Of a stretch of 64,000 nt of DNA, positions 1 to 64,000 are shown piece by piece (position 1 is the stretch's first letter; the number at the start of each line of letters is the position of its first letter). Origin of the DNA: Heliocidaris erythrogramma. Lineage: Eukaryota; Echinodermata; Echinoidea; Camarodonta; Echinometridae. Both the position numbers and the translations under genes were made by a program. The notes under the pieces were generated by a model, which saw only the letters and a program-made list of their open reading frames with translations, was not told the origin of the DNA and did no database searches. The stretch is from NCBI GenBank assembly GCA_025617745.1, contig CM046857.1, forward strand, positions 28,366,094 to 28,430,093. Direction: 5' to 3'.

Positions 1-53
1 CTCGATGGAAAGAGAGGGGCTATATGCGAGATTGTTACTTTGCTTCGACGGGA

Positions 54-127
54 GCCCTGATAGCTCAGTTGGTATAGAGCACTGGTCATGTAATCCAGGG
101 TCCCGGGTTCGAATCCCGGTCAGGGCA
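54..127 (+). tRNA. tRNA-Thr (UGU)-like, probably degenerate
   Basis: The segment folds as a cloverleaf. A 7-bp acceptor stem (GCCCTGA with TCAGGGC) is followed by a GCTC/GAGC D stem, an anticodon arm CTGGT/TCCAG, a T arm CCGGG-TTCGAAT-CCCGG and discriminator A. Reading the anticodon loop as CATGTAA puts UGU in the anticodon position, and the arm resembles animal tRNA-Thr(UGU). Three things are abnormal: the usually invariant U33 is A, the last anticodon-stem pair is T-T, and the variable loop is one base short. The internal B box (GGTTCGAATCC) is intact. It lies in antisense orientation inside what should be the last visible CLCA intron. It may be a pseudogene or a SINE progenitor rather than an active tRNA. 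Confidence 0.75.
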
Positions 128-649
128 TTGTAATTTTCTCACATTTCTTTATGATATATTCAATATACTTTAATCCTATCAATTATGATACGTAAAACGT
201 TTAATTTCCCTAATCGACCCGGGGTTGGTCTACCCAGAGGCACTGGCGTAGACAGGGAGGCACTGGAGGGCCATGCCCCCCCCCCCCCTATTCAGGCACT
301 AAAAAAAAAAGCTAGAGCGAATAAGCAGGGGAAGTGAGAGAAAAAGGAAAAAATAGGCGCTACAAGCCGTTATCTGGCTCTCCAAATTTGCTAAAAACGT
401 CGAAGTTTTCGCGCTTCGCGCGCGAAGGGGGGAAATAACTCTCCTCTCCCTACACCCACCCATGTTACCATGGGAGTCGATAAGATAAGAATTATGATAC
501 ATTAACTTAAAACTAATAATTATCAAAACTCATGTTTGATCTTGAAATCACATTCTTTAATGATTAGAAGTAATTAGAAGAAATGCCATTATTTCAATGC
601 GAAAATATCGAAGAAAATTCGTTCGCTCGCATTGTTATTCTCAATTAAG

Positions 650-808
650 GGGTTTCCGTCCATTGGCATAGATCCGTGCATTCCTTCTTTTCATTAAAAA
701 CCGTTTTGGAAAATGCAACTTTTATAAACAGATTTTTGAAAAATTCCCTGATGTAGGAGGGGGATATCCCTCCCCCCCCCCCCCCCCACCCCCGCTTGGT
801 CTCTTCGC
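650..808 (-). mobile_element. Fragment of the C-run repeat family
   Basis: The stretch around 700-790 (AAAATGCAACTTTT, then GATTTTTGAAAAA, then a GGAGGGGGATA motif and a long C run) closely matches 33255-33350 in the same orientation. It is a truncated copy of the same interspersed family. No coding potential is seen. Confidence 0.5.
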
Positions 809-809
809 T

Positions 810-1602
810 CAGTGGTGTATCTAGGGGCATAGGGGCATGTGCCCGGGGCATGTGCCCCGGGCAGCACATGTAGGGGGCACAAAAAACGGAAAGGAGAGAA
901 AGAAAAATAGGGGGAAATCATAATCTTTACGGATCACGCGCCCCCAAATCCCCAGAGTAATGCACTCGAAATCTAGTTTTTGAAGGTTTGAAACGCGAAA
1001 ATTTTCAAAAGCTCGGGCGCTTTGCGCCCTCGCATAATTATTTTCTTTCAGGATCTCGTAATTTCGCTCCCCCAGTATATAGTTCTTAAATAGCTGAACG
1101 GGTTAAAAAATTTGGAAAAAAATTAAAGATGTAATTGCTTTGCTCGCTATATCATGTAAGTTTCATATGACTCCTGCTAAATATTGCGCCCCCAATATAG
1201 GATAAAGTGTATAAAGCAGCATTTGCAAAGGTTCAACCTTTGAAAAAAACCTCAACTTCAGGTCCCCTTGCTGAATTTCTCGACTATTTCTCAAGCATAT
1301 AGGGTTTTCGTTCTGCTCCCGATTGTAGAACTGAGTGAATAGAAAACCGTTGATCAATGTATAAAAATCGAGCTTCTCTACCACTCAACTGTGGTGGTGA
1401 AATTTCCTGGGTATACTGGACAAGAAAATGCGTTTTTTAGGGTTAAAAATTGTTTTCTAGGGTTAAAAATTGAAAAATTTAGCGCTCGGTCGCTTTGCTC
1501 CCTTGCTTCTACAATTAAACGTAGATAAGTATGGGGACACAGGGTGGGGGCGCCTAACTTCATTGTTTGCCCCGGGCGCCATAATCCCTAGATACGCCAC
1601 TA
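810..1602. mobile_element. Non-autonomous hAT-like element with C/G-run ends
   Basis: The left end CAGTGGTGTATCTAGGGGC and the right end CCCTAGATACGCCACT are imperfect inverted copies. The flanks carry a near-perfect 8-bp direct repeat ([T/A]CTTCGCT at 802-809 and 1603-1610), the size expected for hAT-type insertion. No transposase is visible inside. Several other copies of this end type (GGCGTATCC or GGCGGATCC beside long C or G runs) occur in the window. Confidence 0.6.
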
Positions 1603-4600
1603 ACTTCGCTCCCTCGCATGTGAAATGTTGCGTCCAAATAATTGAAAAGCAGTCCTGGCGTCGAACTATAACTTTCCGCCTAAAAAAATACAAGCTATAA
1701 GCCGTTATCTTTCTCTCTAATTTGCTAAAACGTCAGAGCTTTCGCGCTTCGCGCGGGAAGAGGAAATTCTCTCCTCCTTGCACCCATTCCTGTTACATAC
1801 AATGCAATATAACTGTAGTATAACTGATAAGCAGCCAGGGCGTCGAACTAACATTCCACCTTAAAAAAGGTGCTAAAACATTACAGCTTTCGCGCTTAGC
1901 ACCGGAAGGGGGAACCCCCCCCCCCCCCCCCTGTACCAAGCTAGTCTGCAAGCACAGACACTAGTTTTACACTTTCCGCCTCAAAAAATTGTTTGCTACT
2001 AGCCGTTTATCTCCCCCTCCATGCACCCACCCAATTTTGCACTCTTCGCGTGCCCCACAACCGCCCCTTAAAATGCTTTAAAAGCGTTCCGACCTAAGAA
2101 CCCACAATAATGAAGACCTTAATATAGGATCACGTTTTATAATGTAAAAACTTATAAAAGGATTTACCTCTGAATTTTACCAATTTTTAAAATAAAATCT
2201 ATATACCTTTTCCGAATATTTTCATCGAAAATATATTGCTAATACGGGCAAGGGATACAAGGAAAGTATTGGTACCATAGACGTTATCAGTCACGAACAT
2301 AATCAATGACATTCTGCATTATACCCATATTATTGAATGATATCAGAGACATAATTGAAACTAAATTGTTTCTGAATGGTATTATTCGTTATCTAAGGTG
2401 CCCCAGGCCATTTTCATTGCTGTTTTTCTGAATGAAAGTATAAACAGATAAATGGCTTAGGGGGGGGGGGGGGGGGCTACACTGCAATTAACTCCTCGTA
2501 AAGTCGTAAAAGCGTTTGAATTCCTAACTGCTACTGAGGCCCTGTGCTGAGAGAGGAGCAAAAATCCTCGAAAATTCACCTTCTTGTATCTCCCTTATTT
2601 GAGCCTTAAAAATCATGAAAACTCCAAAGTACAGAGAAAATGATGATATTATGCTTCATATCAATTTTCACTGAAAACGGTTGAGTAATTTTTGAGATAA
2701 GAGTATTTTTCTGTTTCAGAGTACCGTGAAAAGAGGTTTCGTTTTTTCCCGACACAAGTCTAGGACGAAAAAGTGTGATTTTCAGTTAGAGCTCAATCAA
2801 TGTGTTTTTAGTTTGCATAGTCAAATTTTAGTTTTGGATGAAGTAATGTAAAAATTTGGAGGCACCAAACAATCTAAAAGTGGTATTTTTGAAAGTTTTT
2901 AATGAGAATTATATGTGTGTTCTCTGGATTTTGTTGTATTACTTTTCTTTTTTACCACCCTGAATATTTGTCTCATTTTTATCTCCCATAAATTTTAAAC
3001 AGAGTAAGTTCTTGCATTGATACTATGGTAAACAGGATATGACCAATTAGTATGTCCAGTTTTAGGACAATCTGATAATACCTTCATAGAAATTTTCATT
3101 GAGTTCTAATCTTCCTTTTGTCACCTTATCACAACGCCTTTCAAGTCAGAGTGCTTCGATAGACTGCAAACTTTTAACCCTTATTTCTCAGAAGTAACAT
3201 TATGACGTACTGTGCATTGTTCTCTTTGTAGAGTGAGTTAGTAACATCCAACGCTAATGAGTTATATATATCATTTTAAAGCTGATATTCTGCTCTTTCA
3301 GAATCAGAACTTAACTAAAAATTCATATCTGGCGATTTTTGGAGTTTTTGTGGTGCCTGGTCACATAATGTAAAAAACTGATTGGCTGAGAGCAAATTTG
3401 TCGCGTTAAAAATCACTCGATGAAACACCCCCACCCCCGTGTTTACTCTCGATCTCGTGTGTACGCTGCCGCTTGCCTGTATACAGTCATGTCGACATAA
3501 TCGATGTCTGGTAGGTCCATGATCCATGCACGCCATAGACACACACGCATATACAGTCGAGCGCGTGCGGTAGATCTTTATATAACTTGAGGGGATGCTA
3601 CAGTCCTATCCGGTGAGTTGTACAGTTGCAGCAATCCACCTTATTTTAACATTACCCTGATTGATTTGTTAATAATTAATCTTATATTGGATCTATGTCG
3701 TTTTTTTGCCCAATATCGGCCTCGCGACAGTCCAACACACCGCTGCAGCGCGCTGAGTCGAGTGTAAAATATCCTGCACGACACTCGAGTGGCCATGGAA
3801 ACCATCCTGCATGCACCGCTATACGTGGGACTACATTTCAACTTCCGCGAAGAACGGTCGAGGGTTCATGAATGACATTGCCTTCGATTTTTTCTCCGAC
3901 ATAACCGTTCGACAGATAATTATGAGAAGATATTTGGAGGATTCCCTCAATATACTCTGAATTTTCATATCTTAAAACTTCGATCTTGGGAAATTATGGC
4001 AAATATGACAAATACTGCTACATATTCAGACTAAAAAAAAAATTAAATGGCTCGATAATTTCTCTAAGTTTTCACAAACTAAAAAAAAAATTATATGACT
4101 ACGAGTGATGATAATTACGAGATATAATAATTACGAGTTAGAGCAACTCTTATTCTGCTATTTGACGTTTAGTTCATTTCATTGGGTTGCTGCTAGAGCG
4201 AGATTTCACAGTTTAGCTGAGACTGTTCGGTAGCGGTTTTAGGTAAATAATTTGTTTACTTTATGCAAATTATGCAGGACGGAGTGAAAGCTTTCGGGTG
4301 GCTAATTCTCGCTACCCCAAATATGCAATTTCGCCAACAGATGGCGTTTGTCATGCAAATCACGCATGCGCAGTGCTGACAATATCCCGATTGGGTCGAC
4401 AAGTGTTTGTCTTTTTGCATTGAAAATTTACACAGGTATTACAAAAATCCTCGAGTTCGAGTATAAATTAACCGACATGTTTGAAAAGAGACAATGATTT
4501 ATTGAGACAATTGGTTGCATTTTCAAAATATGAGTGGTTTATGTCATGCGATCCAAAAATTCAGCATTTTAGCACTCATTTTATTCATAAGCCGTAGTAT

Positions 4601-4855
4601 TTCAATACGGACCGGAAGTGAAGTTAACGAAGATGCGGACCATGTCCATGCATAATATTGCCCTCTACGTCGAAAATTGCATATTTGAGGTAGCGATAAT
4701 TGCAGTGAAGCGTTGTTACTGTGAATTGCGAGGTTATAAATTTTCAACAACAACAACAAAAAGTACAAATCTACACTAGAGCATCAGAATGCATTCAACT
4801 CTAGCGACTCTGAACGTAATCGAGAAAATGAAAGTATTAAAATGCAATACACTAC

Positions 4856-5107
4856 CATTTCCTATATCTAAATCATCTCCAGGTGCAGTCCAGGTCAAGA
4901 CCACTGAACTGTTATCAACATATGTCATCTTGACCCTCAGGTCCTGGACCCGGTTTGGTGGAAATAGGTCTTGTCCAGGTGTAAAGCCTGTTGGAAGACT
5001 TGGGACATTCGTCGAACCTGCTGAAGAACTTCTAGTAAAGGGTGCCGCATTTTCTAACTCTAACATCTTAAAGATGGGTTCACCAGGTAGACGCAGACTG
5101 TAAGTTC
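4856..5107 (-). CDS. CLCA: CLCA exon 14: linker and start of fibronectin III
   Basis: Residues 765-848 plus one base. Starts TYSLRLPGE (human GALYIPGW), then DLFPPNRVQDLRV and VVLTWTAPGDDLDIGNG (human INLTWTAPGDDYDHG). The acceptor ACAAAAG|GA is the only nearby one that avoids stops and fits phase 1. Donor AATG|GTAGTG, phase 1; the continuation is not in the window. Confidence 0.93.
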
Positions 5108-6722
5108 CTTTTGTAGTACATCGAAATAAAGAAATTGTGTTTCAGTATAAGGGAATAACTCTGGCTTACATAATAACAGCAGATGCCCAGGTTCTGTTAT
5201 TCTACTGCTGCAAAAATAAGGCAAGTGTGCACGGAAGATGTGTTTATTGCCATTTGGTCCAACCCTCATATGGTCTAACATTATTCGGGCTAATATCAGT
5301 TGGTCTAATATACATTTGGTCTAATAAACATATCTTCCATTGATAGGGCCAAAAGCAGTTTCTTCTATAACCATTTGGTCTAATCATGTTTTGGGTTCTT
5401 TTTTTCGTTTTTGTTTTTGCCAATTGGTCCAATTACCATATGGTCTAAATTCAATTGTCCAATACCCACCTGGTCCATGAATCATTTGGTCCATATTTCA
5501 GTTGGTCTAATTTTATTTGGTTTAATGTCATTTCGTCTAAAAGCATTTTGCCTTATAACCATTTGGTCTAATTCACATTTGGTCTAATTAGCACTTGGTC
5601 CAATTACCGTTTGGTCTATTAACCGTTGGTCTAATTATCATTTGGTCCAATAATAAGCACGAGGCCAAAGCTAGCTATCTATGACCCTAGGACGTCCATA
5701 ATTATGTGATGTATTGTTTTAGATTTTAGATCCAGAGTTTGTACGTACAGCAATCAGTTAAAAGTTTTTGCAGTTAATTAGTAGGCCTATCTAGAGCTAG
5801 CCTCGAGATCAAGTGTCGAAAAATGTGCTTCGAACATCCAAATTAATTTATCGTCGCTCAATTTAAAGAGGTCAAATCGTCATTCACATTCATTTACGAC
5901 TTGGGTACAGATTCTTCCCTTTTCATTAATAGGCAGTCAAATTAGTAGTAAGTTCATTCATTTTCAAACAGGTACAAGAAGTACGGAAAATTGCCGGGCT
6001 TTGCCTTGCTAATGAATCTAACTTATATTCCATGATTTACAGTTTTGTCGAGTATATATCATTTTTCATCATCATAATTAATTCCTGATCTACGAGACTA
6101 TCTTGTAAAAACAATTTAAAAAGTCAAAGGGAAGGAGTGCACTGTTAAATCCATTGTTTAAATCGCGAACATGCTTGTCTATTGATGAAACTGAATTTCC
6201 GAATGTTTGCAATCCGAAGCTCTATGAATTTGAATGCTCATTGGGTAAAATTCTAATTTGAGTGCTTATTCTATCAAAATGCATGATGAAAGTAGGCGAA
6301 CGCTTGCCCTAAAAATCAAATTGAATGTTCATTTTAGGCAATTGAATAATATGATCTTGATAAGCATTCAAATTCAAATGAAACCGAGCGACTGAGCGTC
6401 AATTTGGTTGCTGTTTTGATGAATTTGACCGGGAAAAGCTATATTATTACTAATGTCCTTTGGCAAGACATTAATTTACATTTACCACACTCCACCCAGA
6501 TGAAGTAAATGGGTACCCGGTATAGGAAGAAATTTCTTGAATGGTTGAGAAACCTATCATGGTCGCTCGGCTAAAGCCGGGGTAATAATATGATTGCAGG
6601 TCCCTCAGGGATAACAGTATATAATACTGATGAGGCTATCCTGGGTAAACAAGACATAATGTATCCTATGTATCATTTAAATGAATAAACAAGTATGCCT
6701 ATTATTAATACAAATCTAAATA

Positions 6723-6762
<40 letters not shown>

Positions 6763-9700
6763 TTTTTTTTGGGGGGGGGGGGTAATTACCACGATGATCC
6801 TCAAATCATATCAACTATTTTTTTTCCTCTCAAAGTAGTTCTTCTTTCTTAATCAGTAACAAGCACGTCTATCCATACCTATAGATCCATCGGATATCAC
6901 CTGCCCATCTTTCGTGATGTTAATGAAAGGTGGTGACCGTGAACCTGATGAACCCCCCAAGATGACCGCACTCCCGTCGTTCGCTGCTGTGATGCTGATA
7001 CCATAGTAACCATCCCTATCGTACTCAGTGAATGACCGTGAGTAAACACCGTCATTGGCCGTTATATCGGCTCCTGTACGTCAAAAAAGAAAAAATAATA
7101 ATAATGTGAACTGTGATGCGTGTAATGGAGAATCAAATAGTAGAGGCATACTAATCGAGTAGGTTAAGCGCTTGAGTTGAGATGTAAAGGTATTGGGTGC
7201 GATCCCTGGTATTATGCGCTCGAGCAATGTCCTCGAGCAAGGCCTTATTTACATCGTTTCACTCGACCAAGGTGATGGGTACCCTGCAGCATTGTTTTTC
7301 TATAACTTGTGCTCAGTCAACAGTGAAATAAAAGATTGAAGGTTAGCAGGGGTTAGGATATCATTTAGCAGTCAAATGCATACCCACAGTGCTAAAAACC
7401 ATGCATTTGACTGTTCCACAGTACACCAAAGAACTGAGATTAATCTTAAGAATTTTGACATGTGGTCATTTTGTCTTCACATCTTGCGCATCGAAAGCAC
7501 GACTTAACGAGCACCTCTGGCAATGCCAGTTGTATTTCTTACAAGATTATGGAAACAGTTTGTCAATAACACTGTTGGAATGACATGATTTCAGTCGCAT
7601 TTGAGCGTTTTCCTATAACATGTGCTCAGTCAACCGTGAAATAATGGAAGGTCGACAGAGTGCCCAGGGTGTCAAAAGATCATACGCCTGCTCAATGTAT
7701 AACCAGAGTGCCGATAGTCTCAGATTTTACCCTCCCTTAATCCACTAAAGAAATGACATTGACCTTGTGAATTTAGAAATTAGGTCATTTTTTTCTTTTA
7801 AGTTTGCTCATTATTATTATTATTATTATGCATAACTTGACGTACCGCCCTCTCTCTCTTTTACAGTAAAAGTTACCTTAGGACCACATGTACAGTATCT
7901 TAAAGTAATTTGCTCAGAGCTATGCGGTTAAAAAATTATGATGAGTTGCTCAAGGGGGAACTCACTTTTCTTGTGTTTAAATATGGGTTTATTTCAGCAA
8001 ACTATCTAGACACGAACAGATTACATCTATACCAAAGAAATTCACAAATATACATATCGGTAAATAATTACGCGAGTTACTCCAAGCACACATAGATATG
8101 ACCCCGTTTACAGTGCAGGGCCGGGCCGAGGCCGGCCTCAACCCGGCCATAATTGCGGGACTCGGCCCCTCAATTTCGTGCGTTTACCGTAGCGGTCTCG
8201 GGCCGGCCTAAATTATTACCTTTCAATATTTTGTCGTAGTGGCGCTCTCCATGTAAACAAACGTTTATTCTGGTGGGCGCGCGCGCGGGTATTTTTTTTT
8301 AGCTAGCATGGATACGAACGAACGAACGAACGAACACCACAGCTGCCCACTTAACTTATCGGATAATTTCATATTTTCTACGCAATTTTAATCTTTGTAC
8401 GATCGAGAAGACAACAGGATGGATGAGGAAGAACGTATTCGTAGAATTCAATGACGTCAAATCCGATGATGTCATGATCGCTGCACTTCCGGGATCGCAT
8501 TTGGGTCCGCATTTGGGTCCGCGTGCGTTTACAGTGAAAGAAGACCGGGCCGAGGCCGGGTTGGTCCAAAATGCGCGGCTGCTTTTGGTACCGCATTTGG
8601 CCTTTTGAGCGTTTACAGTGAAGTTTAGGCCGGCCTCGGCCCTGGCTAACTTTCACTTTAAACGGGGTCTTAGTAGCCCCTATGATTCTTCGGAATTTTC
8701 TGAGATTTTGGTCAGGCAAAAGTTAATTTTCAGAAGAACCCTTACCTGCACCATTGTCGAGGAGAGAAAATACTACAGGGTCGCCACCTGGTCTCTCCAC
8801 GGTGGCCTGGACAGTCGCATTGAGGACGGGACTCGGTCCTTGCGTGACTTCTGCATACGTGACGAGGGCTTCCACGTTGTCAGATAGGTTAATAATTGAT
8901 CCACTTAAGGCCGACTTGAGTGAAATTATACCTTCGACTTGCACCTCCTCCTCAACATAAGGTCTAGAATAGGCAGAAAACGTAACAGATTGTGGTCCGG
9001 CGTAGACGTTGACAATGGAATACGACCATTTACCATTCTGTTTAAACAAAATAATTTAAAATGTTGTGTACCGTTTTTTAAGTGCCTAAAGGTTTTCTCC
9101 TTATTATTAAAGGGGACCAATCACCTGCATACATTTCGTTCTCTGCGTTAGAAGTTCCCTCACATAATTTATTCTAAATATGAGCTTCTCATATAACTTC
9201 TATGAATACATTTTTAACTAGCTTATAAAAAAAGGGACTTGCTAGTTGGTTAGTCTACACATTCGTACGCGTTGGCTTAGGAAAGCTGGGCAGCTTTTTA
9301 AATTATCCTCTCTCTCTCTTCATTTTCTCTCACTGTTTACCCAAAGAATGTTGGCTTTTTCTTTCTTGGGGGTTCTTATTATACATACTACCTGTGCACA
9401 AATTATTAGTCCTGTTTTAAATGACAAGTGATCCATTCTTTTCAAAAGACTTTAGATATAGATTTGTTATAGCTCGGCTCACACGAAGCGTTACTTCACT
9501 AGCGTCGATCATGCCAGCTATTTTTCAATTCAATAGATTTATTCCGCAGGAATCAGCGAACAATAAACCTTTGCAGATAGAGACGGCCGTGCATAAAGTT
9601 GTCAGAGAGACCTTCTATATGAGCTCATAATTATTACTCAAATGGAATGAAATTAGAGAATAATGGTTTTGTAGCTTAAATCAAACTGCCCCAAAGCTGT

Positions 9701-12700
9701 GTTCCCTTTTGAAATTTTTCCAAAGTTTGATAGTGTTTCCCCCGGGAATCGAATCCGGGTCCCTGGCTTAGAAACGCTAATGCCTTAACCACTAAACCAC
9801 GGATACGAGCCAGTGATTTCGGTGGTTTTACACACACATATATATATCATCTTATATAAAGTCATCTTCAAGCTCGGGACTTTTCAGCCTTATGGGATCA
9901 ATGTTACATTTCGATCGTTCAAACTTTAATTCCGAGAACTTTGCTTGCTCATATTTTATTCCACTTTGTGCAATTTTCCTTTTATGACGTCTCCTTCTAG
10001 ATGCGCCTTTTGCTTATATTACGCTTCTCATCATGGACCTAAATTTACTTTATTGCGCAGAATCTTCTTTTGTGACGCCGTTTTCTTTTCATTTTTGTGC
10101 TTTTCATTTTTTTTAAAATAAATTTAAATAGCACAAAACAATCCATACTTCCCTTTGTTGCGTCATATATTAGCGCTCACTTTACGCGTCCAGCTTCTTT
10201 TATTTTTTTTTACTTATCATGTTCATCATGCGTCTTCATAAATTTTTGCAATTCTTATTGTTTGAAATTACGCACCAACTTTTCCTTCCTTTGTGGCGTC
10301 ACTCATGCGTCGAGCTTACGTTTATTTTTTTTTATTATTTGTATCTTGGCAACTTATGCGTCTTATTTTTTTTTACATCAGATTGTTTATTTTCAGTCAT
10401 TATTTTGATAAAGGTCTTTGACCAAAACGTCAGTCCAAATTGTTGGCTCCTGCGGTCTTTTTATTTGACTCCTGAGTATTACTCTTTCTTCGATATATAT
10501 ATATATACCCCTAAAGGGTACATTAGGAGGACAGTTTTTGTCTTATTTCTATGCTCAACTGTCGACCTAATGTACCAACTGTCTACCTAATGTGGGGGGC
10601 GCTATTATGACGAAATAAACCGCATTGTTGTGTGTCCACCTAATGTACCCTTTAGTGAAATATAATATATAATATATATATATTTATAATATATACATGC
10701 ATATATATAAATACATACATGATTTCTTTTTAATGTATCTAGGCATATCTCCGAACTGGGCCATGGGAAACGGAATTCGGAAAAGAATTACCTCTGCTCT
10801 GCCCTCAATCAGGATATTTATAACCTTCCTTTGGGCATCTTCATGGTATTCAGGGCTGCCTGTCGTTATAATTGTCATATCCGGCTTGGTGATGGTAACC
10901 GTGACACCTAGTGATGATAAATGAAATTAGGCCACTGTTTAACTATTAGTAGATGCACCTACAATCTACACAAATACAATATAATATATATGCTTACGTG
11001 TACAACTATGCCATGACTATTCATTCCAACATTCAATAATTTATGATTGAAGTATTCATGTATTATGAAGTGGGGTAAACAGGAAAATACAAGTGAAACG
11101 CCACCAGTGTTTTGTTTTACATATTTCGGATAATCTGTATCATGATAACTACCATGTTGTCTGTTAGGATTGACATGGCTTTACAAAAGATAATATTATA
11201 GGAGGCAAGACTAATATTAAACTTTAATACGAAATTTAAGCATTACATTTTGATATATCCTCATGTCTGCAGGCTTGCTCAAGAACCATTTTGTACAGTA
11301 TAATGGTTCCAGTAATGTTTATAGAACGACGAGTAAACTACTTTTGGATTTGGACAGCTTTTAAACGCCATACTGTATCGAAATTATCTGACAGAGTAAA
11401 TTGGGGAAAATCTGTTGGGCGCCCAATGGTGCAAAAATGATATGGTAAATGGACTCTTGCTAACTCCTGTATAATTAGAAATGCTACGCCTTCTACTAGA
11501 AGACATTTTAATCAATTTCAAATCCAAATCAGTCCAGTTCTTCTTGGGGGGGGGGGGGGGTTGTCGTTGTTTTTTCTAGCTAAGTGTGAAGAATTCGAGA
11601 AAAACTTAGCAGATTACCTGAAGTTGTTTCTGATCCCTGTGTGTAGGTAACGATAAACTGAGTGCCAGTGCCAACTGAAGGATCAATGTTGAAACTTCCG
11701 TTTTCTTCTTGATCGATACCGAGGTTAAATCCAATTGCAACGATCTAAATTATAGTTCAGTCAGAAGAAATTAAGATATTCCTTACACATATCTGCCAGT
11801 AGCCTACTCTAAAAAGTGCGTCAGAAGGAAAGAATGGAAAAAGACTCCCCTTCTAAATATTTCAAATTATTTTAAGCAAATGTTCATACACGTGGAAAGG
11901 TTAAGGTCTCTATCAAATAACAACAACAATTTTGGCGATATTTTACGCTTGATTAAGCAAAAGCCAGCTTTGTGAAATGTTGCAAATCCAAACTTGACAA
12001 GAATTGGTATTTTATTTTGGCTTGTATCTGCAAAATTCCATATTTCATCAATATATATGTATGAGTGGCCAATTGTATACTTTACGATACGGAGAACAAA
12101 CCTCTTCTTTTACAGAATTGTCTTGTAATGAAAAGAATATGAACATTTCTTGGCCTTGGCGACTCTCAATTTTGCTGATACCAGCCAGAAAACAAAAATT
12201 AATACAAATTTATGTCAAGTGTGGATTGTGTACCTTTTGGTGATACAGCCCCCACCTCATATGCGTATGCTATTACATGTACATGTTCATGTATTTCGAA
12301 AATCAAACTCAGATAGCTCAATGGAGCAAAAAATAATATTAGACTCCTTCACAATCACTTTTTCTTGAAATTTTACGAGGATTCCAAGAAAAGAAAAAAG
12401 AAAAATACCCTTCATGCTTGTTTAACTGGTTAATTGTAGTTAAGAAGATCTTTTAAGAATTTCTGACTACCCCATAATTACCTGAACACGTTTTTTAGAA
12501 GAATGGGATCCTGAACATCGATCAGCTGTTTGAGTCAGAGATGTAATGAGCTCAGCTGAACGGTCATTATCGCCATATGAAAATGATGATCCACCTATCA
12601 AAAATTCATATTGATACATAGAAAAGTTTTTAAAAGTTAGAAAATAACACTGAAATGAATGAATACATGTCAAGTGAGAAAGTTAGTCCTTCACCCAAAA

Positions 12701-15700
12701 TCAATGCAAATAGATATCCATTTAGAAAATTATAAACCTAATATTATATAGGAAAGCCTAATGTTAAGCCAACTATCTTCATAAAATGTACATTTAACAT
12801 AGAAATAGAAATGAATTTATTTTCTCCTTAATTTCATTTTAGTGGAATATTTAGGATTATTATTAAATGTATTCCTTTGTGACCAGATGTTACCTGTATC
12901 CTGGGCGACGGTATTTAATTCGCCGTACGCCCTCGAACCCATTGCCAGAGTGTTGACCCTCACACCTTCTGCTTTCACAGTCTGTCGTATGGGATGAGTA
13001 GCAAAGCTGCTATCATCTCCATCACTCAGGAGAAGAATATCCGCACCATCAAGGATCCCTGATGGATGTTCTCTCAACACCTTGATCATAAATGAGGTAT
13101 GAAACTGAAACTGTCACCTGGAAAACAAGACAATGGCCACATTATGTCTCGCCCACCTGTTACCAAATTACAGAATGTCACCAAAGAGCATTCCTTGCCC
13201 AAGGTTTGTTGCTCTTGGAACAGTGTATACAAAGTTATTAGTCACTGGAGAGTATTGTGAGTAAAAGGTTACATTAACTTCAAAAGATCTTTGACCATGA
13301 TATGTTGGAGACATGGCAGAATGCTGGAAGACATGACCTCCAACATCACTAGAACATGAATTTCCCCGGAATGCATTTATAAAGCATATTTGGTTGCAAT
13401 TAGAGTCACATAGGCAAAGTTATTTCCCACAAAACAGTCTTCCGGGTAAATTTTAACATGTAATGATCTTTGACCTAATAGCATGTGACCATTGACATCA
13501 CCTAAGCGTGAAAGTACTCCAAGTGCACTAGTTTGGTTCCAGTGGGATAAACGGTTTCCAAGTTATTTGTCACAAGAGAGCCTCGTAGCTAACCTTTAAT
13601 AATATATGACCTCAAACGATCTATGACCTCAGCATCCTCTGCATGTGACTCTCTACAAAGCCATATAAACGCGAAGGTCCCGCAAGTACATCTCGGACCC
13701 AAGCTTGGTCGCAATAGGATTAACGGATTTCGATTTATTTGTCAAAAGAGAGCAGGTGAACTTTTAACATAAGCCCTGAAATGACTTTATACCTTAGCAA
13801 GTGACCCTCCCCCCCCCCCCCCCCCCCTTCGCGGGACCCGATATTTTTTTTCGGAGGATGGGCAAGTCACTAGAGGAAAATCGACGCTTCTGACTGGCTT
13901 AAAAACTCTTGTGATTCAGTCATTTCGTTATAATGCAGAGTACAGCGAGTGGAGTCAAGCACATGCACAGTAGAGCTATAGCTACATTATGCAATGTATA
14001 ATGTATATACGCAACATGCATCCAGTCATGTATGATTGACAACCAGAGGTGACTGGGAGGTCGTAAAAGTCAATCTGGGTGAAGATTTTCAAAGCAAAAG
14101 GCTATGTAGTCAAAATGTCTGGCATTTTGTTCTCGTCCCAGAATATGAAATATATTTTGAAAGAAGAAGGGGATAGGTTAAAGATAAGGCTGAATTAAAC
14201 AAACTCGATTTTCATAACATAATCTGCAGACTCAAATATGTAGTGTACATACACAGCAGCAACGTGGTCAACAGCAACACGCAAACACACTACACACATA
14301 CCATAGCACGTGTCCGGACAATTACCCCCTGGAAAATCACCCTCCGGAAAATTACCCCCGGAAAACTACCTTCCAAGGACAATTACCCCCCGGTATATTA
14401 CCCCCAAGGAAAATTACCCCCAAGGACAATCACCCCCCGGAAAATTACCCCCATGGACAATTACCCCCCGGAAAATTACCCCCCAAGGACAACCACCCCC
14501 AGGACAATTACACCCCCCCCCCCCCCCCGGTATATTCCCCGGAAAATTACCCCCCAAGGACAACCACCCCCGAGGACAATTGCCGCCCGGGTAATTACCC
14601 CCCGGAAATTACCAAGGACAACCACCCCCGAGGACAATTACACGCCCCCCCCCCCCCCCGGGGAGTTACCCCACGGAAAATTACTCCCCAGAAAATCCCA
14701 CCCCCCCCCCCCCGGATAATTCCCCCCATAAAATTACTGGCCCCCTGACCTTATAGAAGTTGGACATTTCATGAATTCTCGAAGCAAAGGACTGCTACTT
14801 TAACTGTTTTAAAAGGTTGATTTGTTGAGTTTACGCTCGACTAATGTCAATGTGGTGAAAATCTCTATTGTCACCATATTTTTAATTAAAAAAGTAATGA
14901 AATTAAATCTACGTATAACAAGGACATTAAACTATTTACATTATCTATCACACTCCATGTTAATTTAGTTGCCAATCACCAACGATCCGCCTTAAAAGTG
15001 GATAACTAATTAAATAGTATTCAGTTTTCAGTTTTATTTTCACTTATAACAGAACAATCAATATTTCAAAAATTATGACAAATAATCACAGAACTCAGTG
15101 ACATTACTTTAATGCATTTTGCAAATCATCATTTCAACTAAGGAGGAATGTATCGAATTATTTGCTGTAAGCTGTAAACCGTAAAAATGGAAGGATCTAC
15201 AGAGAAGCAGAGCTTGTGTAATAAATATATAATATATATAAGAAGGAAAATAAGAAGGAAAAATAATATATTAATATGAAAGTGCGTAATGACATAATCA
15301 TAACACAACAAATAACATAACTGTAAATTCATCGAGGATTAAAGCAAGGATGTCTGTTATAGATGAGGCTACCTCCCCCATTCTAAAAAGTTAATTTAAA
15401 CTTCTCATTAACCCTTGGGTGAATTTAACAAAGGCAGGAATCATCACAAAGTGTTCTAAAGATAATTTAAACCTCTGATTAAATTTCTATATATGAAATT
15501 TAATAATAGGTTGCGCGCAGATCTATGAGCAAGTATAAGCGCTATATCCTGTCGCCAAAAGAAAAGGGGACCCAACAAAGAAAATAGGGTGTAAGTTTTC
15601 ATCATTAATTTGTATGCATCCTCTGTAATTTTGCTAATCAACTGATCATGTATTTGCCTTTGTATGATCTATTTCATGATCTATCTCATGATCCATTTCA

Positions 15701-18700
15701 TATGGAAGTAAGATATTATGCTTTCTGGTTCAGTAATTATTTCAGAATGAAATTTACCCTCAAGACTTATTAGTATGCACGGTGCTTAAAAATAAAGTAA
15801 ATAATCTGCTTTCTGGGACATTAATTTCATTTGATTTTGTAGCTCTTGAGCAAGATTTTCAGTCGGCGTGTAGGAAGATGATTTTAGTTACATGAAACTT
15901 ATTCTAAACAAGTTGATTTTGTGAAAAACAATTATCAAAAACGGTTAGAGCATGTAATTTCATGAAGAAATATTAGTGAATTTCTTTCTGGGGGTAGTTG
16001 CGGGGGGGGGAATTTTACAGGGGGTAATTGTCCTCGGGGGTGGTTGTCCTTTGGGGGTAATTTTACAGGGGGTAATTGTCCTTGGGGGTAGTTTTCCGGG
16101 GGATAATTTTCCGGGGGGTGATTTCCGGGGGGTGATTGCCCAGGGGGTAATTGTCCTAGAACCACCATTGCGTGCTCATGTCTTGGGAGTAGTGCCAGTA
16201 ATTATTAAATAAAGCAATGACTAAATGCATTGTATGTAGCTGTATTGTATACTGTGCATGTGCTTGACTCGACCCACTGTACTTTGCATTTTAACAAACG
16301 ACTGAATCACACCTCAAGAGTTTTCAAGTCAATCAGGAGCGTCGATTTTCCTCTAGTGACTTTCACATCCTCCGAAAAAATATCGCCCCAGGACAGCACC
16401 ATAACGTGTGGGTCCCCAAGTGCATCTGTAACTTATTAACAACAAAGGAATTCAATGTAGGGTTTATCGTGCCAATTATTTTCCAAGATAATTGAACAAA
16501 TCATTTCAATAGGTTTGCTCTTAACTGCACTGAATCTATAACTAGGCCTATTCAGCAAAGAAATCTGTAGAATAAAGCAGAAAATCAGTAAAATGTACCT
16601 CCATTCCTCTTTCTAGGCCACAGCCAATACAGGTAGAACCCCTTGCGGATAGGCCTAGAGAGTCACGAAAGGAAGATCTCTCTGCTGGCGATGAGACTTT
16701 CATCAATCGGTGCCTGATGGATGCACTACCTGCAAAAGTTACTATTCCAACCCACGTTCCATCGGTGACCAGGTTAATGAAAGCAGTGGAGGCACCTATA
16801 GCTTTCGAGATTCTCTCATTACTCTAGAATCAAAGAAGAATGCAAAAGTCATTCTTGCTAATAAAACCTGAATAATAATTTGCAATTATATTTCTCTTCA
16901 ATATCTTCAAGGCTAATTCCCCTTTAAATCATAAAATGAATGCTCATGGTATGTAAGCCCTATAGCTTATGACGGAAATGTGCGATGACTGTAAATTTCG
17001 TGGATGAAAATTAGGGATTCACAAACAATGAGCATTCTTATTGTCCAAAAATGATTGATTACTTTATAATGATCATAATGATAAGGACAGCTATAACAAT
17101 GATAATAATGAAAGTAATACTTATAATAATGATAATAATACAAATGATGAAGATAATAACAATACTAGTTATAAACATGATGACGATAATAAGAAAAAAG
17201 AAAATTAAAATAATAGTAATTTGGATAATATTTTCAACAGTAATATTGATAATGATAGTAGTGGGTTCATGCATAGAGCTTTAATATGTTCGTCACTCTT
17301 GACACTCACGACGCTCCAAGGTTATTATCCCAGCTTTAGCATGGTTGCTATTATCCACAGTCCTGTGACGTTATCTATTACACCATTCCACCTAACTTAC
17401 ACTTATTTGCAGCTATATCAGAAACAGAATAAAACTTACATTCATACTTCCTGACGTATCAATTACTAAGACTATCCTACAATCGTCTGCTTCACGTGCC
17501 TGGGCCAGAATGAACGATGGCAAAATATCAGTATCACTCAGATCCGACGGTGGGGAATTACCGTCTGGAAATATATATGGAACAGAAAATATCAACGCTG
17601 TCATAATGTAGACCGAAATAGAACATGCAATTTCCATTAAAAGTCGACTCTTCAAGTCATTTTAAAATTTAGAATCAATATATATTATTTTATCATTTGA
17701 TCTCAGAGTATCCAGGCATTAGAAAATTTAGGGGCACAACCTGCCCGTGCCCCCACCCCCACCACCCTTTCGACACTCAGGTACGAAACCTCCTAAAATC
17801 AGCCCCTCCCCCCCCCCCCCCCTCAATTTTAAAACTTTTACCACTGAGGTTAAATGTAAATACTGTCTCTCTTTGCTTGGATCTTGAATCCACCACTATT
17901 TCGATCATGTCGATGTCTGATGTAACTTACATTATGATTGAAAAAAAGAAATTTCAAGGGCACAGTAATGGCAAAACGTCATATAAAATAGACTGATACC
18001 TTTAAAATCATCATGTTCCCTCATGATTTCCCATGCACTCCTTGAGTCACAAAGCCGATTTTGTTTATTGGGTGCTTCTCGGTTATGAAGGTTGTGAGGA
18101 TTACTCGAATCATTATCGCAGAAATTAACGACCTGTAACCAAAAAAAAGATTAAAGGATTTTATTCCTATAATACACACTTTCTCTTGTTGCAAAATCAA
18201 TTTCCATTGATCACGATAGGCCAGCACTCTGCATTAAGCCGAAGTGATTGAAAGAAAGAAAATGCCTTTTCACTTTTCTACATGAAAACAAAACAAAATA
18301 TTAATCGCAAAATGGAAAAATCACTCACGTTATCAAATTTTAGCTGTCCGAACATTATGGAGCCAGTAGATGTCCCTGCACCAATGGGAAAAGAGAGACA
18401 TCCTTCTTCATAGCCGTCATATTCGTTCCCTTGACATGGCCGGTACGGAAAGTTCTGATTGTCTACTTTAACGAATCCCTGAATATCGTACTCGAGTGAA
18501 CAGCTGTCACGAGAAAAGGATACAGTGATTATTCAGGTATAATTATTTGTCATTGCAACAATTCACACCACTGATATGAAACAACAACAATTCCACTGAA
18601 ATCCAAGCAAGAGTTGTTATCTTTGAATTCAACCAACTTCGACTCCGATCGGAACGTTAAATAAAAATCACGCACTTGCCTTCTTTGCAATAGATACTGT

Positions 18701-21700
18701 TATTACTTTGCATTCTCATGCACAAATTATTTCGACTATCACTGAATTTCGTTCGTTCGTTTTTCTATAACATATCAATGTAATTTCAGATGACGATATA
18801 TGATTCGCAGGAGATGTCATTATAATTATAAGTTTCATTACTAATATTATCTTTTTCATCATAATCGTCGCCGTTATTGTTCAATCCTATATTCTAATAG
18901 CTTCATTGAGCAATGCTACAATGATCTAAAATGGCAATGTCAATTCTTAACTTACGTAACGGGTTTCCATTTTTCATCTTCCATAGATTGATAGAAGTAG
19001 GTCAAGTCGTTTTGGTCTCCCACAGGATCAGGATATTCGTTGAAGAGCCCCCATCGAAGATGCCCCCACTCATGAACCAATACACGCCCTGCAGCGAGCA
19101 AAACATAACCAATCGTTTTAAACTCATGAAAAAAACTATATTGGTGATTTTGCAAATATGTGACCCGACGCCTCAAAACCTACAATAAGTCGCCAAAATT
19201 ATATTTTTTGTCTTATACATTTTCTGAAAGTAAAGATTCTCAGCTTTCCAACGGTATATCACTGCTTAGTTTACTCAATGATAACACCTTTAAATATCAC
19301 ATTTAGAATCAGCATGTAGCCAGCAATCAATAACTCCTATTCAGAGAAAATGGTCATTTAACGTTCGGAACAAAAGAGTGCTAAACCTTTGCTCTCTGCG
19401 CGCGCCCAAGTAAAACTGGGTATTCAAATGGCCATAGCAACCGGTATGAAGGGATTATAAGATTAGGCTGAATTTTGGCAAGCTGCTCCAGGAGGACCTA
19501 TTCATTACTCACTCCAAAAATCAATTTAATACCTTTAGAGGTAAAGTAGTAATTTGGCATTGAATGAAAGTACTACAAAAGCTCTCCAAACATCCATTAG
19601 CTCGACAGGTGAACAAAAAGGAGTCATTTTAAAATGCCCCAAAAACATATTTCTAAGTCGAATTGCGACTCACAAACTTGAGACATGATAGAATGATAAT
19701 GAAAATACCCATTTCTATCAAAAAAAGAAAATCGACTGATCCAAGCAAATTTACTATTTTGGCCTGTTTGCTACGTTGTGGTCCGTGCGACTTATTGTAG
19801 GTTTTCAGGCGTGTCACATATGATAAAAGCCTTGATTGTATATCAGCATTACAAAGTGTGTACTATAATATTTACACTAAGTAATAGACGTCAAAAATAA
19901 GGAATTTGTTTTGACGGGTACAGTGCAAATGTAAAGGAAAAAATCCCCATGACCCCATGACAATCAATGACATTGGAACATTTGTATGAGAATAACCCGC
20001 CGCCAAGATTTTGAAGCACGTGGCAAGTATAACAAGGGCTTTGGACTTTGACCGTTGTATTTGTAATTGTATGGAAGAATAAAGCGTGTAGAGTTGAATA
20101 TTAAATCTCGCAAACAAACTGAAAGCTGGCAGAGCCTAACATACACACACGTGCACATGCACATGCACACAATAATTTGTTATGTCAAAGTATTATATTC
20201 TTTTTATTGATGATTATATTATGTATTGTGTTACTATGTTCCGTTCATTTATTGTATTTCAATTATGCTTTGTATATTTGGAGAAATGCAGAAATAAATC
20301 AAATCAAATCAATCAAAATTCAGTCCAAACCCTGGAACAATCAGATTGATAAATAGACTCACTTAAACTACCTATAGCAATTTGTTTGAAGTCTGTAGCA
20401 TCTAGAATAGTGGAGATAGACAGGTAGAACTGAGCTGGCATGAGTCATGGACTCATGGGTTGAAGCAATGTTCAAATATCGCTTTAGAGTGAAACTTTGT
20501 ACAACCGCCTAAAGGAATGAAAGATTACTCTTTTAAAAAAAAATCATGCCTGAAAATGATTTTTTTTTTACCAACATATCAGCTTTAAAATTCTGTGAAT
20601 GAACCATGTATTTCTCTGTGCACGAAACTTACTGTCATTGCGTGGTTCCAGAGAAAGATCGGTGTCACAAAGTGAATATTTTATGCATCATGTACACTTA
20701 TGTAGACAAGGCTAATATATATTATGAGAAGGCATGATCAATAATTAACACAATATTCGGCATGTCATGTTTAGTATAATTATATATCAACCTTATTTTT
20801 AAATTTGATGTATTGCCTGTATTAATTTGGTTGTATTGCCTTTATCACATATCTGACTTCATATATGGGATCTAACATTGACTACCATTTATTTTATGAT
20901 GAGGGCATCATCCTTACCCTTATTATTAAACAGATGGGAAAAAGGTATTCTCATAAAGTTTTAAAAGTCATGTTACATTTGGGTCATGTTCACATGTGAT
21001 CCGAAGGTTTTCACGGTTTTACCCAAAACCATGATCCGAAGGTTTTCACGGTTTTACCCAAATCCGGCACAACTGAGTTTTCACTTCGACGCGATGTATA
21101 CTTTTTGTAACCCTGGCCTTGTTTTAGAATAGTTCACATTAATAAGCAAATAATTACCGTTGGTGAGGTGATGGGACAAACGGTTACAGCCCTATAGCTA
21201 GAAGGTCCGATAGTTAGCGGGTCTGATAGACCGTCACCCAATAGATAGAAGGTTCGATAGACGGAATGTACGAGAGGGTCCAATAGACAGACGGTTCTAT
21301 AGACCGAATCGGCGGAGGGTCCGATAGTCCGAAGGTTCTATAGATCGAATGTGCAACGGGATCCGATAGTCAGAAGGTCCAATAGATAGAAAGTTCGATA
21401 GTCCGAATGTACGAGAGGGTCCAATAGACAGAAGGACCGAGTCGGCAAAAGGGTCCGAAAGTCCGAAGGTTCAGTAGGGGTCCAAGAGTTAGAAGATCCG
21501 ATAGACCGACAATAACGTAAAAAAGGGTAAAATAAGTGGGAAAAATAAGTTTTTAATAGTTTTATCTCATAAAAGGAAAAGGGTAATGCAGGTGCGGATC
21601 CAGGATTTAGTAAAAGAGGGGGCACAAAAATGAAATTTTGTGAAACGGTAGGCCCGCATTTTTTAGGTCTCGCCAGCTTCTCGAAAAGTCGCTTAGTAAG

Positions 21701-24700
21701 GGGTTTTGGGGCCCACATTCCCTCCATAATTCCCTGACAAGCAAAAAAAAAAAAAAAAAAAAAAAGGTCTTCACTCTAAAAGGGGGGGGGGGGCACAATT
21801 AAGAAAATGGCGGGTCGTCTATGGTAAAAATTCATACTTCTCTTCCAAAAGGGGGGGGGGGGCACGGGCCGGTTGTGCCCCCCCCCCCCCTGGATCCGCC
21901 AATGGGTAATACCTTATCTTCTTCTATGCGTATTGTAATAAACCGATGCAGTAGGTCTGAGAATAGGTTCTAGCGTATTGTTATTCCGTCCTCATAATCT
22001 GTGTAACATGTTATCGGCATATTCCGTTCTCATATTGGGAAGAGACTATTGGTCACAGGCCATTACTTCTGAAAATTCATCTCTTTAGCCCCTTTATGTC
22101 AACTTGCCGCTTGATTCCTTTCAGTTATGTTGCTAATACTCTTTGAGTAGAAAAGTAGCATAACATTAGCTAGAGATTCAAGATGCAAACCAAATGACTT
22201 CCATAAGAATATGGCTTATATACATTATGGCGATTATATTAATAACTAATATCAATAATGAAAACATAATGGGCATTGGTAAATAACCCTAATAGTGAGC
22301 GAAGTTTTTGAATTTTTGTTTTCGTCTCTTTCCTTTATGATTTCTTCTTTTCTCTTTCTCTCCTTTTCCTTTCTTTTCTTTTCTTCTTTCCTTTTCAACC
22401 TCTTACTTTGGTTGGAACCCCCTTTTAGGCATTATAACCACTTATCATTCTATCCACTATTTTACCATTTTTACGTAGTTATTGTCGGTCTATCGGACCT
22501 TCTAACTATCGGACCTCTACTGAACCTTCGGACCTTCTAACTATCGGACCCGTTGGTCATTCGATATATAGAACCTTCGAACTATTGGACCCTCCTGCCG
22601 ATTCGGTTTATAGAACCTTCTGTCTACTGGACCCTCTCGTACATCCGGTCTATCGAACCTTCTATCTATTGGGTGTCGGTCTATCGGACCCGCTAACTAT
22701 CGGACCTTCTAGCTATAGGGATGACCCCGGGACAAACGGTTACATGTCGTTTTTCCGAAGGTTCGTATTTCCGAAGGTTCGTTTTTCCGAAGGTTCATAA
22801 TTCCGAAGGTTCGTTATTCCGAAGGTTCGTTACTCCGAAGGTTCGTTTTTCCGAAGGTTCGTTTTTCCGAAGGTTCTTTTTTCCGAAAATGAAATAGGGT
22901 TCATAATTCCGAAGGTTCGTATTTCCGAAAATGAAATGAGGTTCGTATTTCCGAAAATGAAAAAGGGTTCGTATTTCCGAAAATGAAAAAGGGTTCGTAT
23001 TTCCGAAAATGAAATAGGGTTCGTATTTCCGAAAATGAAAAAGGGTTCGTATTTCCGAAAATGAAAAAGGGTTCGTATTTCCGAAAATGAAATAGGGTTC
23101 GTATTTCCGAAAATGAAAAAGGGTTCGTATTTCCGAAAATGAAAAAGGGTTCGTATTTCCGAAAATGAAAAAAGGTTATAAATTCAGAAAATATGGCTCA
23201 ATCCGTATTTCGGATAGGGAGGAGGGGAAAGACGGCCAAGTGTAAAGACATTAATTTCGTACTCAATATTCATAACAATGATGATAACAATTATAATAAA
23301 ATCCAGAGAAATAGACATTATATTATCGTAATTCCTATCAATATTATCATTATTATTATTATGATTATTATTATTATTATAATAATTATTATTATGATTA
23401 TTAAAATTATTAAAATTATTATTATTATTATCATCATTATTGTTATTATTATTAATATTATTATCATTGTTCCTATTATAATAACCAATATTTGTGAGCG
23501 AGCGTAGACAGCGAGCGCCTCAGGAATACATGTTTCATTTATCATAAAATGATATTACTTCGGTGATTAAAATACATACTGATGTATTGAAGAAAGTGAA
23601 TGATCGGATTCCGGATTAAATTTGCTACAACGAAATTGGCTTGAAGTTATTTATATAATGTATATACCGCTTTGGAAAATGAGACACACCAAAGTTCCAA
23701 GTAGATCTTTACAAGCAGAAAATGGCCACGTAATGTTTTTGAAAGGGGGAGCTGATGCCTCTTGGCAGAATATCATATTCCCCATTTCTACAATTTGCAA
23801 GCGAGCGAAGCGAGTTAGAAAAAAAACATAAAACCCTTTTTTTTATTGTAATGGAAATGCAATTTCGCCATCAAAAGACAAATATAGAACATGTAATAAT
23901 GAGCCATGAATAATATTACTTAACTGCTGCCGAATATGGAATATTTGGGCACTTCACTCGCCCTAATGAAGGGCGTTCCCTGTCCCAAACTATTCCGTTT
24001 CTAAATCTTACGCGCTAGTGAGCAAGTAAAAAAAAGGAGATATTGTCTATAGAATAATGATTTTGTTACCAGATAATCCAAACAACGATAACATTTTGAG
24101 TACCTTCCCGCCCACAGATAAGGATAGCCGACCATCTCGCTTCCCAAAATAAAAGGATTTTCGGGCACCACGCTGCTGGATTCCAGCGAGCCAAACATTG
24201 ACACTTTATTATCTTTAAGACATGTAAGATGTAATTACTTCGTCAACATTCAACATAAATTGTGATTAAAAAAATACTATGAAAAGTGTATACTAAAAAT
24301 AAGGTGGGGGCGTCCTGCATCCCCAGCCCTCAGAGCCATCTATTACAGAGTTTGGCCAACTCGGCTCCATGTAGGTAGCAATATGGCGCTTGTTGCTTTG
24401 TTAGGCAAGCACTAACCAAAGGAATATACGCCATGTTGTGCCCAAATAAACCGAGTTGGCCGAAGTCTGTAAGCCCTCCCCTCCGGTCCCCAAAACAACA
24501 GCAATAAAAACAACAACATAATATTACAGAGAGTTCATAAAGGAGTCACTGCTATGTTTAATAAATAGCCTGGCAAGTAGCACAACATATTATAACAAGC
24601 ATATTATTGATACGTATAGGCTATAGGCCAATTATACGATCATGACAAGGGAAATAAAAGAAGCAATAGTAGAGTAACCGGTGCAATATCTAAGTCTGGT

Positions 24701-27700
24701 CGCATAACTCCATCCAAAATGACATCGTCATCGTAATTCTGGGTAGTCCACTTCATAATAACAATTGTAATAATAATAATAACAATAATAACAGCAACAA
24801 CAATATTATCAATAATAAAAATTATAATACTGATAATATTAGTAATAATAATAATAAAAATGATAAAACAGATAATACTACTACTAATAATAATGATAAT
24901 AATGATAATTATAATAATAATAATAATAATACAAATAATACTAGTAATAATAATAAATAAATGAATAGATACCATAAACAACCAAAGCCGAAGAAAGATG
25001 GATCGTAACAAGTTAAAGAAGGAGTCTTATCATCAGGCTGATATGATTATCATAAAAGGAAACAAAAGTAAAACCAAACTATAATGCAAAATATCTCAAA
25101 CAATTTATGCAGCAGGGCAGACTGAAATCATTGAGCATGTTTTATAACCTTGCAAAAATATTAACATTTCTTAAAACAGATTAAAATCTTAAATTGTAGA
25201 GGTAAATGCAGCATAGTATGCTGTAAGTAATGACCTTGCTTACACAACTATACATCATTTTGTTTGCCGCATATCAGAAATGATCTATGACGCAGATAGT
25301 TTTCAAACACTTTACAATTCCAACAGAACTTTACAAAAGCCGTGCAGCAGCTACTTCTTAAGAAAACCAAATTCAAGAAAAGAATGATAACAAGTGAGCA
25401 ATAACAAAAATGTTAAAGCCACTGCTATGTAGCACACCGCATCTGAAGAATAAAAATAACTCTTTATACTGGCATATTATGTGTAAGTATATAGGTCAGG
25501 TGCAATCGCTAATTGAATATAATTATAATGATTAAAAGCAACATACAACCAAATTTGAAGAATAGTGGATCAAAATGTTAAGTTTTCTTTCAGTCGGGCT
25601 AAAATAATTATCATACAGGGAATAATCCTAACTATCTATGCCGCATAAATAGATTAAAATCATTGAACATGTTCTTTAACTTTGCCCAAATGCCATCATT
25701 TCTAAACATGGATGAAAATCTTTCATTTTATACAGCTGCTTACAGCATAATAAATTTGTACAGATTCTAATGAGTTGCTTCATTTTACTGCACAGTCTGC
25801 GTTTTTAACCGTTACAACCGCTGACCTGAAGTTTGAAATAACTTTTACAAGCATAACGAATTACAAAACACTAAAAAACATTGAGAGTAAAACAATCCTC
25901 ATCGTAAAAAATAGAAATAAGGAATTACACATGGAGAAGAAAACATTCTGACCTAAATTAATGGCTTTTATCAACCAGTGCCCCGCCTTATAAGGAGTTG
26001 AAGCGATTTATTTGAAACAATCGCAAGTTAAAATCAATCGCAACTGTGTACTTAACATAGGCCTAGGCATAGGCGTACGAGAAGGAGGCTGCTGCAGCCA
26101 ACCCCCCCCCCCCCCCCCCGGATTTTGAAAGTGCAGATATTCCGGCAACTCACACCTCATATTCAGGGAGTGAGGTGCCCGAATATCCTCATATTCCAGT
26201 CATTATACGCCGAAATACGTTATTTGTATGATTTTTCACAACGGAATGGCACAATTATTTTTGGTCGCTAGCTTCGCGCGCTCGTAAATTAAAAAAAAAG
26301 GAAAGTTGCTATATTTTTTACAACAAAAAGGCCATAGGTGCCGTAACAGGGATCAAACCCCCAACCTTCGCGTTTCCAGTTTCCATTTCATTTTTTTATT
26401 CATTGCGGGGGTGGGGGAGGTGCTTTTCGTCGAAAAGAGATCCGCTTTTTAAAGATGGCAATTAAAGCCATAATATCCTATCGTTACCCTACAGTTTCCC
26501 GTTAACAGTGGCGTAGCTAGAGTCTAGCCATTGTGGGAGCACTGGCACCATTGGAGGCACAAGTCTTTTGGAATAATCTTAAAGCTAATCTAAGAAGCCG
26601 CTGGTGGAAGAGGGTTGGGGGGTTGCCGGAAGGGGTCCAACCGTCTTCTTTCCTATTCCATTTTCTTTCTTTTTTTCTTATTTTTTCGCCATCCGATGAG
26701 GGAGGGGTGGGGGCGTGCCCTCCCCCCCCCCCCCCCCCGTTGCTACACCTTTGCTCCTGATGAATTCGCCTTTTTTTAACAGGAATTATGAACCCTATTT
26801 CATTTTTCGGAAATACGAACCCTATTTCATTTTCGGAAATACGAACCTTATTTCATTTTCGGAAATACGAACCCTATTTCATTTTCGGAAATACGAACCC
26901 TTTTTCATTTTCGGAAATACGAACCTTATTTTATTTTCGGAAATACGAACCCTTTTTCATTTTCGGAAATACGAACCCTTTTTCATTTTCGGAAATACGA
27001 ACCTTCGGAATTATGAACCCTTTTTCATTTTCGGAAATACGAACCTTCGGAAATATGAACCCTATTTCATTTTCGGAATTATGAACCTTCGGATAAACGA
27101 ACCTTCGGATAAACGAACCTTCGGAATAACGAACCTTCGGAATAATGCAACAAATGTTCGGAATTACGAACCCTTTTTCATTTTCGGAATTATGAACCCC
27201 CAGGCATGGGAAATTAGTGTTTCGGAAATACGAACCTTCGGAAATACGAACCTTCGGAAAAACGAACCTTCGGAAAAACGAGATGCCCCCGGACAAACTA
27301 TCACTTCGGAGGCGATTTGGATGTAGCCACCTCGCCCAACGAACCTACGTCCTGTAGAGAAGAATGACGCATCACCTCTCAATCTAACTAGAAGACCGGA
27401 TGGTACCTAGACCAGGCCCAGCAATTAGCAGGCCAATAATTAGACGATCTGATGCTGATACCTCGAAAGGCAAGATGGTACTACTAACAACAAAAGAGAA
27501 AATCGGAATTGGGACATGGAATGTACGGACACTCTATCAAGATGGAAATCTTGAAATCCTGCTTTGCCAAATGGAAAAAGTTTGACTGGGAAGTTCTTGG
27601 CATATCAGAGACTCACTGGACTGACTCTGGAGAGTTTGTATAGCAGGGATACAAGATCCCCTGTTCAAGCTACAACTCGATCCGCAGGCAAGGGGTAGCA

Positions 27701-30700
27701 CTCATACTCAGCAAAACAGCACAAGGTACTCTACTAGGCTACAACCCCATCTCACAAAGAATCATAACAGCAAGATTCCAGATGAAAACTGGGGCCATAA
27801 CCATTATACAGGTTTATGCCCCAAGCTCAGCTGACCCGGAGGAAGAAGTAAATCAGTTTTATGATCAGCTGCAAACTGTGATCAACAAAATAAGCAAGAG
27901 TGATCTGCTCATTGTCATGGGAGATTTAAATGCCAAAGTAGGAAGTGACAGGACAAACTGGGAAAATGTACTGGGGAACTTCAGATATGGCGCTCTGAAT
28001 GAAAGAGGAGAAAAGCTACTTAACTTCTGTGCTGTAAATAATCTATCTGTCACCAACACCATGTTCAAACAGAGCAAACAGGGTCGGCAGTGGACATGGG
28101 AATCCCCAGATCAAAAGACTCACAACAAAATAGACTACATCATGATCAATGACAAGTACAAACACTGTGTCACAAATGCGAGAAGTTTCCCAAGTGCAGA
28201 TGTGGGATCTGACCACCAACTGGTGTTGGCCAAGCTTCGCCTGAAATTCAAGATCAACAAGAAAACCAAGTACCCGAAGCAGTATGATGTATTCAGACTT
28301 AAAGATCCACATGTCAAGGCCAACTACGAAGTGGAAATTGGGGGAAAGTTCGCACCTTTGCTGAACATGCCAGACACTGACACACAAACCACGTGGGAAG
28401 AAGTAAAGGCAGCCTTTGGTGAGACCTCAAAAGAAATCCTGGGGTACAAGAAAACCAATCAAGGGAAACCATGGATAAGTGAAGAGGTTATCAGCCTAGG
28501 TAATGAACGAAGCCAAGTAAAACAAGCTAAATCACACGATCCATCTAAGAAAAATAGATATAACTTCTTAAATCGTGAAATAAAGAGGAAGTCAAAAGGA
28601 TGTAAAGACACATGGCTTAAAAACTTGTGTACTAAAGTGGACAAGGCACATCAGGCAGCAAAATCAAAGGAGGTTTATTCAAAATTCAAAATCACAAGGA
28701 AAGCATCCACCAAAATGCAGACAATAAAATATAGAAATGGAGAACTCAAAGATGTGAAAACAAGATGGACAGAAAACTTTGAGGAACTCTACAACAAAAG
28801 AAATTCATTTGATGAGGAAATAGCCATCAGTATCCCCAAATGCATAATTCAGAACAGGAACCTGATATTATGAGGGACGAAATCGAGAGTGCTATAAAGA
28901 AACTAGCAGATGGAAAGGCTCCCGGATTTGACAGCATTTCAGCTGAAGCAATCAAAGCTTCTGGAAAATACTGGTATAGACATCCTACATCAGCTATGCC
29001 AAAAAAATACGGCACAATGAATCCTTTCCAGATGATTGGGGAAAGGCAATCATAACCCCCATATACAAGAAAAAGATAAGCTTGACTGTGGCAATTATAG
29101 AGGAATTAGCCTCCTCAGCCATGCTGGCAAAATATTAGCACTCATCATCCAGAGACGTATACTCAACAGAACAGAACAAGTTTTATCGGAATCTCAGGCA
29201 GGTTTTCGTCCAGAGAGATCAACAATAGACCAATTCTTTACTCTACGACAAATCATTGAGAAATACATGGAAACAAAAAGAGACCTGTTTATATGCTATG
29301 TGGACTTTGAAAAGGCCTTTGACTCAATCTGGCAGGAGGATTTGTGGAAAGCCCTCAACTTCTATGGATTGCCTCAACAATCTTTTGAAAGCACTTTACC
29401 AGAAATCTCAAAGTGCAGCAAGAGTAAATGGTGAACTTACAGACTGGTTCAAGACAACTGTGGGCGTAAGACAACAACAACAACACGTCTCCCTAAACTA
29501 GCACTAGAGGGAAGAATCTGTGGAAAGAGACCAAGAGGAAGACCACCCAAGAGGTCAGACTGTGTGAGAGCAGACTGTAGGAGGAAAAACCTGTGCTCCT
29601 TGGTCGAAGCCAGTCATCTTGCCAGAGACCGCCAAGATTAGCAGGATATCATGAAGCGGATGCCACCACTCAACCCCGAGTTGGAGTGACAGGCATAGGT
29701 CAAGGTAGGTCAAATTCACAAAAGATGTTCAAACCACCATAAACCCCCATTAACCTGGGTGCGCACAATTGTTTTATCATTTTAAACGCGCGATTGGGCA
29801 ATGCGGGCTTATTTTGGTACGCCTGTGGAGCTGTTCGTAAAAGTCATGCACTTTTCATTTTGACTATTCGTAGAGGTCAAGCATTTTTCAGTTGACTATT
29901 CGTAGAGGTCACGCACTTTCATTTCGCACGTACCCAAACACTGATAACGCATTGTGACTCTCTGATGGACTGAAGAGATCAGCGAAACACATAAGTACTA
30001 TTCCGTCAAGGTCACGAACTTTTCTTCTCGGGTCGATTAATATGGGGAAAACTACGTTTTATCACGTGATTACCTTTCCGACCAATCTAACAGCAAGATT
30101 CTTAGTATGTGGAATATAATAAGGTTTATGACACCTAATCATTTGTGTGAATTTGTCTTCTGTTGCAAGATTACCAAAGTCTTTATAGTGGCAGTACCCA
30201 CAATAGTAAAAGATCCAAGCCACAAGTTTTGGCTCGATCCCCCCGACTAGGTGACAGTCATTGCTATGAATGTGACATGCTTTGGGAGCAAAGTTTGTTG
30301 GTTTTGTTTTTTGTTGTTTGTTTTGTTGTTTTTTTTTTTTTTTTTGGGGGGGGGGTACAAAGGCGCCTGCAGTCTAACCCATTTGTCTAAATGAAATAAG
30401 TAAACAAATAGTCAACAAAAAGTAAAAAGGCCTTAATATTACCTAACTTTCCGTAACTATCCTCGGTTCGAGTGCTTGTAAAGAATTCTTCGACGAAATG
30501 GATGTAAGTTCCTGGCTTTCCACACCCTTGTACCTGTTGTGTGTAGGGACTGGAGTCCCACAGAGGATTGGGTGGTGCAACGATGACGTCAGCAACGTCA
30601 AAGGTCAGTCGTCCTGGTGACCTGTACTCGGGTTTAGTTGTCCAGTTAGATGGGATGAGAATAGTAATGTTCTTGAAGTAGACACGTCTTCTAGTTGCTT

Positions 30701-33700
30701 GATATAAGTATCGCGATCCATCGGTGAACATCCGCTTTGATAAATAACAAATTATAATAATAATAATAATGATAAAATTTTGATTTATTGTAGCTGCTTA
30801 CCACTGCAATCAATACTGGAACATTCAGAGGGTTACAACTGAATACTACTCAAGCTAACTCATATAACTAACTGCCTACCCATCTTAAAACAGAGTTGCT
30901 TTTATATATAGAATCACTGCTCCTAAATGATTTATATTGTTTGTATTTATAATGACAGCTTATGCTGGTCTCTGTATATAACACTCCATTATGATAACCC
31001 AATAGGCTTGACCCATAGTTCTTACCCAAGTCCCTATGTCACTCTAATGACCTACTCTGTACTAAGACTAACCAGCTGATTGTCAGGCTGTATATATAAA
31101 GCTAGAGCTGTGAATAGAGCATAAAATGTATTCCCAACTATATAGGGCAGAAATGCCTAACTCTATGAGTTAGGGCGTAACAATATATATAATATATATA
31201 TATAAGACTGAATCTAAATATCAGCATGATATGTACCTATTATGAAATGATACGAACGTATTTCGTCGATTCCCAGCGTTTGTTGTTATCTGGATTTTTC
31301 CTGCTGATTTCGCTTGCGTTTACCCATTTTCCCCATCTTTCTCGGTATTTAACGCGATCGGGAAAAATAAAAAAAATTGAAATAGATTATCCTTGCATGA
31401 TATTGTGGTCGTGACAACCTATGGCACAGCACATTTTCGGCATTTTGATGAAGAAAAGAAACAAAACGTTATTTTCACAAAGTCAAAACGCGTGCAAAGT
31501 CAATACGATGCCAAGCTATTGTTTTACAATCTAGACAGAAGTTCCGGGATGTCCGGAACGCAGAATACCCTGTTTTCCCCCGCTTTAATGGGAAAAAACA
31601 AAACAAAACAAGAACTAAAACAGTTTGAGGTCATTTCAATACGGCTTGTTCCGAAAGGGTAACGTCGCGTTGCGTCGCGTTGACTCAAACGCCACCATTT
31701 GTCCAAAAGTCCCCCCCCCCCCCCCCCCCGGTTTTTCCGAAAGGGTTCGTTGACTTTTTCTAAATATTGTTATTATTATCATTATCAGGGGCGGATCAAG
31801 GGTTTTGTAAAAGAGAGGGCACAAAGCCGGAAAATAACAATTACTGAGGCCATTTTTTATTGTGTATTTAAGGTATGCAAGTTGGGTTTCAAAAGGGGGC
31901 GGTCAATTCCCCCCCCCCCCCCCGATCCGCCCCTGATTATTATCATTCATCACGGGGGGGGGGGGGGGTCCAGATGTTTGTAAAAGGGAGCGGGAGCACA
32001 AAAATGCAGGGCTGTCAATTTTGGAGGGAGATCCGTATTTTAAATCATTCAGTGGGGGGGGGGGGGGGGTGACGAGAACTCGTTTGCCCAATTATTATAT
32101 TAGAAAGAGTCCAAACGCATGCTTGGACGAATGGCGGAGTTCGCGTCCACGTGACACGACGCGACGCTACCCACCCTTCTGGAACAAGCCTAAAATTCTA
32201 GCCTTGGGGCCTGTTGTGTCCATTTTTTTTAAATGACCCTTTCTGGGTGTTTTCCCTCCAAAGTTGAAGTAATCAAATCTAGTTTGATATATATGAAATA
32301 TCATTTCCTGGCATCTAAAATCAGACAAATGCTTTAGGTGCCCATTTTGCAAATAGAGAGCCATCTTATGTATCAAAATATTATAAAGTCACTGATTTAT
32401 TGAATATAAGTAAAATGCTTCTAATTAGGATCAGTTGACATTACGTCTTTGAAATCAATGAGATATGCGGCGCTGGTGCCCATTATGACCAAAAAAGGCC
32501 CTAAAAGGCCCAAATAATCTGTCTGCAACATAATTTTTTTTTTTTTCCTTTGTATCTTTGTTTCTAAATTCTAATGGCACAGACAACGAGTTTATAAAAT
32601 TTTTCGTATAAAAGCGTGGAATTTAGTACTGATATGCTGGAAATTTCTATAAACAGACAATATCAGTCTTACATTTGTAACATGTTTCTCTTCTGATTGA
32701 AGAGTTATTCAGAACAATATATATACATTAATATATATTAATGAAATCCTGGCTACGCGGTTGGTCCAGTGACAAGTGCTGTCCCTCTTTAGTCTACTCC
32801 GGAGACGTAACGAGCTATGGTAATAACATTTCGCGTTTTCCCATATTTTCAATTTTCATGAACTTTAGAAGTAGCACAGTGCTACGTATGGTCAATCAAA
32901 TCATGAATGGAAAATAATTTAATTCATCTGAATGGACAAGTCTCAAAAGGAGGCATTTTGGTATGGTAGTTATATTTGCCAAGGCACTTACATCACACTA
33001 TAATTTTCATTCGATTAAGTCTTTGTGAAATAGGCCTCAGGTATATCAACTATTATCATTCAATATCAATAAATGTGTATCGTTCAAGGTGAATATTTTT
33101 TATGAAATGACGCCGACCGTATTTTGAATATTAAGAATAATTAATAAAATTTAAAGGTATTTAATTTTCATTACAAACAGTCCATTCCCAATATGTCATT
33201 CATTTACAGACAATGGTTGAGTTAGAGCTTTTCCTCTAAAAAGTGCTCCTAAAATGCAACTTTTGCAAATGATTTTTGAAAAAGTCCTTACCGTGGAGGG
33301 GGATACCCCTCCCACACTCTCGCCGCTGGCGCCCCCCCCCCCCCCCCCATTTCAAATTCCTTGATCCGCCACTGTCTTTGTGTCTATTTTTAGGCAAAAA
33401 AAGTTGCAACATCCATAGCTTTCTCCCTTTACGATATAAGCTTCTAGACACAGCATACACGTTATGCAAATAAACACATCTTGAAACAGACCAGGGGCCT
33501 GTAACATAAAGAGATACGATCAATCATACCATCAATTGTAAATCTTCAGTACATGGTTTGCCATAGACTTACGATTGATTTAATGACATGAAGTGGCCAT
33601 CTGTTTTTAGGACATACTGCCTTGCCAATAGTTATACTTTAAAGTATGCCATATTTAAACACTTTAGGGCCATGTTTAATAAGGCAACCCTCTTGTGAAG

Positions 33701-35925
33701 GAGAGAATTATCTTTGATGGGCCATCAATGGGCCCATGCGATTCCTAAAGTGGGATTTGTTTATATTTAAACCAAACATTTTATACAAATTTTCTGATTT
33801 AGAGAATGCCTAGAGACATTTGTACCAAATATACAGTGTACAAAGTACTCTCTTATTTTTTATGCTGCTGATGAATGATTCCCTCTTCATACAAATCACT
33901 ATTCAACTTAAAGGAGAATGAAACTCAACAAACAGCTGATAATCATGTGGGAAAATTGTCAGCCTGTTCAAAATATCTTGAAAATACTCCTATTTGATTA
34001 CTCAGTAATGAGAACAATCTCTCTAAAGTTTGCAGATTCCTTGCTAGATATTATCCCATGGGGGCTGCAATTTTTTTGTAAACTGTGATGTCATAGTAGT
34101 AGTGTCCATTTACCTGTACACAATGGATATGATGTTGCATAATGAATAGCTATTGTACAACTATAAAGCCACCAATCCAAAATGGCAGCCATCTTGGTAC
34201 CCTCATTGTCTCGCACATATCTCGCACATGTCTTTGTCACTTCTTTGAAGAATTGACAAACCTTTGTGTGAACAAACAACAACTCGTGCATGCCAAATCC
34301 TGCTTAACACACGAAACAGCTGAACCAAATATCTTGAGACAAATAGGTTATATGACAGGATAGAAGTATCTTCATTTGAATGTACATGACAATGTTTATT
34401 ATAAGAAGATCCAATGTCACGCATTCCACAAGTGGTCATGAGTGTCATCGCAGCTAGTGTACAGGTCAGTGGGTATTTCACAATTACCTTGTAAAGAAAA
34501 AGACAGGCCTCATGGGATAATGTCTAGCAAGGAAAATGCAACTTTTTGAAACACTGTTTTCCTTCTTGAATTATCAAATAGAGGTAATTTCAAGATATTT
34601 GTATTGGGTAGACAATTATCTACATGATTATAGGTTAATGTTTGTTACCTTTCATTCCCCTTTAATGTTAGCAGTCGAACGCTTTCGGGATGGTATGGTC
34701 AATAAAGCGGAAGGTATGGTAAAGCGTCTGCCTGTCGAACCAAAGATAATGGGTTCGAATCCACCCCGGGCGGATGACTGAAGCCTACGTTGTGTGGTAA
34801 CGTGCCCCTCCCTTGTTTCATAGACGCATGCTATGTTACAGTGGAAAACACTCCGTCCCTTGGATAGGACGTTTACTGGAGGTCCCGTGTAGAGGACAGT
34901 CACCACCTTAAGAACCCACTGCACTATTCAAATAAGAGTAGGGGGAAACCCCTGTGTAGTGGGCCCACACATCCAAATCAGTTATATCGGATGGAGAGAC
35001 CTAAGGGTTACAGTGAATTAGTTCGCCTTTCCCCTCCCAGTCACAGGTGACGCCAAATACTTAATATATAATAATAATTATTATTATAATTATAATAAAT
35101 ATAAAAATATTAATAATATTATAAAAAGGATCATTTACAGTTACAACAAAGTACAATGATTAAACTGAGTAAACATTACGAAAGTAATGTTTGCTTGAAT
35201 TGTCATCTTACGCAACTGTATAAAGTTACATGCATTGTTGATTATTCGCCGTTACAAAGTTCAAAGATAAATGCAGTAAACATCACAAAACGTTTCATTT
35301 TCTCTTCCATTTCCTTGTCTTATAATACACCTGAACATGAATGATAATACTAATTTGCCAAATATGTTATTGTCATCAGTGATCTATATTTTATATCAGC
35401 AATATCTGCAGATTGTTAGTGTTCGTTTGGCATCTAAATTAAAAATAGCTTTGTAAATCCTGAAAGCGGAAAAAATTGAAATGATAATGTAGATCTTGGC
35501 CTACTGTATTCCTATGAATGGTGCTTTTTTAATTTGATCCTAAATACATTATTATTAAGACGTATCAATTTAATTTGAGGCCAAAATATAAAATAAAGGG
35601 TTTTCAACCTGAACTTGTGACCCTTTAACCTAAATTAACGTTTTACTGTATGGAGATGGAACATCAAATGACCCTTGACTGATTATCAAAGTAATGGAAC
35701 TGTCACTATATTCCAGATTATGTGTTAAAATTAGCATTGCCTTACCTGTATGGCCTGAACCAATTCATCATTCTCCTCCAGACCCTCATCAATAGCAACT
35801 ATCACATTGGTATATCCACCATTCTCAAGAACTATAGATGATTGGGATGTAATTGCCCTTATCTCCGGCATCATCATCAAAGACACAAAAAATATTAAAA
35901 CTTGGGCGTAACCCTTAAGCGCCAT
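4856..35925 (-). CDS. CLCA: CLCA-family calcium-activated chloride channel regulator, 14 exons, 3' end missing
   Basis: Joining 14 exons (35746-35925, 30443-30734, 18956-19088, 18329-18503, 18000-18132, 17440-17564, 16599-16823, 12894-13080, 12482-12594, 11618-11744, 10792-10907, 8746-9037, 6879-7073, 4856-5107) gives one open frame of 848 codons, with GT/AG at every junction and matching phases. Order of domains: signal peptide (about 1-24); CLCA N-terminal metalloprotease domain with the zinc motif HEWGH at 163-167; cysteine-rich part (203-288); VWA domain (about 334-484) with a complete MIDAS (D340, S342, S344, T410, D441); beta-sandwich region (about 485-764); start of a fibronectin-III domain (about 790-848). 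Family members are secreted, self-cleaving proteins that modulate calcium-activated chloride conductance and mucus. Human CLCA1 has 914 residues, so roughly 80-100 C-terminal residues are missing here. Function in this animal is inferred from the family. Confidence 0.93.
5232..5660 (+). repeat. Degenerate tandem array of a TTTGGTCTAAT phrase
   Basis: At least 18 imperfect copies of the phrase CATTTGGTCTAATTA, spaced about 15-22 bases, fill this CLCA intron. The first 107 bases are bracketed by short inverted sequences (GGAAGATGTGTTTATT at 5236 and AATAAACATATCTTCC at 5324). The array has no inverted partner elsewhere in the window, unlike the other phrase arrays. Confidence 0.75.
6450..6610 (+). 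mobile_element. SINE 3' fragment
   Basis: The block TCCACCCAGATGAAGTAAATG followed by GGTACCCGG and GCTAAAGCCGGGGTAATAAT resembles the body of tRNA-derived SINEs that recur in echinoderm and other marine invertebrate genomes. It lacks a tRNA head and is truncated. Identity rests on remembered similarity. Confidence 0.5.
6719..6782. repeat. (AT)n-(T)n-(G)n microsatellite
   Basis: About 13 AT repeats pass directly into a run of about 24 T and then 12 G. Likely the degenerate tail of a retroelement. Confidence 0.9.
6879..7073 (-). CDS. CLCA: CLCA exon 13: DGVYS block
   Basis: Residues 700-764 plus one base. Contains ADITANDGVYSRSFTEYD (human KDDGVYSRYFTTYD) and a glycine/serine-rich loop. Acceptor CGTACAG|GA, donor ATAG|GTATGG, phase 1. 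Confidence 0.93.
7150..7292 (+). mobile_element. Decayed tRNA-derived SINE
   Basis: A tRNA-like head (GGTTAAGCGCTTGAG, with a weak B box GGTGCGATCCC) is followed by the body motif GAGCAAGGCCTTATTTACAT and CACTCGACCAAGGTG. It resembles the same SINE body type as the fragment at 6450-6610. It lies in the intron between CLCA exons 13 and 12. Confidence 0.5.
8100..8669. mobile_element. GC-rich non-autonomous DNA transposon
   Basis: The ends GACCCCGTTTACAGTG and its inverted partner (CTTTAAACGGGGTC) bracket 570 bp that are much more GC-rich than the surroundings. GGCCGAGGCCGG motifs and the phrase GCGTTTACAGTGAA recur internally, so the element is built of repeated copies of its own terminus. No transposase is seen and the target duplication is not clear. 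It lies in the CLCA intron between exons 13 and 12. Confidence 0.7.
8746..9037 (-). CDS. CLCA: CLCA exon 12: second beta-sandwich domain
   Basis: Residues 603-699 plus one base. It begins NGKWSYSI (human GTWKYSL) and ends VVFSLLDNGAG (human VTLELLDNGAG). Contains the family block ALVTYAEVTQGPSPVLNATV. Acceptor TTTAAACAG|AAT, donor GCAG|GTAAGG, phase 1. Confidence 0.93.
9735..9815 (-). mobile_element. tRNA-like sequence (SINE head or pseudo-tRNA)
   Basis: On the minus strand this reads GGTTTAGTGGTTAAGGC (A-box type) and, 34 bases on, GGATTCGATTCCCGG (B-box type). The middle cannot form a proper anticodon arm, so this is a tRNA-derived SINE head or pseudogene rather than a working tRNA. Confidence 0.5.
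10508..10657. mobile_element. Short MITE with CTAAAGGGTACATTAGG ends
   Basis: The left end CTAAAGGGTACATTAGGAGG and the right end, inverted, CTAAAGGGTACATTAGGTGG are nearly identical over about 17 bp. Internal copies of CTACCTAATGTG add to the symmetry. It sits in a TATATA-rich intron 120 bp from CLCA exon 11. Confidence 0.65.
10792..10907 (-). CDS. CLCA: CLCA exon 11: beta-sandwich region
   Basis: Residues 564-602. Moderately conserved (VTVTITKPDM, then KVINILIEGRAE). It is supported mainly by phase and by its place between two well-conserved exons. Acceptor TCACTAG|GT, donor GAG|GTAATT, phase 0. Confidence 0.83.
11618..11744 (-). CDS. CLCA: CLCA exon 10: beta-sandwich region
   Basis: Residues 522-563 plus one base. 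The block NGSFNIDPSVGTGTQFIVTY aligns with NGTVIVDSTVGKDTLFLITW of human CLCA1. Acceptor ATTTAG|ATC, donor TCAG|GTAATC, phase 1. Confidence 0.87.
12482..12594 (-). CDS. CLCA: CLCA exon 9: VWA end and linker
   Basis: Residues 484-521, starting GGSSFSYGDND and ending SKKRVQ. It corresponds to the end of the VWA fold (TGGLQTYASD in human CLCA1). Acceptor TTGATAG|GT, donor CAG|GTAATT, phase 0. Confidence 0.87.
12894..13080 (-). CDS. CLCA: CLCA exon 8: VWA domain, DGDD loop
   Basis: Residues 422-483 plus one base. Contains ADILLLSDGDDSSF; D441 is the last MIDAS ligand. The acceptor was placed at ATCAAG|GTGTTG because it keeps phase 0 and gives the best length match to CLCA1; upstream acceptors at TTTCAG or GACAG would insert 8 or 10 residues and cannot be excluded. 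Donor ACAG|GTAACA, phase 1. Confidence 0.88.
13187..13800 (+). repeat. Degenerate repeat, about 150-190 bp period
   Basis: The phrase 'TTTGGTTGCAATAGGATTAA' followed by a GAAGTTATTTGTCA-AAGAGAG type block recurs about four times with heavy divergence (near 13200, 13390, 13530, 13710), with TGACCT motifs between. It ends at a C run at 13810-13827. Confidence 0.45.
14319..14745 (+). repeat. Left phrase array of foldback A
   Basis: About 25 imperfect units of GGAAAATTACCCCC or GGACAATTACCCCCAA, with occasional long C runs. The 158-codon open frame across it is a low-complexity translation of the repeat and not a gene. Confidence 0.85.
15990..16160 (-). repeat. Right phrase array of foldback A (inverted)
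   Basis: About 9 units of GGGGGTAATTTTCCGG or GGGGGTAATTGTCCTT, the reverse complement of the units at 14319-14745. It is shorter than the left arm. Confidence 0.85.
16599..16823 (-). CDS. CLCA: CLCA exon 7: VWA domain middle
   Basis: Residues 347-421. Contains GTWVGIVTFAGSASIRH, matching VGMVTFDSAAH in human CLCA1, and GSTCIGCGL with the MIDAS threonine T410. Acceptor ATTCTAG|AGT, donor GAG|GTACAT, phase 0. The next intron (13081-16598) holds the foldback element at 13838-16392. Confidence 0.9.
17047..17245 (+). repeat. ATA/ATG-rich degenerate trinucleotide repeat
   Basis: An impure microsatellite dominated by ATAATGATAATA units, 195 bp from CLCA exon 6. It produces isoleucine- and methionine-rich open frames that are not genes. 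Confidence 0.85.
17440..17564 (-). CDS. CLCA: CLCA exon 6: VWA domain start with MIDAS DTSGS
   Basis: Residues 305-346. A linker (PPSDLSDTD) leads to the first VWA strand RIVLVIDTSGSMN. D340, S342 and S344 are the DxSxS metal-binding residues. Acceptor TTCCAG|AC, donor AAT|GTAAGT, phase 0. Confidence 0.95.
18000..18132 (-). CDS. CLCA: CLCA exon 5: end of the CLCA_N domain
   Basis: Residues 261-304 plus one base. Contains VVNFCDND, NREAPNKQNRLCD and SAWEIM; the REAPNKQN block is highly characteristic of CLCA proteins (EAPNKQNQKC in human CLCA1). Acceptor TTACAG|GTC, donor AAAG|GTATCA, phase 1. Confidence 0.93.
18329..18503 (-). CDS. CLCA: CLCA exon 4: cysteine-rich region
   Basis: Residues 202-260. 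Three cysteines (203, 224, 236) and the ending SIMFGQLKFDN match the CLCA segment after the zinc motif, where human CLCA1 has ASIMFAQHVDSI. Acceptor GACAG|C, donor AAC|GTGAGT, phase 0. Confidence 0.9.
18956..19088 (-). CDS. CLCA: CLCA exon 3: zinc-binding HEWGH motif
   Basis: Residues 158-201 plus two bases. It carries GRVLVHEWGHLRWGLFNEY, the zinc-binding and catalytic region: H163, E164 and H167 are intact. The family motif is HExxHxxxGxxDE; here the acidic residue before the final Glu is Asn174. Acceptor GCTGCAG|GG completes a glycine begun in exon 2. Donor AC|GTAAGT, phase 2. Confidence 0.93.
19159..19818. mobile_element. TGTGACCC MITE, copy 1
   Basis: A 660-bp element with inverted ends TGTGACCCGACGCCTCAAAA and (inverted) TGTGACACGCCTGAAAAC, both followed by CTACAATAAGTCGC. 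TA dinucleotides flank both ends (19157-19158 and 19819-19820), as for Tc1/mariner-type insertion. It begins 71 bp from CLCA exon 3, inside intron 2. A related copy is at 53363-54028. Confidence 0.75.
20180..20320 (+). mobile_element. Probable LINE 3' tail
   Basis: AT-rich sequence ending GAGAAATGCAGAAATAAATC followed by a degenerate AAATCAAATC tail. It resembles LINE 3' ends; similar tails occur at 40905-40940 and 41040-41070. No coding part is attached. Confidence 0.35.
21173..22744. mobile_element. Foldback element B: GGTCCGATAG phrase arms
   Basis: The arms 21190-21540 and about 22470-22720 are inverted copies made of phrases such as GAAGGTCCGATAGTTAG and GAAGGTTCGATAGACCG. The order of variant phrases is conserved between the arms, so each arm was inherited as a unit. 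The palindrome starts with CCCTATAGC and ends with GCTATAGGG. An identical 16-bp sequence, GGGACAAACGGTTACA, lies in direct orientation outside both ends (21173-21188 and 22729-22744). The interior holds a nested hAT-like MITE (21589-21903) and no recognisable gene. It lies in CLCA intron 2. Confidence 0.8.
21589..21903. mobile_element. hAT-like MITE nested in foldback B
   Basis: Ends CAGGTGCGGATCCAGG and CCTGGATCCGCCAATG, with C/G runs and a GGGGGCACAAAAATGAAA block. The flanks GGGTAATG and GGGTAATA form a near-perfect 8-bp target duplication. The same family as 31786-31935 and 38931-39182. Confidence 0.7.
22745..23190 (+). repeat. Left phrase array of foldback C
   Basis: About 9 short units (CCGAAGGTTCGTTTTT type), then about 11 long units of 26-27 bp (GGGTTCGTATTTCCGAAAAT plus GAAAAA). 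Confidence 0.9.
23335..23485 (+). repeat. ATT microsatellite
   Basis: Impure (ATT)n with ATC and ATA variants, inside foldback C. Confidence 0.9.
24343..24472. mobile_element. 130-bp MITE with TTACAGA ends
   Basis: TTACAGAGTTTGGCCAACTC at the left and, inverted, TTACAGACTTCGGCCAACTC at the right. Too short to code. It lies within foldback C. Confidence 0.65.
24755..24965 (+). repeat. ATA/ATG microsatellite
   Basis: Impure AATAATAATG repeat of about 210 bp; isoleucine-rich open frames over it are artefacts. Confidence 0.9.
25000..26075. other. Unrecognised interior of foldback C
   Basis: About 1.1 kb of AT-rich DNA with stops in all frames and no motif recognised. Two loosely similar stretches (near 25115-25180 and 25650-25760, with AAATCATTGA-CATGTT and AACTTTGC blocks) hint at an old internal duplication. 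Confidence 0.4.
26506..26754. mobile_element. C-run MITE with GTGGCGTAGCTAG end
   Basis: The left end CAGTGGCGTAGCTAGAG pairs imperfectly with GTTGCTACACCTTTG at the right; an 18-base C run lies near the right end. Abuts the right array of foldback C. Confidence 0.45.
26777..27281 (-). repeat. Right phrase array of foldback C (inverted)
   Basis: Reverse-complement copies of the same units, long ones first (26790-27080) and short ones toward the outer end (27080-27281). The 203-codon open frame here (FSEIRTLFHFRKYEP type) is translated repeat and not a gene. Confidence 0.9.
27300..29700 (+). mobile_element. RTE-like LINE, internally deleted and frameshifted
   Basis: An endonuclease-reverse transcriptase remnant in CLCA intron 2, antisense to the host gene. 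Endonuclease motifs: GTWNVRTLYQ (about 27510), VMGDLNAKVG (27915), NKIDYIM (28125) and GSDHQLVLAK (28205). Reverse transcriptase motifs: DGKAPGFDSIS (28910), NYRGISLLSHAGKI (29090), SQAGFRPERSTIDQ (29190) and CYVDFEKAFDSIW (29300), which holds the first catalytic Asp. Frameshifts near 27583, 28830, 29010 and 29400 and a stop at 27642 break the frame. The sequence jumps from just after VGVRQ (about 29470) to the C-terminal tail EGRICGKRPRGRP (29505), so the YADD box and thumb are missing. Clade assignment is from motif style. Confidence 0.85.
27782..28860 (+). pseudogene. LINE endonuclease domain and linker (largest intact frame)
   Basis: A 363-codon open piece of the LINE polyprotein. It begins inside the exonuclease-endonuclease-phosphatase fold (GDLNAKVG; IDYI; SDHQL with the catalytic Asp-His pair) and runs through the basic linker toward reverse transcriptase, ending in a frameshift. 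It is a fragment and has no start codon of its own: the first Met is internal to the ancestral protein. Confidence 0.85.
30443..30734 (-). CDS. CLCA: CLCA exon 2: metalloprotease domain, first part
   Basis: Residues 61-157 plus one base. It contains the CLCA signature VYFKNITILIPSNW and the YTQQVQGCGKPGTYIHF block that precedes the zinc site. Acceptor TCAAAG|CGG in phase 0 joins exon 1 exactly where human CLCA1 continues. Donor TTAG|GTAATA, phase 1. Separated from exon 3 by an 11.4-kb intron full of transposons. Confidence 0.92.
31786..31935. mobile_element. hAT-like C-run MITE
   Basis: Ends CAGGGGCGGATCAAGGG and CCGATCCGCCCCTG, 150 bp, inserted in an ATTATC-rich stretch with 7 of 8 matching flanking bases. 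A related C/G-run stretch continues to about 32075. Lies in CLCA intron 1. Confidence 0.65.
33250..33375 (-). mobile_element. C-run repeat fragment ending GATCCGCCACTG
   Basis: The right terminus (TTGATCCGCCACTG) belongs to the same hAT-like family. The body matches 700-800. The left end was not found. Confidence 0.5.
33912..34661. mobile_element. TTAA-flanked MITE, 750 bp
   Basis: The left terminus AGGAGAATGAAACTCAACAA and the right terminus, inverted, AGGGGAATGAAAGGTAACAA start about 160 bp of alignable inverted repeat (shared blocks include CAAATATCTTGAAA and CCTTGCTAGA-ATTATCCCATG). TTAA lies at both edges (33908-33911 and 34662-34665), as for piggyBac or Kolobok-type targets. No transposase. 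In CLCA intron 1. Confidence 0.8.
34685..35050 (+). mobile_element. tRNA-derived SINE
   Basis: Begins with a tRNA-like head (GGTAAAGCGTCTGCCTG; B box GGGTTCGAATCC), then a body with GGACGTTTACTGGAGGTCCC and AAGAACCCACTGCACTATTC, and ends in an AT-rich tail with ATAATAATTATTATT units (35065-35120). The body motifs resemble widespread deuterostome SINEs. Starts 20 bp after the TTAA MITE. Confidence 0.7.
35746..35925 (-). CDS. CLCA: CLCA exon 1: signal peptide and start of CLCA_N
   Basis: Sixty codons. The start chosen, at 35925, has the context AAAATGG and opens a typical signal peptide (MALKGYAQVLIFFVSL, cleavage likely after EIRA). An upstream in-frame ATG at 35976 would add 17 charged residues before the hydrophobic core and is less likely. 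The mature start, with NGGYTNVIVAID, matches the first strand of CLCA proteins. Donor CAG|GTAAGG, phase 0. Confidence 0.9.
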
Positions 35926-36302
35926 TTTGGATTTTTGTCTTAGCTTATCGGCATCTAAACGGCGTACAAAATTCACGCTTGTGCGGATCCCAAGAGCAAT
36001 ACAGAAGAATCACAGTGCGGTCTGATAATATATCACAACTTCGAGACTTCAGATGTGTTGAATTTACAGCTTTTGTTCGCATGATTAATGTATAAAAATC
36101 CACGACCAAGTGCATCGAACGTAGCTTGCATAGGAATCGCACGTGCACATGGCGCACATAATGGGAACTTGATTGCTGCCTTGTACGCGTTAGAATCTTG
36201 ATTATTTCAGACACTAGTGTAGCTTCTGATATACGGCACGCTTGGGAACCTTTAGAAATACACTGGGTTTTGTCGTCAGGCATACAGCATTATATGCTCA
36301 TC

Positions 36303-36339
<37 letters not shown>

Positions 36340-37320
36340 TTTGTCACCTTCTGCCCCCCCCCCCCTCCCCCCGAAAAAAAAAATTCTCTTTCTCTCTCTT
36401 CTCTCTCTCTCTCCCTTTTTCTCTCTCTCTCTCTAATGTTATTCCACAAGTCAACTTACATTACTTATTGCCGAAATGTTAATGTAAGTAAAGAAGAAGT
36501 TATAATTATGTCAAACTTTAAATTCATTGTCTATATACATATTCATGTGTACAACCTAAATACATAGTGTCAACGATGGTCCTGTAAGATTTAACTGTTG
36601 TCTAGATATGACTCTTGGACAATGACATTATAGCTTGCGTTCACATAAAATTTTACAAATATTAGGAAATTTCTTCCACACCATCCCCGAGTTCTCTTTG
36701 AACTTGAAATTATACATATTTTAAGCAACCTTGGAATCGTGGAATTTCGCGGTTTCCTAAAATTTCGCCCTCCGCTTCTCATAATCTTCAATTCATTAAA
36801 AAGACGTCTTTAGATTCACGATATTAATCAACCTGACAGCAAGCATAGTGTCTTTCATTCTTTAAAGGTAGTGAATACTTCTGCGTTAATTTCTGAATTA
36901 TGTTATGCAAACAGCAATCATTGAGCAGAAACAAGATCATGACAAGCACTCTCTGCGTCAATAGAGTGATAGAATCAGGTGCCAAAGGTTACAGTTCTTT
37001 TGTGTCGTTGACAAAGAAAACTTCGACTTTGGGCGTTACAATCCGACGATCGATCTTTGTGATATTTTTTTGCATTGTCAAAGCACAGGCCATTCTTTGA
37101 AGGATTTACAAGGTTGTGCCGATTCGTGCAGGGTACACACAAATAATTCGGGACCCCATTCGCTCGCGTGTTTAATCGATAGTGATAAAAGAAAAATCAT
37201 ATTTTGATGACTTAAAGTTGGAGTTCATTTTTGTTTTTTTTTTCAGAGTAGAGAAAAGATATGAAACTCTCTTAAATGAGGGAAATTACTTAGGCATTTA
37301 ATCGGCTCAAACAAAATTTG
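35926..37320. other. Region upstream of CLCA; no gene seen
   Basis: Holds the presumed 5' UTR and promoter of CLCA; no TATA box or other element could be fixed. A CT-rich microsatellite lies at 36300-36440. The rest has no recognisable coding or repeat structure. Confidence 0.45.
36300..36440 (+). repeat. (CT)n microsatellite
   Basis: Two blocks of TCTCTCTC repeats separated by a C run and an A run, about 400 bp upstream of the CLCA start codon. Confidence 0.9.
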
Positions 37321-37329
37321 TTTCGATTC

Positions 37330-38387
37330 GATTGTTGGTTTGAGTTTACCTACTGATAAACATCTTAAAATAATTCAGTATGCAGATGATACTCTTCTAA
37401 CATTGAATGGATCAATAAGGGTGCATTAAACATTTTAGATGAATATAACACAATGTCGGGTTTAAAGGTTAATATACATAAGACACATGCGATATGGATT
37501 GGAGGATATAAAAACAAGAAAGATTGTGTTCTTTTGAACCGAAATCTAAATTGGGTATTCGATGATTATTTCAGATATTTAGGTATAGATTTTTGTACGG
37601 ATTTGCATAAAATGACAATTCAAATATAATATTATATTATAATAATATATATTATAATGAAAAATTTAAAGAGATTAAAAGTCAAATGACATCATGGTTA
37701 AGACGATACTTAACTGTCCTTGGAAGAGTCACAGTTGTCAAATCATTGTTGGTATCCAAATTAAACTACCTTATTCTGTCTCTCCCAAATCCAGGTGGAA
37801 ATTTTTTGAAAGATATAAACGCTCAGTTTTATAGATTTATTGGGGGGGGAGAAACCTGATAAAATAAGTAGAAATCAAATATCGCAAAGTTACTCAAACG
37901 GAGGGGTCAGAATGATAGATATAAACACACACTGCCAATCATTGAAAATCTCCTGGATTGGTTAACGGCTCAATAGATAGTAATATCCTGTGTCTTTTAC
38001 ACTTTTTTTCGCCTGGATTACAAGACTTGAAATTGTATATGTGAAATAATTATTTTCGAGAACTGGCAAGTAAAACAGAGAACCCTTTTTGGAAAGAAAT
38101 GTTCACGGCTTATAGTACACTCTTATCCATGCACTATGATACCATTTCTTGCCAACTCTTATGGAATAATGATTACATTAAAATAGGTAATACCTCAATT
38201 TATAACAAAACATTAGGTAAAAAGGGAGTCCGCTTTGTCAACGATATTTTAGAGTCAAATGGTAATTTTCTCTCTCTGAAAGACCTCCAAGAAAAGCATA
38301 ATATTCAAATAAATTTTCTGTTCCATCGTGGATTATGTGACGCAATTATACAAGAATACAAATTTACTACTTTTAGCAGGGTGCAAC
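37330..38387 (+). mobile_element. L1-like LINE fragment C, left part (RT end to C-terminus)
   Basis: Frameshifted coding remnants. GLSLPTDKHLKIIQYADDT (near 37370) carries the catalytic YADD box, followed by LKVNIHKTHAIWIGG (37465), FRYLGIDF (37575), SWLRRYLTVLGRVTVVKSLL (37695), LPNPGG..FYRFIGG (37790) and a 100-codon frame at 38099-38401 of the C-terminal region. The 5' half is absent. The protein is cut at 38387 by the hAT-like element and resumes at 41861. Confidence 0.8.
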
Positions 38388-38930
38388 CACAGAACTCCTA
38401 AAGACGTAGAAGGCTCGTGCGGGTGCGAAATTGTAGGCTTTGTTCGTACGTGCTCACGTGATATCCGCCATGTTGGTTAGTCCTTCGCTCTCCAGCTCCG
38501 GATTCATGAAGCTCGTCGCGTCAACGGCATTCATTCAGTACAAATTGTTTGATCAACACTAGGGTTATATGAAATGTTACTGAAATTGCTAGATTTTGTA
38601 AATGCTAGTATCCAAATGAACCAAGACAAAAAGAGAGGGAAGTTTCTCTCGAAATACATGAAATTGCTAGTGTTATAAAATGTTGTTTTGGGCATTTTCG
38701 TGCTTATTTGTTATTATAGAAATACAGTCATCATCCAGTCTTGTTGCTCATTTTGATAATTTTACTGCACTACATTTACTTACCATTTCAAACAACTTTG
38801 ATCACTGAAATGATTCTCATGGTTCTGGCAAATGAAAGTGGAAATTTATGTTATTGTATTCATATCCTGATGCAAGACTTCATGCTTGTAAGAGTTCGAT
38901 ATGAGGTATGCTCATTTCAGTACGTTGCAA

Positions 38931-39182
38931 CAGGGGCGTATCCAGGATTTCCCAATAGGGGGGCGCCAGGCATTATTGATCGCCGTCCTTGGGGAGGGGT
39001 CTAAGTGGAGGGGTGCCCCCTTTGGAAAATTGTTGCTTCTGAAGAAGGGCTGAAATACAAAATAATCCTATATGTGACCAATTTTGAAGCCTATATATTT
39101 AATAAACAACTTTCTTTTGCTATTTTGTTTACGACGGCCAATAGGGGGGCGCCTGTTGTGCCACCCCCTGGATACGCCACTG
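38931..39182. mobile_element. hAT-like MITE nested in the 3.47-kb element
   Basis: Ends CAGGGGCGTATCCAGG and CCTGGATACGCCACTG, with TTGCAA duplicated at both flanks (38925-38930, 39183-39188). 252 bp, no coding. Confidence 0.75.
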
Positions 39183-39399
39183 TTGCAATATATAGCCCTC
39201 ACGAAAATTCTTTGTCTTGACTTTACAGATCACTGTTATGATCCCGGGCATCTGTGATTTGTTGTCACTCTAAATAAGAACATTAAAAATACATCAAGTC
39301 CAGCGAAGTGTCACAAGTCACGACTGCCAAATTGGAAACAAAAGGTAGCTTTCGGAGAGGACTACAACTTAATCATTAATCATTAAAATGCTAATTTGA

Positions 39400-39690
39400 C
39401 AAAAATAAAGTCATTACAATTCTAATTCGAGAAAAAAAAATCGCCAGACCTCCAAAATTCGCCCAGTTGGGGGGGGGGGCGGTGTATAGGTGTCCATGCA
39501 GTTTCCCTTCATAATTCTCTGACAAGAAAAAAAAAAAAAAGGTTTCAAAAAAAAAACATTCTAAAAGGGGGGGGGGGCACAATCCACAAAAGGGATCCTC
39601 TGTGGTCAAAATGCATACTTTTCTTCCAAGGGGGGGGGGGGGGGGGGGGGCACGGGCCGGAAGTGCCCCCCGGATCCGCCAATGCTATGA
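39400..39690 (-). mobile_element. C/G-run repeat fragment ending GGATCCGCCAATG
   Basis: The right end (CCCCGGATCCGCCAATG) matches the end of 21589-21903, and the body block TTCCAAGGGGGG-GGCACGGGCCGG is shared with 21845-21880. The left terminus is not evident. Confidence 0.5.
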
Positions 39691-41852
39691 TGATTATGAT
39701 TTTGATGCCTTTGCTGCATGTGCCAATGTCCAGTTTTATGCCAAAGTTATTTGCACAGTTGCAGATACACCTATCTTTGATTATTATACTAGTACATGTC
39801 AAACAAACAGCATAGTCATGGATATTAATGATTTTTTCCCCATGTAGGTTACTAAATTATAAAAATTACAAACATTGTCAAATGATATTCCATGGATAAG
39901 GACCAACTTTAATTGAGATGATCCGGGAGCAGTGAATACTGACTGTAAACAATAAGCACATCATCGTATTCATCTGTTTCTTAATATCTATTAGACACAC
40001 TCAAAATCTGCTGGATTTTATCTTAACACTCATATAATGAAGGGGCATGAATAATAAAAAAAAAAATACAATGAAAGGAGAATCTTGAGCCTGCCTTGTA
40101 AAACTACAAACGTTTCTTCAAAGTTAAAAAAAAAACAGTTGAATAAAAATTGATTCAAGCGGCGGCTAAGCAATGCGTCTACTTGGAAAGTGGGAGGAGG
40201 GCTCCAGACTTACCCCCCCCCCCCCCCCCTCCCCGTTCCCCTGCCAATCTGATTAATCCACAATTTAAAAAAGTTCATCGATAAAGTCCTGACTTATATA
40301 AGGATTATCATCATAGATAAAAAGAAACATGGCAGAGTATGTTGAACACATTCTTAATTCAGAAAATCAATGAGGCATCACGGCCCCGACATAATTATGG
40401 AACTCCTTACCTGATTCGCTTAAGTTACGGACTTCACTTTCTTCTTTTAAAGCCATTACAAAAAACACCTTCTTAATCAATACAGCAATTAAAGTTACTA
40501 TTTAATATTGTTAGAGAAAAATCAACCATTTATTGAGGAATCAAATTAAATTTCAAATTAAGCAGAGGCTTTGTGCAATCACTCATTTCACATATTGCAC
40601 GGCCACCTGCACATTACCCTTCAATTCATATTCATCCTTCTTTCTCTTCTCGTTCTTTTATTTTTCTTCTTTCATTTCCTATCCCGAGGCCGTCATCATC
40701 TCGAGCTTATGCTTACGATGTCGGTCTCCTGCATCATTTCACTCTCCTTAGCATAGAATCGCCCCACTATTCTTGGTATTATATTTATATCTTATTTTGT
40801 TAAACGATCAAGTAGATTTTTATCTGTTTGTCAAAACAATAATTATATTATGTTTATTACGTAGATTATGTTATTATGATTCAATATACTTTACTTTGTA
40901 CTTATGAAAAATGCAGAAATAAAAAAGTGCAAAAAAACAACAAAGTTGTTGGCCTTTATAAATTTATATATGGCCTTTGGCTATCCCTGGCCACTAGTCG
41001 ATGGTATTTTCAATTTTCATTGTATTTTGTATATTTGTTTCTTTTGCCTGAAATCAAATAAATAAATAAATATCAGATGAAACTTTACAAAAAGTATAAC
41101 GTTTTACAAGTCATGTATACATGGTTCCAAAAAAGCAATCATATTTTTGGTTGCTTTTTCCGAAGGGGTTTTTTTATTTTGAGTTGAATTTATTCTCATA
41201 TTTCACAAAATAAGTAAAATATCAACACAATATAAGACAATACATTTGATTATAACAATACAGTGTGGCAAAGTAATTCAGTATAGCAAAAAATGCCAAT
41301 AGATTGTAACAATGACAATAAACGAGTTCGTAATATGAAGGAACCTGCATAAAAAGCAGAGCTTGTAAAGTCTGCAGGTTCCTGTCAAGAAGGATGAAGG
41401 TGAACAAACGAACTCGGGCTGCTTTCTTGAAAGGGAACTAAAATGATAATAGTGATTAAAAAAACCAACTGTTTGATATTATCTTGAATTTGAGAGAATA
41501 CAATTTTAACCGTCTTTGTGTCCGAAAGAGACCCCTTCCCCCTAAAATGTAGGCCTACATGATATTAGTTGACGTTACTTATGTATGAAAGAGCAGCTGA
41601 ACTTCAGTGGAAAAGCCAACTTCAAAATTTCAAGTCATGAAGGCACAAGGCCCTTTATTTCGATAAAGAAAATCCGATATAATATAAATAAGCATTGAGA
41701 AGCACACGGTCTGGTGGGGTAGTTGAAAAGATCGAGGACTAAGCAATATGGCGGCGTGCACTCGAGCGAATCCTACACCGGGTATTACGGCGATACGGCG
41801 ATCTGCGCGTTGTGAATGGGTATGAGCCTTCTACGTCTTTTGGAGTTCTGTG

Positions 41853-42290
41853 GGTGCAACAACCCCTGTTCCCAGATACAATGGCACTTGTTTATTAAAG
41901 GATGCTCACACATATATGCAATTTTATTGAAGAAAAGGAAAGTGGAATGTAAAAGTTTTCTTAAATGGAAATGTATTTTGGATTTGAATGACAAGAATTG
42001 GGAAACATATTGTTCTATCGCATTTAACTGTACGATGGATGTGGGCTTACGATGGTTCCAGTTTAAGATATTGCAACGAATATTATATACGAATGATTTA
42101 CTGTTTAAAATGAATTTAGTCCCAAGAAAAGAATGTACATTTTGTAATGAACAGACTGAAACAGTTATCCATCTGCTATGTGAATGTACACATGTTAACC
42201 CTTTGGAGACGACGGGCTTCTACAGAAGCCGAGCGAGGTGCTCAGTCTGTGACGGAGGGCTTCTACAGATTTATGCCTAATATGTTGACA
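41853..42290 (+). mobile_element. L1-like LINE fragment C, right part with zinc knuckle
   Basis: Continues LINE C after the 3.47-kb insert. Contains LRWFQFKILQRILYTNDLL and the C-terminal zinc-binding motif CTFCNEQTETVIHLLCEC (C-x2-C ... H-x3-C), the zf-RVT domain of L1-like elements. A frameshift lies near 41900. The coding match stops at about 42195, where a short direct repeat (GGGCTTCTACAGA at 42218 and 42255) begins. Confidence 0.8.
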
Positions 42291-42959
42291 AAGTTTTCCA
42301 GCTAACTATCCGCTCTTATGCGCTAAAATTCTTAGTAGTATTATGTAGATATATTCATTCACAATACCCGTTAAAAAATATGAGGTTACGTGGAGAAAAA
42401 TTGAGAGAAATAGGATTTCGTTTCAACTTTACCCGAAATTCTTGTTTGGGATCGTATATCTTGTATACATACAGACGTACGCGTACGGGTCCGCTTCGAT
42501 CATGTCATTTCCATAGTCTAGAGCTCCGATCACGTGATATCGTAGCGTTCAAAGCGCCAATCGATCTTGACAAAAAGCTACAGCTACGTTATGTGCGTAT
42601 TCACTACATTTACACTCCCGACTTCGATCCTGACGTTGTTTACTTATATATTTTTTATCTAAGGCATTTGTCATCAACTGATTCGAAATAAGCACATGAT
42701 TTGTTGTTTCTCGTAGGAATTAAATTGCTGTGCACCCATCAACTATACTACCTTTGATTGGTTGTTTATTGATTTTTTAAAATGTATTTATATTTTAATG
42801 TTTTTAGGAAAGTGTGTACTAGATGAGAGCTATGGAAGATAGAGCCAGAGAGAGAGAGAGAGCCCCTCCACCTCCAATCCATCCCGGTCAATGACAAGAA
42901 ATTGCCTCCCTGTTCCAAACATCATGTGCTTTGATAACTTGACGTTGCTTCTTATAATC

Positions 42960-43262
42960 CAAGTTCATAAGATAAAATAAAAGGAGCTTGCTCAAGGATT
43001 ATATCAATTGAAATTGGCCAATTCAGCCCTTCATTCATGAATGAACCATTCTACTCTTTTCCGAAATCCAAGTTCATAAGTGAAATAAAAGGAGCTTGGT
43101 CAAGGGTTATTGAAATTTAAATTGGCCAATTCAGCGCTTCATTGATGAATGAACCATTCACTCTTTTCTAAAACCCAAGTTAATAAAATAAAATAAAAGG
43201 AGCTTGGTCAAGGATTATATCAATTGCAATTGACAAATTCAGCGCTTCATTCATGAATTTCA
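42960..43262 (+). repeat. Tandem repeat, about 108 bp, 3 copies
   Basis: Copies start at AAGTTCATAAG near 42961, 43070 and 43177; each contains AAATAAAAGGAGCTTG and AATTCAGC-CTTCATT-ATGAA. Copies 1-2 and 2-3 are 109 and 107 bp apart. Confidence 0.85.
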
Positions 43263-45800
43263 ATGAACCTTTTCAAAATGAAACGCTTTCTCAGTTCCGT
43301 GGACTACTAACAAGGATTAGCATTTTGAAAGAAGAGGAAGTATACGTAGGTCGACCTACTGAATACATGTATACAAGAATGAACTGTAAAAATGCGCTGC
43401 CATGCTATCAATATGATAAAACTACAACCCCAAGAATTACGGGAACCCAATTATTAATGCTCATTTTGAAATTCACAGTACAGCCCGTTGAATGGCTATC
43501 CCGATGACTGGGATTTGTGTGAAAAGGATAACCATAATATTGCATACTTTGAAAGCTTTAATTTCATGCATCTTTATTTTATTCCCGATTCCGTCATCTG
43601 CTGTAAAAAGAAAAATAATAATAATAATAAGGGGGAAGGCAGGCTGTTATTGCAGATATTGCAACATCACTATAAAGATATATTGATTCGGTAATAAACT
43701 TGGCTGTAAGCCTATATTACAATAAACTTAAAACTCACACGTTTTCTTTTTCTAACGTAAATGTGTTTATTAACCGTCCTGACATGATATATACTCAACA
43801 TCAATTTCTTGTCACGGCCAGGGAAGGGGGGGGGGGGGGGGGGGGGGGACTAGAAATTACCATCATTGATTGCTATACTATCGGGATCGCCGATCGTCAT
43901 TGTTGTCATTGCCCCCCCCCCCCCCCCCCCCCCCCCCCATCGCTGTTATTTTTTAAAAACAACATATTTCTTTATCGTTTTAGTTTATGATTCTTGTCAT
44001 TATCCAACTCAACTCTTGTCTTTCTGTTTCAATATTTTCCTCGAAACATACAATTACTACACTCTCGATATCATTTTTAATTGCACGAACTTCCTGACGA
44101 GTTCAGAGAGAGAGAGAGAGCAGGCGGCATTGAGATGTGAATAAGTATTATTTTGTTCCACTCACTGTCATTTATTTAGCTTTTTCCCACTACAAACAAA
44201 ACAAATCACATATGTGTACATGATTTTAATAAATTGTTTTATTGATAAAACAACTACATAGGGGAAAAGCGTTGAAAGAGAGATGGGTAGATAGAGAAAT
44301 AAACGAATGAAGCGGGAGAAATAAAACAAATAGTTATGACAAATCATGAGAAATGTATTCGAAAGTAAATAGGATTATTTTTGTCTTATTGAATAAATAA
44401 TGTTCATCTGAAAAAACAGTTCCCTGATACATGTCATATAGAAAGCATTTAGAGTGATAATGTCACAATGCTGGTCAGAATACGACTCCAAAATGAGTCG
44501 GAAACACGTGTAAAATGCAGGGCGCAATGCATGACTTGGCAGATAATCGCCCGAGCATTAGCAGACGACAATGGGGGCCAATGAATGGGGTATCGATCGA
44601 ACCAAGGAGTTATCACAGACCTTGATCTAACCGCGTGTGCGACGGCGTTTACGCAATTTGTATTGTAAATGTACTGAAAAGGAAGGAAGCGAAGTTTCAA
44701 CAAAATAAGACGGCTTTTCCCCTGTAAAATAACAAACCTTATTTTTTGTTGTGATAAACAAAACTTATATTTTTAGAAGGAGAAAAGTCTGACCTTTCAT
44801 GTTTACATTTACTAAAAATTACGAAAATGACCGAGTGAGGTACAATGACCAATCAAAGCAGAAAGCACCTCCAAATTTCCCATTACCGGCAATGTAACCG
44901 AAATCGCTCCGTCACAGGGAGAACAATCGCTGTGCAAAATAAAGAAACAACGGCCAGTTTTTGATAATATAAAAGTTTCGCTAATAAATTATTTCAAAAA
45001 TGAAAAATACATTGCAGATTCGAATTGTAGAAATGATAAATTCACAAAAAGATGGTTTCAGTTCAGGAATATTTTTACATGACGATGCATCTTTAAATGG
45101 CGACTATTTCAGATATACACCGCCTTTGGTTGGCTTTCTTTGGGGGCATGTTCGTGTTCGTGTTCGCGCTGTTCGGCCGGAACAATGTGGTTGGTGGACC
45201 AATTTGTTGTTGTGTTTTTTTTTGTTGTTGTTCTAGCTGAATGGTGCGAACAGGTGATCGGAGGTGCCGACTGGTGGTGCTGTTTTTTTTCCAAATAACT
45301 AGCAGTGACAGAAATAAGTATTTGTATACCACAATATTCAAGGATGATACATGTCTGTGTTTGTACTGTTTCGCTTTTTCTCCATGGATTCCATGAATAC
45401 ACTATTGAAAATATCTTTGTCTTCTGTGAACCCGACAGTTCAAGAAACATTTGTATTTTGAATTATTTTGAATTATTATTGTATTATGTATTTACATTCT
45501 AAATGGGATTTACCTTGAATATGTTTGTTAATTTGTTATGAATGAATATCAATAAAATCCCTGTGGAGGGAAAAATATTGAAAAAAAAAATTGTGAAGGG
45601 TATAATACGTGGCTGAACACAACTGCCCCGACTCGCAGACTGAAATAATGGAAATGCAATAACATCGATAGATTTGCTGCTGTTTTGATTAAAACAATTT
45701 CTCTCGAGGGAATATCAAAATAATGGATTTTTTATACTGTTCTACGATTCTATTACGTGTTTCTAAGGAGAGCCGTGTATAACATTCTTGTATATGCATT
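43263..45800. other. No gene recognised
   Basis: AT-rich sequence with C/G runs (43826-43849, 43911-43938), a short AG run (44105-44122) and a LINE-tail-like end near 45555-45592 (CAATAAAATCCCTGTGGAGG, then poly-A). Open frames here show no domain that I recognise. Confidence 0.4.
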
Positions 45801-45802
45801 AA

Positions 45803-46242
45803 AGTGGTATTAAACTGGTAAAACTTGAACAGCGCCATCTTACAGTGACTGCTAAATCAAAATTATAATTTGAAAATTAGTTGCATTTTATTTTGCATTT
45901 TGACAAGCAGCTAGTTTGGATAATAGGCACATTTTATATTTCAAACTCTTATATTTGACTTTGCTCAGTGTGGAAAATTGACTACAGCTACATGCTAAGC
46001 TTCTACAAACTAGAATTTCATTTCATTTTATTTATTTTCACAATATCAGCAAATAATTTACTAAGACTTTCAGTTTACAAAATCATTATGAGTATAGAAA
46101 ACCATTTAAAAAAAAACATTACGCTGTAAATGTTAAGTAAATAAATGCTAGCTGTATTGTGGCGGAAACCTTGGAAAGCAAAGCTTGTAATTCAGGTTCC
46201 CTAAGAATGGGGCATGGTTGGAAAATGAGAGACACTGTCACT
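45803..46242. mobile_element. Possible TTAA-flanked MITE
   Basis: TTAA lies at both edges (45799-45802, 46243-46246), next to weakly inverted AGTGGTATTAAACT and AGTGACAGTGTCTC. The inverted match is short, so this is tentative. Confidence 0.3.
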
Positions 46243-47060
46243 TTAATGCTGCCCTGAAAGGCATGGTTAGAGAATTGTACTGTCATTTTATGAACATGAT
46301 GCTAGCTAACATACATTTTCAGCAAAGGGATTTGATTCATATTTCGGGGATTTAAAGTCAATAAAAGATCATCAAAATGAGAGAAATGAGTACTTGACTT
46401 AACGATAAAGGGCTAATTTATCATTTGGACATTATTGTAATTGTTCTTAGAAATTTGAGATTCTCATCAATACAAAAGGCATCTTGTACAATACAAGTAC
46501 AATAACCATGTCTAGGAAAGACTTAAATCATCTTGTTATTATTTGTTTTTGTTTTTTAATGTAGTATTACAAGACTTAACTTCTTGGTATTTGTACCCAA
46601 GTTTTGCATGCAATGAGAGTCGGATTCCATCCATATATTATGTTAATCCTCTTTTATATTTTAAGTTTGTTTCTTCCTGAAACAGAAAGAGAAACACACA
46701 TTTTTCAAAGGTTTAAAGATCAACAACCAAAATAACCTATTGACCCCAATTTTTTTCCTCTTGTAATATTATTGATAATAAATGTTAATAAACCTGATGG
46801 CACAGAAAATGTTTGTATGGTTTTATTTGCGTGTGTGTGTGCACAGGCGCGCGCGTGAGCGTGTTTAGCCGTATGTCCGAGGACATTTTCTGACGTGGGA
46901 GAACAAATAAAAAATCATGAGAACAATGGTCCTCGGACGCCGGACAATAGTCCTCGAACGTCGAACAATGAATTTTTGCCTTATTCCGTCGACTGTCCGA
47001 GGACGGAGGAACAATAGAGGAACAATACTTGTCCTCGGAAGTAAAGCAATACAAGACTTG

Positions 47061-47090
47061 TGTGGGTGTGTGTGTGTGTGTGTGTGCGTG
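47061..47090 (+). repeat. (GT)n microsatellite
   Basis: GTGGGTGTGTGTG dinucleotide run; a TCCTCGGA-type short repeat precedes it (46920-47040). Confidence 0.85.
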
Positions 47091-47769
47091 AGTGTGGAGG
47101 TGTTTCTAAAGGGGAAATATAGTGGAACGGAATTTGTCAGCCAATTTTTCTACTGGTTAATCGAATAACTATTTTTTATGAATTTGAAAGAAAAAGTCCA
47201 AGAATGCGTTAAGTAGCTGCCATGTTTTTATGCGTGGTAAAGGTAAAAGCGAAAGCCACGTCAATGCGATATAGCCCTTGTTTTGTAACTGTTGGGGCAG
47301 TTGTTCATGCTGTTGTTGGGTCAAGTTATATATTAAAACAAACTGAACAATCTATTTAGGGGAACTCAAGTGTAGGGGGTTGGGTGGTTGCTCTTTTTTG
47401 TTCTTTCTTTTGAGAGAGAGATGCTTTTATTTGTGTAAACACCTGGTTGATTTTGTATTGGATAGCTTTGACGATAACCAAGAATACATTATTGACTATT
47501 CCCCAACTAGCAACCATGTTCATTTTGCATTAACCAGTTAATGGTTATAACAGCACTATATTCCAAAATAATCAATTTCAATACGGTGGTGGTGGGGGTC
47601 GCTTTTAATTCGTCCATTGTTAGGTAATGGATTATAGTAGGTCTTTATTTAATTTAGTTTTTTGTATATTCTTCGTCGTGTCGTCACACGCGTACGGGGT
47701 AGGTTGTGGAAGGTGGGTACTGGGCTCCCTTCAGTTATCGAAGGGATTGGGCAAGATAGTTTGTAGTAG

Positions 47770-47950
47770 GAGGGAGGGCTGGGGAGGTCAAATGTTTGTT
47801 AGTCATGGCTCAAGTCATAGCAGAGGCGTTCTTCTTTTAATAGCACCTGGCTCCAAAATCAAAACTGACCAAGTAGAAGTAGATGATTAAAGGCAGTATA
47901 TTTGATTCCCAGTTTTTTTAGTATGTAATGTTTATTTTCCAACAAGAGCT
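47770..47950 (+). mobile_element. L1-like LINE fragment B, endonuclease start
   Basis: Codes for WGGQMFVSHGSSHSRGVLLL, then IAPGSKIKTDQVEVDD, then, after a frame change, VCNVYFPTRA. These are the N-terminal half of an L1-type endonuclease (SHG..SRGV block, then the N-Y-P strand). The sequence stops at 47950, where the 10-kb element begins, and the same domain resumes at 57993. Confidence 0.75.
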
Positions 47951-48099
47951 ACACTCTTAATGTGAAAGAGTGAAAAATCACTCAAATTTTCTAGTGACTT
48001 TGATTTAACTCTAATCGAGTGTAGTTTAGCTCTTTAAGAGTTAAACTATGTTTCCGCTCACGCCCACTCACGAAGGAGTGACTCGAAAACGCCGCCCTT

Positions 48100-48189
48100 T
48101 CACTGAGCGAACTATTGACCAATCAGGAACGGCTATTTTCGCGCAGTTGCATGCTGTGCAAAATTTCGTCAGTTTTCAACCATTTTAAC
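48100..48189 (+). promoter_or_regulatory. Probable promoter of the SAM-domain gene
   Basis: Lies between the element terminus and the SAM start codon. Contains a CCAAT box in the context GACCAATCAGGAA (48117-48129), is GC-richer than its surroundings, and has no TATA box at the expected distance. Inferred from position and motif only. Confidence 0.4.
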
Positions 48190-48277
48190 ATGGCCGGTGG
48201 ACAGCCACAGCTGCAGACTGTAGAGGAGTGGTTGGAGGAGCGCCATTTTCCGGAGGAAATCATCAAAATATTTACAG
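48190..48277 (+). CDS. SAM-domain protein, first exon
   Basis: Starts at ATGGCC (context AACATGG), coding MAGGQPQLQTVEEWLEERHF and then PEEIIKIFT. The V-x-x-W-L start followed by an amphipathic helix is the first half of a sterile alpha motif (SAM) domain, a protein-protein interaction module. A donor at ACAG|GTGAAA (phase 1) closes the exon; reading through instead would stop 7 codons later at 48301. It lies 240 bp inside the terminus of the 10-kb element. The rest of the SAM fold was not located, so the gene may be broken. SAM-plus-helical-domain proteins of this kind are, as I recall, multicopy in fish and invertebrate genomes. Confidence 0.6.
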
Positions 48278-49086
48278 GTGAAAAAATGCTTGATGATTGG
48301 TAGACTATACCGAGACGTTATAGTTAAACTGGACCATGTGAGGTGTGTGTAGCTGTCAATTTTATGTTTCATTTGAGGCTCATTCGCCAGGCGCGAATTT
48401 CAATTTGCGATTCCTACAGCACATGCATTGCCATTATGTCAGTGGTGTGTCGTACGACCGTCTTGTCTGGTCGATCCTGTGTGTGTGATTTGGCTGAATT
48501 GTGGTGTCCATATTTTACGGACATTTTCAAAATAATAATGAAGGCGAAATTCAATAAAGAAATTATCAGATTTTACACAAAATTAACGAAATTCATGAAT
48601 ACCAAATGAAGAGCTGCCAAGCAGTAGATTTTATCGTACTTCGTACGATTTTTCAGTGACAATACGACACTAGGATTTTTTTCCATTAAATACGATTTAT
48701 CAAAAAAATAATGTGTCTCCGTGTGTTAATGTATCTCTCATTGACATTGCACATGATTGCGTGTGCGTGCGTAATTTGCTGCAGCTGTGAGGCACGCGCG
48801 CGCGGCACAGCACTAACACTACAGCTATTTAATTTGTCTATGGCTATAGCTAGCGAGCTAACTCCCAGGGACGTCAGGCGGTGCCGGCCAGCAGCAGCCG
48901 CTCTCGATCTCAAGAAAGTGTCGAATCGAACTTCGAGCTCCGCTATAATTCTGTGATCGTTGCATGAAATTCAAATATTTTGATCATGACATCGAAATCG
49001 GGATCTGGAATTCTGAAACAAACATTCTTATCAAAGTTATACTTCGAGATGGCCTTTCATAGCTAGTAGCCAGCAAGAGGGACAAT

Positions 49087-49142
49087 TTTAGTGCTCAATC
49101 ATGCTCGATGTACTCCCGGTGGAGCCACTCCCCCGCAAAGGG
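49087..49142 (+). repeat. Solo copy of the left terminus of palindromic element P1
   Basis: Matches 49745-49801 in direct orientation with two or three mismatches (shared TTAGTGCTC, ATCATGCTCGATGTACTCCC and TGGAGCCACTCCCCCGCAAA). It lies directly before the duplicated SAM-gene segment. Confidence 0.8.
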
Positions 49143-49744
49143 GGCCTAGTAAAGTTACTTCCAGGATCAAAAAAGAAGGGACCAACGTGGGCCAACCCGA
49201 GCTGACCCTGCAACATTTCTCATGCAGAAGAATGTGGTAAGTTAGGGGAACCTTTAGTCTGTTTATGGTTCACAGAAATGCTTTGAGTAGATGGTTTTGT
49301 ATGTGGGTGAACAACAAGTGTTGAGAATCCAAGAAGACTTAACCCTTGAAAGACTGGGGGGCTGATTCAACCCCTCCCCCCACCTCGACATAATTTTTTT
49401 TTGATAGCGCCGTTTGCTGAATTTTTACTTTCACGTCTCGCGCAACTTTTGAGACCAAATTTGTTGTGCTCACGTGTGCGGTTTTTTAACCTCGCCCATT
49501 AGAAAAAAGCTTGTCAACCTCAAAATTGTTCAAAAATGTGATATTGGGTACAAAGTCAAAGAGTATGGTTGGGTTGCGGAGGGCCATTATAACTTTCAAA
49601 GTAGTTTGCCCATCATCTGTCAGTATAGACTACACCGTAGTGATGAAACATGTCAAGCGTAAAAGATGGTGCCACTTGCAACACACAGCACCAGCATATA
49701 TTGAGATGTGAAACTATTACATAGGGCTGTTACAAATACTCAAA
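49143..49744 (+). pseudogene. Duplicated SAM-gene segment, broken copy
   Basis: Over 90% identical by eye to 55241-55829. It includes most of the exon at 55218-55330 and the intron that follows. This copy lacks the splice acceptor and the first 23 bases of the exon. It also has one extra base (ACCAACGTGG against ACCAAGTGG), which shifts the frame to a TGA, so it cannot code. It is bracketed by direct copies of the P1 left terminus (49087-49142 and 49745-49801). The intron part has a 10-bp insertion (CTCACGTGTG region) compared with the other copy. Confidence 0.8.
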
Positions 49745-50170
49745 TTTTAGTGCTCGATCATGCTCGATGTACTCCCTGTGGAGCCACTCCCCCGCAAAGG
49801 GGGACGCGTATGACCGTTACCAAAAATGCAAATAACCCCCTTTTGCGGTCAATTTCAAGGACATTTTGTGAAATTGTAAGGACACTTTCGGAAACTTTCC
49901 CCTATTTTACCATATTTCAAGGACAAGATATTTATACCCTTTTTTCATTAACATATAGGTGTCCAAGACCTGATTCCTCAAATTACAAGTTCACACACAA
50001 TTAATATAACGAAAAAAATGTATTTTTTAATGTGTTATTCATTTAGAAATATTTCGGCAATAGTTCATATAAACTCCTGGGGAAAAACCACTGAACTCTA
50101 TTTAAAAATAATAACCACTATCTGGCCACTCACAAATAGGTGAGGTTAAATAACCTCATATACCGACTTA

Positions 50171-50655
50171 TACATGTACAACTATAAGCTTATCTAAAGA
50201 TAACCTTGTACTCCAGACTAGCTTTTATGGGTGAATAGGCTTCAACAGCTTTTGTTTGTATCAGTGTGCCTATTTCCAGTCTAGATCATTCATACACGAG
50301 ATGGCCTATGGATGGACCCTTGCCTATGTGGGACTGTATTATCCAACATTCACTGTTGCAGCAGTCACAAACAGACAACATTGTTTGAAGCAAGATTTGA
50401 TTTTCTTTAATTTGCTAGATTACCTGATTCATGGACTCTTCAACTAGTCTTATTTAACTGTGCCACAAATTTGGGGATTCAGAATTGAAAATAGAATTTT
50501 AATTTAAATAATTATTTTCCTCTCATAAATGATGTATGACTGGAAAAAAGCATGCTGCTAGTACACACAAAAGCTATTGAAGCCTATTCACCTATAAAAG
50601 CTAGCCTGGAGTACAAGGTTATCTTCAGATAAGCTTGTACATAACTAGCTTGTAC
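50171..50655. mobile_element. Palindromic MITE P2
   Basis: About 85-bp inverted repeats (50171-50262 and 50560-50650) sharing TAAGCTTATCT, AGATAACCTTGTACTCCAG, CTAGCTTTTAT and GTGAATAGGCTTCAA. The spacer is about 300 bp with no coding. Nested in P1. Confidence 0.85.
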
Positions 50656-51045
50656 ATACTATGAGTATGAGTGCCTCATACCCATACACCCATAAACTAG
50701 TAACATGAAAGCGTATGAATGGGACTGTTACTGTTACTAGTAATGTTACTTAGTTGAACTTACTACTATTCATACCTGTGAATAAGTCCTTTCACATGAT
50801 CCTTTCACATCACGATTCGTGCAGTTGACTGCATCTTCCCACTTCATCTTTGAAGGGCATACGATGATTATATGAGTGAAAATAGTACTTCAAACTTGGT
50901 CAAATGTTACATACAGCGGCGACATTCCGGAATTGTTTTGAGGGAAACAAGATGGCGCTGGCGAGCTGCCAGTGGCGTCATGTTGCCTTTGGCTAATCAG
51001 CGTGCAGCGAGCGATCGAGCCCAATTAACAGTGGGAAAAACTTAC

Positions 51046-51060
51046 CTTCACGTCCGCCAT
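51046..51060 (-). other. Possible first coding exon (ATG plus splice donor)
   Basis: On the minus strand, AAGATGGCGGACGTGAAG is followed directly by GTAAGTTTTT, a strong start context and a strong donor only five codons apart. No downstream exon could be attached. It lies inside P1, just outside the left arm of P3. Confidence 0.25.
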
Positions 51061-51131
51061 CTTGCTGAGTGAGACATAGTCCAGATAATTCTTAATCGTC
51101 CGCTTCCCCCACACACTCACACACCATTGAT

Positions 51132-52225
51132 TCACATACTCCACTCACCGCGCAAAGCCGCTGATCGCGTAGCCTCTTGTCGAGGCCCTGGCGCTGTTGA
51201 AATCCTTGGCGATATGGAGAAAAACCGAGGGCCTGTTGACACCCGACCTGAATTATATATTCATGAGGCACGATTTCCTACTGAATTATGCATGAAACGT
51301 GAATAGTTAGATAACCGCGGCGATCGCCCAGCAAATTGGCCAATGAAATCTCAAGGATTTCTTACTTCAGTTCTGGACTAGTCTATTATTTGGGGGGGGG
51401 GGGGGGATTACGTAAATATCTTGCTCAAAATACATTCACAGACAAGCACATTATGAAGAATTCGATTTCTAGCTTACAAACCATGGTAATTTGAAATAAG
51501 ACAAATGTACATATTTCTCAAGAGATCATCATATATTTACAAATAATGAAGAATGGGCAATAAAAGTCACCGTTCAACAATAGATGCATCTCCATCAATT
51601 ATGATGTAACCGAGGAGTTACCAGCAACTTCACTGCCCGGCAAGGCCCGGGGGATCCGTCTGGCCCAGCTCGCGAAGCTAAGCAGCGCATGCAGCATGCA
51701 GTCTCACTCGTCTCACTCTCCAGGCCCACGGAGGTAATCAGCACAGAGCGATAGCGCGTGAAAAATAACACTTTTTCCATAGCCAGTAGGCAGATTCACA
51801 AAAACATCTTGTCCTTTAAGTGCAGATTTGATTGCAAATCTTTGAATCGGTCATCTTCAACATTCTAGCGGCATATTCTAAGCTCTTACAAATATCGTCA
51901 TCACTCGTCGTGGAAGAAACGTTGAACGCCATTTTGGCTAGCTGCGATGAAATAGCTTGCAGTCGAGTCATGAATATTTAACATTACGTCATGCTGGTAG
52001 CTCGCGCTTATTGGATGATTTTCACCGACCAAAATTTGGTCGGAATATTCGTCAAAACAATGAAATACAAAATAAATTCAGATCAGGTGTCAAGAGGCCC
52101 CGGCGCAAGCGCCTCGGTGTTTCTGGCTCGCTTGCCTCCATATCGCCAAGGATTTCAACAGCGCCAGGGCCTCGACAAGAGGCTACTGATCGCGCGACTT
52201 GTACTCCACTAATCGGCAAATTTGT
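51132..52225. mobile_element. Palindromic element P3 carrying a helicase fragment
   Basis: Arms 51160-51260 and 52080-52200 are inverted copies: AGCCTCTTGTCGAGGCCCTG and GCGCTGTTGAAATCCTTGGC are identical, and the match continues with gaps into GGGCCT-TTGACACC. The spacer holds a minus-strand RecQ-like helicase fragment and a 15-base G run (51392-51406). It could equally be an internal duplication of P1. Confidence 0.7.
51713..51932 (-). pseudogene. RecQ-like superfamily-II helicase, N-terminal fragment
   Basis: The start codon at 51932 (context CAAAATGG) gives 39 codons (MAFNVSSTTSDDD, then ICKSLEYAARMLK) before a stop. In the next frame the sequence continues RFAIKSALKGQDVFVNLPTG and then YGKSVIFHALSLCADYL, ending at 51713. 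LPTGYGKS is the Walker A loop and 'GQDVFV' precedes it as in RecQ-type ATP-dependent DNA helicases. One frameshift separates the two parts. Only motif I and its surroundings remain; DExH and the later helicase motifs are absent. It starts about 150 bp inside the right arm of P3, so it may be the relic of a transposon-encoded helicase; some DNA transposons are known to carry one. Confidence 0.65.
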
Positions 52226-52627
52226 GTGAGTCACTCGCCCTCAACGTCCGCTTGGTCTGCTTGCTGCGTGGATTATTCACACAGAACTCCTTTCTGTGAT
52301 TATTCAATACAGTCCATTAGGTGGACTAAGTGAGACAATGCGGGGATTTTTTTTCTCAACGATTAACGCGCCCTCCCCGGCAGGCCCGCAGCTAGCGACT
52401 CGGCTCCGGGATTTTTCTTCATGGGTTTTCTTCCCTTTTCCTGACCTCAATTTTATCAATTTCGAGGACACCTGCGCACCCCTATTTTGTATATTTCGAG
52501 GAATATTCTGCCCGCGGACGTTCCTTGAAATTCACCCCTATATCCGCGATTTTGGTAACGGTCATGCGGTCCCCAAGTCACATTGAGTGACTCCACCGGG
52601 GATGTACTGCATGTGCATGTGAGTTTG

Positions 52628-52851
52628 TTTCTCAAATTTCGAAGATTTTGATGAAATTTTGGGCAAAAACGAGGCAACTGCTCATCAATTTGCTTTCTTG
52701 GCAATATGCGAACGCCAACCAGTGCGAGTGCCAAACGTGTCGGCGCGCTCATTGGCTAACGCTCGCCTATCGCTGAGGAGGGAGATTGATGAGCCGTACG
52801 TTGCCTTGTTTTTTGCCCAAAATTTCATCAGGATCTTCAAAATTTGAGAAA
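52628..52851. mobile_element. Palindromic MITE P4, 224 bp
   Basis: The left arm 52628-52695 and right arm 52784-52851 are inverted copies starting TTTCTCAAATTTCGAAGAT and (inverted) TTTCTCAAATTTTGAAGAT, both running through GATGAAATTTTGGGCAAAAA. Only about 90 bp separate the arms, so single strands could form a hairpin. It lies 18 bp from the right end of P1. Confidence 0.85.
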
Positions 52852-53223
52852 TCTGGTAGGTCCACTGTATTTATTAGATGTAATATTAAACATATTGACC
52901 CCGATTTAATAATGTAAGATATAATTTTGGTCGTAATCGTGTCGGGTGAGGCATTAATATGTTTCTCTCATTTTTCTGCTTTTATTAAAATCAACTTGAC
53001 TTCAGGGTGAACTTTCCCTTTAACCGCTAAACACTCGCTGGTAAAAGGCAAGATCATCTATTTCTTTTTCTGGCATAGCCGCCTTTTTCAAGAAAATGAG
53101 TGCCAATAGAAACACGCCGAATGTACGATAAACATACATGTATCTCGTCAAGCCCTCTTTCATTGTGTAGATGTGAAATGTTAGTTTCATGTGATTTTTG
53201 TTTCTCTATGTTCTTCTATCCAG

Positions 53224-53362
53224 GATTATAACCTAGATGAGGTACTAAGGAACCACAAGGATGGAGCAGCCCTGGTAATGCAGTTGAAAGGTGGAGGAGC
53301 CCTCAATGATGCTGCACGTGTCAAATTTATTCAAATTGTGACCTCATATATGACAGATAAAA
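53224..53362 (+). CDS. SAM-domain protein, helical-domain exon, cut by a MITE
   Basis: The acceptor CTATCCAG|GAT opens a frame coding DYNLDEVLRNHKDGAALVMQ, LKGGGALNDAARVKFIQIV and TSYMTDK. This resembles the helical region after the SAM domain in SAMD3-like proteins (KxG..xL...G.L....R...I..IV.Y). At 53363 the TGTGACCC MITE begins and supplies an immediate TGA. Beyond the MITE, at 54029, ATTGACTCTCT|GTAAGT would have continued the exon to a normal donor. So the exon was intact before the insertion and is now truncated or dependent on removal of the insert. Confidence 0.6.
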
Positions 53363-54028
53363 TGTGACCCTCCACCACAAAACGACCAATAAGTCGGAAA
53401 TTATGTTTTTTTTCATTTCAGCACAGTTTGAAAGCTTAGATTCTAAGCTTTAAAATGATATACAACTTGTCTTCTATAGACTAAGCTAACCCTTATAAAT
53501 TACAATGAGAATGTCAGAGTGTCGGACAGGGTAATGACCAAAACAATAGAGAAAACAAGCTCTAAAGAAGCGTGACCATTTAAGAGCGCCTAATCTGTGT
53601 CCTATTGTATGTCGCACAAAAGGTTGAGTCAAAACTCCAAAGCCTACACTGTGAAGTACCCGTTGGATTGGGTTGAAACTTTCCATACCTTTAGAAGAGA
53701 TATATTTCTTTCCTTCTGTAGATTTTGAATATCAGGCGATGCAGACTTTTTGGGTTATACCAGAAAAGTGATGTGAAGTACGATCCCAATAAGCTGACTC
53801 ACAGAGTTTGAATGTCCATGAAAAAATGGTCATTTTGAATGAGAGTAAAAACATATTTCAATATGGTATTTTACTCCGAAATTTTGTCAGATGGTAGATT
53901 ATTATCTATACTTTCAGAAAATACCAAAAACTTAAAATATATATTTCCACCCCAAAAACCTTTTTTTCAGCTGTTTACTCTAGAACTCCCATTGCGACTT
54001 ATTGGTCGTTTTGTGGTGGAGGGTCACA
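53363..54028. mobile_element. TGTGACCC MITE, copy 2, inside a coding exon
   Basis: A 666-bp element whose inverted ends TGTGACCCTCCACCACAAAA are perfect, both followed by CGACCAATAAGTCG. Flanked by AA on each side (53361-53362, 54029-54030). It has the same architecture and size as 19159-19818, with ends diverged. No transposase. Confidence 0.85.
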
Positions 54029-54271
54029 AATTGACTCTCTGTAAGTAAAAATTTGTGTGGGGTGTGGGCATATGTGATAGTGAAAAGGCTTCTAAGGCTT
54101 TGTTTACGTACAAAACGTAAAAAGGCACAAGTTGTACTTACTGACCATCCATGCAAAAGCAGGTGATTAAGAAGCAGGCGAGACTAGTGGCTTAATAGGC
54201 TGTAACGGTGTCCGTTATTTTCGTTTTACCGAATAAACACTGAAAAAACACTGAAAAACACAGAAAGTCAC

Positions 54272-54695
54272 ACATTGGTCCTGGTGGGAAGATGTGCAAG
54301 ACATATTTTTCGGATGAGTCGGAATCGTTGCCATGGTAACGGCATATTTATGGCAGAAAATCAAGGAAACACCTTGCGGATCGAACTACTTCCTCAGTTT
54401 TTGACCAAAAGTCATCAAATTCGGTACACACATTGGTCTTACTGGGAAGATGTGCAAGACATATTTTTCGGATGTGTCGTCGGATGTGTTGGTACTGCAT
54501 TGCCATGGAAACGGCATATCTAGGGCGGTAAATCAGGGAAAAATCTTACGGATCGAACTACTTCCTCAGTTTTCCACCAGAAGTCAAGGAATTTGGTACA
54601 CACGTTGGTCTTGGTGGGAAGATGTGCAAGACATATTTTTTGGATGTGTCGAAAGCTTCGTTGCCATGGAAACGGCATATCTATGGCAGTAAATG
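54272..54695 (+). repeat. Tandem repeat, 158-172 bp, 3 copies
   Basis: Each copy contains GAAGATGTGCAAGACATATT (from 54289, 54447 and 54619), then GGATG-GTCG, TTGCCATGG-AACGGCATAT and CGGATCGAACTACTTCCTCA. The third copy is partial. It lies in the 10-kb element between SAM-gene exons. Confidence 0.85.
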
Positions 54696-55217
54696 CATGT
54701 TTTCACCAAGTGCCCTAATTTTTGGACAAGGCTGTTGTCACGGGGCGGGGGTATTAATAATCATCTTCAGTGATATTTCTAGTTATTTTCAGACATCAGA
54801 TCCAGCTTCCATTGAAAGACATACATCTAGAGGAAATAATAACCCATTTGTATTAATTATACAGTTGTGTACCTGTAGATAAAGTACACATATTTACGAG
54901 ACCATATTTTGCACCATAATGTACGGTAAAGACGAATGATTACAATGACAAAATTTCATTCATATAGCTCCTTTATTTTGCGGTGAAGTCTTCAAATCCT
55001 ATACACTTTATAATTGTTAAAAGAATGTGTTGATGAGGCACTTCATAAAATGCTATTTTAAAATCCATGATAATGACATTGACATGTTGTCATGTTAAGA
55101 TGTGTAGCAAGATTATTGATTATCAATTGAGTGTTGTATTTATGTTCAGTTGTTGTTTTTCTAAAATCATAGGCCCTATGTTGACTTTCATATAAACTGA
55201 TTTTGTTACGTTTTCAG

Positions 55218-55330
55218 GTGACCTTGATGTTTTGGAGGGCCTAGTAAAGTTACTTCCAGGATCAAAAAAGAAGGGACCAAGTGGGCCAACCCGAGCTGAC
55301 CCTGCAACATTTCTCATGCAGAAGAATGTG
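55218..55330 (+). CDS. SAM-domain protein, downstream exon
   Basis: The acceptor GTTTTCAG|GT and donor GTG|GTAAGT bracket a phase-1 to phase-0 exon coding GDLDVLEGLVKLLPGSKKKG and PSGPTRADPATFLMQKNV. The intact splice sites and open frame, and the fact that its duplicate at 49143 is broken, mark this as the functional copy. The phase does not join directly to the 53224 exon, so at least one linking exon is missing or unseen. The domain is not recognised on its own. Confidence 0.55.
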
Positions 55331-55829
55331 GTAAGTTAGGGGAATCTTTAGTTTGTTTATGGTTCACATAAATGCTTTGAGTAGATGGTTTTGTATGTGG
55401 GTGAACAACAAGTGTTGAGAATCCAAGAAGACTTAACCCTTGAAAGACTGGGGGGCTGATTCAACCCCTTCCCCCACCTCGACATATTTTTTTTTTGATA
55501 GCGCCGTTTGCTGAACTTTTACTTTCACGTCTCGCGCAACTTTTGAGACCAAATTTGTTGTGCGGTTTTTTAACCTCGCCCATTAGAAAAAAGCTTGTCA
55601 ACCTCAAAATTGTTCAAAAATGTGATATTGGGTACAAAGTCAAAGAGTATGGTTGGGTTGCGGAGGGCCATTATAACTTTCAAAGTAGTTTGCCCATCAT
55701 CTGTCAGTATAGACTACATCGTAGTGATGAAACATGTCAAGCGTAAAAGATGGTGCCACTTGCAACACACAGCACCAGCATATATTGAGATGTGAAACTA
55801 TTACATAGGGCTGTTACAAATACTCAAAT
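55241..55829 (+). repeat. Partner copy of the duplicated SAM-gene segment
   Basis: Direct repeat of 49143-49744, 6.1 kb apart. It covers most of the exon and about 500 bp of intron, ending at TACTCAAAT; at the same point the other copy passes into the P1 terminus. Confidence 0.85.
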
Positions 55830-57750
55830 GAGTATTTTGGGTGTTCTGACACTTTTTTAGTATTTTGCTTTTTTTTTTTCAATTGTTAAACCCAAATTCA
55901 TTCCAACTTCCAGAAATTGATTCAGATTGAAGAAAAACAGATTACTACACATCAATGATAACTGTATCTGATCAGAAATACTGCAAACCATATCAAAGCT
56001 AATTGCACTTTGACCGTGAAAAACTCTTCGGAAATGGAAACAAAGTACTTGAATACTTGAGATACTTGAATATAGGCACCACCGATATTTTTATTGTAGT
56101 TGCGCGGGAATCCACTACTAAAAATTATTGGACGTGCCTATCTTCAAGTATCTTGTATGATGGCACACAAGATACCCAAAATAAAAATTCCTCTTTTATT
56201 CTCTAATTGGAGCATTTTGGCTCCTGAATAAATTTATTTAGAACAAAGAGATTTAATTAATAAAAATTCTCACGACTTGCATTTTAGCGATGGCAGCCTG
56301 CAGCCGACAACCATTGACCTTTAGTGCCATCTGGTGTTACTGGGAGTTGGAAGAAGAGATCATGTGACCTCGCCCGGAAGGGCCTCGAGTCAACTTTATT
56401 TGATGTGCGTAGATGCTCTAGAAGCTGAGATACATAAACATTTTTTGAAGCAGTGGAAAAATGAACTGGTCTGCTTGTATTGTTCTCTGTTTGCAAGGAC
56501 ATAAGGTAAAAAGTTGGATTTTTTGTTGTAGGTGGAAGTGGACAACTAGTTTGACTAGTTTGCCTTCTTAGCAGAAGATTGTATGTATCTCGGCTTCTAG
56601 ACCTCTAATGAACATAATATTAAGTTTATTGGGGAGCTAAAACTTTTATCTCAATCAATTTTTAAATATTGACCTATCACAAATATGTCTAATATTACTG
56701 TATATTTTCGATTGTATAACTTTTTTGGTTAAAGTCTATGTATAAATAATTGAAATCCATATTGACATATCACAAATACGTCTAACATTACTGTATATTT
56801 TCGATTGTATAACCTTGCCGGTTAAAGTCTCTGTATAAATAATTGAAATCCAGTGTTACTGAATAAGAATGAAAAATGGGAAAAACAGACGGGAATTTTT
56901 GTTTAGAGTATCCAGTATTGTGTAATAAAGGATGCGCGAGTTCCATATTTTTATCGTGTTTCCACCGGCATCCAAATGTTGGACCTGCCTATCCGTTATA
57001 AAATGACATAATAATGGATACTCCAATACCTGTCTCATACTCTAAATCCTGGGTAATGATAAGTAAATAACATTTGCATGTTTGTTTGTTAATCCTCGTC
57101 TAGCAAAGGGGAGGGGGTGGTATCCACCCCTTTCCATTTTTTTTTACACCCTTTCATAACCCCCGTTTTTGGTTCCAAAAGATTTAATGTAATTGTCAAA
57201 TAATATTTTGATCTCCTTTTCTTGCAAAAACAAGCACCAACCGGGGTATAGGTGGTTCATACATCTTGAAGTGATGGGTGGGTGGGGGTGACAAATTGAA
57301 ACCTGAAATTGTACACTGGCCCAGATACTTATGATATTGGTTCCAATGGATAGCTATGATCCTCCTTTCTATTGATACCAAAATAAGTACCAACATACCT
57401 AGTATGATGTCAGAATCAATCGTCAGCATCATGTTTGTGGATGTTTTTGGCCAAAATCATAAGTATTGAATGTTTAATAATGAAAATCCAGTGAAGGGGT
57501 TGGTAACCACCCCCCCCCCCCCCCCCTTCGTAAAACTTGCTCCTGTAGACGACGGTTAAATTGAATTTTGAATTGAATTGAATAATTAGTATAATTATTT
57601 TTTTGTAAATGTCATTTTACTTGCATTGTTAATCTTCAAAATTAAGATTTTAATGTGTTAATAAATGCAACTTTGCAAATTTGTTCCAATCAAAGTAGTT
57701 ACAAATAGTGGTTTCTTGCATGTTATTCTCCATTACGTCATAAAAGGAGC
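55830..57750. other. 3' part of the 10-kb element; no gene recognised
   Basis: Apart from the 93-bp duplication and a C run (57510-57527) nothing is recognised. A 72-codon minus-strand frame at 56284-56502 has no known motif. Confidence 0.4.
56666..56850 (+). repeat. Tandem duplication, 93 bp
   Basis: Two adjacent copies with few differences (CTGTATATTTTCGATTGTAT in each), at 56668 and 56761. Confidence 0.85.
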
Positions 57751-58311
57751 AGATTAAACCACTCTTTAAAAGAGTGAAATTTGCACTCTTTACAAGAGTT
57801 ACCATTATCCCTCCTAGCTCATTTAGAGTGAACAAGTCTAATAAACAGTTCACTCTTTCTAAGAGTGAATTATGTCACTCCTTCTTAAGAGTGAAATTCA
57901 CTCTAAAAGATTGGTCACTCATACGGCTCTTTGAAATAGTGAACTTTGACTCTTTTTGAGTGGTTTTTCACTCTTCTACATTTAGAGTGTAGGATAAAGA
58001 AACAATTTTTTGGAAAAAATAGATGTAAGTATCTCAGATCTTTGCTCTTGTAACCATTCACTCATCTTAGGAGGAGACTTTAATGTAATTTTAAATGATA
58101 CTTTGGATTACAGAGGGCCTAAAGTACCCTTGAAGACTAAGTTTACAAACAGTTTGGAAATCCGAATTGTTTCATAGGAAATATGATTTGTTAGACATAA
58201 TTATGGAGGCAAAAGCACCCGGACGAAAAACAGTATACTTTTAAACAGAAGAGCCCTTTAGTACAAACCCGTTTAGATTATTGGTTCATACCAGACCAGC
58301 TCGAGAGATTA

Positions 58312-58794
58312 GTGGGGACTTGTGAAATATTGACATCAATTACTCTTGATCACTCAGGTATTAGTTTGGAATTACAATTTGTAAACAAAAGTGAAAATTA
58401 CAGTGGCAAATCATATTGGAAATTTAATAATAGTTTGTGTTTAGGTAAAGATTTTGTGGACGAAATGATTACGGAAATAGAAATTATTAAGCGGAATTGG
58501 GCGGGTGAATTTAATGATAAATTAGTATTTTGGGATTTTCTTAAACTGGAAATGAGTGAATATGATAGAAAATACTCGAATGTCAAAGCGAAAGAGAGGA
58601 GAACGAATATTGAAAAATTAGAAAAGGAATTGAGAACTTTAGAGCAAGATTTAATAACTACTGCTACTCCTTTAGAAACATCTAAACAGCTTGAAGAAAA
58701 GAAAAAAATGTGTAAATTATACGATAGATCATTAGAAGGATTAAAAGTTAGGTCACGAGTGGTTTGGTTTGAGAAAAAACAAAGAATATTTTGA
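58312..58794 (+). pseudogene. LINE B inter-domain segment
   Basis: The longest open piece (160 codons) between endonuclease and reverse transcriptase: coiled-coil-like and lysine/glutamate-rich (ERRTNIEKLEKELRTLEQD), as is usual for the L1 linker. Shifts frame at about 58790 into the next piece. Confidence 0.75.
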
Positions 58795-59272
58795 ACAATT
58801 ATTAAAATCAAATAAAAAGAAAACCGTAATACAGGAACTGTATGATGAGAACAAATCTGTGACAAAAGATAGAAAAGAAATTACAGAGATAATTAAGTTA
58901 TTTTATGATAAATTATATTCGAAAAAGAGTGATGTAACAGAAGACGTTTTAAATGAAAGTTTATTTTCTAAAAATAGCCCAAAGCTAAGTGAGGAAAGTC
59001 GGGAAGCACGTGAAGGAAAACTTAGTAAAGATGAATGCTATGAGGTTTTAAAAACAATGAAGACAAATAAAGCTCCAGGTAATGATGGCCTTTCGGTAGA
59101 ATTTTATATCACGTTTTGGTTACACATACGTGGGCAATTAGTTGAAGCCTTAAATGAAGCTTTCGACAAGGGTAACCTATCAACATCTCAGAAGCAAGGA
59201 GTCATTACATTAATAGATAAAGATGGTCAAGATCCCCTTTACATAAAAAATATAGACCAATTACACTCCTAA
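58769..59272 (+). pseudogene. LINE B reverse transcriptase, first blocks
   Basis: 167 codons ending in a frameshift just before YRPITLL. Contains LKTMKTNKAPGNDGLSVEFY, the first conserved block of non-LTR reverse transcriptases. Confidence 0.8.
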
Positions 59273-59580
59273 ATGTTGATTACAAAATTCTTTCAAAGGT
59301 TTTAGCGAAAAGAATGAAAAAAGTTTTGTGTGAAATAATTCACATGGATCAGGTGGGATACATGGAACAGGAATATTGGAGAGGCCATACGTTTAATAGA
59401 CGATATGATTTTCCATTGTTTGACACACAATATGGATTGTTATTTAATAGCTGTAGATTTTGAAAAAGCTTTTGATTCTGTCTCACATTTTTTTTATTTA
59501 GTGTATTAAAATGTTTTGGATTTGGCCCTTCTTTCTGTTCTTGGATAAAAACAATTTACACCGACATACGTAGTTGCGTT

Positions 59581-59850
59581 ATGAATGGAGGGCTTTCTAC
59601 TGGATATTTCAAAATAGAGCGAGGGGTTCGTCAATGTGACCCACTTTCTCCCTATTTGTTTTTAGTCGTTATCGAAATCTTGGGACATGCCTTCACAAGG
59701 GAGAAAACCTTAAAAGGAATTACTTTCGGTGATTTTGAAGTAAAGAAAATATTGTATGCTGATGATGTGACAATTTTCATACGAGATAAAGTGTCAATTA
59801 GGACGTTAAAAAACTTGTTAAACAAGCTTTTTTGGAAATTAGTGGTTTAA
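59581..59850 (+). pseudogene. LINE B reverse transcriptase, catalytic YADD block
   Basis: 89 codons with GVRQCDPLSPYLFLVVIEIL and KKILYADDVTIFI. The YADD pair is intact; the Gly-to-Cys change in RQxDPLSP suggests decay. Confidence 0.8.
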
Positions 59851-60429
59851 AGGTTAACATAGATAAAACAAAGATTTTGATTATTGGTAAGAATATAGAG
59901 GATGTAGGACAATTCCAATTTGGGAGTGTGGTTACAGAAGTAAAGATTCTAGGGATTACATTTTCATTAGATACTAAAAGAAAGGATGAATTCAATTATA
60001 AAGAAATATTGAGTAAAATCAAAAGACTTTTGGGATGGTGAAAACAAAGAGACCTTACCATCATGGGGAAAATACATTTACTTAAAACATATGCACTGTC
60101 CAAATTGAATTATGCATCTTCGTCATCTGTAGTCCCGAAATGGCTATTTGCTGACATTCAAAAAATCTGTTTTGACTTTGTCTGGAAGGCCGGGCAAAGA
60201 TCGCATTAAAAGAGCTATAATGTATCAGGATTATAAAGATGGTGGCTTAAGGATGTTTAATTTTGAATTGTTTGTAAAAACTCAGAGGGCAATGTGGTTG
60301 AAAAGCCTTGTGTATGGAGAACGAAATATGAGTTGGAAAGTATATTTTGACTATAGGTTCAGGTCAGTAGGGGGTAGAAGTATCTTTCTTTGCAACTAAG
60401 ATGCAAAAAAACTTAAGTCACCTTTGTTT

Positions 60430-61830
60430 TATTACCCACGCCGATTATCCACGCCGATGAAATCGGCAGGGTTATGTAAAGGGCTTCGTACGTTTCTTTT
60501 TTGGGGTTTGTTTGTGTACAAGATAACGAGAGAACGGGTGAACCAAATTTTCAGGGAATGTTCAGAGAGTGACAGGAAAGAATCGCTTAGATTTTGGTGA
60601 TGATTGGTTGACCCCTGCAAATTCTGTGTGACCTTGAAGTTTTGACCCTGTAGTAAAGTATAGGAACTTCAGTTCGGATAGTGACAGGAAAGAAACTAGA
60701 AACTTCCGATGCAGAAATATTTTGGCCAATCAAAACACTCATTGCTTCGTCTCACCAAAAAATCTATTTCAGGTTTACGAATTTTAGAAGACCCATTATT
60801 TGCCATTTCACTTAAAATCCGTACGAGCCTGCAATGAATATTCATATCTATTGTTCCCTGCAAACGTATCCCAGCAAAAAGGGATTTTTCGCGCGCTTGA
60901 ACTGCGATCGCGAAATCGAAAGCGGCTATCACGCGCGATACCTTTTTTTATCTACAACTTCATTTAGATTCAGGCTACCCTATGTAGCGGCACATACGGT
61001 TCTCCGGCAGATACCGTATCCGCCGGCAGATATCGTTCTACCTCGTGGCTATTTGAACAATAGAGAGAACAAAGGGAAAGACACACAAGTATACCTGTGT
61101 GAGTATGTGTGTGTGTGTGTGTGTGTGGGTGGGTGGGTGTGTGTGTGTGAGTGAATGTCTGGTTTTAGGGAAGTAAGTGTGGGTGGGAGGGATGGAAGGT
61201 TTTCACGCAGTGGTAGTTCCGGAGGGAATGGGGTAGGTAGGGGCATGTGTGGGTAGGGAGGGGGTCCTTGTCGTTTGTTTTTGTTTTTGTTTTTGTTTTT
61301 TTTAATAATAGATTCCGTAAAATTATGAATTGTTCACTTTGTTTGGATATATATATATCATCACACAAATATGTTTAATTCTTATATAATCATGTATGGA
61401 ATAATTTCAATTCAGTTACAGCATTTGAAACGCGCATTTTATTAGTTTTGATTTTACACTCCAGAGGAAGAATATTTTGCATGATAATTATATAAGTGAT
61501 GATCAACTATTTTATTTGTTTATATTGTTAAAACATTCAAAGAGAATATGTTGATTGTGTCATTTGTATTTCATGGAATTTAAATGCATTCTTGTGACAT
61601 CATTTTATAATTGTGTCGGACTTATAATTATAAAATAAGTGCATAATGAATGTTATTGAAGAAATGTTATCTTATAAAGCACAGGGGTTTAAAATTACCA
61701 AGAAGTCCGTCTGAATTCTACAGATAATCTTTGACCCCTTGCCCATATGGACATATGAACCGTATTATTTGGTAATTTCCAGTGTCCCATTACATTCAGT
61801 AAGCTTTTTTTTGTCTTCAAAAGGTTGTCA
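60430..61830. other. No gene recognised; includes GT microsatellite
   Basis: Contains a repeated CACGCCGAT-type motif near 60437, blocks such as GTGACAGGAAAGAA twice (60570 and 60679), and a TG microsatellite at 61103-61152. No coding motif recognised. Confidence 0.4.
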
Positions 61831-62460
61831 GCGGTTGACGACTAGCTGTCGGAGCATTTTGGTTGGGTGGAGGTTTACACTGCTGAAACAAAAACCTCTT
61901 GAAGACCAAACTGGTTGTAAAGAGGTTTTCCTTGGTTTTCCAAGGGTGGGCGATAGTTCTCAGACTGATCGCCGACAGAATAGTGCTCATCGACCATCGG
62001 CCAGCGGATTTGGGTTGAAAATGAGGTCGACGATTGATCGCCAAATAATAAACGACCAGTCGTCGATTAATTCTCAAACGTTCGCCGAACACCACCAACC
62101 GACAGTAAACAAAAGCATCCCAAAGACTCACATGAAATCTATTTAAACGGATGACTGAATAATGTGGATCACACATTTCAATCGCCGATGGATTAGTCTG
62201 TTGAAATACACTGTTGGTCATAATGTTAGAATAATTCGTATTTTCATAGTCATTCGTTGATTTAATCATATTTAAAAGCCTAAATAGATAATATTGACCA
62301 GGTTCATGATTACATAATGATTTTGTATTGTCGAGGTAAAAGTCGGTCAAGTGAAATATTCCATAACGTGGCCTATCTTATTGTTTGGTGCTATGAAAGG
62401 CAGAGCCTCCTTTCTATTATTGTTTAGCTGTCCATTTCGTGCAGAAAGCCTACGTGTGTT

Positions 62461-62862
62461 AACAGCCCGTTTTCAGAGTTAGCTTGATCAATTCCTACCA
62501 AATTTGGTACACTGATTCATTACACTATGCCTCGCCCAACGGCACTTGCAATTCGTCAGAGGGTCCTTGCACTCCGACTAATCAAGCAGGTGGAGGCTCA
62601 GTGATGGTATGGGCCGGAATACATTATGGCGGAAAAAACGCCATTGGCTGCACCTGAAGGAAACAGCCCGTTTTCAGAGTTAGCTTGATCAATTCCTACC
62701 AAATTTGGTACACTGATTCATTACACTATGCCTCGCCCAACGGCACTTGCAATTCGTCAGAGGGTCCTTGCACTCCGACTAATCAAGCAGGTGGAGGCTC
62801 AGTGATGGTATGGGCCGGAATACATTATGGCGGAAAAAACGCCATTGGCTGCACCTGAAGGA
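62461..62862 (+). repeat. Perfect 201-bp tandem duplication in a Tc1-like element
   Basis: Units 62461-62661 and 62662-62862 appear identical. Each carries the transposase start codon region (ATGCCTCGCCCAACGGCACT), a jump to the GGSVMVWAGI block and part of the catalytic domain. 201 is a multiple of 3. Confidence 0.92.
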
Positions 62863-63250
62863 AACGTCAACGCCGTCGTGTACCGCCATATCCTGGAACG
62901 CCATTGTCTTCCATACGCGAGAGTATATGGCAATAACTTTCAGCTCCAAGACGACAACGCTCGATCACATAGGGCACGTCTGGTGAGGGAATTCCTTGAC
63001 GCAGAGGACGTGCAGCAGATGCCTTAGCCTGCCAGTTCCCCGACATGAACCCCCATTGAGCACGCCTGGGATGCATTGGGCCGTGCCATCAATGAGAGAA
63101 ACAATCATCCTCAAAATGTGCAGGAGTTAGCCCAGGCATTGACCGAAGAGTGGGATGCACTGCCCTTGAACACCAACAACAACCTTGTGGACAGCATGCC
63201 ACGGCGGGTGGAAGCACTGGTGCGTGCCAGAAGTGGCCATACCAGGTACT
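62527..63250 (+). pseudogene. Tc1/mariner transposase, internally deleted
   Basis: The N-terminus MPRPTALAIRQRVLALRLIK (helix-turn-helix start) joins directly to GGSVMVWAGIHYGGKNAIGC, so most of the DNA-binding domain and the first DDE Asp are deleted. Farther on, NVNAVVYRHILERHCLPYAR, FQLQDDNARSHRARL (second catalytic Asp), ASSPDMNPIEHAWDALGR (in broken frame; third acidic residue) and NLVDSMPRRVEALVRARSGH are typical of Tc1-like transposases. Stops and frameshifts (about 62850, 63026, 63055) and the tandem duplication make it inactive. Confidence 0.88.
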
Positions 63251-63299
63251 AAGTGACCCAACAAGATTAAAAAGAAGAACACTTCCCTTCAATCATCAA

Positions 63300-64000
63300 A
63301 AGATCCCAAGATTTTATTTTTCACGATAAACTTATCATCGTTAAACATTTTCCAAAAACGATACATTATCAAGGAATCCAAGGTCTGGATGATTGTGTTT
63401 GTCAAAAGTGGTTTAAACCAGTGTATAAAGTTTGTATGAATTAATTTTTGTCTTATATTTTTTATTTCATATGTTGAGAACAGATTTATCAATACAAAAA
63501 TGTTTATAATCATGACAGTCGTCAATGAATCGCCCGTCAACTGCCGACCATTCTCCGACATTACTCTGAGCGGTCGCCAGTAAGTCTTTCATGATCGGAG
63601 TCCGACGATGTTCGTATGACATTCGGTGATTGGCCTACAACCTATCAGCGAATTCTTAACAACCGACTGGCAACTGATCGCGGAATGATTCTTTTTGCGA
63701 ATTGGCTGTCAATGGACGTATTTTTTGGGGGGCGGGGGTAGTGGCAACTGATTGAACGCATAGTGACTCGAAGACTTTGGTTAAAGTGCAAAATGTAAAA
63801 AACTCTGGTTAAACCTGTGTCATCATGAAAATCATAGGAGCATACTTTTTTTTTCCTTTTTTTTATCCTTCTCCTCCCCTCCTTTGTTTTCCTTAAAATC
63901 ATGACAGAATTGTATTATAGAGAAGCAGAATTGATAAAGACGTACAGTATGTGTTTGCCTATCCAATTAATGTCCATTGTATGGCAACCAAAATGAAAAA
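63300..64000. other. Right edge; no gene recognised
   Basis: AT-rich DNA with a region of short GTCG/CGAC phrases (63515-63720) that echoes 61825-62110 on the other side of the Tc1 element. Nothing else recognised. Confidence 0.35.

Follow-up and report, generated by a model that had tools for sequence, protein, structure and literature searches.

Transposons bounded by terminal inverted repeats (TIRs) that carry gene sequence are already known in animals, and those published for animals are for the most part short and present in one copy (PMC8277862). In the sections of Tan et al. 2021 that treat animal Pack-TIRs, the median captured length is 224 bp, four multicopy cases are given for 100 animal reference genomes, and the definition requires an unambiguous parental copy (PMC8277862). 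Here we describe a locus on C5, within a 64,000-nucleotide stretch of DNA (the window), that is probably a non-autonomous, Pack-TIR-like transposon in which the 5' part of a captured gene lies between the TIRs, and which has moved at least twice. Its size and multicopy state are unusual.

Results

An initial sequence-only reading proposed that an interval of about 10 kb entered a LINE as one insertion with inverted termini and subterminal AGAGTGA-type motifs, and the comparisons bear this out. The element occupies 47952-57989 (10,038 bp) and breaks the endonuclease frame of the LINE. The joined window flanks were compared with 34 loci, of which 21 read straight through the LINE (23 alignments, 18 distinct genome places). 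These empty sites read CCAACAAGAGATA|GGATAAAG, where the window instead has CCAACAAGAGCTA-element-TAGGATAAAG; the last A is missing in one of the 18 places and another has CG instead of GG. The single TA at the empty sites defines the target duplication as TA and thereby the limits of the element. An uninterrupted LINE copy (L006:1247-1816, 189 aa) matches Exo_endo_phos with E 1.3e-5 (25.5 bits, cut-off 24.5), and its protein runs ...NVYFPTRD|RIKKQIEF... across the insertion point; the window reads ...NVYFPTRA, with RIKKQ following beyond the insertion. The inverted pair (47949-47986 and 57955-57992) spans 38 nt with 89% complementarity. The 250 bp at the left end hold 6 CACTC/GAGTG pentamers and those at the right end 13, compared with 0.5 per 250 bp in the interior, and 250-bp stretches with at least 6 occur in the 64 kb only at the two ends of the element.

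Table 1. Features of the element and its LINE target (window coordinates).
Feature	Position	Strand	Evidence or remarks
Target LINE, left half (5' region and start of endonuclease frame)	47340..47951	+	L006 466-925 and 1360-1550 match 47340-47785 and 47779-47951
Left TA of target-site duplication	47950..47951	.	Single TA at 18 empty LINE sites, one alignment without the A
Left terminal inverted repeat (CACTCTTAATGTGAAAGAGTGAAAAATCACTC...)	47952..47986	+	Common to C4:28335701; over 105 bp also C12:31150343(-) and C12:51052274
Left subterminal zone, 6 CACTC/GAGTG pentamers	47952..48201	.	Pentamer count
CCAAT box, 67 bp 5' of first ATG	48119..48123	+	Present in C5, C4 and C11 copies; putative promoter role
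Exon 1 (MAGGQPQLQTVEEWLEERHFPEEIIKIFT...)	48190..48277	+	Ends in phase 1 at ACAG|GTGAAA
Duplicate of exon 3 region (of 55237-55829)	49142..49745	+	Flanked by 68-bp repeats 49084-49151 and 49743-49810
Nested fold-back repeat, perfect 51-bp inverted arms	51169..52186	.	Within 49115-52600, a stretch missing from C11a
Exon 2, first part (DYNLDEVLRNHKDGAALVMQLKGGGALNDAARVKFIQIVTSYMTDK...)	53224..53363	+	Acceptor TTCTATCCAG|GAT; second copy C11:15560201 with one TAA
664-bp inserted repeat splitting exon 2	53364..54027	.	Ends GTGACCCTCC / GGAGGGTCAC, likely AAAT duplication; C11a without the repeat
Exon 2, final bases ahead of donor GTAAGT	54032..54040	+	Comparison with uninterrupted C11a
Dispersed repeat, 158-172 bp internal repetition	54253..54856	.	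Also on C12, apart from any of these exons
Exon 3 (GDLDVLEGLVKLLPGSKKKGPSGPTRADPATFLMQKNV)	55218..55330	+	TTTTCAG| ... |GTAAGT; copies C11:15561425 and C4:28356451
93-bp tandem repeat	56666..56851	.	C11a similarity ends inside
Right-hand part of element	56853..57989	.	Full-length match only C11:12.625 Mb; four others 63-105 bp
Right subterminal zone, 13 CACTC/GAGTG pentamers	57740..57989	.	Pentamer count
Right terminal inverted repeat (CACTCTAAATGTAGAAGAGTGAAAAACCACTC...)	57955..57989	-	Inverted-repeat and end-pattern searches
Right TA of target-site duplication	57990..57991	.	Empty-site alignments
Target LINE, right half (remainder of endonuclease, beginning of reverse transcriptase)	57992..59608	+	L006 1549-3050 matches 57990-59608

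Three frames inside the element look like exons and have good splice signals (Table 1). The first exon lies about 240 bp inside the terminus, as the sequence-only reading had it, and the CCAAT region that precedes it may be part of a promoter. The two further exons that it proposed are there as frames with splice signals; exon 2 is split by an inserted repeat, and the exons, in phases 1, 0-2 and 1, cannot be joined directly, so either exons are missing or the gene model is incomplete. No convincing missing exon was seen among the frames listed between the exons. Exon 1 matches Pfam SAM_3 at E 0.032 and 14.6 bits (cut-off 22.6) over 20 of 65 profile positions, a putative SAM domain that stays below the Pfam gathering score, and the unrelated DnaB_2 scores about equally on this exon (E 0.028). 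Neither exon 2 alone nor exon 3 gave a Pfam match, and there was no SAM protein among four solved-structure matches, the best being a designed repeat protein (E 0.0014). The pattern of exon 2 may resemble that of SAMD3-like proteins. In the parts of the literature covered by our search, no published account of a DNA transposon bearing a SAM gene was found.

Termini of this kind recur through the genome. Searching the 1.06 Gb with a 34-bp end pattern gives 134 matches, and with its reversed control none; a looser pattern gives 267 versus 7. TA stands at the start of 96 of the 100 end-pattern matches listed, a figure that is biased because the pattern itself demands TA. The CACTCT-ended sequences are a real TA-target family whose elements are mostly short. 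Among the matches listed for the two patterns (100 each) are 14 inward-facing end pairs, 13 besides the window copy (0.4-4.8 kb), the longer ones including 2.5 kb on C16 (17711815-17714315) and 2.1 kb on C18 (3342288-3344405). Repeated ends also lie on C3 (44.99 Mb) and C13 (38.46-38.51 Mb). The two short pairs examined, 1.2 kb on C6 and 4.8 kb on C10, contain no exons like those of the window gene; their arms are long and nearly identical (195 bp at 93% and 148 bp at 91%, respectively). The C10 pair, considered as an autonomous copy, proved to be a short element with arms of ~195 bp filled by a reverse-transcriptase-bearing insert, presumably Penelope-like, and provides no transposase source. 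Another CACTCT-type end, located on C8 (L055), has only its first ~34 bp in common.

The window element has a different end subtype on each side (TTAATGTGA left, AAATGTAGA right), and similarity between the two is lost a short way in, in contrast to the C6 and C10 elements. This could indicate that two short elements of the same family once flanked the gene segment and that their outer ends moved as one, by end bypass. Left-type ends also occur elsewhere on their own, on C12, where no right-type partner was found. However, both C12 ends lie in a single block that has been duplicated (98.5% over 8 kb) and therefore count once, and no locus was found in which the gene segment lies between two complete short elements. 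We consider such a composite origin unlikely.

The gene itself is scarce. Exon 1 occurs at three places in the genome, exon 2 at two, and exon 3 at three, not counting the part of it that is duplicated within the window. Just three copies of the gene were found, with no divergent exon 1 match up to E 5. At the depth searched, the expectation that such genes are multicopy does not hold for this genome. On C4, the left end recurs together with the upstream region and exon 1 (692 aligned bp) at a site unrelated to that in the window, with nothing similar to the window flank 5' of the end, from which it follows that the exons travel with the ends. Exon 3 of this copy (C4:28356451) lies 20.7 kb beyond. 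At C11:12.625 Mb, a copy matches 55813-57991, the sequence 3' of exon 3 through to the right end, followed by TA and unrelated sequence. Neither the right end on C4 nor the left end at C11:12.625 Mb was found in the stretches examined.

Whether the gene copies are flanked by the termini, which the sequence-only reading had named as able to refute it, received a mixed answer: one of the three, at C11:15.556 Mb (C11a), has no termini within the 50 kb examined. Exon 1 of this copy has lost 1 bp and exon 2 contains a stop, and the edges of the copy fall within a satellite and a tandem repeat, so that C11a may be truncated and not parental. The C12 fragments match the left end for its first 105 bp only, as far as 48054, and the end-less C11a begins at 48060; breaks that nearly meet are what a boundary between end and cargo predicts. 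No intact parental gene was found, each of the three copies being incomplete or broken.

In ungapped columns, the three gene copies differ by 1.9-4.3%; the gapped BLAST identities for these blocks (87-97%) are lower than these divergences imply. Unique substitutions are distributed in a star-like manner, with 26 for C5, 14 for C4 and 26 for C11a in 1,593 columns, and 20 for C5, 25 for C11a and 9 for C11b in 803 columns. The C11a branch is not longer, as that of a parent outside the family could be. Coding changes between copies comprise 7 amino-acid-changing or nonsense and 3 silent, excluding codon 47 of exon 2, which touches the inserted repeat; this is close to the neutral expectation, on numbers too small for statistics, and no sign of selection was seen among the 10 changes.

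No transposase could be tied to these ends in the copies examined, those on C4 and C10 among them. Two ORFs of at least 110 aa lie in the element, neither transposase-like by eye. The sequence-only reading had called for a longer copy with a transposase, and the C4 copy, which exceeds 20 kb, does hold transposase remains, one DUF4817-type and one that we take to be pogo-like. Both were rejected as helpers and judged independent nested elements: the former is a separate family (150 scored matches) with its own end, and the latter has 12 other matches, all more than 370 kb from the ends listed.

These remains bear on the proposal that the SAM protein is native to an undescribed multi-gene TA-target transposon, with the window copy degenerate and its transposase lost. 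The size and content of the C4 copy would suit it, as would the star-like radiation, the constant placement of exon 1, which starts about 240 bp in from the terminus in each of the two copies with a left end, and our finding no copy both intact and outside the element. Against it stand the independence of the C4 transposases, three gene copies versus at least 134 ends, and coding changes that look neutral. We regard this proposal, too, as improbable and not supported, and place slightly less weight on its specific form, in which the protein belongs to a TA-target lineage with accessory genes, the short elements are deletion derivatives and C4 is a large multi-gene remnant. Two unrelated solo elements beside unrelated LINE halves, mimicking one insertion, might be imagined given how common short CACTCT-ended elements are in the genome, but this is exceedingly improbable and is ruled out by the 18 uninterrupted LINE copies that cross the exact breakpoint with one TA.

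Discussion

Of the two options in the sequence-only reading, capture of a host gene fits better than a native one. It is favored because at least 134 ends contrast with three copies of the gene and because other end pairs lack the exons where examined. We propose that a CACTCT-ended, TA-target, non-autonomous element captured the 5' part of a gene, comprising the upstream region, first exon, at least two more exons and introns. A transposase acting in trans, Tc1/mariner-like to judge by the TA target alone, would then have relocated the composite by a cut-and-paste mechanism, at least to C4 and to the window site on C5, with C11:12.625 Mb a probable further target, the cargo presumably being a passenger without present function.

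The locus offers a clean animal example, with exact empty sites in the same genome as an internal control, of a TIR transposon that appears to have carried a gene fragment of several kilobases, upstream region included, to more than one site. Were the cargo transcribed, units of this kind could give rise to new promoters or chimeric genes; were it native to the element, it would indicate an unrecognised multi-gene transposon.

Two features of the Tc1/mariner superfamily, as outlined in section 9 of PMC8277862, are seen here, namely the TA duplication and TIRs under 100 bp; its DDE transposase was not linked to window-type ends among the copies examined. Turmoil-1 of C. elegans is likewise an animal DNA transposon with incorporated protein-coding sequence, as described in PMC2572040, with the captured sequence inside its inverted repeats, whereas the window cargo lies between short ones. 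Ssk-FB4 of Drosophila, in the description given by PMC8277862, also holds a gene and its 5' upstream region between TIRs at several sites, with the helper transposase unknown. FB4 shows duplications of 9-10 bp and TIRs of ~700 bp, in contrast to TA and 38-nt TIRs here, and Ssk has an intact parent and protein evidence, whereas no intact parent was found for the window gene. Unlike the unambiguous parent in the Pack-TIR definition, the parental candidate here, C11:15.556 Mb, lacks ends over the 50 kb examined and is itself broken; unlike the median Pack-TIR, the window capture spans ~8.8 kb, takes in three exons as well as an upstream region, and occurs at two or more sites. Like the Pack-TIRs of PMC8277862, the window element is TIR-bounded; it appears to be non-autonomous and probably contains non-transposon sequence including exons. 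As the multicopy cases described there show one chimeric structure at distinct target sites, so the C5 and C4 copies share the left end and exon 1 beside unrelated flanks.

Insertion in a LINE endonuclease frame

The element is bounded by 38-nt ends that are inverted, as the sequence-only reading had claimed, and 89% complementary. Within the window, AGAGTGAAAAATCACTC (at most 2 mismatches) has two matches, both precisely at the element ends, where 0 were expected. CACTC/GAGTG pentamers number 6 in the outer 250 bp on the left and 13 on the right against 0.5 per 250 bp in the interior, and no 250-bp window in the 64 kb besides the two element ends contains at least 6. The left and the right flank each match LINE copies separately. 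The two flanks were joined and compared with 34 loci, 21 of which cross the junction (23 alignments, 18 distinct genome places). The empty site reads CCAACAAGAGATA/GGATAAAG (slash, junction), apart from one case without the A of TA and one with CG instead of GG. In an uninterrupted LINE copy (L006), the site, reading NVYFPTRD/RIKKQ, falls in a 189-aa frame that matches Exo_endo_phos. Given these empty sites and the TA present on either side of the element in the window, the 10,038-bp element is an insertion inside the endonuclease frame, and the single event proposed from the sequence is borne out.

Features of the element, its relatives and neighboring frames (plain coordinates refer to the window, G000:C5:28366094-28430093)
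Feature	Location	Description
Element	47952-57989	10,038 bp
Inverted ends	47949-47986 / 57955-57992	38 nt
Repeat splitting exon 2	53364-54027	664 bp; absent from C11a
Second exon 3 region	49084-49810	5' part of element; 96-100% identical; bounded by 68-bp direct repeats
Long frames	22795-23183, 26700-27326	repeated FHFRKYEPYFIFGNTN-type peptide units, opposite strands; presumably the translation of a tandem repeat
C6 short element	L046:8001-9205	1.2 kb; arms ~195 bp; none of the element's exons
C10 short element	L053:51-4853	4.8 kb; arms ~195 bp; reverse-transcriptase insert; none of the element's exons
C13 end series	G000:C13:38464416-38506370	>20 family ends, one orientation, spacing mostly ~2.0 or 2.5 kb
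C3 end trio	G000:C3:44989618-44994578	three family ends, same orientation, ~2.45-2.48 kb apart
C4 copy	C4:28335701	692-bp match spanning terminus, upstream region and exon 1; exon 3 at 28356451
C11:12.625 Mb copy	C11:12.625 Mb, minus	55813-57991 matched to right terminus, then unrelated DNA
C11a	C11:15.556 Mb	48060-56852 with gaps; exons 1-3 all present
C12, two places	C12:31.15 Mb, 51.05 Mb (L043/L044-L045)	first 105 bp of left end only; the places share a single duplicated block (8 kb, 98.5% similarity)

A genome-wide family of ends

We searched the genome (1.064 Gb, 26 contigs) for other termini. The 34-bp end pattern TACACTCTWAATGTNNANGAGTGAAAAANCACTC (at most 3 mismatches) was matched 134 times (51 + 83), its reversed control not once; the 21-bp core gave 267 versus 7 for its control. 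TA starts 96 of the 100 matches listed for the 34-bp pattern, a figure biased by the pattern itself, which demands TA. The TACTCTCTAAATG subtype forms the majority of ends. Among the matches listed for both patterns are 14 inward-facing pairs, that of the window spanning 10.0 kb and the remaining 13 spanning 0.4-4.8 kb. The arms of the C6 and C10 CACTCT/CTCTCT elements hold a GGCGTTCTAAGCCAACGACCCGGGTTCGATTTCCGGCGGAGAC-like stretch that, by eye, we take to resemble the 3' half of a tRNA; ARAGORN detected no tRNA in it. The C13 series is apparently an element turned into a tandem array, and the C3 trio is possibly another.

Other copies of the gene-bearing unit

Whether gene copies are flanked by the termini received a divided answer: the C4 copy joins a left end to exon 1, whereas C11a has no element ends in the 50 kb read, a lone 8-mismatch match being judged spurious. 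At C4, similarity to the window is absent 5' of the end, the interior is crowded with nested elements, and a right end, sought up to 28369000, was not found. Directly downstream of the 105-bp left-end piece at C12 comes a reading frame that looks by eye like a LINE, combining a PHD-like motif with an endonuclease-like region. In the 12.625 Mb copy (L031/L039), an open frame of 615 aa lies on the opposite strand, some 6-10 kb inward from the right end; it consists of repeated HxAAxxGHxxV-type units that look ankyrin-like by eye.

Identity and state of the gene

The exons, read earlier as those of a SAM-domain gene, are gene-like frames with good splice signals. Exon 1 matches Pfam SAM_3 at E 0.032 (20/65 positions), scoring 14.6 bits where the cut-off is 22.6, and on the same residues the unrelated DnaB_2 scores E 0.028. 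Exons 2 and 3, each alone, had no Pfam match, and a search of solved structures returned 4 hits with no SAM protein, the best being a designed repeat protein (E 0.0014). The phases do not join: phase 1 at the end of exon 1 meets phase 0 at the start of exon 2, and phase 2 at the end of exon 2 meets phase 1 at the start of exon 3. Because of this and the sub-cut-off score, the exons are best regarded as an incomplete gene-like structure, with SAM only a candidate name.

In C11a, exon 1 has lost 1 bp and exon 2 contains a TAA; the C4 copy has exons 1 and 3 intact and was not among the genome matches of exon 2. Pairwise divergence is 1.9-4.3% (ungapped columns, three blocks, 1,593 columns), with 26 unique changes in the window copy (C5), 14 in C4 and 26 in C11a; the right block (803 columns) has 20 in C5, 25 in C11a and 9 in C11:12.625. 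Judged from these columns, the tree is star-like and C11a is not singled out as an outside parent. Of the changed codons, omitting exon 2 codon 47, which touches the inserted repeat, 3 are silent and 7 alter the amino acid or introduce a stop; these numbers are small and give no sign of selection.

Origin of the gene-bearing element

A gene native to the transposon rather than captured, the undescribed transposon family suggested initially, is the less likely reading, although no intact gene without ends was found. Gene copies are few and ends many, searches with exon 1 up to E 5 gave no divergent relative, and no transposase was linked to the ends in the copies read, all of which tells against that suggestion. 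The transposase remnants inside the C4 copy come from families that also occur elsewhere: the DUF4817-type has 150 scored matches in the genome, and the pogo-like has 13, the other 12 having no end within 370 kb among the matches listed.

As for capture, exon 1 travels together with the left end, and the stretch 3' of exon 3 together with the right end. The 5' part of a gene would have been captured between ends, perhaps through template switching, as section 9 of PMC8277862 proposes for multicopy Pack-TIRs, and a helper transposase would then have moved the gene-bearing element. It has transposed into the LINE at TA. The C12 break at 48054 and the C11a start at 48060 almost coincide, as expected of a boundary between end and cargo; this is only suggestive, since the C11a start adjoins satellite.

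Clues to the superfamily would be the TA and short TIRs alone. A Pack-TIR formally requires a parent unlinked to ends, and the candidate here, C11a, is end-less over 50 kb but broken; the element behaves like a multicopy Pack-TIR, a non-autonomous TIR transposon with captured host sequence.
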